From: Verrucomicrobiota bacterium
GTDB lineage: Bacteria > Verrucomicrobiota > Verrucomicrobiia > Limisphaerales > UBA9464
Direction: 5' to 3'
Length of the DNA stretch: 38,474 nucleotides
Assembly (NCBI GenBank): GCA_017309115.1
Contig: JAFLEF010000018.1
Span: forward strand, 84,572 to 123,045
The notes under the pieces were generated by a model that searched no databases, was not told the DNA's origin, and saw nothing but the letters and a program-made list of their open reading frames with translations. Both the position numbers and the translations under genes were made by a program. Shown here piece by piece: positions 1 to 38,474 of the stretch. Positions within the stretch are counted from its first letter, which is position 1. Every line of letters begins with the position of its first letter.

Positions 1-1645
1 ACACCGCCAATCCGGCCAACAACACCAGCGCGACGACGCTCTTGTGAATCAGCAGGCGGCAGGCCCGGACGTAACCATCGGTCACCTTGCCGAAGACCTT
101 GTTGAAGCCGTCGTAGAATTTCTGCAGCGGCCCGGTGCCACGCGTTTTCGGACGCAGCAGCAGCGCCGCCAGCGCGGGGGATAGCGTCAGCGCGTTGAAC
201 GCCGAGATCACCACCGACACCGCAATCGTCACCGCGAACTGCTGGTACATTCGGCCGGTAATGCCCGGGATGAACGCAGTCGGTACGAATACCGCCACCA
301 GAATGATCGCGATGGCCACCACCGGTCCGGAGACTTCCTCCATCGCCTTGAAGGCGGCGTCCCGCGGAGACAACCCATGCTCGATGTGATGTTCCACCGC
401 CTCCACCACCACGATGGCATCGTCCACCACCAACCCGATGGCGAGGACCAGTCCGAACAGTGACAGGGTGTTGATTGAAAATCCGAACAGCGGGAACAGC
501 GCAAAAGTGCCCACCAACGACACCGGCACGGCGAGCAGGGGAATCAGTGTCGCGCGCCAGCCCTGAAGGAAGACGAAGACGACGATGATCACCAAGATGA
601 GGGCCTCGACCAGCGTGTGAACGATTTCCCGCATGCCTTCGGTCACGGCCAGCGTGGTGTCGAGGGCGACCACGTAGTCCATGTCAGGCGGGAAGTTGAG
701 CTTGGCCTCATCCATGATTTTGCGGGCCCCGCGCGCGGCATCCACCGCGTTGGAATCCGGCAGCTGGTAAAGCGCAACCAGGGCCGCAGGCCGGCCGTTC
801 AGACGCGCCTTCATCGTGTAGTTTTGCGCCCCCAGTTCGATTCGGGCGACATCCTTCACCCGCACAATCGCGCCGCCCGGATTGGCCCGCAGCACGATCT
901 CACCGAATTCCTCGGGAGTTTCCAAACGTCCCTGGGCCCGGACGGCATAGGTGAATTCCTGTCCGGCCGGAACCGGTTCGCCACCGATCTGCCCGGCGGG
1001 ATTCACCGTGTTCTGCGCCTGCACGGCCGCGATGATCTCCGGGACTGTGATGCCCATCTGCGCCAACCGATCCGGACGCACCCACAACCGGATGGCGTAC
1101 TGGCCCGAACCGAACACCGTTACGCTGGCGATGCCCGGCACCCGGGTCATGCGGTCGTTAAGATTGATAATCGCATAGTTCGCCAGAAACACACCGTCGT
1201 AGGTGTCGTTGGGCGAATACAACGCGAACATGATGAGCGGTGACGACGTGGACTTCTGCACCGTCACGCCCTGGTTGTTCACCGCGGATGGCAACTGCGA
1301 GGCCGCTTGGGATTGCCGCATCTGGGCCAGGATCTGATCCGTATTGGGGTCGGTGGCCACGTTGAAGTCCACCGTCAGGGTCATCGAGCCGTTGTTGGCG
1401 TTGAGGGAGTACATGTACTCCATGTTGTCGACGCCCGACATCTGCTGCTCGATCGGCACCGCTACCGACTGTTGAACCGTCATCGCATCCGCGCCGGGAT
1501 ACGACGCCTTCACCTGAATCTGGGGATCCGCGATGTTCGGGAACTGGGCCACCGGCAGTTCGAGCATCGCCACGATGCCGACCAGCACCATCAGGATGGA
1601 GATGACCATCGCCACGATGGGCCGGTTGATGAAGAACTTCGACAT
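1..1645 (-). CDS. RND efflux pump, AcrB/MexB (HAE1) type, partial
   Basis: Inner-membrane subunit of a tripartite proton-driven efflux pump. Reading starts at the ATG at 1645 (protein begins MSKFFINRPIVA) and runs off the left edge after about 548 residues, roughly half of the usual ~1040. Visible are the first transmembrane helix, the periplasmic porter domain (VAVPIEQQMSGV, then NNGSMTLTVDF), and the helix-4 motif GLVVDDAIVVVE encoded near 400-440, whose paired Asp residues form the proton relay in this family. The membrane-fusion partner lies 37 bases upstream on the same strand, so the two are one operon. An outer-membrane TolC-like gene, if present, would be beyond the left edge. Substrate cannot be told from sequence. 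The family call is secure. Confidence 0.95.
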   Translation of the reverse strand, partial: MSKFFINRPIVAMVISILMVLVGIVAMLELPVAQFPNIADPQIQVKASYPGADAMTVQQSVAVPIEQQMSGVDNMEYMYSLNANNGSMTLTVDFNVATDPNTDQILAQMRQSQAASQLPSAVNNQGVTVQKSTSSPLIMFALYSPNDTYDGVFLANYAIINLNDRMTRVPGIASVTVFGSGQYAIRLWVRPDRLAQMGITVPEIIAAVQAQNTVNPAGQIGGEPVPAGQEFTYAVRAQGRLETPEEFGEIVLRANPGGAIVRVKDVARIELGAQNYTMKARLNGRPAALVALYQLPDSNAVDAARGARKIMDEAKLNFPPDMDYVVALDTTLAVTEGMREIVHTLVEALILVIIVVFVFLQGWRATLIPLLAVPVSLVGTFALFPLFGFSINTLSLFGLVLAIGLVVDDAIVVVEAVEHHIEHGLSPRDAAFKAMEEVSGPVVAIAIILVAVFVPTAFIPGITGRMYQQFAVTIAVSVVISAFNALTLSPALAALLLRPKTRGTGPLQKFYDGFNKVFGKVTDGYVRACRLLIHKSVVALVLLAGLAV

Positions 1646-1682
1646 AGGTCAGGGGTTGAAGCCGGAGGGTTCCAGATCCGAA

Positions 1683-2843
1683 TCAGTTCGCCTTGGCCAC
1701 GGTCCCGATTTTGGCGGGGTCGTACGGTACGGGAGTGACCTCGGCTCCTTCCCGGAGTTTCTGCAGTCCTTCGGCCACGACTTTGTCTCCGGGTTTGAGA
1801 TCGCCTTTGACCAGCCAGTAGGGACCCACCCGCTCGCCGGCGGTGACTCCACGAATGCTGACCTTGTTGTCGGCTCCAATCACCGCGACCATGGTTCGTC
1901 CCTGCACATCCGACACGGCGCGCTGCGGAACCAGCAGGGCGTCCTTTTCCATTCCGAGTCGAGCTCGCACCCGAACGAACATGCCGGGGACCAGCAGGCC
2001 CTGAGGATTCTTGAATTCGCCCACCACGGTGATGGTACCGGTTTTCACATCGACTTGATTGTTGCCGAACAGCACGCGGCCGTATTCGGGATAGACCAAT
2101 CCGGACGCCAGAGTGAGCTGCAAGGCGGAGCCTTTTTCGGGATCCGGCGAGCGCAGATCGCGGCCTTCGGAGAGGGCGCGCTGCTGCATTTCGGTCATCA
2201 ACTGCTGGGACACCGAGAAGTAAGCCCGGATGGGATTGACCCGGGTGACGGTGGTGAGCGGGCCAGTGGAAGGACCGACCAGGTTGCCGACTTGCGCCTG
2301 GGTCACATTGGCGAGTCCGGCGATGCCATCGATCGGGGCGCGAATGGTGGTGAAGTCCAGGTTGATCTGCGCCTGTTGGATCTGGGCTTGGGCGCTGGCT
2401 ACTTCGCCTTGGGCGGCGAGATCGGCTTGGATGGCATTGTCGAGTTCCTGCTGGCTGATGGCCTGGAGGGCGGCGAGGGGGGTGTAGCGGCGGACGTCGA
2501 TCTCGGTTTTGCCTTTGCGGGCCTGTGCTTCCACGAGTTGGGCCTTGGCCCGGGCCAGGGTGGCTTCGAACGGCGCGGGATCGATTTGAAATAGCACTTG
2601 GCCGTTGGTGACCATGCTGCCTTCGTCGTAGTTGCGCGACAGCAGGTACCCGGAGACCTGGGCGGAAATGGTGGCGTTAATTTCACTGTCGAGCGTACCC
2701 ACCCATTCCCGGAAGATGGGAACATTGCTGGAGAGCACGGGAATGACCTCGACGGTGGGCGGGGTTGGCGGCGGCGCGGCTGACTTTGGTTTGCAACCCA
2801 AACCCACCAGGGTGACCCATAAGAGGACGAGGAAGATTCTCAC
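1683..2843 (-). CDS. RND pump periplasmic adaptor (membrane-fusion lipoprotein)
   Basis: HlyD/AcrA-type adaptor that links the inner-membrane pump to an outer-membrane channel. I place the start at the GTG at 2843. It gives a short signal peptide ending in the lipobox LVGLGC, with the lipidated Cys at residue 17, and a mature protein of about 370 residues. The frame stays open to an ATG-like start at 2957, but that extra 38-residue stretch is Gly/Pro-rich, unlike a signal peptide. Family features in order: Pro-rich linker, first half of the lipoyl domain (SAQVSGYLLSRNYDEGSMV), alpha-hairpin (LARAKAQLVEAQARKGKTE), second lipoyl half (TIRAPIDGIAGLANV), beta-barrel and membrane-proximal domains. 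No strong Shine-Dalgarno sequence precedes the GTG, so the exact start is uncertain. Confidence 0.92.
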   Translation of the reverse strand: MRIFLVLLWVTLVGLGCKPKSAAPPPTPPTVEVIPVLSSNVPIFREWVGTLDSEINATISAQVSGYLLSRNYDEGSMVTNGQVLFQIDPAPFEATLARAKAQLVEAQARKGKTEIDVRRYTPLAALQAISQQELDNAIQADLAAQGEVASAQAQIQQAQINLDFTTIRAPIDGIAGLANVTQAQVGNLVGPSTGPLTTVTRVNPIRAYFSVSQQLMTEMQQRALSEGRDLRSPDPEKGSALQLTLASGLVYPEYGRVLFGNNQVDVKTGTITVVGEFKNPQGLLVPGMFVRVRARLGMEKDALLVPQRAVSDVQGRTMVAVIGADNKVSIRGVTAGERVGPYWLVKGDLKPGDKVVAEGLQKLREGAEVTPVPYDPAKIGTVAKAN

Positions 2844-2929
2844 AAAAACACGTCGGTTGGCGTTGGTTGTCGGGAAATTAAGCGATGAGAAAGTGACCCC
2901 GGGGACCAAAGATCCCCATGGGCCAGAAG

Positions 2930-2940
2930 GATTACCTGGC
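2930..2940 (+). repeat. Possible isolated REP half-site (GATTACCTGGC)
   Basis: The 11-base string GATTACCTGGC matches the core of the palindromic units near the right end of the window. It sits in the divergent intergenic region between the adaptor gene and the SNF2 gene. The usual tail (ATRGG) is missing. A small GGGGA/TCCCC hairpin lies just before it at 2901-2917. It may be a decayed unit or chance. Confidence 0.3.
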
Positions 2941-3056
2941 CCCCGCACAACTGCCAAGCAGCGTCTCAGGGTAGGCGGGTGGGCCGCCTGGATTTCCCTC
3001 CGGCGATCACCGTGCGCCTTGTCGCTTCCGTCCGGACGCCTATCCTCCGCACCTAA

Positions 3057-6698
<3,642 letters not shown>

Positions 6699-6769
6699 CC
6701 CACAGACTTGGACTCGAGCACAAACCTTAGAAATTCGGCACAGGACCGGCTAGTCTCCACCACACCCCT

Positions 6770-7288
6770 ATGAACTCCTCCCTCACCGTCGCCTTGGTCT
6801 ATCTCGGCTCGCTCGCTCTCACGGTCAATGCCCAGTCGGTCGGTCGCATTCGCAAGTCCTTGGACAAAGCGACCGGCGGAGCCACCGCCGCTCCCGCCCG
6901 TCCGGCCCCACCGCCGTCCTCCGCCGCTGCGGTCAGCGCCACGGCCGCTGCCGCCGCGGCTCCCAAAGTTCCCAAGGAATCCGCCGCGGAGGTCGATCAG
7001 CGCGTGATTACCTTTCTGAACCAACGCATTGAAGACGGATCTGCGGATGCCGCGTTCGATCTCGCCAAGCGCTACGAGGAAGGGAAGGGCGTCCCGGTTG
7101 ATCCCAAGGAATCCCGCCGCCTCTACTCGCTGGCCGCCGAACGAGGCAATGAAGAAGCCAAGGCCTGGCTCGAGGCCCACCCCGCCCCTGCAGAAGTGGC
7201 TCCGGCCGCTGCCGAAGCCGCCAAACCCGGTACGACGCCCGCGACCCCCGCCCCCGCCAATCCCGCCGAAAAACCTGCCAAACCGTAG
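6770..7288 (+). CDS. Small exported Sel1-repeat protein
   Basis: A 172-residue protein with a signal peptide (MNSSLTVALVYLGSLALTVNAQS) and an Ala/Pro-rich low-complexity stretch at about residues 40-75. A single Sel1/TPR-like unit follows at about 85-140: DAAFDLAKRYEEGKGVPVD, then ESRRLYSLAAERGNEEAKAWL. The C-terminal tail is Ala/Pro/Lys-rich. Sel1 repeats mediate protein-protein contacts. One unit is too few for a full solenoid, so this may be a small periplasmic adaptor. It starts 71 bases after the SNF2 gene in the same direction and could be co-transcribed. Function unknown. Confidence 0.75.
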   Translation: MNSSLTVALVYLGSLALTVNAQSVGRIRKSLDKATGGATAAPARPAPPPSSAAAVSATAAAAAAPKVPKESAAEVDQRVITFLNQRIEDGSADAAFDLAKRYEEGKGVPVDPKESRRLYSLAAERGNEEAKAWLEAHPAPAEVAPAAAEAAKPGTTPATPAPANPAEKPAKP

Positions 7289-7303
7289 GCGGCGAAGTTC
7301 TGC

Positions 7304-7324
7304 TTTGGACCTTGGACTTTGGAC
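7304..7324 (+). repeat. Heptad array TTTGGAC/CTTGGAC, 3 units
   Basis: Three perfect tandem 7-mers, TTTGGAC CTTGGAC TTTGGAC, lie just after the Sel1-repeat gene. The alternation at position 1 (T/C) is the same kind of variation seen in the YTCARCT arrays elsewhere in the window. Confidence 0.7.
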
Positions 7325-7556
7325 TGCAGTAGCCCTCGACCGCTTTTCGTCCCGCCGAGTAACGTGTGGGATGATCCAGCGGCTCTGTATCTACCGCAGC
7401 CGCCGAGGGAACGAGGCGCTGATTCTCCCAGACCACACCACGCGCCGGTTTGCGAGGAACGCGTTGGGGGCCCAAATGGCGCCTCCTCCCGTCGGCGGCT
7501 ACGTCGCACCTCGTGAAGCAAGGTTTCACGAGCCGTTTCCGTCCCCCGTTTTACCT

Positions 7557-7591
7557 TTCAGCGCTCAGCTCTCAGCTTTCAGCTCTCAGCT
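7557..7591 (+). repeat. Heptad array (C/T)TCAGCT, 5 units
   Basis: Five tandem 7-mers: TTCAGCG, CTCAGCT, CTCAGCT, TTCAGCT, CTCAGCT. The last four follow the order C, C, T, C at position 1, the same order as in the two CTCAACT arrays at 26855 and 26990. The array ends 16 bases before the stop codon of the converging minus-strand gene. Confidence 0.8.
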
Positions 7592-7607
7592 TTCCCGGAG
7601 ACCGCGT

Positions 7608-8195
7608 TCAGTTGGTGCTGATCTTGTTTTCGGGATTCCACAGGCCGGCTTGTTCCGTTCGGGCGCGCCGATCCGCTCCGCGCAGTCGCATCTGTTCCAG
7701 CAGGGGGAGCACCCGGGTATCGGCCGGCATCCAGCGCAATCGGCCCTCTTCCACCAATTCCAAGGCCAGACTCTGCGAGTTGGTGCCCAGGTAAATGAAG
7801 CCCAGGCCCGTGCGGTTGGCATTCGTGGTGATCCAGGCCATTTCAATGGGCCGGCCTACGAGCAGATCCACCAGATTTGTGCGCGTCGCCTGGGCGAACT
7901 TCCGGCGGTTGGGATCCCGGCCATCCCCGCCGACCGCTCCCAGACCGGCCAGTCCCACATTCCAAATCCGTCCCTCGCGATCCCGGAACTCGACCACGTT
8001 CTCTTCCACGATTCGGGAGACCGTCCCTCGGCTTCGGGGCAGGGGATCAGGAGAATGATAATCCGCCCCCTCCCACGCGACATAAAGGTCCACCAACGGA
8101 AGGCCCCGCTCCCGATGTTGCCAGAGCAGGAACACGGCCCACGCCAGCAGCAGGGCAAGGACGCCCTGAATCGCCCGATGGAGGAATTGAAACAT
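7608..8195 (-). CDS. Membrane-anchored protein with a degenerate staphylococcal-nuclease fold
   Basis: I place the start at the ATG at 8195 (MFQFLHRAIQGVLALLLAWA), giving 195 residues with one N-terminal transmembrane helix. It lies one base after the upstream gene's stop (TGATATG), which indicates translational coupling. The rest resembles an SNase/OB-fold domain: a strand pair with GTVSRIVEENVVEFRDREG, then GFIYLGTNSQSLALELVEEG in the place of the family's 'Gr.layvy...nelLvreG', ending with RARTEQAGLWNPE like the usual 'Ar....GlW'. The catalytic Arg/Glu/Arg pattern and the GDT/APE motifs of active nucleases are not evident, so I infer a non-catalytic member. The link to SNase is by eye and moderately sure. 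Confidence 0.6.
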   Translation of the reverse strand: MFQFLHRAIQGVLALLLAWAVFLLWQHRERGLPLVDLYVAWEGADYHSPDPLPRSRGTVSRIVEENVVEFRDREGRIWNVGLAGLGAVGGDGRDPNRRKFAQATRTNLVDLLVGRPIEMAWITTNANRTGLGFIYLGTNSQSLALELVEEGRLRWMPADTRVLPLLEQMRLRGADRRARTEQAGLWNPENKISTN

Positions 8196-8196
8196 A

Positions 8197-8850
8197 TCAA
8201 GGTTCAGCTTCCGGGTTCGACTCAGCGCCGGCGAACAGGCGGATCCGGTGGTTGCGCTTAAGGGTGGGACGTGGTTCCGATGGTGGCAGGGGGACAATCT
8301 GCGGTTCCGGCGGTGGCTCGCGCAGGCTGGCCAGGAGGGCGAGGTTCACTTCCGGGACAGGATGCAGGGACGGCCGCTCGTCGTGGCGCAACGCCAGCAC
8401 CTCGTGCGCCTCCAACGCGTTGACCACGCTGTTGAACTTCCACACTTCCCGGGCGAAGACCTTCTCGAACCACGAGCCCGGGCGCGCATTGTGCATACCA
8501 AGAACAAAGGCTGCGGGAAGATTCGGCCGGCGCACTCCTTCGAGAAAACAAAGCAGCACCGTCCACCCATGCCGACCTTGGGATTCAAACCGCTTGGCCA
8601 GACGGATCACCCACGAGTTGTCCTCCGAAACCGAGCCGTCGGTCATCAGTCCCGTCACCGGGCCGGCAATGGTTTCGCCAAAGACCGGCGCCCAGGTCAG
8701 CCCAGCCGCGATTCCGAAGGAGATCGCCAGCGCAAACCGACCGGCGTTCACCACGTCCTGTTCCAGGTTGGCGGACGATTCCGAGGCCGCCAGCCTTAGG
8801 AAGTAGAAGAAGGCGCCCGTCAGAACCACGCGAAGAATCAGGAGAATCAT
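8197..8850 (-). CDS. Unknown membrane protein in the pilT operon
   Basis: I do not recognise this 217-residue protein. The N-terminus is hydrophobic (MILLILRVVLTGAFFYFLRL), followed by at least one further probable transmembrane segment at about residues 36-60 (RFALAISFGIAAGLTWAPVFG). A soluble region of about 120 residues then ends in a Pro-rich segment (EPPPEPQIVPLPPSEP) and a basic/acidic tail. It begins 12 bases after the PilT-like gene and is coupled to the next gene through TGATATG, so the three are one operon. A role with type IV pili or the inner membrane is inferred only from that position. Confidence 0.7.
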   Translation of the reverse strand: MILLILRVVLTGAFFYFLRLAASESSANLEQDVVNAGRFALAISFGIAAGLTWAPVFGETIAGPVTGLMTDGSVSEDNSWVIRLAKRFESQGRHGWTVLLCFLEGVRRPNLPAAFVLGMHNARPGSWFEKVFAREVWKFNSVVNALEAHEVLALRHDERPSLHPVPEVNLALLASLREPPPEPQIVPLPPSEPRPTLKRNHRIRLFAGAESNPEAEP

Positions 8851-8862
8851 GGCGGAGAATGG

Positions 8863-9984
8863 TTAGCGGTCCGGATCGGGCGAAAGAATCGGCTGGGAAG
8901 TCACGATGCCTCGCAGGGCCAGGTCCAGTCGATGACGGTTCACTGCGTAGTCGCGGGCGGTTTCCTCCGTCACAATTCCCGCCGCCAGCAGTTCCATCAG
9001 ATACTGGTCGAACGAGTGCATGCCGACAAAATTGGCCGATTCCACAATGCCCGTCAGCATGTGCAGATGGTTGTTCCGCAGCGCCTCTTGAATGCCCGCA
9101 TCGCGGCGCATGATTTCCAGACACGGAGTTCGAGTCTCCTCCACATTCGGGATCAGCCGCTGACAGATGATTGCGTTGAGATTCCGCGCCATCAGTCCGC
9201 TGATGTTGTCCTTTTCCTCGGACGGATAGAATTCCCGGATTCGTCCCACGGCCTGCGCCGTGGAATCGGCGTGGAGCGTCGTGAGCACCAGATGCCCGGT
9301 TTCGGCGGCCTGCATTGCCGCCCAGATGCTATCCCGATCGCGAATTTCGCCAACGAAGATCACGTCGGGATCTTGCCGCATGGCGTTGCGAATACCGTCG
9401 GCGAAGGAGCCAGTGTCGATGCCCACTTCCCGCTGTTCGAAGTGCGAGAGGGCGTCGGTGAAGATGTACTCGATGGGATCCTCGATGGTGATGATGCGCA
9501 GGGCCTGGGTTTCGTTGAGCTGTTGCAGCAGCGCTCGCACCGTGGTGCTTTTGCCCTGCCCGGTCGGCCCGGTTACGAGGATGAGTCCGCGCGGCTCTCG
9601 GACCAGTTCGGTCAGCGAATCTGGGAGTTGAAGTTCCTCCAGACTAAACCGCTGCTGGGGGACTATCCGGAAGGAACACGCCTGAACGCCCCGCTGCTTG
9701 CTGAAGTTGGCGCGGTACCGAATGGCTCCGTGGTAGAAGCTCGAATCCACCTCGCGCTGACTGATGATTCGGGCGACCAGTTCTCCGGAAAACGCATCCA
9801 ATAGCCAGCTGTGCAGGGCCGTGTCGTCGAGGACCGCCACCTGCTCGGTGGGCACCGGTTGCAGACGTCCGTGAACGCGGACCATGGGGGTGAAGTTGGC
9901 CCGGAGATGGAGGTCGGAGGCGCCCTGATCTTCGCACCACCGCAGCAATCCCGATAATCGACAGTTGGTTGGAACCCGTTCCAT
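8863..9984 (-). CDS. pilT: PilT-like type IV pilus retraction ATPase
   Basis: Hexameric secretion ATPase of the PilT/PilU group, which depolymerises type IV pili at the inner membrane. With the start at the ATG at 9984 (MERVPTNCRLSGLLRW) it has 373 residues, near the family length. Motifs in order: N-terminal ASDLHL box, Walker A GPTGQGKST (Gln where Ser is usual), Asp box ITIEDPIEYIF, Walker B DVIFVGEIRDRDS, and the His box ETGHLVLTTLHADSTAQAV. The frame is open to 10047, but the 21 extra residues are not typical. The pseudopilin gene at 25.9 kb and the GspG-like gene at 36.3 kb are the only other pilus-like genes in the window. PilT versus PilU cannot be settled by eye. Confidence 0.92.
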   Translation of the reverse strand: MERVPTNCRLSGLLRWCEDQGASDLHLRANFTPMVRVHGRLQPVPTEQVAVLDDTALHSWLLDAFSGELVARIISQREVDSSFYHGAIRYRANFSKQRGVQACSFRIVPQQRFSLEELQLPDSLTELVREPRGLILVTGPTGQGKSTTVRALLQQLNETQALRIITIEDPIEYIFTDALSHFEQREVGIDTGSFADGIRNAMRQDPDVIFVGEIRDRDSIWAAMQAAETGHLVLTTLHADSTAQAVGRIREFYPSEEKDNISGLMARNLNAIICQRLIPNVEETRTPCLEIMRRDAGIQEALRNNHLHMLTGIVESANFVGMHSFDQYLMELLAAGIVTEETARDYAVNRHRLDLALRGIVTSQPILSPDPDR

Positions 9985-10087
9985 AGGGAGACTTGAGAAC
10001 CTTTGGTTTACGTTCGTAAAATAAGCAAGCGCCAAGCCAAGGCTCAAGGGCTATTTCCGCGGATTTTGGAGCGGAGCGGCGCCTTTC

Positions 10088-12400
10088 TCAAGGTTGCAGA
10101 CGGGGTCGCGCCGGTCCCTCATAACGCCGGGCACCCCCGGCAGGCACTTCCCCTGGAATCACTTCGGTCAGTTGCGAGTCTCTGGCCGAGGGGGCGCCAA
10201 GGAACCCGTGGTAACGCCCCATCCAGTACGCGAGCAGCCAGCTGGCGGGTTCGACCACGTCGCGTCCTCCGGTGCCGCCATCCCCCTGCATGGTCCAGTG
10301 ATCCCATCGCAGGGGTTCGGTCTCGCGCGGGGAGAATCCCACGGTGCCGCCTTTGGGGGCGCGATAGCCGGCGGGCGTGCGCAGATCTGCCCGGTGGGAA
10401 TTCTGATACGACCAGACGCGGAGATCCAAGGGCCAGTCCCGCAGATGCCGGACCGCTGGCAGTACCTCACAGGCTTCGCCGGTCAGGGCGCCGTACAGGA
10501 AGTTGAACCAGGAATTGTGTTCCACGCGGACCACTTCGAAGCCGCGTTCGTAGGCCCGGCGATAAAGCGCCCGGCGTTCCGGTTCCTGTTCGTAGCGGAG
10601 CAGATTGCCGAAGCTCCAGAAGGCGAGTTCGTCGAGGAAGTGCAGGATACTGTCCGGAGGAAAGGTGTTTCGCCAACGCAGGGTGTACGCCGGGTAACCG
10701 AGTTCCACCAAACGCTGATACGCCGCGGCAAACTTTGGATCCCCGGTGAGCGCTTCCGCCGTCTTAATGAAAGAGAGCAGTTCCACCGCCTGCAAGCCCC
10801 GGTCGTAGCGGCCTTCGTCGGACAGGAAGTATTCGGGATCCCAGCGTCCCCAGCGCGTGGGCTTTCCGTCCCGGTCGATCAACTGCCAGTGGTGTTCGAT
10901 CAGGTGGGTGGCGATGCGCGACAAGTGCGCCTTGGCCCGCGGGATTTCTTCACCCTGAGCCGCCAGTTCCAGGAACAGGGCGAAGGCATAAAAATGGGAG
11001 CAGAGTTCATCGCTCGAGGTGTCGCCCTTCCACTCGAAGAGGCCGTCGGCAGTGTCATGCCATTCCGCCGGATACCCGCCCGAACCGCCGCTCGATTTGT
11101 GACCGCGCTCCCCCTTGGCCCAGACCGAACGAGCGGGGAACCCGGAAATCCCGGTCATGGTCTCCAGCCAGCACAATGCTTCAAAGGTGTTCACCGCTTC
11201 GGCCCGCGCCTGCGGATCCCGCGTGACCGCCCACCGGTAAGACTGGGCCGCCAGATAGTATCCGGTGTAACCCCCATCGTTGTCGCCCGCTTCCCGAACG
11301 AACTCCTGAAGGGTGTCATCCCATTCGAGTTTGTGCACCAGGCCCAGTCGCTTCTGGCCCCACGTTTCCAAGTGCTGTTCGTAGTACGCCGCTTTCTTCG
11401 CCAGGGTGAAGGGCACGAAGTCGATCAAGGCCAAGCCCTTTTCCGTGCCGACCCACACCTCGCGTCCGCGAATCGCAATCGCCCGTACCCGATCGTCCGG
11501 CAACCAGCGGCGACCGGCATAGTAGTGAAACTCCGCTCCCACCTGACGAATCAGCCCGCGGCTGGTACCGATCCATAGGTCGTTGGTAAACCCGCGCGCC
11601 AGGCAGGTGACGTCTTCGAAGGGCAGACCTTCTTCCCCGGTGATGCGGTCGAGCGACATCCCGCGGAGCACCCCGAGTCCCCGGTCCGTCGCGATGACGA
11701 GTCGGTTCCCGAGACTTAAGGCATCGCGCGTCGCTGGGGATGGCAGGGTTCCCCAGTCCCAGGCTTCATCGGCGGGAAAATCGTAGGCATCGCGCCCCCC
11801 GAACTGCCCGAAGGCAAACACGGTCAGACGGCCAGGACCGAGGATCCACAGCGAATCCTGATGCGGGATCAGTTGCTGAATGTCGAAGCGGGCGCGGTTG
11901 GTACTGAGGAGGGTCAGGTTGGTTCCGTTCACCGTCCAAACCTGCCGTCCTGAAGCCGCCAGCCACTGGCCGCGATGAAGGGCGATGTCCTCGACGACAT
12001 TCGTTCCCACTCGTTGCCACGGGGAGTCGGATGTTTCCCGGCGAAACAGACCGCGGTCCTGGATGGCCCAAAGCTGATCCCCCGCAGCCCGAAGTCGGCG
12101 GACGTTCCCGGGAAGCGATCCGTTCGTGGCGAGATCCTTGCCATCGTAGCGGAAGGCACCCTTGGCGGTCCCCACCCAGAGTTGGGAGTTCACCACGGCC
12201 AGACTGGTGATGGGATCCTTGAGCGCGAGCGGTCGGGTCACTTCCTGCAGATACGGCTCGTCGGGGACGGATTCGGCTGCCGGAAAGAACCCGCGGGGTG
12301 GTTGAAGTGGCGAAGTAGGTATCTGCCCCCACAACAGAACTGGAACCAACCAACTCCCGCCGATCAACAACCAGTCCAAGCCCCTCCAAACGCGCGCCAT
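10088..12400 (-). CDS. Exported two-component-type beta-propeller fused to an alpha-barrel domain
   Basis: A 770-residue secreted protein. The signal peptide is MARVWRGLDWLLIGGSWLVPVLLWG. Residues about 50-330 form a beta-propeller with Reg_prop-like repeats (LWVGTAKGAFRYDGK, LWIGTSRGLIRQ, VWVGTEKGLALID), as found in the sensor part of hybrid two-component systems. No kinase or transmembrane domain follows. Residues about 335-740 are instead an all-helical region rich in paired aromatic and acidic residues (AGDNDGGYTGYYLAAQSYRW, GDTSSDE, KPTRWGRWDPEYF) that resembles six-hairpin (alpha/alpha)6 glycosidase-like domains. I infer a carbohydrate-related extracytoplasmic role; no substrate can be named. 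The gene is alone: 103 bases separate it from pilT, and the rpoD terminator lies upstream. Confidence 0.8.
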   Translation of the reverse strand: MARVWRGLDWLLIGGSWLVPVLLWGQIPTSPLQPPRGFFPAAESVPDEPYLQEVTRPLALKDPITSLAVVNSQLWVGTAKGAFRYDGKDLATNGSLPGNVRRLRAAGDQLWAIQDRGLFRRETSDSPWQRVGTNVVEDIALHRGQWLAASGRQVWTVNGTNLTLLSTNRARFDIQQLIPHQDSLWILGPGRLTVFAFGQFGGRDAYDFPADEAWDWGTLPSPATRDALSLGNRLVIATDRGLGVLRGMSLDRITGEEGLPFEDVTCLARGFTNDLWIGTSRGLIRQVGAEFHYYAGRRWLPDDRVRAIAIRGREVWVGTEKGLALIDFVPFTLAKKAAYYEQHLETWGQKRLGLVHKLEWDDTLQEFVREAGDNDGGYTGYYLAAQSYRWAVTRDPQARAEAVNTFEALCWLETMTGISGFPARSVWAKGERGHKSSGGSGGYPAEWHDTADGLFEWKGDTSSDELCSHFYAFALFLELAAQGEEIPRAKAHLSRIATHLIEHHWQLIDRDGKPTRWGRWDPEYFLSDEGRYDRGLQAVELLSFIKTAEALTGDPKFAAAYQRLVELGYPAYTLRWRNTFPPDSILHFLDELAFWSFGNLLRYEQEPERRALYRRAYERGFEVVRVEHNSWFNFLYGALTGEACEVLPAVRHLRDWPLDLRVWSYQNSHRADLRTPAGYRAPKGGTVGFSPRETEPLRWDHWTMQGDGGTGGRDVVEPASWLLAYWMGRYHGFLGAPSARDSQLTEVIPGEVPAGGARRYEGPARPRLQP

Positions 12401-12463
12401 GATGCGGCGAAGCAGAACACCGGCCCAAGTCTCCCAGCAAGCCCAAGCCCGGCGCTACCTGAT

Positions 12464-12474
12464 AGATTACCTGG
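12464..12474 (+). repeat. Isolated AGATTACCTGG half-site
   Basis: AGATTACCTGG sits between the propeller gene and the rpoD terminator and matches the core of the REP units at 36-38 kb. A partial second copy (GCTACCTGAT) is directly upstream. The conserved tail is only weakly present. Low confidence. Confidence 0.35.
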
Positions 12475-12524
12475 ATGGATTAGCCGCTTGGGATCAACAA
12501 CGCAGTTAAAGCCCAATCGTCTAA

Positions 12525-12550
12525 CAAAAAACCCCGCCGAAGCGGGGTTT
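12525..12550 (-). terminator. Rho-independent terminator of rpoD
   Basis: Read on the minus strand: an 8-base GC-rich stem (AACCCCGC / GCGGGGTT) closed by a TTCG tetraloop and followed by a run of six T. It lies 17 bases after the rpoD stop codon. Confidence 0.92.
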
Positions 12551-12566
12551 GAAAGGAAGCTGAGCC

Positions 12567-14453
<1,887 letters not shown>

Positions 14454-14583
14454 AGAAATGGGTCTCCGGAGGATCGTGTCCGGCGACCGCAATCGAGTTG
14501 GTGACTATCTTGGAGCGACTCTACAACGTCAAGGCTCGCTCCACCCTACAACGGAATACCCGATTTAGGTGAAGGCGGCCTCG

Positions 14584-15318
14584 CTACAAATGGGGATTCA
14601 CCGGACGAAACCGCGCTATCAGCCGCTCGTTGTGGTCGTCACCGCCTGCATTGCTGCTCACAAAAACTTCCGGAGGATACCCCCGCGCCGTGGCGTTCTC
14701 GACTGCGGATACGACCACCAAATTAATGAGCAGGAGACCCATCACCGAGGAGGTCGGACCAACCCGCTGATCCAATCCCGGAATGGCCACCACGGCATCG
14801 CCATCCCGCACGCCGTTGTCGAGGACAAGCTCCGCAACGTCCGCCAACTTCTTTCCGGACGGATGGCGGGAGGGCCAAGCGGCACTTTGGGTCAAACTGG
14901 TCAGGGCAATCGTTCGGGCACCCCGCGCCCGGGCCTCCAGGGTCAGTTCGATGGGAACCGCGTTGCGACCGCTGTTGGAAGCCACCAACAGCACGTCGCC
15001 CGGTCCCACCGGATATCGCTTCAACAGGTCCGCGGCATAGCCCAGCCGACGCTCCACCTGAGTCGACTCAGAGGCGGCCTGATGCAACATCAGAGGTTCA
15101 TCCAGAATCGGAATCACTCGAGCCAAGCCCCCGGCCCGATAAAAGACCTCCTCGGCCAACAAATGGGAATGCCCCGTGCCAAACACGTAAAGAAACCGTC
15201 CCGCCACCAACGCGTCGGACAACCATCCGGCCGCAGTTTCAATCGCTAGTCGCTGTCTTTCGGCCGTCTGCTCCAGCTGCTGGCGGACGGCTCCCAGATA
15301 TTCGTCGAACGCCGACAT
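14584..15318 (-). CDS. SIS-domain sugar-phosphate binding protein (UPF0309-like)
   Basis: A 244-residue protein of one SIS (sugar isomerase) domain, resembling the UPF0309 group. Visible are the phosphosugar-binding segments FGTGHSHLLAEEVFYRAGG near residue 45 and VASNSGRNAVPIELTLEARA near 115, and a C-terminal end with VFVSSNAGGDDHNERL. SIS proteins bind phosphosugars as isomerases, regulators or etherases; this subgroup lacks a well-defined reaction. It lies between the FKBP gene's terminator and rpoD and faces the same way. Only about 130 bases separate it from rpoD, but the rpoD Shine-Dalgarno suggests independent expression. The neighbours give no pathway. Confidence 0.88.
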   Translation of the reverse strand: MSAFDEYLGAVRQQLEQTAERQRLAIETAAGWLSDALVAGRFLYVFGTGHSHLLAEEVFYRAGGLARVIPILDEPLMLHQAASESTQVERRLGYAADLLKRYPVGPGDVLLVASNSGRNAVPIELTLEARARGARTIALTSLTQSAAWPSRHPSGKKLADVAELVLDNGVRDGDAVVAIPGLDQRVGPTSSVMGLLLINLVVVSAVENATARGYPPEVFVSSNAGGDDHNERLIARFRPVNPHL

Positions 15319-15347
15319 CGGCCGACCCTGGAACGGAACGGGACGAG

Positions 15348-15381
15348 GGAAAAGAAAAAGGCTCCGAAATCCCGGAGCCTT
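15348..15381 (-). terminator. Rho-independent terminator of the FKBP gene
   Basis: Read on the minus strand: a 9-base stem (AAGGCTCCG / CGGAGCCTT) with a 6-base loop, followed by CTTTTTCTTTT. It begins 22 bases after the FKBP stop codon. Confidence 0.88.
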
Positions 15382-15402
15382 CCAAACTCGACTGAGCTCA
15401 AC

Positions 15403-16365
15403 TCATTTAGGAGCCGGCGTCGGCACAGGCAGCGGCGCATTGGTCGCGCGCCGGGCGGCGGCTTCTTTTTGCAGACGCTCGAGGTCTTCCTTCTTGATCA
15501 CTTCGATCTTAGCGCCCTTTTCGAGTTCTGACTTGCTGGGGACCTTGATGATGTCGCTGGTCACTGCGCCCGCGGCGGAAGGGGTGGCCGCGGCGGCGGA
15601 CGGAGTGGCTGGGGCCTTGATGTCCTGCAATTCGATCTCGAAGGTCAGCACCGCATTGGGACCAATCTTCGGCGGGGCTCCGTTAGGTCCGTAGGCGAGT
15701 TCCGACGGAACAAACAGCTGCCACTTGGATCCGGTGGGCATCAGTTGGAGCGCTTCAGTCCAACCCTTGATCACCCGATTCACGGCGAAGGTCGCCGGTG
15801 TGCCCTTGGTGTAGGAGCTGTCGAATTCAGTCCCATCCAGCAACGTTCCCCGATAGTGCGTCACCACCGTATCGTTGGTCGCCGGCTTGGGTCCCTTACC
15901 TTCGGTCAACACCTTGTATTGCAATCCGCTAGGCAGAGTAATGACGCCGTCCTTGTTCTTGTTCTCGGCCAAGAACTTCTCCCCTTCTGCCTTGTTCTTT
16001 TCACCCTCGACCTTGCGTTTCTCTTCCGCCTTTTGCCGGAGTTCGGCCCCGTAGGCCCGGACGATGGTTTCCGCTTCAGTGGCGGACACCGTGGTGGGCT
16101 TGCCGGAGAAGGCATCCGCAAACGCCTTGGCCACAATCTCCGGGTCCACTTCGTAACCACCGCGCTTGAGATTGCGCTGCATGTCGGTGGCAATCATCAC
16201 GCCCACGGCGTAGCTGTTCTTTTCAGCGACGTCCTTGAACCGGGCTTCCACCGGGGTCGAGTTGGTCGAAGCAGCGGCGGGAACAACGGCAGGGGCGTTG
16301 TTTTGGGCAAATACCGCCGGGCCAACCAGGGCGCCGGCGGCGAGCAGACAAACGAATTGTTTCAT
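15403..16365 (-). CDS. Exported FKBP-type peptidyl-prolyl cis-trans isomerase
   Basis: Periplasmic prolyl isomerase/chaperone. I choose the ATG at 16365 because it begins a clean signal peptide (MKQFVCLLAAGALVGPAVFA); the frame stays open to 16479. It has 320 residues. An N-terminal FkpA/Mip-like dimerisation region (KNSYAVGVMIATDMQRNL, then a charged helix rich in Lys/Glu) precedes the FKBP domain: DTVVTHYRGTLLDGTEFDSS, then GWTEALQLMPTGSKWQLFVP and LAYGPNGAPPKIGPNAVLTF. An extra C-terminal tail of about 70 residues (Ala/Pro-rich, then a basic helix near EVIKKEDLERLQKEAAARR) is longer than in FkpA. It is followed by its own terminator. Confidence 0.92.
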   Translation of the reverse strand: MKQFVCLLAAGALVGPAVFAQNNAPAVVPAAASTNSTPVEARFKDVAEKNSYAVGVMIATDMQRNLKRGGYEVDPEIVAKAFADAFSGKPTTVSATEAETIVRAYGAELRQKAEEKRKVEGEKNKAEGEKFLAENKNKDGVITLPSGLQYKVLTEGKGPKPATNDTVVTHYRGTLLDGTEFDSSYTKGTPATFAVNRVIKGWTEALQLMPTGSKWQLFVPSELAYGPNGAPPKIGPNAVLTFEIELQDIKAPATPSAAAATPSAAGAVTSDIIKVPSKSELEKGAKIEVIKKEDLERLQKEAAARRATNAPLPVPTPAPK

Positions 16366-16479
16366 GGTGCCAAACGATCGATCCGAACCGGGATTGTGGG
16401 CGGTTTCGGAAAAAGTGTCCGGTTCCCTAGCAGCGTCCCGGACCAAAGTCCAGTGGCAGCGACGGCGTTTCCGGCCCAA

Positions 16480-17133
16480 TCACGCGTCCCAGGCTAACCG
16501 AAGTGCCTCCAAAGCCCGGGCGCGGTGACTGATCTGGTTTTTCACGGCTTCCCCCAGCTCGGCAAAGGACCGCACCTCGCCATCCGGCACAAACAGCGGA
16601 TCGTATCCGAATCCTCCCCGCCCGGCCGCCACCGCCTGAATTCGACCCGGACACACCCCCTCAAACCACTGGGTCGCCGCCCGCAATTCAGACTCCGTAG
16701 CCCCGACCCGACGGGGCGTCAGCGCCAGCACACAGCGAAATCGGGCCGTCCACTGAGATTGGGGGAAACGGGCCAGTTCCCGCAGCAATTTCGCGTTATT
16801 TTCGGTATCGGGCGAGTTGCCCGGGCGACCGTCGTCCAACGCGGCATATCGGGCGGAATGAATCCCTGGGGCGCCCCCGAGGACGTCCACTTCCAGCCCC
16901 GAGTCATCCGCCAATACCCAATCCACCGCCATATCCGATCCCGACCTTGCCAAGGCCAGCGCCCAAGCCACCGACTTGATCGCAGCATTGGTGGCGAAAG
17001 TATCACCATCCTCCACCGGAGTGAGAGAGATCCCGGCTTCCTTCTGGGAGAAAACCTGAAACCCCGAGCCCAAGCCGGCTCGAATTTCCCCCACCTTGTG
17101 GGCATTGCCCGTCGCCACCAGCAGCGTGATCAC
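16480..17133 (-). CDS. rdgB: Non-canonical purine NTP pyrophosphatase (RdgB/HAM1)
   Basis: Hydrolyses dITP/ITP/XTP to the monophosphates, keeping deaminated purines out of DNA and RNA. I place the start at the GTG at 17133, which gives VITLLVATGNAHKVGEI, the normal family N-terminus, and 217 residues; the frame is open a further 105 codons, but those are not family-like and overlap the divergent moxR promoter region. Family motifs: ATGNAHKVGEI, DGDTFATNAAIKS, DDSGLEVDVLGGAPGIHSAR, GGFGYDPLFVPDG and QISHRARAL. It is divergent from moxR and lies 114 bases upstream of the FKBP gene. Confidence 0.93.
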   Translation of the reverse strand: MITLLVATGNAHKVGEIRAGLGSGFQVFSQKEAGISLTPVEDGDTFATNAAIKSVAWALALARSGSDMAVDWVLADDSGLEVDVLGGAPGIHSARYAALDDGRPGNSPDTENNAKLLRELARFPQSQWTARFRCVLALTPRRVGATESELRAATQWFEGVCPGRIQAVAAGRGGFGYDPLFVPDGEVRSFAELGEAVKNQISHRARALEALRLAWDA

Positions 17134-17245
17134 GCCGCTACGCTTCCGCGCCTTCCCGACGGGTCCAAGACAAAACTGGAACTCTACATTTGAACTTGGA
17201 GCTTTTTCCCGTGTCATTCCCCGCTCAATCATCGGGAACTGCAAC

Positions 17246-18232
17246 ATGACTTCTGTCACCGCCCTCAATGCCGCCGTCCAGGAAGCTGGCGCCTTCCTTA
17301 ATCCGCTGTTCACGGAGATCCAACGGTGCGTCATCGGACAGAAATACCTCACCGAACGCCTCGTTATCGGACTGCTCGCCAATGGCCACGTCCTGCTCGA
17401 AGGCGTTCCCGGTCTGGCCAAAACACTGTCCGTCAAAACCCTCGCCACCGGACTTCACGTCAAATTTAGCCGCCTGCAGTTCACGCCCGACATGCTGCCG
17501 GCGGACGTCGTCGGCACCCAGATTTACAATCCCCAGTCCGGCGCCTTCACCGTCCGCCGCGGGCCCGTCTTCGCCAATCTGGTCCTCGCCGACGAAATCA
17601 ACCGCGCCCCGGCCAAGGTCCAGTCCGCCCTGCTCGAAGCCATGCAGGAACGCCAGGTCACCATCGGCGACCAAACCTTCAAGCTGGAGGAACCCTTCCT
17701 GGTGCTCGCCACGCAGAATCCAATTGAACAGGAAGGAACCTATTCCCTGCCGGAAGCCCAGGTCGATCGGTTCATGCTGAAGCTCAAGATCGGGTATCCG
17801 ACCCGGGACGAGGAGCGCCAGATTCTCGATTTGATGGCCCGAACCACCGGCTATCCCACCGCCACACCCGTGGTCGATCCCGCCACCCTGCTCCGGGCTC
17901 GCGACGTCATCAACGATCTGTACTGCGACGACAAGGTGAAGGACTACATCGTCGATGTGGTCTGCGCCACGCGCGATCCGCAGCACTACAACATCGCGGT
18001 CAAAGACTTCATCCAACTCGGCGCCAGTCCCCGGGCCACGATCTCCCTCACTCTGGCGGCCAAGGCCCACGCCTTCCTCCGCGGCCGGGGCTACGTGACT
18101 CCACAGGACGTCAAGAGCATCGGACTGGATGTCCTGCGCCATCGGGTGACGCTCACCTACGAGGCCGAGGCCGAGGAAAAGACGGCCGAGGACATCGTGC
18201 AGAAGATCTTCGACGAATTGCCGGTGCCCTGA
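17246..18232 (+). CDS. moxR: MoxR-family AAA+ ATPase
   Basis: AAA+ ATPase thought to act as a chaperone for VWA-domain partners, here those encoded downstream. The start is the ATG at 17246 (MTSVTALNAAVQEAG); the frame is open upstream to 17096 but without family similarity. It has 328 residues. Walker A is GVPGLAKT at about 53-60, Walker B LADEINRAPAKVQSALLEAM near 115, sensor 1 LATQNPIEQEGTYSLPEAQ, and the C-terminal lid contains GASPRATISL. First gene of the bat operon; 53 bases separate it from the DUF58 gene, the only sizeable gap in the cluster. Confidence 0.96.
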   Translation: MTSVTALNAAVQEAGAFLNPLFTEIQRCVIGQKYLTERLVIGLLANGHVLLEGVPGLAKTLSVKTLATGLHVKFSRLQFTPDMLPADVVGTQIYNPQSGAFTVRRGPVFANLVLADEINRAPAKVQSALLEAMQERQVTIGDQTFKLEEPFLVLATQNPIEQEGTYSLPEAQVDRFMLKLKIGYPTRDEERQILDLMARTTGYPTATPVVDPATLLRARDVINDLYCDDKVKDYIVDVVCATRDPQHYNIAVKDFIQLGASPRATISLTLAAKAHAFLRGRGYVTPQDVKSIGLDVLRHRVTLTYEAEAEEKTAEDIVQKIFDELPVP

Positions 18233-18285
18233 GCCTCGTCGAACGCTGCTGGTCGTGCCGCCACCCCTTCTGTCTGTTTCGTTCC

Positions 18286-19242
18286 ATGATTCCCAAGGAA
18301 CTGCTCAAAAAGATTCGTCAGCTCGAGCTGCGGACACGCCGGCTCGTCGATGAGTCGATGGCCGGGCAGTATCATTCCGCCTTCCGGGGCCAGGGCATGG
18401 ACTTCGACGAAGTCCGGGAATATCAGGCCGGCGACGAAGTTCGGGCAATCGATTGGAACGTCACGGCACGGATGAATCATCCGTTCGTGAAGAAGTTCCG
18501 CGAGGAACGGGAGCTCACGGTGCTGCTGGTGGTGGATCTGAGCGCGTCCGGACTGTTCGGCTCGGTGGATCAATCCAAACGCGAACTGGCCGCCGAGATC
18601 GCCTGCGTGCTGGCCTTCTCCGCGATTCGAAATCAGGACCGGGTGGGTCTGCTGCTCTTCTCCGAAGTGGTCGAAAAGTTCATTCCCCCGCGGAAGGGCC
18701 GCCGACACGTTCTCCGAGTGATCCGGGACATCCTGTATCACGAACCCAAATTCCGCGGCACGTCCCTCAATGGCGCCCTGGACTTCGCCAACCGGGTGTT
18801 GCCGCACCGGGCAGTCATTCTGGTGTTGTCCGACTTCCTCGGGGAGACGAATCCGAGTCGGGCCGAAATCGCCGCCCATCTGCGGCGGCGTGTGGTTCGC
18901 AGTGAGAGCCTGGGCCGGGTTTCCGCCACCGCGCTCCGACAGGTCAGCCGCAAGCATGACCTTGTGGCGGTGCAGATCATTGATCCCTTTGAGGAAACGC
19001 TGCCCGATCTGGGCCGCCTGGTGTTGCAGGATGCCGAGACGGGCGAAGTGGTGGAGATCAACACCCATGACCGGCGGAGGCGGGAGGCCTTTGCGCTTCG
19101 GCAGGAGAAAACCCGCAAGGAACTCGACCGGCTATTTCGTCAGGCGAAGGTGGATTCGATTCGGGTGTGGACCGACCAACCCTACGACAAGGCGCTCCAA
19201 CAATTCTTCGATACCCGCGAAAAGCGGCGGCGGCACGGATGA
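18286..19242 (+). CDS. DUF58 (VWA-like) protein of the bat operon
   Basis: A 318-residue soluble protein of the DUF58 family, which pairs with MoxR in many bacteria. The signature is clear at residues 34-62: FRGQGMDFDEVREYQAGDE, then RAIDWNVTARM. A VWA-like fold follows with a partial metal-binding motif, VVDLSASG (Asp84), and AVILVLSDFLGE. No signal peptide or membrane helix. Its stop codon overlaps the next start by four bases (ATGA at 19239), so the two are coupled. Confidence 0.94.
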   Translation: MIPKELLKKIRQLELRTRRLVDESMAGQYHSAFRGQGMDFDEVREYQAGDEVRAIDWNVTARMNHPFVKKFREERELTVLLVVDLSASGLFGSVDQSKRELAAEIACVLAFSAIRNQDRVGLLLFSEVVEKFIPPRKGRRHVLRVIRDILYHEPKFRGTSLNGALDFANRVLPHRAVILVLSDFLGETNPSRAEIAAHLRRRVVRSESLGRVSATALRQVSRKHDLVAVQIIDPFEETLPDLGRLVLQDAETGEVVEINTHDRRRREAFALRQEKTRKELDRLFRQAKVDSIRVWTDQPYDKALQQFFDTREKRRRHG

Positions 19243-19922
19243 AGCGACCCAACTTCCAACGTGTTGCCGGGGGGGATTCCGGCCCAATCCAGACCGGGTT
19301 CCTACTGGCTTGTCTCGGACTGGGAGGCGTCGCTTGGGGCGCGGCCAACCCTCCGCCCCTTCCGCCGACACCCTCCACTTCCGCCCCACCGGCACTTCCC
19401 CCGGCCCTGCGCGACATCAAGGGACCGATCGCTATTGATTCCCCGTGGCTGTGGTTGCTGGGCATCGGACTGCTGCTGGTTCTGGCGGCGCTCATCGGAC
19501 TCGCTTGGTGGTGGTGGCAACGCCGACATCCCGCCCAGCCAGAGCCTGGCATCCAACTGTCCCCAGCCGACCGCGCGCGTCAGCGCCTGCTCGCCAGTCT
19601 CGGTCGAATTGAGGAAGCCGACCGATTCACCACCGAGGTCTCGGAAATCGCCCGGACCTATCTGGAGGAGCAGTTCGGACTTCAGGCCCCGGATCGCACC
19701 ACGGAAGAGTTTCTGGCCGAATTGTCCGGCAGTGTCGCTCTGGATTCCCGGCACAAGACGCTGCTGGCTGATTTCCTGACGCGCTGCGACTTGGTGAAGT
19801 TCGCCCGGGCGGAAGCGGATCGCTCGGATCTCCAAGCCCTCCACGACGCCGCCCATCGGCTTGTGGATGAAACCTCCACGGCCATGGCCCCGCCGCCCAC
19901 CCTGACCACCCCGTCACGATGA
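19239..19922 (+). CDS. DUF4381-like membrane protein of the bat operon
   Basis: A 227-residue protein with one likely N-terminal hydrophobic segment (TGFLLACLGLGGVAWGA), a Pro-rich stretch, and a strong transmembrane helix (WLWLLGIGLLLVLAALIGLA) followed by WWWWQRR. The cytoplasmic part is helical (FTTEVSEIARTYLEEQFGL, then RTTEEFLAELSG and CDLVKFARAEA), resembling the DUF4381-type proteins found between DUF58 and the VWA proteins in bat clusters. The start at 19239 gives 4-base overlaps on both sides. Exact function is unknown; the position implies a membrane partner of the MoxR/VWA machinery. Confidence 0.85.
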   Translation: MKRPNFQRVAGGDSGPIQTGFLLACLGLGGVAWGAANPPPLPPTPSTSAPPALPPALRDIKGPIAIDSPWLWLLGIGLLLVLAALIGLAWWWWQRRHPAQPEPGIQLSPADRARQRLLASLGRIEEADRFTTEVSEIARTYLEEQFGLQAPDRTTEEFLAELSGSVALDSRHKTLLADFLTRCDLVKFARAEADRSDLQALHDAAHRLVDETSTAMAPPPTLTTPSR

Positions 19923-20926
19923 ATCTGACGTTTGGTTCACCCTGGTGGTTGTTGGGGCTGCTGCTCCTGCCGTTGCTGGCTTGGCTGCGTGGCAAGGCCG
20001 GACCGGAAAGCGCCTTCGTGTATTCCAGCCTGACGCTGGTCAAAGGCATTACCGAACTTCGCCGCAGTCGTGCCGGGGCAATTCTTCTCGACCTCCGCTG
20101 GCTCGCTCTCGCTCTCTTCATCGTGGGCATGGCCCGACCCCAGATTGCCGGAGGTCAGGCGCCGCTGCGCGCCAGCGGCATCGACATCGCCGTGGCACTC
20201 GACATGAGCCTCTCGATGATCGCCGAGGACTTCGAACTCCGCGGCGAACGGGTCAACCGGCTGACCATTGCCAAGGACACCCTGCGAAACTTCGTCGACC
20301 AACGGCCGGCCGATCGCGTCGGGTTGGTGGTCTTTGGTTCCGAGGCCTTCGTCGCCGCCCCTCCCACCCTGGACCACGATTTCCTCCGCCGGGTCATCGA
20401 CCGCCTGGAACTCGGCACCATCAATGGCGAACAAACCGCCATCGGCTCCGGCCTCGCCACGGCCGTGAACCGGTTACGCGAACTCAAGTCGAAGTCGCGC
20501 ATCATCATCTTGATGACCGACGGTCAGAACAACGCCGGCAAGATTCCGCCCGATACCGCCGCTGAAGCTGCCAAGGCGCTCGGAGTGAAGGTGTACACCA
20601 TCGGCGTAGGCACGCGCGGTCTGGCCCCGGTGCCGCAGGGCGTCGATGCCCTCGGTCGCAAGCATTACAGCCGGGTGCCCGTGGACATCGATGAAACGAC
20701 GCTCAAACGCATCGCGGAGCTCACTGGTGGGAAGTACTTTCGCGCCGACAACACCGAAACCCTGCGCCGCATTTACTCGGAGATCGACCAACTCGAGAAG
20801 AGCGAGGCGCAGATCAACAAGTTCGCTTACGTCGAGGAACTCATGATGTGGTTCGTCGGTCCCGGGCTGGCGTTTCTGCTGCTCGAATTGATTCTCGGTC
20901 AAACCGTGTGGAGGAAGTTGCCATGA
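19919..20926 (+). CDS. batA: BatA-like VWA membrane protein
   Basis: A 335-residue inner-membrane protein with an N-terminal hydrophobic anchor (WWLLGLLLLPLLAWL), a second helix near residue 60 (LRWLALALFIVGMARPQI) and a C-terminal helix (MMWFVGPGLAFLLLELIL). The VWA domain between them carries an intact MIDAS: D95-M-S97-L-S99 and ILMTDGQNNAG. VWA proteins of this type bind metal-dependent ligands; in Bacteroides the bat genes were linked to aerotolerance, though the mechanism is unsettled. ATGA overlaps tie it to both neighbours. Confidence 0.94.
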   Translation: MNLTFGSPWWLLGLLLLPLLAWLRGKAGPESAFVYSSLTLVKGITELRRSRAGAILLDLRWLALALFIVGMARPQIAGGQAPLRASGIDIAVALDMSLSMIAEDFELRGERVNRLTIAKDTLRNFVDQRPADRVGLVVFGSEAFVAAPPTLDHDFLRRVIDRLELGTINGEQTAIGSGLATAVNRLRELKSKSRIIILMTDGQNNAGKIPPDTAAEAAKALGVKVYTIGVGTRGLAPVPQGVDALGRKHYSRVPVDIDETTLKRIAELTGGKYFRADNTETLRRIYSEIDQLEKSEAQINKFAYVEELMMWFVGPGLAFLLLELILGQTVWRKLP

Positions 20927-21993
20927 CCTTCGCCTCGCCTCCCTTTCTCTGGCTCGCAGCGATTCTGGGACCGCTTACCGCAGCCTTCCTGTGGTGGACT
21001 TGGCGCCGCAAACAAAAGGCGGCCGCACAGTTTGTCGGCACCCGATTGTACCAGCAGCTCACCATCGGAGTGTCGCCAACGCTGCAGATTGTCCGTCGGG
21101 TTTTGTTCGGAGTAGCGGTGCTGGCCCTCTTGATTGCTCTGGCCCGTCCACGGTGGGGTTTTATCGACGAGGAGACGACGAGTTCAGGCGTGGATGTAAT
21201 CGTCGCCTTCGATGTGTCCCGTTCCATGCTAGCGACGGATGCCACGCCCAACCGACTAGAGAAGGCCCGCCGCGCCGCGTTGGACCTCGTGGAATCGAGT
21301 CAGACCGATCGTCTGGGCTTGGTGGCCTTTGCCGGGGATGCGTTCCTTCAGGCTCCTTTGACCCTCGACGACGAAGCCTTCCGCCAGAGTGTTCGGGCGC
21401 TGGATACGGACTTGATCCCAGTCCAGGGCACTGGCTTGGCCGCCGCGTTGCGCGAAGCCCGGGCGGGCTTTGGCAAGGACAGCACCGGAGCCAAGGCGGT
21501 CGTGGTGATTACGGACGGCGAGGATCATGAACCCGGTGCCATCGAACTTGCCCGCGAAATGGCCCGCGACGGCATTCGCGTCTTCACCTTGGGCGTTGGC
21601 ACCACCGAAGGCGCCGTGTTGCGAACCGCGGATCCGTATGGCAATCCGGTGTTCATCAAGGATCAACAGGGCAACGCGGTGAAATCCCGACTGAACGAAA
21701 CGTTGTTGCGGGAAGTTGCCGATGCTGGCGGTGGCTTTTACCTGCCGTTGCAGAATCGGCAGACCATTCAGAATCTGTACGAACAAGGCATCGGGCCGCT
21801 GCCCCGGACCCAAATGAATGCCGGCAAGACCCGTCAGTGGATCGAACGATTCCAATGGCCGCTGGCCGTGGGTATACTGCTGTTGATGGCCGAAGTTCTG
21901 GTTCCGGAGCATCGCCGGCGCATTGCCCCGCGAAATCCGACTGGCATCTTGAATCCACCTCGGGCGGTTGGCCCCGCCCCTAAGACCGCATGA
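20923..21993 (+). CDS. batB: BatB-like VWA membrane protein
   Basis: Second VWA protein, 356 residues from the ATG at 20923, which overlaps the batA stop by four bases; the frame is open earlier but inside batA. Membrane helices at the N-terminus (PPFLWLAAILGPLTAAFLWW) and C-terminus (FQWPLAVGILLLMAEVLV), and one near residue 60 (VLFGVAVLALLIALARPRWG). The MIDAS is D97-V-S99-R-S101 with VVVITDGEDHEPGA. It resembles batA in plan, so the pair probably arose by duplication and may form a heteromeric complex. Confidence 0.94.
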   Translation: MTFASPPFLWLAAILGPLTAAFLWWTWRRKQKAAAQFVGTRLYQQLTIGVSPTLQIVRRVLFGVAVLALLIALARPRWGFIDEETTSSGVDVIVAFDVSRSMLATDATPNRLEKARRAALDLVESSQTDRLGLVAFAGDAFLQAPLTLDDEAFRQSVRALDTDLIPVQGTGLAAALREARAGFGKDSTGAKAVVVITDGEDHEPGAIELAREMARDGIRVFTLGVGTTEGAVLRTADPYGNPVFIKDQQGNAVKSRLNETLLREVADAGGGFYLPLQNRQTIQNLYEQGIGPLPRTQMNAGKTRQWIERFQWPLAVGILLLMAEVLVPEHRRRIAPRNPTGILNPPRAVGPAPKTA

Positions 21994-22967
21994 CGCGACG
22001 AATCTGGTTCACCGTTTGGATGGAACTGGTGGGCGCCCTCGCCCTCCTGGGTTTCTCCGCGCAGGCGGAGCAGGTTTCCCCATCGACTGCCTGGGACGCC
22101 TACCGCCGTGGCAATTACCAGCAATCCCAGTCGCAGTACTCGGAACTCGCCAAGAAATCGCCCACCGATCCCCGGCTACGATTCAACGCGGGCGCGGCAG
22201 CCTTCCGGCAGAATGACCTCACCAACGCCGCCAACTGGTTCGAAAGTGTCCTGGCCGCACCGGACCTCCAACTACAGCAGCAGGCGTATTACAATCTCGG
22301 CAACACGCGGTACCGTTTGGGCGAATCCCTCCAAGACCCCCAAGTCCGCAAACAACTCTGGAGCGAGGCCCTGACCAACTTCGTCTCGGCAATGAAGTTG
22401 GACCAGTCGGACACCAACGCCGCCGCCAACTACGCCTACGTTCGTCAACAACTCCAGCAACTGGAACAGCAACAGCCCCCACCCCAACAACAACAGCAGC
22501 AGCAGAAACAGAATCAGCAGAAAAACGAGGACCAGAAGGATCAGGATAACGACCAACAGGACTCCCAAGATCAGCAGCAGAAGGATCAACAAAAGCAGGA
22601 TCCCTCCCAAAAACAGCAGGACAACTCCGGGTCCCAAGACCAGAAACAGTCCGGCCAGCCCGATCAGGAAAAGGAAAACTCCGGGGCCGATCCGCAATCG
22701 GGAGACGAGAAATCCAAATCTGAGTCGGAAAAGGAGTCCGAAGCGAAGAGTTCCCAGCCGGGTGAATCGGGCGAAGGAAAAGAAGGCCAGGAAGGCCAGA
22801 CTCAAGGCGCGGAGGCGGGGGAAGGCGAAGCTGGGCAAATGTCCGCCGCCCAAGCCATCCAAATGCTGGAGAGCCGGAAGGGTGACGAAAAGGCGCTGCT
22901 CCTGCGCTCAACCGGCAGCGGCAAAGAAGCAGCCGAACGCGCCGCGCGAATTCGCAAACCCTGGTAA
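21990..22967 (+). CDS. batC: BatC-like TPR protein with a long Gln/Lys/Glu-rich tail
   Basis: A 325-residue exported protein. Signal peptide WFTVWMELVGALALLGFSAQA, then TPR repeats at about 30-155 (AWDAYRRGNYQQSQSQYSEL, RFNAGAAAFRQNDLTNAANW, AYYNLGNTRYRLGESL). Residues about 158-285 are a low-complexity stretch of Gln, Lys, Asp, Glu and Ser, largely without hydrophobic residues. The protein ends with a short ordered-looking segment (MSAAQAIQMLESRKGDEKAL, then RIRKPW). BatC proteins carry TPRs; the long polar linker suggests a flexible tether in the periplasm. ATGA overlap with batB, and a 3-base gap to batD. Confidence 0.88.
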   Translation: MTRRIWFTVWMELVGALALLGFSAQAEQVSPSTAWDAYRRGNYQQSQSQYSELAKKSPTDPRLRFNAGAAAFRQNDLTNAANWFESVLAAPDLQLQQQAYYNLGNTRYRLGESLQDPQVRKQLWSEALTNFVSAMKLDQSDTNAAANYAYVRQQLQQLEQQQPPPQQQQQQQKQNQQKNEDQKDQDNDQQDSQDQQQKDQQKQDPSQKQQDNSGSQDQKQSGQPDQEKENSGADPQSGDEKSKSESEKESEAKSSQPGESGEGKEGQEGQTQGAEAGEGEAGQMSAAQAIQMLESRKGDEKALLLRSTGSGKEAAERAARIRKPW

Positions 22968-22970
22968 ATC

Positions 22971-24764
22971 ATGCACCGGACTCCCTCCAGGCGGATTCTC
23001 CTGAGGTTCCTTTGGGCCATTCTCCTCTGTTGGCTGGGCCTGTTTCGCCTCGCCTCGGCGCCTTCGTTCACCGCCGAACTCAGCCCACCCGCCGTTGGGG
23101 CCGGAGACCCGGCGCAGCTTCGCCTGATTTTCACCGACCTGGGCGACGTCACTCCTCCCACCCTGCCGTCCCTCACCAACGCCACCGTCAAATACCAGGG
23201 CGTCTCTCAGCAGTTCTCGATCATCAATTTCTCCCGCTCCTCCTCGATCATCCACCAATACCTCGTGATTCCGCAGTCGCCGGGAGTGGTGAACATCCCG
23301 GCCCTTCAGGTGGAGGTGGACGGCAAAACCTACACCAGCCAGCCTCTCACCCTGCAGGTGGGCCAAGGTTTCGATCAGGCAACCATTGGTTTCCTACGTC
23401 TGATCACCCCGCGTCCCGAGGTGTATGTCGGTGAAACCTTCCCGGTCGAGATCCGCTTCTACTACCGCGAGAGCCCCGCCCGCCAGGCTCCGCCCAGCCT
23501 GAAACTCGACGGCTTTACCAAGGGTCGGGAGATCGTCGAAAACCTGCCGTCGGAAACCCTCACCAACGTGGTGTATTCAGTGGTCCGCTGGAAGCTGGCG
23601 CTCACCGCGGTCAAAGCCGGTGAACTCACCCTCGGTCCGGCGGAGTTCCAAACGATTTACATTTTTCAGGCGCCCACTCAGCGACGATCCCGTGGCTTGA
23701 GTTCCCTGTTCGACCCCCTCTTCGGCGGAGAACAACGGCAACTCACCTTCCAGTCATCCCCAGTCACTCTCAAGGTGCTCAATCCGCCCGCGGCAGGACG
23801 TCCACCTCAGTTCACCGGAGCGGTCGGACGCTTCAACGTGGAAGCAACGGCTTCGCCCACCAACGTCGCCGCGGGCGATCCGATCACGGTGAAGGTTCAG
23901 ATTACGGGTCAGGGCAATTTTGACGGCGTGCACTTGCCGGAGCTGCCGGCCGGCTCCGGATTCCAACTCTATCCCGGCACGAATTCCTTCACCGAAAGCG
24001 ATCCCTTGGGAATGTCGGGCACCAAGACATTTGAAGCCGTCATCATCCCGGAATCGCCCGGGGTGCAGACTCTGAAATGGCCCTGGGTGACCTTCTGGGA
24101 TCCGGGGGCCAAGACGTACCAGACCGATCAGGCAAAATCCCTCGTGTTCAACGTACGTCCCGGAGCCCAGGTTCAAGCACAACCTGTCGGAACGGTTCCC
24201 GGACCGCCGGAACCCCGCGCCGTCCCGGCCTCGGTTTCGCCGACGTCCCAACTGTCTTTGTTGCCGGATCTGGGACCGATGATTGCGCTCACCCCGTCCC
24301 CGGTGACCACCTCCTGGTATTGGGGTGCCTTGGCGTTGCCGTTGGTGGCCTATGCGGCCCTGGTGGCAGGTCCCATCTGGGCCCGCCGCCGAGCGGAAGA
24401 TCCCGCCCGCGTGGCCCGGGATCAGGCTCGGCGCGAGTTGACCGTGCAAAAACGGGCGATGCACACCGCTGCTGACCAGGGCGATGGCCCGGCCTTCTAC
24501 ACCGCTCTGAACGCGGCTTTGCAGCAGCAACTGGCGCTGGTCGTCGGGGGCCATCCGGGCGCCTTTACCCGCGACGTCGTGGCCAAGCGCCTGGTGCCGG
24601 TGGGATTCCCGTCGGAAATGGCCGGCCGACTCGAGAAGCTCTTTGATCGGCTGGAAGAAACCCGGTTCTCCCCGGCCACCTCCGCAGGTGAACTGCCGTA
24701 TTGGCGGGAGGAAGCCGACACCGTAATCCACGCCCTGCAACAGCTTCGGGAGGTGGGAACATGA
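22971..24764 (+). CDS. batD: BatD-like oxygen-tolerance protein
   Basis: A 597-residue membrane protein. Signal peptide LLRFLWAILLCWLGLFRLAS; large periplasmic part of repeated beta-sandwich domains (FTAELSPPAVGAGDPAQLRL, TPRPEVYVGETFPVEIRFYY, NVEATASPTNVAAGDPITVK), each starting with the family's pattern of an exposed strand and a Gly-Glu/Asp turn. One transmembrane helix at about 447-467 (WYWGALALPLVAYAALVAGP) is followed by a cytoplasmic helical tail with a TPR-like/DUF4381-like feel (FYTALNAALQQQLAL). Length and topology match BatD. It follows batC by 3 bases and overlaps batE by ATGA. Confidence 0.92.
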   Translation: MHRTPSRRILLRFLWAILLCWLGLFRLASAPSFTAELSPPAVGAGDPAQLRLIFTDLGDVTPPTLPSLTNATVKYQGVSQQFSIINFSRSSSIIHQYLVIPQSPGVVNIPALQVEVDGKTYTSQPLTLQVGQGFDQATIGFLRLITPRPEVYVGETFPVEIRFYYRESPARQAPPSLKLDGFTKGREIVENLPSETLTNVVYSVVRWKLALTAVKAGELTLGPAEFQTIYIFQAPTQRRSRGLSSLFDPLFGGEQRQLTFQSSPVTLKVLNPPAAGRPPQFTGAVGRFNVEATASPTNVAAGDPITVKVQITGQGNFDGVHLPELPAGSGFQLYPGTNSFTESDPLGMSGTKTFEAVIIPESPGVQTLKWPWVTFWDPGAKTYQTDQAKSLVFNVRPGAQVQAQPVGTVPGPPEPRAVPASVSPTSQLSLLPDLGPMIALTPSPVTTSWYWGALALPLVAYAALVAGPIWARRRAEDPARVARDQARRELTVQKRAMHTAADQGDGPAFYTALNAALQQQLALVVGGHPGAFTRDVVAKRLVPVGFPSEMAGRLEKLFDRLEETRFSPATSAGELPYWREEADTVIHALQQLREVGT

Positions 24765-25522
24765 ACCGCCGAGGCCTTCGATGGGTTCTGGGTTGGCTCG
24801 CCGTTTGGGTCGGCACCTGGGGAGTCTTCGCCCAGACCAATCGCTGGAACGTACAATTCGAAGCCGGCAACCGTCAGGTCGCCGAGGGACACTATGCCGA
24901 AGGACTGGCGGCGTATTCCCAAGTCGGCACTACTCAGCGCACCTCGGCTGCACTGGAATACAACCGAGGCGTGGCCCATACGCGCCTCGGAAATGAGGGT
25001 CAGGCCCGCGCTCACTGGCTAAGGGCGGCCCGTTTGCAACCCCGGAATCCAGCCATCCAGGCCGCACTGGAAGGATCGGAAAAGCCCAACCTACCGGCTT
25101 TGGCGCCGCCCAGCGTCTGGTCTTGGACGGACCGCCTGACGCTGAACGAATGGGGCGTGCTGGCGCTGATTCCCACTTGGATCTGGGGAGCCTTGTTGAT
25201 CGCTGGCCGTCTCCAACCCGCGCTGGGTAGCCGACTCCAGGGGTACACATGGGGTGTCGGACTAATCGCCATCTTGATGGTGGGGCTCTTGACGACCGCG
25301 TGGGCGCGCCGGGTCCGCTTGCCGGATGCCGTGATTCTGGCCCCGGAAACCACGGTTCGCATCAGTCCGCTGGACGAAGCGCGAACTGCCTTCACCCTCG
25401 CCGGCGGCACGGCCGTGAAGACCCGCTCGCAGCGTCAGGGATGGTCCTGGGTGGAAGACCCGCTCACTCGCCGGATGGGATGGGTCCGTTCCGACCAACT
25501 GCTCCCGCTCCCCCTGTATTGA
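24761..25522 (+). CDS. batE: BatE-like TPR-SH3 membrane protein
   Basis: A 253-residue protein, last of the operon, started at the ATG at 24761 overlapping the batD stop. Signal peptide (LRWVLGWLAVWVGTWGVFAQ), two TPR units (FEAGNRQVAEGHYAEGLAAY and YNRGVAHTRLGNEGQARAHW), two transmembrane helices (GVLALIPTWIWGALLIAG and GVGLIAILMVGLLTTAWA), and a C-terminal SH3-like segment (TVRISPLDEARTAFTLAGG, ending RRMGWVRSDQLLPL). This is the TPR plus SH3 plan of BatE. No terminator is evident after it; the following 55 bases lead into the inverted repeat at 25578. Confidence 0.88.
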   Translation: MNRRGLRWVLGWLAVWVGTWGVFAQTNRWNVQFEAGNRQVAEGHYAEGLAAYSQVGTTQRTSAALEYNRGVAHTRLGNEGQARAHWLRAARLQPRNPAIQAALEGSEKPNLPALAPPSVWSWTDRLTLNEWGVLALIPTWIWGALLIAGRLQPALGSRLQGYTWGVGLIAILMVGLLTTAWARRVRLPDAVILAPETTVRISPLDEARTAFTLAGGTAVKTRSQRQGWSWVEDPLTRRMGWVRSDQLLPLPLY

Positions 25523-25859
25523 CGACCCCAGGTTCGTGGTCGGGCGAGGCTCCCGCCGAGCCGGTCAACGGCTTGCCTATGGAGTGCGGTAGACCTTCTA
25601 GACCTTCTCGCGCTTTCCCATTCCCCCGACGCGGGTGGAAGGGTGACACGTCGATGACTACCAGCGCCTCGCCCATGGGAAAGCGGCAGAAGGTCTGCCG
25701 CACTCCATAAAGTTAGCTCTCAGCTAACAACGCTCCCCACTTTCTGCTTCCGAGTTCAGCCGTTTGGGGTATTCCATACAGTTGTTCCCCAACTTAACCT
25801 CATTAGCGAGTCGAAGCGTTCGATCTCAACACCCCACCCGCCGCTGGCTTTAACCTCCC
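25523..25859. other. Intergenic region with a REP-like inverted pair and a small hairpin
   Basis: No gene is seen. It contains the 132-base inverted pair at 25578-25709 and, immediately after it, a 7-base-stem hairpin at 25712-25728 (GTTAGCT / AGCTAAC) whose loop region includes one CTCAGCT heptad. The remaining ~130 bases before the pseudopilin gene have no strong ribosome-binding site; they presumably hold its promoter. Confidence 0.6.
25578..25709. repeat. Inverted REP-like pair (REPIN-like), GCGGCAG stem
   Basis: The outer arms 25578-25599 and 25688-25709 are inverted copies of each other (21 of 22 bases). The symmetry continues inward for about 14 more bases if a 9-10 base duplication (AGACCTTCT) in the left arm is skipped. 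The right unit by itself folds as GCGGCAG-AAGGT-CTGCCGC followed by ACTCCATA. The same tail, CACTCCATA, follows the AGATTACCTGG units at 36143 and 36929. Confidence 0.8.
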
Positions 25860-26726
25860 ATGAGACTTCCCCAACTTCCGTCCGCTCGTTCCCGCTCCGG
25901 TTTCACCCTAATCGAATTGCTGGTGGTCATTGCGATCATCGCCATTTTGGCCGGCATGCTGTTGCCGGCGCTCTCGAAGGCCAAGTTGAAGGCCACCGGA
26001 GCTGCTTGCCTGAGCAATCAAAAGCAGTTGGTGACCGGTTGGTTCATGTATTCCACCGACAACCGGGACGAACTGCTACCCACCGCCGCTCCCGGCATGC
26101 AGCATCCGGGCGGCGGGTTCTGGGCGGGACCAACTCCGGACATCAACACCACAATCACCACTACCGAAGCGCAAAACCGAGTTCGCCGTGGCTACGAGAG
26201 TTCCGCCATTTTCAAATACTGCAGCGCCGTCGGCGCCATTCATTGCCCGGGTGATTTGCGCACGCGCAGCCGCAAGCCCGGCCGGGGTTGGGCGTACGAC
26301 AGCTATTCCAAATGCGATGCCATGGGGCAGTACTTCGATGCCCGATGGTCCGCCGCCACCGGTTGGGAAGGTATTCGGCAGTTCGGGAAACACTCGGCGA
26401 TTATTGAGCCGTCGAATGCCATGACCTTCATCGAGGAATCCGACCCTCGCAGCTACAACCTCGGCACCTGGGTGATCAATGTGTCCACTCCGGGTTGGGT
26501 CGATCCCTTCGCCGTATTCCATGGCAACTTCAGCACCTTCGCCTTTGCCGACGCTCACTGCGAAGGCAAGCGTTGGACCGATCCCCGCACCATCAAGGCC
26601 GCGACCGATTCTGCGAAGGGGGTCGAAAGCTTCTATTGGGCCGGCGGCAACTCGAAAAACCCGGACTTCGTCTGGGTCTGGAATCGCTTCAAACACGGCA
26701 ACTGGAAACCTCTGCCGGGGACCTGA
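25860..26726 (+). CDS. Type II secretion/type IV pilin-like protein with DUF1559-like body
   Basis: A 288-residue pseudopilin-like protein. The prepilin cleavage site is clear: basic leader, then [11 protein letters not shown] with Glu at mature position 5, followed by a hydrophobic helix ([19 protein letters not shown]). The body lacks the short GspG-type C-terminus and instead shows the long form common in Verrucomicrobiota and Planctomycetota, with [20 protein letters not shown] near residue 55 and [13 protein letters not shown] near 230. Such proteins occur in large paralogous sets in these phyla and their role is poorly known. It lies alone between two repeat-bearing intergenic regions. 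Confidence 0.9.
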
Positions 26727-26747
26727 AGGTTCGTCCGGAGAGACGCA

Positions 26748-26781
26748 CCAGTTGAGGGTTGAAAGTTGAGAGGAGAGAAAA
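26748..26781 (-). repeat. Inverted heptad block pairing with 26849-26886
   Basis: On the minus strand it reads CTCAACT TTCAACC CTCAACT followed by GG, i.e. three heptads, and on its other side a TTTTCTCTC stretch. It can pair with the block at 26849-26886 to form a stem of roughly 30 bases with a loop of about 65 bases. Confidence 0.65.
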
Positions 26782-26848
26782 CCGGTGAACCGGATCTGCA
26801 TTGAGTCCACAAACCCATCGGCATTTCTAACGTGCTGGAATTCAGGTC

Positions 26849-26902
26849 TTTTCTCTCAACTCTCAACTTTCAACTCTCAACTGGTTTGTGGGTAGTTGAG
26901 AG
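26849..26902 (+). repeat. Heptad direct-repeat block, copy 1
   Basis: TTTTCTC, then four heptads at 26855-26882 (CTCAACT, CTCAACT, TTCAACT, CTCAACT), then GGTTTGTGGG and TTGAGAG. Copy 2 at 26984-27034 has the same order with a few substitutions and a 3-base deletion. Confidence 0.75.
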
Positions 26903-26983
26903 CGAAAGGCAAAAACAGGCAGTGACTGCCGCTGTCTTGGATTGGGGACGCTATGCGTACCCGTCCCGGGCCGGTGTTGGTAG

Positions 26984-27034
26984 TTTTCACTCAACTCTCA
27001 ACCTTCAACTCTCAACTAGTTTGTGGGTTGAGAG
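26984..27034 (+). repeat. Heptad direct-repeat block, copy 2
   Basis: Four heptads at 26990-27017 (CTCAACT, CTCAACC, TTCAACT, CTCAACT), flanked by TTTTCA on the left and AGTTTGTGGGTTGAGAG on the right, in direct orientation to copy 1. Confidence 0.75.
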
Positions 27035-27088
27035 ACCAGCAGTCGCCCCCGCTTGCCGCTTCCCGCTTCGCCTTCCCCCTTCCGACCT

Positions 27089-27102
27089 CTCAGCTCTCAG
27101 CT
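27089..27102 (+). repeat. Two CTCAGCT heptads
   Basis: Two perfect tandem CTCAGCT units, the same variant as the array at 7564-7591 and different by one base from the neighbouring CTCAACT arrays. Confidence 0.6.
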
Positions 27103-27167
27103 GCCTTTTGAATACTTTGCCCGGACTCACCGCTTGACCCGGCCGGGGCAGACTCCGACAAAGGTCC

Positions 27168-28490
27168 ATGCACTCGTGGATTCCGCTTCGGCGTCTGGCG
27201 CTTTGGGCTTCTCTCACGGCAGGGTTCGGAGCTCTGTACGCCGGCCAACCGGCCTTGGTCACGTTTCAGAAGCAGCACCTCTTGGATCAGTTCTGGGCCG
27301 AAGGCGCCAATGCCGGCGACTTCAACCACGACGGCGTCATGGACATCGCCTATGGGCCGTACTGGTTCGCCGGACCCAATTACCAGCAGAAGAACCAGTA
27401 CGCGCCGGCCACGGAGTCCTTCAAGTTGAAGCAGGCGGACGGCACCGAAGTGACCATCCCCGGATTCGAAGGCGCTCTCGGCAAGAACAACGCCTATTCC
27501 AAAAACTTCCTGGCCTATTCCTCCGATGTGAATCAGGACGGCTGGGACGACATTTTGATCCTCGGCTTTCCCGGCGAGAAATCCTCCTGGTACGAGAATC
27601 CCAAAGGCGGCACCGGAATGTGGAAGGAACACATCGCCATCGAAGTGACCGACAACGAGTCGCCGGCGTTCCTCGACCTGACCGGTGACGGCAAACCCGA
27701 AATTGTGTGTGCTTCCAAAGGCAGTTACGGCTGGGCCAGTCCGGATCCGTCCAACCCGACGGCCTTGTGGAAGTGGCGCGCCATCACACCGAACAACAAC
27801 TACCACAAGTTCACCCATGGCATGGGGGTCGGCGACGTGAATGGCGACGGCCGCCTGGATCTACTGGAGAAGGACGGATGGTGGGAACAACCGGCGTCGC
27901 TCGCCGGAGATCCGCTCTGGACCCATCACAAGTTCGCCTTCGGCGTGGGCGGAGCGCAGATGTTCGCCTACGACGTCAACGGCGACGGCCTCAACGACGT
28001 GATCTCGAGTCTCGCCGCCCACGGCTACGGTTTGGCGTGGTTTGAACAGGTTCGCACCGCCGACGGAATCACCTTCAAGGAACACACCTTCATGAACAAG
28101 GAACCCCAGGAAAACCGCTACGGGGTGAAGTTCTCCCAACTGCACGCGCTGGATCTGGTCGACATGGACGGCGATGGCCTCAAGGACATCGTGACCGGCA
28201 AACGCTTCTGGGCGCATGGGCCGGCCGGCGATCCCGAGCCCGGCGCCGCCCCGGTGTTGTACTGGTGGAAGCTGGTGCGCAATCCCGACAAGTCGGTGGA
28301 CTTCATTCCCCAGTTGGTCGACACGAACTCCGGAGTCGGCACCCAGGTGACGGCCCGCGACGTCAACGGCGATCGCCTGCCCGATCTGATCGTCGGCAAC
28401 AAACGTGGGGTGTTTGTCTTCACGCAGAGCCGCAAGCCGGTGACCGAAGCCGAGTGGAAGGCCGCTCAGCCCAAGCCGCTGAACCCCTGA
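27168..28490 (+). CDS. Exported seven-bladed FG-GAP/VCBS propeller protein
   Basis: A 440-residue secreted protein: signal peptide (LRRLALWASLTAGFGALYAG) and then seven calcium-binding blades, each marked by an aspartate-rich loop: DFNHDGVMD, DVNQDGWDD, DLTGDGKPE, DVNGDGRLD, DVNGDGLND, DMDGDGLKD and DVNGDRLPD. This is the FG-GAP/VCBS-like propeller common in Planctomycetota and Verrucomicrobiota. It carries no separate enzyme or adhesion domain. The DUF1080 lipoprotein gene follows after 58 bases in the same direction, an association seen in these phyla, so the two may act together on extracellular polysaccharide; that is inference. Confidence 0.9.
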   Translation: MHSWIPLRRLALWASLTAGFGALYAGQPALVTFQKQHLLDQFWAEGANAGDFNHDGVMDIAYGPYWFAGPNYQQKNQYAPATESFKLKQADGTEVTIPGFEGALGKNNAYSKNFLAYSSDVNQDGWDDILILGFPGEKSSWYENPKGGTGMWKEHIAIEVTDNESPAFLDLTGDGKPEIVCASKGSYGWASPDPSNPTALWKWRAITPNNNYHKFTHGMGVGDVNGDGRLDLLEKDGWWEQPASLAGDPLWTHHKFAFGVGGAQMFAYDVNGDGLNDVISSLAAHGYGLAWFEQVRTADGITFKEHTFMNKEPQENRYGVKFSQLHALDLVDMDGDGLKDIVTGKRFWAHGPAGDPEPGAAPVLYWWKLVRNPDKSVDFIPQLVDTNSGVGTQVTARDVNGDRLPDLIVGNKRGVFVFTQSRKPVTEAEWKAAQPKPLNP

Positions 28491-28548
28491 TCCACAGCCG
28501 GCGTTGGACTCGTTCGACACTCGCACCCGCTGACTGCCTTCCCGTCTC

Positions 28549-29163
28549 ATGCGACTCCAAATCTCGCTGCTGCTGACCTCGCTGCTCTTCCTCGGCTGTG
28601 CTCACACACCCAAATTCGCCGAAACCCAGGCGCTCTTTAACGGGCAGAACTTGGATGGCTGGGTGGTGATGCACGGCGGCGAATGGACGGTGGAGAACGG
28701 CGAACTGGTCGGGCGCAACGGCGTCGACTGGACGACGAATCCGGAAAAGAGCGGGTCGTGGTTGCGCACCGTCCGGGAGTACAAGGATTTCGTGTTGGAA
28801 CTGGAATTCGCGGTCAACACCAAGGGCAACAGCGGCATCTTCCTGCGCTCGGCTCTTGAGAAAAACCCCGCCTTCACCGGCAACGAGCTGCAGATTTTGG
28901 ACGACAGCAACCTGCCCAAACCCGAGAAGTGGAGCACCGGCGCGCTGTACGACGTGATCGCCGCCAAGAAGGTCATGTCCAAACCCGCCGGGGAATGGAA
29001 CACCGTCCGCATCGAAGCGCGCGGCTCCAAAGTGAACGCGTGGCTCAACGGCGAACTCATCCTGAACGAAGCCCCGTTGCGCGCCAGCCGCGGCTATCTG
29101 GGCCTGCAAAATCACGACGACAAGGCAGTGATTCGGTTCCGGAACGTCCGCCTGACGGAGTGA
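28549..29163 (+). CDS. DUF1080 (3-keto-disaccharide hydrolase-like) lipoprotein
   Basis: A 204-residue lipoprotein with lipobox LLFLGC (Cys17). The rest is one DUF1080 jelly-roll domain: ALFNGQNLDGWVVMHGGEWT near residue 30, FVLELEFAVNTKGNSGIFLR near 85, GNELQILDDSN, then GEWNTVRIEARGSKVNAWLN and GYLGLQNHDDKAVIRFRNVR at the end. Some DUF1080 proteins cleave 3-keto-glycosides; most are uncharacterised. Single-domain length is normal. Its end is 13 bases from the end of the convergent LysR gene. Confidence 0.93.
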   Translation: MRLQISLLLTSLLFLGCAHTPKFAETQALFNGQNLDGWVVMHGGEWTVENGELVGRNGVDWTTNPEKSGSWLRTVREYKDFVLELEFAVNTKGNSGIFLRSALEKNPAFTGNELQILDDSNLPKPEKWSTGALYDVIAAKKVMSKPAGEWNTVRIEARGSKVNAWLNGELILNEAPLRASRGYLGLQNHDDKAVIRFRNVRLTE

Positions 29164-29176
29164 GTCTGCCCGCAGC

Positions 29177-30100
29177 TCAGAACAGGATGTTCTCCACGAA
29201 CTGCGACAGGTGTTCGGCGGGCTTCCGCTGACGCCGCCGGATGACGATCAGTTCCCGCTGAAATTTCACCGGGAGCGCCAGACGCCGTAGCGACTTCTTT
29301 TGGCCATACAGAGCCAGCGCCCGAGTCGGCACGAAACTCACTCCCATTCCGAGCGCCACAAGATTGATGATGAGATCGAAGCTCTCCAGCTCCATGGCGG
29401 GTTCGAGTTCCCAACCCTGGCCGCGAATCCACCGGCGAAGCTGACGCCCGGTATTCGAACTGTCGGACAGCATCAGCCAGTTCTGCGCCGCCGCCCATGT
29501 GGGAAAGTATCGCAACTTCATCCTGCCCGATGAGGCGTCCGCCCCTCCACCCGGGCCGATCAGGCAGAAGCTGTCGCTGAACCGGTGAGTGACCTGGAGA
29601 TTGGCGGGCAGACGCGGGCCTCGCGACATGACCGCCAGGTCCAGGTCATTACCCTGTAACGCCGCCAGCATCTCATCACTGGGCATGGGCCGCACGCGGC
29701 ACGCGACCTGGGGAAGTCGCCGAAGATTGGCATGAAAGAATCCCGGCAAATACGCGAGACTGATGGTCGGGGAGACACCGACACGAACCAGTTTTCGGGC
29801 GCCGCCGAATTCCTCCCGCAATCGCACCAGCGTCGCGTCGACATCCCCGAGCATCCGAATCGATTCCCGGTAGAGAAATTCTCCGGCGGCTGTCAGGCGC
29901 ACGGACCTTGTGGTCCGTTCGAGCAGATCCAGCCCCAAGCTCAGCTCCATACTCTGCATCTGCCGGGTCACGGCGCTCTGAGTCAGGCCCGCCGCCTCGG
30001 CCGCGCGGGTGAAGCTCTGGTGCCGAACCACCAAATGAAACAGGTGCAGCTCGTAGAGATCAAAGGGTCCAGTCGCCAGATATTCATTCACGTTCTGCAT
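29177..30100 (-). CDS. LysR-family transcriptional regulator
   Basis: A 307-residue LysR-type regulator. The winged helix-turn-helix is at about residues 16-75 (LHLFHLVVRHQSFTRAAEAA, then GLTQSAVTRQMQSMELSLGL and LLERTTRSVRLTAAGEFLY), followed by the periplasmic-binding-protein-like effector domain (LVRVGVSPTISLAYLPGFF, LQGNDLDLAVMSRGPRLP). The effector is unknown. It is divergent from a ferredoxin gene with 70 bases between the starts, the usual arrangement for a LysR regulator and its target. Confidence 0.95.
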   Translation of the reverse strand: MQNVNEYLATGPFDLYELHLFHLVVRHQSFTRAAEAAGLTQSAVTRQMQSMELSLGLDLLERTTRSVRLTAAGEFLYRESIRMLGDVDATLVRLREEFGGARKLVRVGVSPTISLAYLPGFFHANLRRLPQVACRVRPMPSDEMLAALQGNDLDLAVMSRGPRLPANLQVTHRFSDSFCLIGPGGGADASSGRMKLRYFPTWAAAQNWLMLSDSSNTGRQLRRWIRGQGWELEPAMELESFDLIINLVALGMGVSFVPTRALALYGQKKSLRRLALPVKFQRELIVIRRRQRKPAEHLSQFVENILF

Positions 30101-30103
30101 CAG

Positions 30104-30120
30104 TTCATGGTTTTAATGAA
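30104..30120. promoter_or_regulatory. Candidate LysR operator, TTCAT-N7-ATGAA
   Basis: An inverted repeat TTCAT-N7-ATGAA lies in the 70-base gap between the lysR and ferredoxin starts and contains a T-N11-A pair, the core of LysR-type sites. The site is a guess from symmetry and position. Confidence 0.4.
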
Positions 30121-30170
30121 TTTCACAGCTTCCGAACAAGCCTCCAGATTGACCGCAACCAAGGTCCTTT

Positions 30171-30401
30171 ATGGCTCAACGAAACCTGAAGTATCCCCAG
30201 AACGTTCCCGGCTCCTACTACGTCGACGATACCTGCATCGACTGCGACGTTTGCCGGAGCAACGCGCCGCAGTTCTTCGCCCGCTACGACGACGACGGAC
30301 ATTCCTATGTGCATCGTCAACCAGTCACCCCGACGGAACTTGCCGAGGCCGAGGAGGCTCGCCAGGGCTGCCCGACCGATTCGATTGGCCGCGATGGTTG
30401 A
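30171..30401 (+). CDS. Ferredoxin, single [4Fe-4S] cluster
   Basis: A 76-residue electron carrier. Four cysteines fit one cluster: C22-x2-C25-x2-C28 (TCIDCDVCRSNAPQFF) and C67-P68 (CPTDSI). There is no second cluster motif, so this is the short monocluster type. It is divergently transcribed from the LysR gene. No redox partner sits beside it; the radical SAM enzyme at 33.6 kb is the nearest protein that would need an electron donor, but that link is only a guess. Confidence 0.9.
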   Translation: MAQRNLKYPQNVPGSYYVDDTCIDCDVCRSNAPQFFARYDDDGHSYVHRQPVTPTELAEAEEARQGCPTDSIGRDG

Positions 30402-30517
30402 TCCACCCGCGGTGACTGCGCGTCATGCTCCCGGAGGATGCGGCGTCCGACTGAAACCCCATTCCAAAGTCGACAGAACCAAGTGCGATCGATACTGGTT
30501 CGACATCTGGAGTCGCA

Positions 30518-31414
30518 ATGTTCTTCCTGTTTCCCGTCTCAGTGGATCACCGGGCGAGTCGGCGCCCGTTGGTCACGCTTTGGCTGTTGGGCATTTGTCT
30601 TTCCCTCTATGTGCTGTCGTTCCTGGCTTGGATTGGCGGAGGTGAAGACGCCTATGTGCGCTTCCTCAGACCCTTCTGGTTCGTCCCGGCGGAGAGCCGT
30701 CTGCACACGTGGTTGACCAACCTCTTCGTTCACGCCGGCCTGTTCCACGTCATGGGCAACGCCGTCTACCTCTACCTGTTCGGCGCGTGTGTCGAGGACC
30801 TGCTCGGACCCTGGCGGTTTGCGATCTTCTATCTGCTCGCAGGTGTGATCGCGACGTTGGGTTATGTCCTGCTATCCGCCCGGGGATTCCAGTCCACGAT
30901 TCCCTTGGTAGGTGCTTCGGGGGCGATCTCCGGATGTTTGGGGGCGTGCGCCCTCTGGTTACGGGGAATGAAGGTCGAGTTCCGCCTGGTCTACTTCATC
31001 TTCTTCATCCTCGTTCGCGCCGGAACGAAGACCTTTTTTGTTCCCAGTTGGCTGATGATGTCCCTCTGGTTTGCCCGTGATCTTTTCGGGCTTTTGCTGA
31101 CGGTCGATAACGATGGAGGTGGCACCGCCTTTGGCGCCCATGTGGGTGGATTCCTGTTTGGACTGCTTGTGGCCTTCGCCCTCAAAACGAAGGTGGAACG
31201 GGGCGATTTCGAGCCGACGGATTCAGAACCGGAATTGCCGGTGGCCGCGGTCGCCCCGGAGTTGCCGCCCGTGTTCGTGCATTTTCAGGAGCGGCAGCAC
31301 GGCCCCTTTCCCCGCCATGAAGTGTGGCACCGGGTCCGCCAGGGGGAGATCCCAGCGGAAGCACTTTACTGGCGGGAGGACCTTCAGGAATGGCGTCCGG
31401 TGGGCGAACTGTGA
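30518..31414 (+). CDS. Rhomboid intramembrane serine protease fused to a GYF-like domain
   Basis: A 298-residue protein. Residues 1-225 hold six or more transmembrane helices with the rhomboid signatures: HVMGN (His77, Asn81), GASGAISG with nucleophile Ser134, and AHVGG with catalytic His208. So the Ser-His dyad is complete. After a linker, residues about 252-298 (VFVHFQERQHGPFPRHEVWH, then GEIPAEALYWREDLQEWRPV) match the GYF_2 type of adaptor domain, which may recruit substrates or partners on the cytoplasmic side. It is separated by 116 bases from the ferredoxin and converges with the AsmA-like gene. Confidence 0.88.
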   Translation: MFFLFPVSVDHRASRRPLVTLWLLGICLSLYVLSFLAWIGGGEDAYVRFLRPFWFVPAESRLHTWLTNLFVHAGLFHVMGNAVYLYLFGACVEDLLGPWRFAIFYLLAGVIATLGYVLLSARGFQSTIPLVGASGAISGCLGACALWLRGMKVEFRLVYFIFFILVRAGTKTFFVPSWLMMSLWFARDLFGLLLTVDNDGGGTAFGAHVGGFLFGLLVAFALKTKVERGDFEPTDSEPELPVAAVAPELPPVFVHFQERQHGPFPRHEVWHRVRQGEIPAEALYWREDLQEWRPVGEL

Positions 31415-31426
31415 GGTCCGGTCCAT

Positions 31427-32185
31427 TCACTTCTTCTTGAACAGATCGCCAACTCCCTGGGCGGCCTTCTCCAGGGATTGGAGCGCCTTCTTTCCGTCGG
31501 TACCCAAGGATTGTCCCGTCTTTTGGCGAATCATCTGGACGACCATGGGAGAGACCTCATCGACCACCCGCTTCATCACCAACTTGCCCAACTCCGTGCC
31601 GGTAACGCCCTCGGGCCCCTGACCCAACCCGGCCAGCTTGATCTCCGGCATTTTCGCCGTGGTGGAAAACACACCGACCACCGGCAGATCCATCTGCACG
31701 TTCAGTTTGAGATCCGTCAACGTCAGCTCATCCACCTGCAATTTACGGCTGGATTCTGTAGTCGACGGAGCCTGGGGATCAGTGCCACCCGACGACGAAC
31801 GAAGGTTGGCCATCAACTTCTTCAGGTTGTTGTCGTCCACGCCACCCGTCAGAAACAGCTCCCCGTCGGTCACCGAGATCGTCCGAACCACCAGCTTGTC
31901 CGCCTGGACTGATGCCGGATCGATGGCCAGCACCAGTTCTCCCAGCCGCAGGGCCGGTTGGGGAGGAAAGCCCTCAGGATTTCGTACCTGCAGCTCCCGG
32001 ATGGTTCCGGTTCCCGATCGGAGCGACAGGTTCACGGAGTTCACCGTGACGGGAGACTTCATGGTGTCGGACCCGACCCGTTCGATCGCGGCCTTAACAA
32101 TTCGGTCGAGATTGCTGGCCAGCAAAACCACGGCCAAACCGCCCAGAACGATCAATACGCCCACGGCTATCAGGAGCTTCTTCAC
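31427..32185 (-). CDS. AsmA/DUF748-like membrane-anchored protein
   Basis: A 252-residue protein with an N-terminal transmembrane helix (MKKLLIAVGVLIVLGGLAVV). The periplasmic part matches the short AsmA/DUF748-like group: TVNSVNLSLRSGTGTIRELQ, VRNPEGFPPQPALRLGELVL, and LQVDELTLTDLKLNVQMDLP with alternating strands, as in the AsmA fold. It ends in a helix rich in Lys/Gly (VGDLFKKK). AsmA proteins act in outer-membrane lipid transport or assembly; a protein this short could be a partial bridge. The convergent rhomboid gene ends 12 bases away. Confidence 0.75.
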   Translation of the reverse strand: MKKLLIAVGVLIVLGGLAVVLLASNLDRIVKAAIERVGSDTMKSPVTVNSVNLSLRSGTGTIRELQVRNPEGFPPQPALRLGELVLAIDPASVQADKLVVRTISVTDGELFLTGGVDDNNLKKLMANLRSSSGGTDPQAPSTTESSRKLQVDELTLTDLKLNVQMDLPVVGVFSTTAKMPEIKLAGLGQGPEGVTGTELGKLVMKRVVDEVSPMVVQMIRQKTGQSLGTDGKKALQSLEKAAQGVGDLFKKK

Positions 32186-32292
32186 CTCGGGAGTTCATGC
32201 CGTGTTAGCCGATCTGACAACCCTCGAAATGGAAGATTCCCACCGAGTGAACAGACCCGTTGCCAACGAACGAGAGCAGCCCACCCTTATCG

Positions 32293-33555
32293 ATGATGGT
32301 GGACCGTTTCCCTTCGACTCGACAGGATGCGCTTCAACGGTTGGAGGAATTTGTTTCCGCCAGTCCGCGATATGCGGCCCGGCGCAACTTCGTCCATGAG
32401 GGTCATCCCCACGTGTCCCGACTCTCGCCGGCGATCCGGGATCGGCTCCTGACAGAGCAGGAAGTGGTCGAGCGCGTGCTGGCCGCGCACTCGTTCTCCG
32501 CAGTCGAGAAGTTTGTCCAGGAAGTCCTCTGGCGCTCGTATTGGAAGGGCTGGCTGGAACTGCGGCCGCAGGTTTGGATGAGCTATCGGGAGCGACTGAA
32601 CTGGGTTCGTCAGCAAACCCCGGAACCGGTGCTTCAGCGGGCTCGAGAGGTCGCCGCCGGGCAAAGCGGCGTGGGGATCATGGACCGCTTGGCCCGGGAG
32701 TTGGTCACGACCGGATACCTCCACAACCACGCCCGAATGTGGTGGGCCTCATTCTGGATCCATGTGGAACGGCTCCCATGGGAACTGGGAGCAGACTTCT
32801 TCGAACGTCACCTCCTCGACTTCGATCCCGCCAGCAACACGCTGTCGTGGCGGTGGGTGGCTGGACTCCAAACTCCGGGGAAGACGTATCTGGTGCGGCG
32901 CTCCAATCTGGAGAAGTATGCGGATCCCGCGTGGCTCACCGATGAAGCCGGACTGACCCGTTTTGATGATTCCCGGGTAACGCCCGCAGAGGTGGAAGAG
33001 TTCGCAGACACCCGGCCGCAGGCGCTGCCACTGCTACCGGAGAACCCTCCGAATTCCGCGCGCCGAACGGGAGTCTGGCTGCATGCTGAGGACAGCAGCG
33101 TCGAGGAGTCATCCCTGAAGACGCTGCCGAATCCGGCGCTTCTCGGGTTCAGTCCGGAACCCGACCAGGTCGGCCCCGTTCCCCGAGCCTGGCGGGCCGC
33201 AGCCCAGGCTGATTCGTGGAGTCGAGGTCTGGCGCACTTTGATCCCCAAGTATCCAAAGCCTGTACCGAACCCGGAGAATGGGAAGAGACCCTGGTCAAA
33301 CTGGCGGGGGAACTTGGCGTCGCGCGGTTGGTCGCGTTCGCTCCGGCAGTTGGACCCTTGGCGGATCGAGTTCCTTCGGTGCGGCGACAACTGGAAGCTG
33401 CCGGCGTGGAATTGGTGTTGCTTCGACGGCCCTGGGATTCTCGGCTGTGGCCCTTGGCCCGGCGGGGCTTCTTCGACTTCTGGCAGCGGGTTCAGGTGGA
33501 CCTCCGCCGAGGCAAACCCGAGACGGAACAGGGCCTCCTCCCGGGGTTGGTCTGA
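32293..33555 (+). CDS. Photolyase-like FAD protein, FAD domain N-terminal and alpha/beta domain C-terminal
   Basis: A 420-residue protein from the ATG at 32293 (a second ATG lies at 32296, and the frame is open to a TTG at 32260). Residues about 1-240 match the FAD-binding helical domain of the cryptochrome/photolyase family: VEKFVQEVLWRSYWKGWLEL, TGYLHNHARMWWASFWIHVE, and FDPASNTLSWRWVAGLQTPG. Normally an alpha/beta domain precedes this. Here the N-terminus begins directly at the FAD domain, and an alpha/beta-like region follows instead (TGVWLHAEDSSV, ARLVAFAPAVGPLADRV, LEAAGVELVLLRRPWDSRLW). So the domain order is reversed. Function (DNA repair or light sensing) cannot be told. A similar arrangement exists in some Alphaproteobacteria from memory. 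Confidence 0.82.
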   Translation: MMVDRFPSTRQDALQRLEEFVSASPRYAARRNFVHEGHPHVSRLSPAIRDRLLTEQEVVERVLAAHSFSAVEKFVQEVLWRSYWKGWLELRPQVWMSYRERLNWVRQQTPEPVLQRAREVAAGQSGVGIMDRLARELVTTGYLHNHARMWWASFWIHVERLPWELGADFFERHLLDFDPASNTLSWRWVAGLQTPGKTYLVRRSNLEKYADPAWLTDEAGLTRFDDSRVTPAEVEEFADTRPQALPLLPENPPNSARRTGVWLHAEDSSVEESSLKTLPNPALLGFSPEPDQVGPVPRAWRAAAQADSWSRGLAHFDPQVSKACTEPGEWEETLVKLAGELGVARLVAFAPAVGPLADRVPSVRRQLEAAGVELVLLRRPWDSRLWPLARRGFFDFWQRVQVDLRRGKPETEQGLLPGLV

Positions 33556-33613
33556 GCAAATCGGCGTCAATCTGCGGATAAGCTTCTAGGCGCCTCGAAG
33601 CTGGACGAGACCC

Positions 33614-35074
33614 ATGGGAGAGAGGAGCGTCGTCTCAAATCAGACCTTGGTTACCATGGATTCAATCCACTTACTCAAGACCACGACTAGCCGATGTCCC
33701 GTGTGTCGAAAGGCGGTTTCGGCGGAGGTGGTGCGGGTGGGAGCGGACCCAGGCGAAGTCCATCTGCGGCGGTGGTGTACCGAGCACGGTGAATTCTCTG
33801 CCCGCCTCGCGACCGATGCCCGTTTCTATTGGTTGGCCCAAGGATTCCGCAACGAAGGCTCCGGGTCTTGTTGCGCCGGTTCGGCCTGTGCGGCGAGTAA
33901 CGGCGCGGTGGCGGGAACGCTGGGGCGCAATGCTCAGGTTGTCGCTCCCGGGTCTTTCGAATCGTTGTCCACCTGCCTTGCTTTGATTGAAGTCGTCGAT
34001 TCCTGCAATCTCGCTTGTCCGACCTGCTACGCCGACTCACCGCATCTGACTTCAGAGGTTCGAGCGCCTTCGTTGGAGGATCTGCAGCGTCGCATCGAGG
34101 GGGTGATCGCACGGAAGGGACCCATTGAGATTCTCCAATTGTCCGGAGGCGAACCAACGCTGCATCCGCGCTTCTTTGAACTCCTGGCGTGGACGATGGC
34201 GCACCCAGGCATTCAATACGTGCTCCTCAACACCAACGGCGTTCGGCTGGCCCGCGAACCCGATTTCGCAGCGGAGTTGGGCCGCACTGCGCGGCGCGGG
34301 AAGTTTCAATTGTATCTTCAGTTCGACGGACCCCAGGCCGGGGGTCAGCGCGAACTCCGCGGCGGCGATTTGCGGACGGTCCGAATCCAGACGCTCGATG
34401 CCTGCGTGGCCCACGGCTTGGCAGTCACCCTGGCCATGACCGTGATTCCGGAGAATCTGGATCAGATCGGCGACGCCCTCGCCTTTGGACTCGCCCGACC
34501 TGAAGTCCGCGGGATCAGTTTTCAACCGCGCTTCCAGAATGGCCGGACACCGGTCGCACGGGGCTCTGTGGCGCCAGCCGACCGACTGAATGCGGCGGAC
34601 ATTGTCCTGGCGGCGGTGGCGCAATCGCAAGGCCGGCTGCAGTTCGACGACTTCACTCCGCTGCCTTGCGGCGATCCGAACTGCGCGATCATTGGGTACT
34701 TGCTGCGGATCGGCGGCGAAGTCCGTTCGATCAGCGAGTTCGTGGATTTTCGCGCGGTTCAGGGATTCCTCCAGGACAAGGTTCGCTACACTCCGGCAGA
34801 CTTGGCGCAATGCGGCTGCGAATCGGAACCACTCGGGGCCTTGCTGAAGCAGTTCGAACTCGATGAGCGGCATCCTTTCCGAATCTTTATCAAACCCTTC
34901 ATGGACGATTGGACCTGGGATCAGGATCGGATCGATCGCTGCTGCACCCATGTCATCAGGCCGGATGGGCAACTGGATTCCTTCTGCCGTTACTATGCCG
35001 GGTTTAATTCCGAGTCCGTGGCCCCGCTGAAGCCCAAGAGTTGGGCAGCTCGAATTCCCTTAACCCTCAAATAG
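33614..35074 (+). CDS. Tes-like radical SAM enzyme (tetraether/membrane-lipid synthase family)
   Basis: A 486-residue radical SAM protein. N-terminal zinc-ribbon-like motif C28-x2-C31 with C55-x2-H58, then the SAM cluster C131-x3-C135-x2-C138 (VDSCNLACPTCYADSP), LQLSGGEPTLHPRFFELL and LNTNGVRLA. Later segments match the Tes/MJ0619-type family: LYLQFDGP, FQPRFQNGR, PCGDPNC (C352, C357), CC at 443-444 and FCRYYAGF (C458), suggesting auxiliary clusters. Archaeal Tes joins lipid tails to make tetraethers; bacterial relatives may make membrane-spanning lipids. Role here is inferred. An Lgt-like fragment 280 bases downstream hints at lipid metabolism. A second start at 33656 is possible. Confidence 0.8.
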   Translation: MGERSVVSNQTLVTMDSIHLLKTTTSRCPVCRKAVSAEVVRVGADPGEVHLRRWCTEHGEFSARLATDARFYWLAQGFRNEGSGSCCAGSACAASNGAVAGTLGRNAQVVAPGSFESLSTCLALIEVVDSCNLACPTCYADSPHLTSEVRAPSLEDLQRRIEGVIARKGPIEILQLSGGEPTLHPRFFELLAWTMAHPGIQYVLLNTNGVRLAREPDFAAELGRTARRGKFQLYLQFDGPQAGGQRELRGGDLRTVRIQTLDACVAHGLAVTLAMTVIPENLDQIGDALAFGLARPEVRGISFQPRFQNGRTPVARGSVAPADRLNAADIVLAAVAQSQGRLQFDDFTPLPCGDPNCAIIGYLLRIGGEVRSISEFVDFRAVQGFLQDKVRYTPADLAQCGCESEPLGALLKQFELDERHPFRIFIKPFMDDWTWDQDRIDRCCTHVIRPDGQLDSFCRYYAGFNSESVAPLKPKSWAARIPLTLK

Positions 35075-35085
35075 GGATCGACGGC

Positions 35086-35478
35086 ATGAACCTGGAGAAC
35101 TCCTCAATGCCCTGTCTGGTCTGCGGCGCACCGACCCGAATTTTGGAGGGCAGTCAGGAACGATTATTGGCGTGCACGGTCTGCGAGTGGAGGCAAGAGC
35201 CCATCCCACCGCCCAGGCAACCCGTGACCTCAAGCGCATTCTTGGGCTGGCTGGCCTTGGGTCTCCTGCCTATGGCGACTCCCATTCTACTGGGGAGTCA
35301 GCTGAACAAAACTCCGATGTTTGAGACACTCGTCTTACTGGGATCGGTGGCGTGTTGTTCTGTTTCGGGCTTTGGGTTGGCTTCGTTAACGTCCGCCGGG
35401 GCGTTTACGAAACTAGTCACGGGGCTGATGACGGGATTGGCCTTGGCGTTCGTCTGCCTCCCGCCTGGTATACCCTGA
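35086..35478 (+). CDS. Small zinc-ribbon membrane protein
   Basis: A 130-residue protein starting at ATG 35086. Residues 10-33 are a zinc ribbon (C10-x2-C13, C30-x2-C33), and the rest holds three hydrophobic segments: FLGWLALGLLPMATPILLG, FETLVLLGSVACCSVSGFGL and KLVTGLMTGLALAFVCLPPG. I do not recognise a family, though zinc-ribbon plus membrane proteins are frequent in these phyla. It begins 11 bases after the radical SAM gene and is probably co-transcribed. The Lgt-like fragment overlaps its end in another frame. Confidence 0.65.
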   Translation: MNLENSSMPCLVCGAPTRILEGSQERLLACTVCEWRQEPIPPPRQPVTSSAFLGWLALGLLPMATPILLGSQLNKTPMFETLVLLGSVACCSVSGFGLASLTSAGAFTKLVTGLMTGLALAFVCLPPGIP

Positions 35479-35765
35479 CGGATCGAACGGGAGTTTCCCG
35501 GTGGCCGGCCGTTCCGTTGGAGTTTGGTTTCAATCTGGTGGCGTTCGTCGTGCTGACGTTCTTGTGGCGGCAGCGGAAGTTCCCGGGACAACTGTTCCAC
35601 CTGTACCTAATGGCCTACGGAGCGTTTCGGTTTTGCCACGAATTCCTGAGGGACACTCCCCGGTTGGCGGGTGGCCTCAGCGGCTACCACTGGGCGGCCC
35701 TGGCGGTGTTCGGGTTGGGGGCACTGCGATACCGCCAGCGCGCACGCGACCCCCAGGTCCGCTGA
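35352..35765 (+). pseudogene. Lgt-like (prolipoprotein diacylglyceryl transferase) C-terminal fragment
   Basis: The open frame (GTG at 35352; no in-frame stop back to 35325) encodes, from about 35430 on, the C-terminal part of an Lgt-like membrane protein: VPLEFGFNLVAFVVLTFLW, GQLFHLYLMAYGAFRFCHEF with a conserved-looking F-R-F and E-F-R, and GYHWAALAVFGLGALRY. The N-terminal helices and the Arg/Asn/Gly catalytic segment of full Lgt (about 270-300 residues) are missing, and the upstream bases are better explained by the zinc-ribbon gene in the other frame. So it looks like a truncated remnant. Alternatively it is a specialised short Lgt-like protein. Lgt attaches diacylglyceryl to lipoprotein cysteines. 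Confidence 0.5.
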
Positions 35766-35807
35766 GTTGGATATCCCAGCGCCTGGGTCTGCGCAGGGGC
35801 GGTTCGC

Positions 35808-35873
35808 CCGGGACGCCGAGTGAATCCGGGGCGGGCCCCGCCCAAACCATTCTTTGGTGCGCGGTTTCCTCAT
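35808..35873 (-). pseudogene. Relic of a RAYT transposase N-terminus
   Basis: The minus-strand frame from ATG 35873 encodes about 22 residues (MRKPRTKEWFGRG...HSASR) that align without gaps to the start of the RAYT-like gene at 38364: 9 of 22 are identical, including the H-x2-S-R motif. The downstream sequence no longer resembles a transposase and runs into antisense of the Lgt fragment. Its leader (35888-35928) is 37/41 identical to the intact gene's leader. Confidence 0.65.
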
Positions 35874-35887
35874 GCCCCAGATTTCAG

Positions 35888-35928
35888 CACATCCCCAAAA
35901 CCTCCCACCATCGCCTCATTTAACGAGC
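35888..35928 (-). promoter_or_regulatory. RAYT leader copy, relic locus
   Basis: 41 bases, read on the minus strand, match the 41 bases at 38310-38350 at 37 positions. The spacing to the ATG is 14 bases here and 13 in the other copy; both end GGGGCATG. I infer a conserved expression or recognition region of the RAYT. Confidence 0.75.
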
Positions 35929-35974
35929 GGCCGTTCTACCACGGCTGGCGAGTTCAACAGAGCGCCAACAGAGC

Positions 35975-36144
35975 GCCAGGTAATCTATCCGACGGTTCGG
36001 AGTACCGCCTTCAGGCGGCGGAGCGCCCGGCGAGCACCAAACCCGACCAGGATACCTCTGACTTCCAGATGGCGTTCCTTCCCCGCCTCCGTTCCTGAAA
36101 ACTGCGTGAATCTGCGGTTCAACCATCCCCGCAGATTACCTGGC
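35975..36144. repeat. 170-base inverted-terminus element, copy 1
   Basis: Begins GCCAGGTAATCT and ends AGATTACCTGGC, perfect 12-base terminal inverted repeats. The interior contains a hairpin CCGCCTTCAGGCGG. The right end is followed by ACTCCATAGGG and 13 more bases also present after copy 2, so the homology continues to about 36168. No coding capacity. Confidence 0.88.
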
Positions 36145-36259
36145 ACTCCATAGGGCGTGGCGGAAGGCGAGGTAATCTATCCGGCAGTGCCGGGATTGTT
36201 TTTCACATGCGACGTCCAACCTGATTCGCCCTACCGTGTCCCGGCAGGAGTTCGAATTC

Positions 36260-36769
36260 ATGCTGCGTTCGATTAAGAAGCTTTCGCTGATGGGTGCGAT
36301 TCTCGCAGCGTGCTTGGCGGGAATCGGTGCCGGAGTCGGCGGGTTCTGGTTGCTCGATCGAAAGCGATCAGAAGCCCACGGCAATAGTCACGGGAGTGTG
36401 CGGACGCGAATGGACATCCAAAGTATCGCTCTTGCCGTTCAGATTTATGTCACCGAAACGGGCCGTTTGCCTGACGCGGTTTCACCGGACGTAGTCGCAG
36501 CTGTCGATACCAAGCGCCTCTACGCTAACCTCTTTTCAGATCATGCTGCGAAGCTCGAGCTTGGTCCACCGAAGCGGCATTGGCACGAATCCGAGGACCT
36601 GGTCGATCGCTGGGGTAACGCCTTGAATATTGTTGTGGGGACGAACGGCGAGGCAAACGTCGGAATCCGGATCTGGAGTAACGGGCCTAACGAAAGAAAC
36701 GAAACCGGGGCGGGCGATGACATTTCCGGTCATGATCTCCAAGTTGAATTTCAACTGAGGGCTAGGTAA
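36260..36769 (+). CDS. GspG-like protein without a prepilin cleavage site
   Basis: A 169-residue protein. I choose the ATG at 36260 because AGGAG lies 11 bases upstream at 36244-36248; the frame is open from a GTG at 36236. An N-terminal hydrophobic helix (LMGAILAACLAGIGAGVGGF) is followed by RTRMDIQSIALAVQIYVTET, then GRLPDAVSPDVV, DRWGNALNIVVGTNGEA and IWSNGPNERNETGAGDDISG. This is the C-terminal pattern of GspG pseudopilins (WGN, S-x-GPN, DDI), but the GFTLIE leader is absent, so it is probably a fixed membrane protein, not a pilin. Its stop codon is within the left end of repeat copy 2. Confidence 0.75.
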   Translation: MLRSIKKLSLMGAILAACLAGIGAGVGGFWLLDRKRSEAHGNSHGSVRTRMDIQSIALAVQIYVTETGRLPDAVSPDVVAAVDTKRLYANLFSDHAAKLELGPPKRHWHESEDLVDRWGNALNIVVGTNGEANVGIRIWSNGPNERNETGAGDDISGHDLQVEFQLRAR

Positions 36770-36930
36770 TCTGCCCGACAGTTCGGAGTACCGCCTTTAG
36801 GCGGCGGAGCGCCCGGCGAGCACCAAACCCGACCAGGATACCTCTGACTACCAGATGACGTTCCTTCCCCGCCTCCGTTCCTGAAAACTGCGTGAATCTG
36901 CGGTTCAACCATCCCCGCAGATTACCTGGC
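36761..36930. repeat. 170-base inverted-terminus element, copy 2
   Basis: Begins GCTAGGTAATCT (one change from copy 1) and ends AGATTACCTGGC. The length is identical to copy 1 and only a handful of bases differ by eye, including TTCA to TTTA in a hairpin loop, leaving the stem intact. The right extension ACTCCATAGGGCGTGGCGG is also shared. The left end supplies the TAA stop of the GspG-like gene. Confidence 0.88.
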
Positions 36931-36969
36931 ACTCCATAGGGCGTGGCGGAAGGCCAGGAAACCTGTTCT

Positions 36970-37998
36970 TCAGGCACGAACCCTTCGGCGAGACGCGAAG
37001 GTCGCCAAGGCGAGGATCCAGCCAACACGGTTGGCCGGCTCGGGAACGGGCGCAAAGGCTAGACCGCCGGGCCCAAACTTCGAGTCGAGGTCCGTCCCAG
37101 TCGTCCGAAAATACTGCGCTCCGTCGATCGTGAATTCACCCAGGTAAGCCCCGGTCTCACCATCAATGCGAACCACCGTGTTGGTGATGGCAGCGATTGC
37201 GTAAAGATCTCCGTCACGCCCAAACTCGATGTCTTGGAGGGAGAGCGAAGTGGTGGCAAACAGATCCGAAAAGCTTCCATCCGTCGCGAATCGAAGCACG
37301 TTGCCGGAATTGTAGTCGGAGACGTAGAGCCGGCCCCAGCGATCAAAGGCGAGTCCCTCAGGACGACTCAGACCGTATTGCCCAATCGAGACCACTTTGC
37401 GGACAAAGGCCCCGGAATCCTTATCAAACTCCAACACCCCCTGGGAGGCGTCGGCCACAAAGAGGTTTCCCTTCCTTTGGAATTCCAAATCCCTCCCGAC
37501 TAACAGGCCTCCGGCGCCTGCCGCGATAAAGGGTCCGTTTCCCACCACTTCCCCGGTTTCGGGATCGATTCGGAACACCTGACCCTTCCCTACTTGTAAA
37601 TTGGCCCACTGCCAGCTCAGCAGAAACAAATCCCCGTCCGGACCAATCGTGAGGCCGGTTGGGATTGGAAAGAGAGGGGGGATCGAAAATTCGATGAAGC
37701 GATTGCCAGCGACTCTACCCAAGTAGTCGCCAGTGACGGCGTCGATTCGATGAATCACACCGTACCCGACGGTGTTTTCGACCGCGTAAACGAAGTTTTT
37801 GCCCCCATAGGTCACTCCCAGCAGTCCTTCACCGGGAACCTTTGTTTCACCCAGATACTCGCCCGTGGTTTCGTCGAACCTCAAGACTTTGGCCCACGTT
37901 TCAAAATACCGTTCCGTGACGAAGAGGTCTGCCTGAAGCGTGAAGACTCCGGTAAGGGCGGTAGCCAATAGCAAGGGGGACAGTTTCTTGGTGCTCAC
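36970..37998 (-). CDS. Secreted NHL/SMP-30-like propeller with a PEP-CTERM signal
   Basis: A 342-residue exported protein: signal peptide MSTKKLSPLLLATALTGVFT, then repeats of a beta-propeller (VLRFDETTGEYLGETKVPG, GLTIGPDGDLFLLSW, GLAFDRWGRLYVSDYNSGNV, IEFGRDGDLYAIAAI). The C-terminus VPEPANRVGWILALATFASR and then RRRVRA fits a short PEP-CTERM sorting signal: the PEP motif, a hydrophobic stretch and a basic cluster. Such signals direct proteins to exosortase processing, so this protein would be anchored or exported to the surface. An exosortase is not in the window. Its stop lies 40 bases from repeat copy 2. Confidence 0.85.
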   Translation of the reverse strand: MSTKKLSPLLLATALTGVFTLQADLFVTERYFETWAKVLRFDETTGEYLGETKVPGEGLLGVTYGGKNFVYAVENTVGYGVIHRIDAVTGDYLGRVAGNRFIEFSIPPLFPIPTGLTIGPDGDLFLLSWQWANLQVGKGQVFRIDPETGEVVGNGPFIAAGAGGLLVGRDLEFQRKGNLFVADASQGVLEFDKDSGAFVRKVVSIGQYGLSRPEGLAFDRWGRLYVSDYNSGNVLRFATDGSFSDLFATTSLSLQDIEFGRDGDLYAIAAITNTVVRIDGETGAYLGEFTIDGAQYFRTTGTDLDSKFGPGGLAFAPVPEPANRVGWILALATFASRRRVRA

Positions 37999-38128
37999 AA
38001 AGGCAGGCTAAGTCTGGTGGGCATCGGCGCTACACGTGTCTTGGCCCTTCCTCCCTGCGGGTTGCACCGGTTATCCCGACGTAGTGGCACAGAAAAACTC
38101 CTCGATACCGTTTGCCGGGCCGATACCC

Positions 38129-38160
38129 ATAGAGTGCCAGGTAATTACCTGGCTCTTTAT
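38129..38160. repeat. Palindromic REP pair, no spacer
   Basis: The centre GCCAGGTAATTACCTGGC (38136-38153) is a perfect 18-base palindrome. The symmetry extends to 16-base arms (38129-38160) with one T/T and one G/T mismatch. The left arm reads, on the minus strand, ATTACCTGGCACTCTATGGG, matching the tail ACTCCATAGGG of the 170-base element. Confidence 0.85.
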
Positions 38161-38190
38161 TGAGGCGCCGCGAGCGATAATGCCTTCGAC

Positions 38191-38202
38191 AGATTACCTG
38201 GC
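38191..38202 (+). repeat. REP unit AGATTACCTGGC
   Basis: AGATTACCTGGC followed by GGACAATGGGG, in the same layout (core, 5 bases, ATRGGG) as the element ends at 36133 and 36919. Confidence 0.75.
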
Positions 38203-38238
38203 GGACAATGGGGACGAGGCCTGGGCCGCTGGGGCGAC

Positions 38239-38248
38239 AGATTACCTG
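38239..38248 (+). repeat. REP unit AGATTACCTG, RAYT-proximal
   Basis: AGATTACCTG followed by TGGCTCTATGGC, 61 bases before the RAYT leader. The relic locus has the same order: on the minus strand, AGATTACCTGGCGCTCTGTTGG is followed by the leader copy. Confidence 0.75.
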
Positions 38249-38309
38249 TGGCTCTATGGCATGGCCGCTGGCGCCGAGGCTGGATCCCAAGCTCCGAATG
38301 GCTGGGCTG

Positions 38310-38350
38310 GCTCGTTAAATGTGGCGATGGTGGGAGGGGTTGGGGAAGTG
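38310..38350 (+). promoter_or_regulatory. RAYT leader, intact locus
   Basis: 41-base sequence directly before the RAYT-like gene, 37/41 identical to the inverted copy at 35888-35928. The 13 bases after it lead to the ATG at 38364. Confidence 0.75.
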
Positions 38351-38363
38351 GTGGGATAGGGGC

Positions 38364-38474
38364 ATGGCCAAGGAACGATTTAAAGGAGTGCCTGGACTGG
38401 GGACGCACCATTTTCACTGCACCTCCCGGGTGGTGAGTGGGGAGTACGTCTTCCAGGCTGAGGAACGGGAGGAG
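38364..38474 (+). CDS. REP-associated tyrosine transposase (RAYT), N-terminal part only
   Basis: The window ends 37 codons into this gene. The visible protein begins MAKERFKGVPGLGTHHF and continues HCTSRVVSGEYVFQAEEREE. The pattern H-x-x-S-R-V-V ... E-Y-V-F ... E-E-R-E is the start of the Y1/RAYT transposase domain, where similar proteins have 'YHvtSRvv..efvF..eEke'. RAYT proteins are HUH-type single-strand transposases, normally linked to REP palindromes, as here. The catalytic HUH and Tyr motifs lie beyond the window, so integrity cannot be judged. The leader, the relic copy and the upstream REP units all support the call. Confidence 0.72.
   Translation, partial: MAKERFKGVPGLGTHHFHCTSRVVSGEYVFQAEEREE

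Follow-up and report, generated by a model that had tools for sequence, protein, structure and literature searches.

The window studied here (the whole stretch of 38,474 nucleotides that was analyzed) ends in what is probably one of about five nearly identical copies of a mobile gene, with a short tag as its left bound and a near-palindromic unit as its right bound, the unit having been multiplied into rows. The window corresponds to positions 84572-123045 of contig C22 (123,045 bases), from a genome of 7.53 Mb in 111 contigs. Our best reading, drawn from sequence comparison, is that of a presumably still active transposon of the TIRtron type with an HUH enzyme, apparently a sister of TnpA-Y1 subclass 2.3; the unit at its right end would have grown into arrays. 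An earlier note on this DNA had interpreted the same end as a REP/RAYT locus, and this interpretation was partly supported. The features of the window are as follows.

38364..38474 (+): first 37 codons of a Y1/HUH transposase gene, truncated by the contig end; 49-69% identity to the N-termini of three full-length paralogues.
38301..38363 (+): leader common to the copies, about 63 nt conserved between them.
38239..38259 (+): array unit AGATTACCTGTGGCTCTATGG, with an exact AGATTACCTG at 38239-38248.
38191..38211 (+): array unit AGATTACCTGGCGGACAATGG with degenerate right half and an exact AGATTACCTG at 38191-38200; absent from the 70 sequence-model matches described below.
38127..38162 (no strand): head-to-head fusion of two units, containing a 32-base palindrome at 38129-38160.
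36919..36941 (+): unit AGATTACCTGGCACTCCATAGGG, right side of the second 207-bp duplicate.
36788-36804 (+): site of a second palindrome family, GTNCCGCCTNNAGGCGG.
36756..36772 (-): degenerate unit AGATTACCTAGCCCTCA, left side of the second 207-bp duplicate.
36133..36155 (+): unit AGATTACCTGGCACTCCATAGGG, right side of the first 207-bp duplicate.
36002-36018 (+): site of the GTNCCGCCTNNAGGCGG family.
35970..35986 (-): unit AGATTACCTGGCGCTCT, left side of the first 207-bp duplicate.
35871..35928 (-): relic of this element's leader (84% identity to 38310-38366); it stops on reaching the ATG, with no gene behind it.

The last base of the window is also the end of contig C22, and the transposase ORF is therefore cut by the assembly; in fact, window positions 38301-38474 recur (99%) at the right end of contig C50, which stops at the identical base. 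The 37 codons of protein seen by the earlier note were confirmed, the ATG at 38364 opening the translation MAKERFKGVPGLGTHHFHCTSRVVSGEYVFQAEEREE. The 41-base leader proposed in front of it was poorly bounded, and the conserved stretch is the one of about 63 nt listed above; its opening bases, GCTGGGCTGGCTCGTTAAATG, form the left tag (about 61 bp ahead of the ATG), where the copy on C22 diverges from those on C50 and C93. Both single units claimed upstream were recovered, and with one mismatch allowed AGATTACCTG occurs 9 times in the window (0.9 expected). The 32-base palindrome is likewise present, with 16-nt arms that are 88% complementary, and folds as single-stranded DNA (z = -3.94, 0 of 200 shuffles as good), but it is not the unit, being two units fused head to head. 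Farther to the left lies a direct duplication of 207 bp (35966-36172 and 36752-36958, 95% identical), which encloses a small open stretch and has units of the window family near both of its edges.

Three full-length paralogues of 341-345 amino acids were found in the same genome (C22:57973-59004, C33:12518-13546 and C50:4898-5917), the C33 and C50 copies being 91% and 51% identical, respectively, to the first. They carry the HUH motif NHFH and the tyrosine motif YIDLN or YLDLN, and the C22:57973 paralogue passes the Pfam model Y1_Tnp (46.6 bits, cut-off 23), in agreement with the claim that a Y1/HUH transposase begins in the truncated frame. The 37-residue stub by itself had no match in Pfam or NCBIfam; against the paralogues its best E value was 2.9e-11. 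The top NCBIfam match of the C22:57973 paralogue was REP_Tyr_transpos, with 54.3 bits under a cut-off of 80, and transpos_IS200 (31 bits) also stayed under its cut-off of 55. Among 47 family loci examined, the HUH motif was NHFH in 45 and NHIH in one, with no match to the HUH pattern in the remaining one, and the tyrosine motif was YIDLNP in 44; the three copies of this genome have YIDLNS, YIDLNS and YLDLNP. An AlphaFold model of the paralogue with 43 relatives in the alignment (pLDDT 87, pTM 0.88) predicts, by our own assessment of the order, beta-alpha-beta-beta (HUH), three insert helices, alpha, beta, alpha (tyrosine) and a C-terminal part, the order that a Y1 HUH domain carrying a helical insert should show. 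A sequence search of solved structures gave weak matches to IS200-type transposases (best profile E value, 0.017).

Ten contig ends lie within the rows of the element, on the left side in C22, C39, C50, C62 and C93 and on the right side in C13, C55, C77, C85 and C96. C22 and C50 break off at the identical base within the gene; C55 and C13 open, in our reading, with its final seven codons and stop. The equality of five left ends and five right ends, which cannot be paired with one another, suggests about five gene copies, the middle of which was collapsed and lost in the assembly. The middle of the window gene was not found elsewhere in the genome in a tblastn search with a full-length paralogue, which returned the three full copies and two 35-residue stubs.

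The copies diverge at the edges of units or at the left tag, a feature that connects two known types of transposon bearing repeats. On the right side, where the comparisons were made without the pair C13-C85, contigs C77, C96, C85 and C55 have a terminal unit in common and separate 21-24 nt past its first base, which is directly after RTNG, and C13 separates 21 nt past the first base of an earlier unit. On the left side, six of eight comparisons separate from 11 nt before to 1 nt after the start of a unit, and the other two at the left tag GCTGGGCTGGCTCG (38301); the comparisons have contigs in common and, like the ten ends themselves, are not independent of one another. All ten ends are assembly breaks, and C77 and C96 have exactly 127 nt in common at 100%, which resembles an assembler overlap. 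That the shared ends are chimeric or overlapping and the rows inflated by the assembler is nevertheless highly improbable, since two complete copies with rows sit inside contigs (L032 and L048) and, by our tally, 19 of the 70 unit matches lie away from gene copies. A point against the preferred reading of a mobile gene bounded by a tag and a unit is that the older pair of full copies (C22:57973 and C33:12518) have leader and gene in common and differ in their rows, which may therefore move independently of the gene; the idea that rows had moved with it in these copies was not supported.

Genome-wide, AGATTACCTG occurs 33 times and its reversed pattern 0 times, and AGANTNCCWGGNANTCT with up to one mismatch has 55 sites against 1 (part of the 55 being single-mismatch matches unlike units), so that the core is far commoner than its control, the outcome for which the earlier note had proposed to look. 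A sequence-model scan yielded at least 70 unit matches in this genome and 0, 0, 0, 1, 1 and 0 in six relatives, these counts being lower bounds from at most 150 candidates per genome. Matching units past the gene, for which the note had also proposed to look, were found, units lying on both sides of full-length copies. In the rows, units are spaced about 45 bp apart in the same direction, and by our tally their strand is that of the gene in 24 of 25 cases to the left of the gene and in 24 of 25 to its right. The other 20 matches comprise the 19 away from gene copies and one opposite-strand match at a site already counted. The same-direction units on both sides of the gene (48/50) and the position of the divergence points, at a unit edge or the left tag, are new here, as far as our literature search goes, which found no paper pairing GGGACAGGTC with 'transposase'.

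We aligned 67 units, 65 of them distinct, from 22 stretches of this genome. The one-direction consensus of the 65 is CYAGATTACCTGGMACTCTRTNGG, and as the right bound of gene copies the imperfectly palindromic unit of 21 bp reads CAGATTACCTGGMACTCTRTNG. Its core is a 17-bp near-palindrome centred on CCTGG with two conserved mismatches, T4 (65/65) standing opposite C14 (47/65) and A6 mostly opposite C or A. The tail ACTCCATAGGG, which had been presented as a conserved tag, was seen, but it is only one variant of CTCTRTNGG. No GTRG or GT[AG]G foot was present on the 5' side of the units, and on the 3' side GTAG or GTGG occurs in 12 of 65 and RTNG in 49 of 65.

These data bear on whether the window ends in a classical REP/RAYT locus, with the units as REPs (hairpins) spread by a domesticated RAYT, which we regard as unlikely. 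Imperfect palindromes do flank a Y1 gene on both sides and are dispersed elsewhere too, their palindromic register is genuine, with 68.5% of cells pairing in it and 16-50% when it is slid, and REP_Tyr_transpos is the top NCBIfam match, its score nevertheless being below the cut-off. Yet among the 65 units pairing was never above the level given by independent columns, and no covariation was found in a 44-row alignment (score 0.074, shuffled mean 0.083). Single units folded at z <= -2 in 8 of 65 cases, a weak test in which the intended positive control, the second family GTNCCGCC, gave 0 of 9; the median fold energy was -7.1 kcal/mol for that family and -3.0 for the units. Of ten stretches that were folded, the fused pair and two single units gave z below -1.9, and the remaining seven ranged from -1.37 to 1.03. 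We accordingly dropped the unit as a hairpin with a GTRG-like foot: covariation is missing, the RTNG tail is at the 3' side, and GTAG/GTGG is found in 12 of 65 units. For the conserved mismatches, the lack of covariation and the missing 5' GTRG foot, the units are not supported as REPs in the usual sense, and the gene, present in several near-identical copies, is a multi-copy mobile gene rather than a single-copy RAYT, its relatives having GGGACAGG-type tags of the TIRtron/TIRYT kind.

The finding that unit sequence is conserved rather than pairing also suits sites bound as double-stranded DNA, whether by the protein's C-terminal part or by another regulator, which would have been copied passively by repeat recombination next to a gene that is mobile or conserved for other reasons. 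The spacing of about 45 bp and the common direction would fit such rows, and the long C-terminal part of the protein (about 197-344) is unmatched in the subclass 2.3 alignment. That copies part at unit edges would not be predicted by passive copying, however, and relatives carry tags at corresponding places, and we consider this explanation slightly less probable still than a classical REP/RAYT locus.

A better candidate for a classical REP is the second, GC-rich dispersed palindrome family GTNCCGCCTNNAGGCGG, which has 67 genomic sites, the reversed pattern having 1, and fits the role of 'resident REP' better than the units to which the earlier note had given it. Three of its copies (L054, contig C97, 2063-2360) lie directly behind a gene for a 206-aa Y1 protein. 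This RAYT-like protein has the motifs NHYH and YVHNNP, scores 71.1 bits with REP_Tyr_transpos (cut-off 80) and is a weaker match to the profile of the window group (92.6%, E 4.5e-7). Another gene of the genome (L055, contig C23, 1634-2086, minus strand) encodes a 150-aa Y1 protein with YIGNQSEHH, resembling the YIKNQKEHH given for subclass 1.2 in the part of PMC6006769 considered here.

To place the gene among relatives, a profile from an alignment of three proteins was searched against the contigs, giving 4 loci, and the wider comparison was based on a separate genome search. Of 51 genomes from this bacterium's family, 34 carry the gene, with at least 40, 38, 33 and 32 matches in four of them, contig-end fragments included (41 candidates were scored in each of G001, G003, G014, G016 and G017). 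In a wider draw from the phylum it was found in at least 59 of 288 genomes, at most seven candidates per genome being scored and the counts thus lower bounds. Named relatives are the Verrucomicrobia MAG (RA.bin74) and Verrucomicrobium sp. BvORR034.

At the place matching the leader start at 38301, about 60 bp ahead of the gene, relatives have a GGGACAGG-type tag, which was found at -110..-30 of the gene in 33 of 44 loci and in 1 of 329 control windows; it was missing from this interval in the other 11. Behind the gene, an inverted tag was seen at +150..+300 in 9 of 42 loci. The expectation of true inverted-repeat tags everywhere was thus not borne out. Within a genome, copies are mostly alike from the left tag to about the stop codon, near which their homology ends, and in many relatives no right tag is visible; genome G222, with seven copies in one nearly closed contig, has mixed tags and no clear right tag. 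Genome G060 has six copies with 90-96% identity, each of them carrying GGGGACAGAC at -56/-57 in front of the gene and GTCCGTCCCC at +147 to +214 behind it. The 51% paralogue on C50 (L047, C50:4000-7500) is flanked by GGGGACAGACCC on each side, the one behind the gene being in reverse orientation. As a separate observation, 13 occurrences of GGGGACAGACC were counted genome-wide against 2, and 7 of the 13 lie on C50.

The two-sided tags of relatives are inverted, whereas the units of this genome are not, and this, like the missing right tags in many relatives, counts against the preferred reading. The G003 tag AAGGGACAGGNC occurs 110 times against 6 in its own genome and 4 times against 6 in the present one, and in 20 stretches it was found singly, as inverted pairs about 40-50 bp apart and as direct pairs. 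The unit of this genome agrees with that of G003 at 15 of 21 positions on one strand and at 10 of 21 on the other (0 of 5000 shuffles reach 15), which favours the reverse strand of the unit as a possible counterpart of the GGGACAGG tag of relatives, but the unit of G049 (L098), from the same genus, fits by eye about equally in the opposite orientation.

Outside the phylum, the nearest matches in a plasmid collection were nine records (Pseudoalteromonas, Catenovulum, Shewanella, Vibrio, Photobacterium and others). Four plasmid proteins of 314-356 aa have YVDLNP and the HUH motifs NHLH, NHTH, NHYH and NHYH. Words resembling GACAGGCAC or GACAGACAC were noticed by eye upstream of the subclass 2.3-type genes on Shewanella, Pseudoalteromonas, Catenovulum and Vibrio plasmids (L160-L163).

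Taken together, the mobile gene encodes a Y1 HUH transposase of 340-odd residues, and a copy would be bounded on the left by the short tag, about 60 bp ahead of the start codon, and on the right by the 21-bp unit. The combination of end tags with a tyrosine/HUH enzyme suggests cutting and joining of one DNA strand. The tyrosine may nick one strand, as in the IS200/IS605 enzymes, beside a tag or unit at the left end and immediately 3' of RTNG at the right end, which supposes that the enzyme cuts where the copies part, and the segment between the nicks would move as single-stranded DNA. The unit appears to have been multiplied in this genome, where rows of units with a common direction flank the gene and solitary units lie elsewhere; we propose that any unit edge may be usable, and that rows would therefore grow, shrink and leave solitary units.

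The gene is present in several near-identical copies, the end unit is almost private to this genome, and the divergence points give definite candidate cut sites, namely 5' of the tag or unit and 3' of RTNG. The step from an end tag to a dispersed palindrome can be tested in one bacterium and its relatives. If the proposal is true, repeated moves build rows of palindromes in the same direction and shed solitary units, which would be a possible route of origin for REP-like sequences. It is still an open question how REP sequences derive from transposons; REP systems are mostly old, domesticated ones. We tentatively suggest, while thinking it rather doubtful, that the element is intermediate between a TIRtron and a REP system, with the right-end unit serving also as a favoured joining point and the clade as a sister of subclass 2.3 that bears REP-like tags.

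Among known systems, TIRtrons/TIRYTs resemble the present element in having Y1 transposase genes with short end tags; in the part of the description by Di Nocera et al. (2013, PMC3733652) considered here, the shared end motif is GGGGWSAS, and the tags also occur alone, paired and clustered. Inverted GGGGWSAS tags beside the Y1 gene were found in all six G060 copies (GGGGACAGAC), which make up a TIRtron in the sense of that description, and around the 51% paralogue on C50 (GGGGACAGACCC). They were not found at the window copy, whose left tag is GGGCTGGC and whose right units are directed like the left ones; the young copies here thus differ from the TIRtron description in that the right-end unit is near-palindromic and stands in same-direction rows on both sides, with GGGCTGGCTC as the left tag.

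RAYT/REPtron systems (TnpAREP) share with our element the Y1 domain and dispersed imperfect palindromes adjoining the gene. The present element differs from them in lacking a 5' GTRG foot and hairpin covariation, and in having a multi-copy gene and same-direction units rather than inverted pairs; the low gene copy number and low identity between copies that mark a REPtron were not seen here.

In IS608, the end signals have the same direction and the cuts lie outside them. By analogy, the IS200/IS605 elements are alike in their multiple copies, in same-direction end signals with outer edges and in the HUH/tyrosine chemistry to be expected, whereas they (subclass 1.1) differ in the Y---Q motif, which is not present here, and in a protein of about 150 aa, half as long. 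Same-direction units with outer edges would resemble the IS200/IS605 plan more than simple inverted repeats, and the inverted tags of relatives speak against its straight transfer.

Also among the closest known systems are the proteins of TnpA-Y1 subclass 2.3, which have YVDLNP and for which the part of Quentin et al. (2018, PMC6006769) considered here reports no REP-like sequences. Likenesses to that description are the length of about 340 aa, the beta3-alphaC insertion (from the HUH strand to the next core helix), a W-E motif and Y-x-D-L-N(P/S), and the profile of the window group matched four subclass 2.3-type proteins of Alteromonadales/Vibrio (99.8%) over residues 1-196 and none beyond. 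Compared with the subclass as described there, the window group is without the beta1-alphaA insertion of about 10 residues (a 9-column gap in the alignment), has another C-terminus and carries tags and arrays. From these comparisons, the group appears to be a sister of subclass 2.3 rather than a member, and, at least for this sister group, our results correct the statement in that part of the paper (PMC6006769) that proteins of the 2.3 type have no such sequences.
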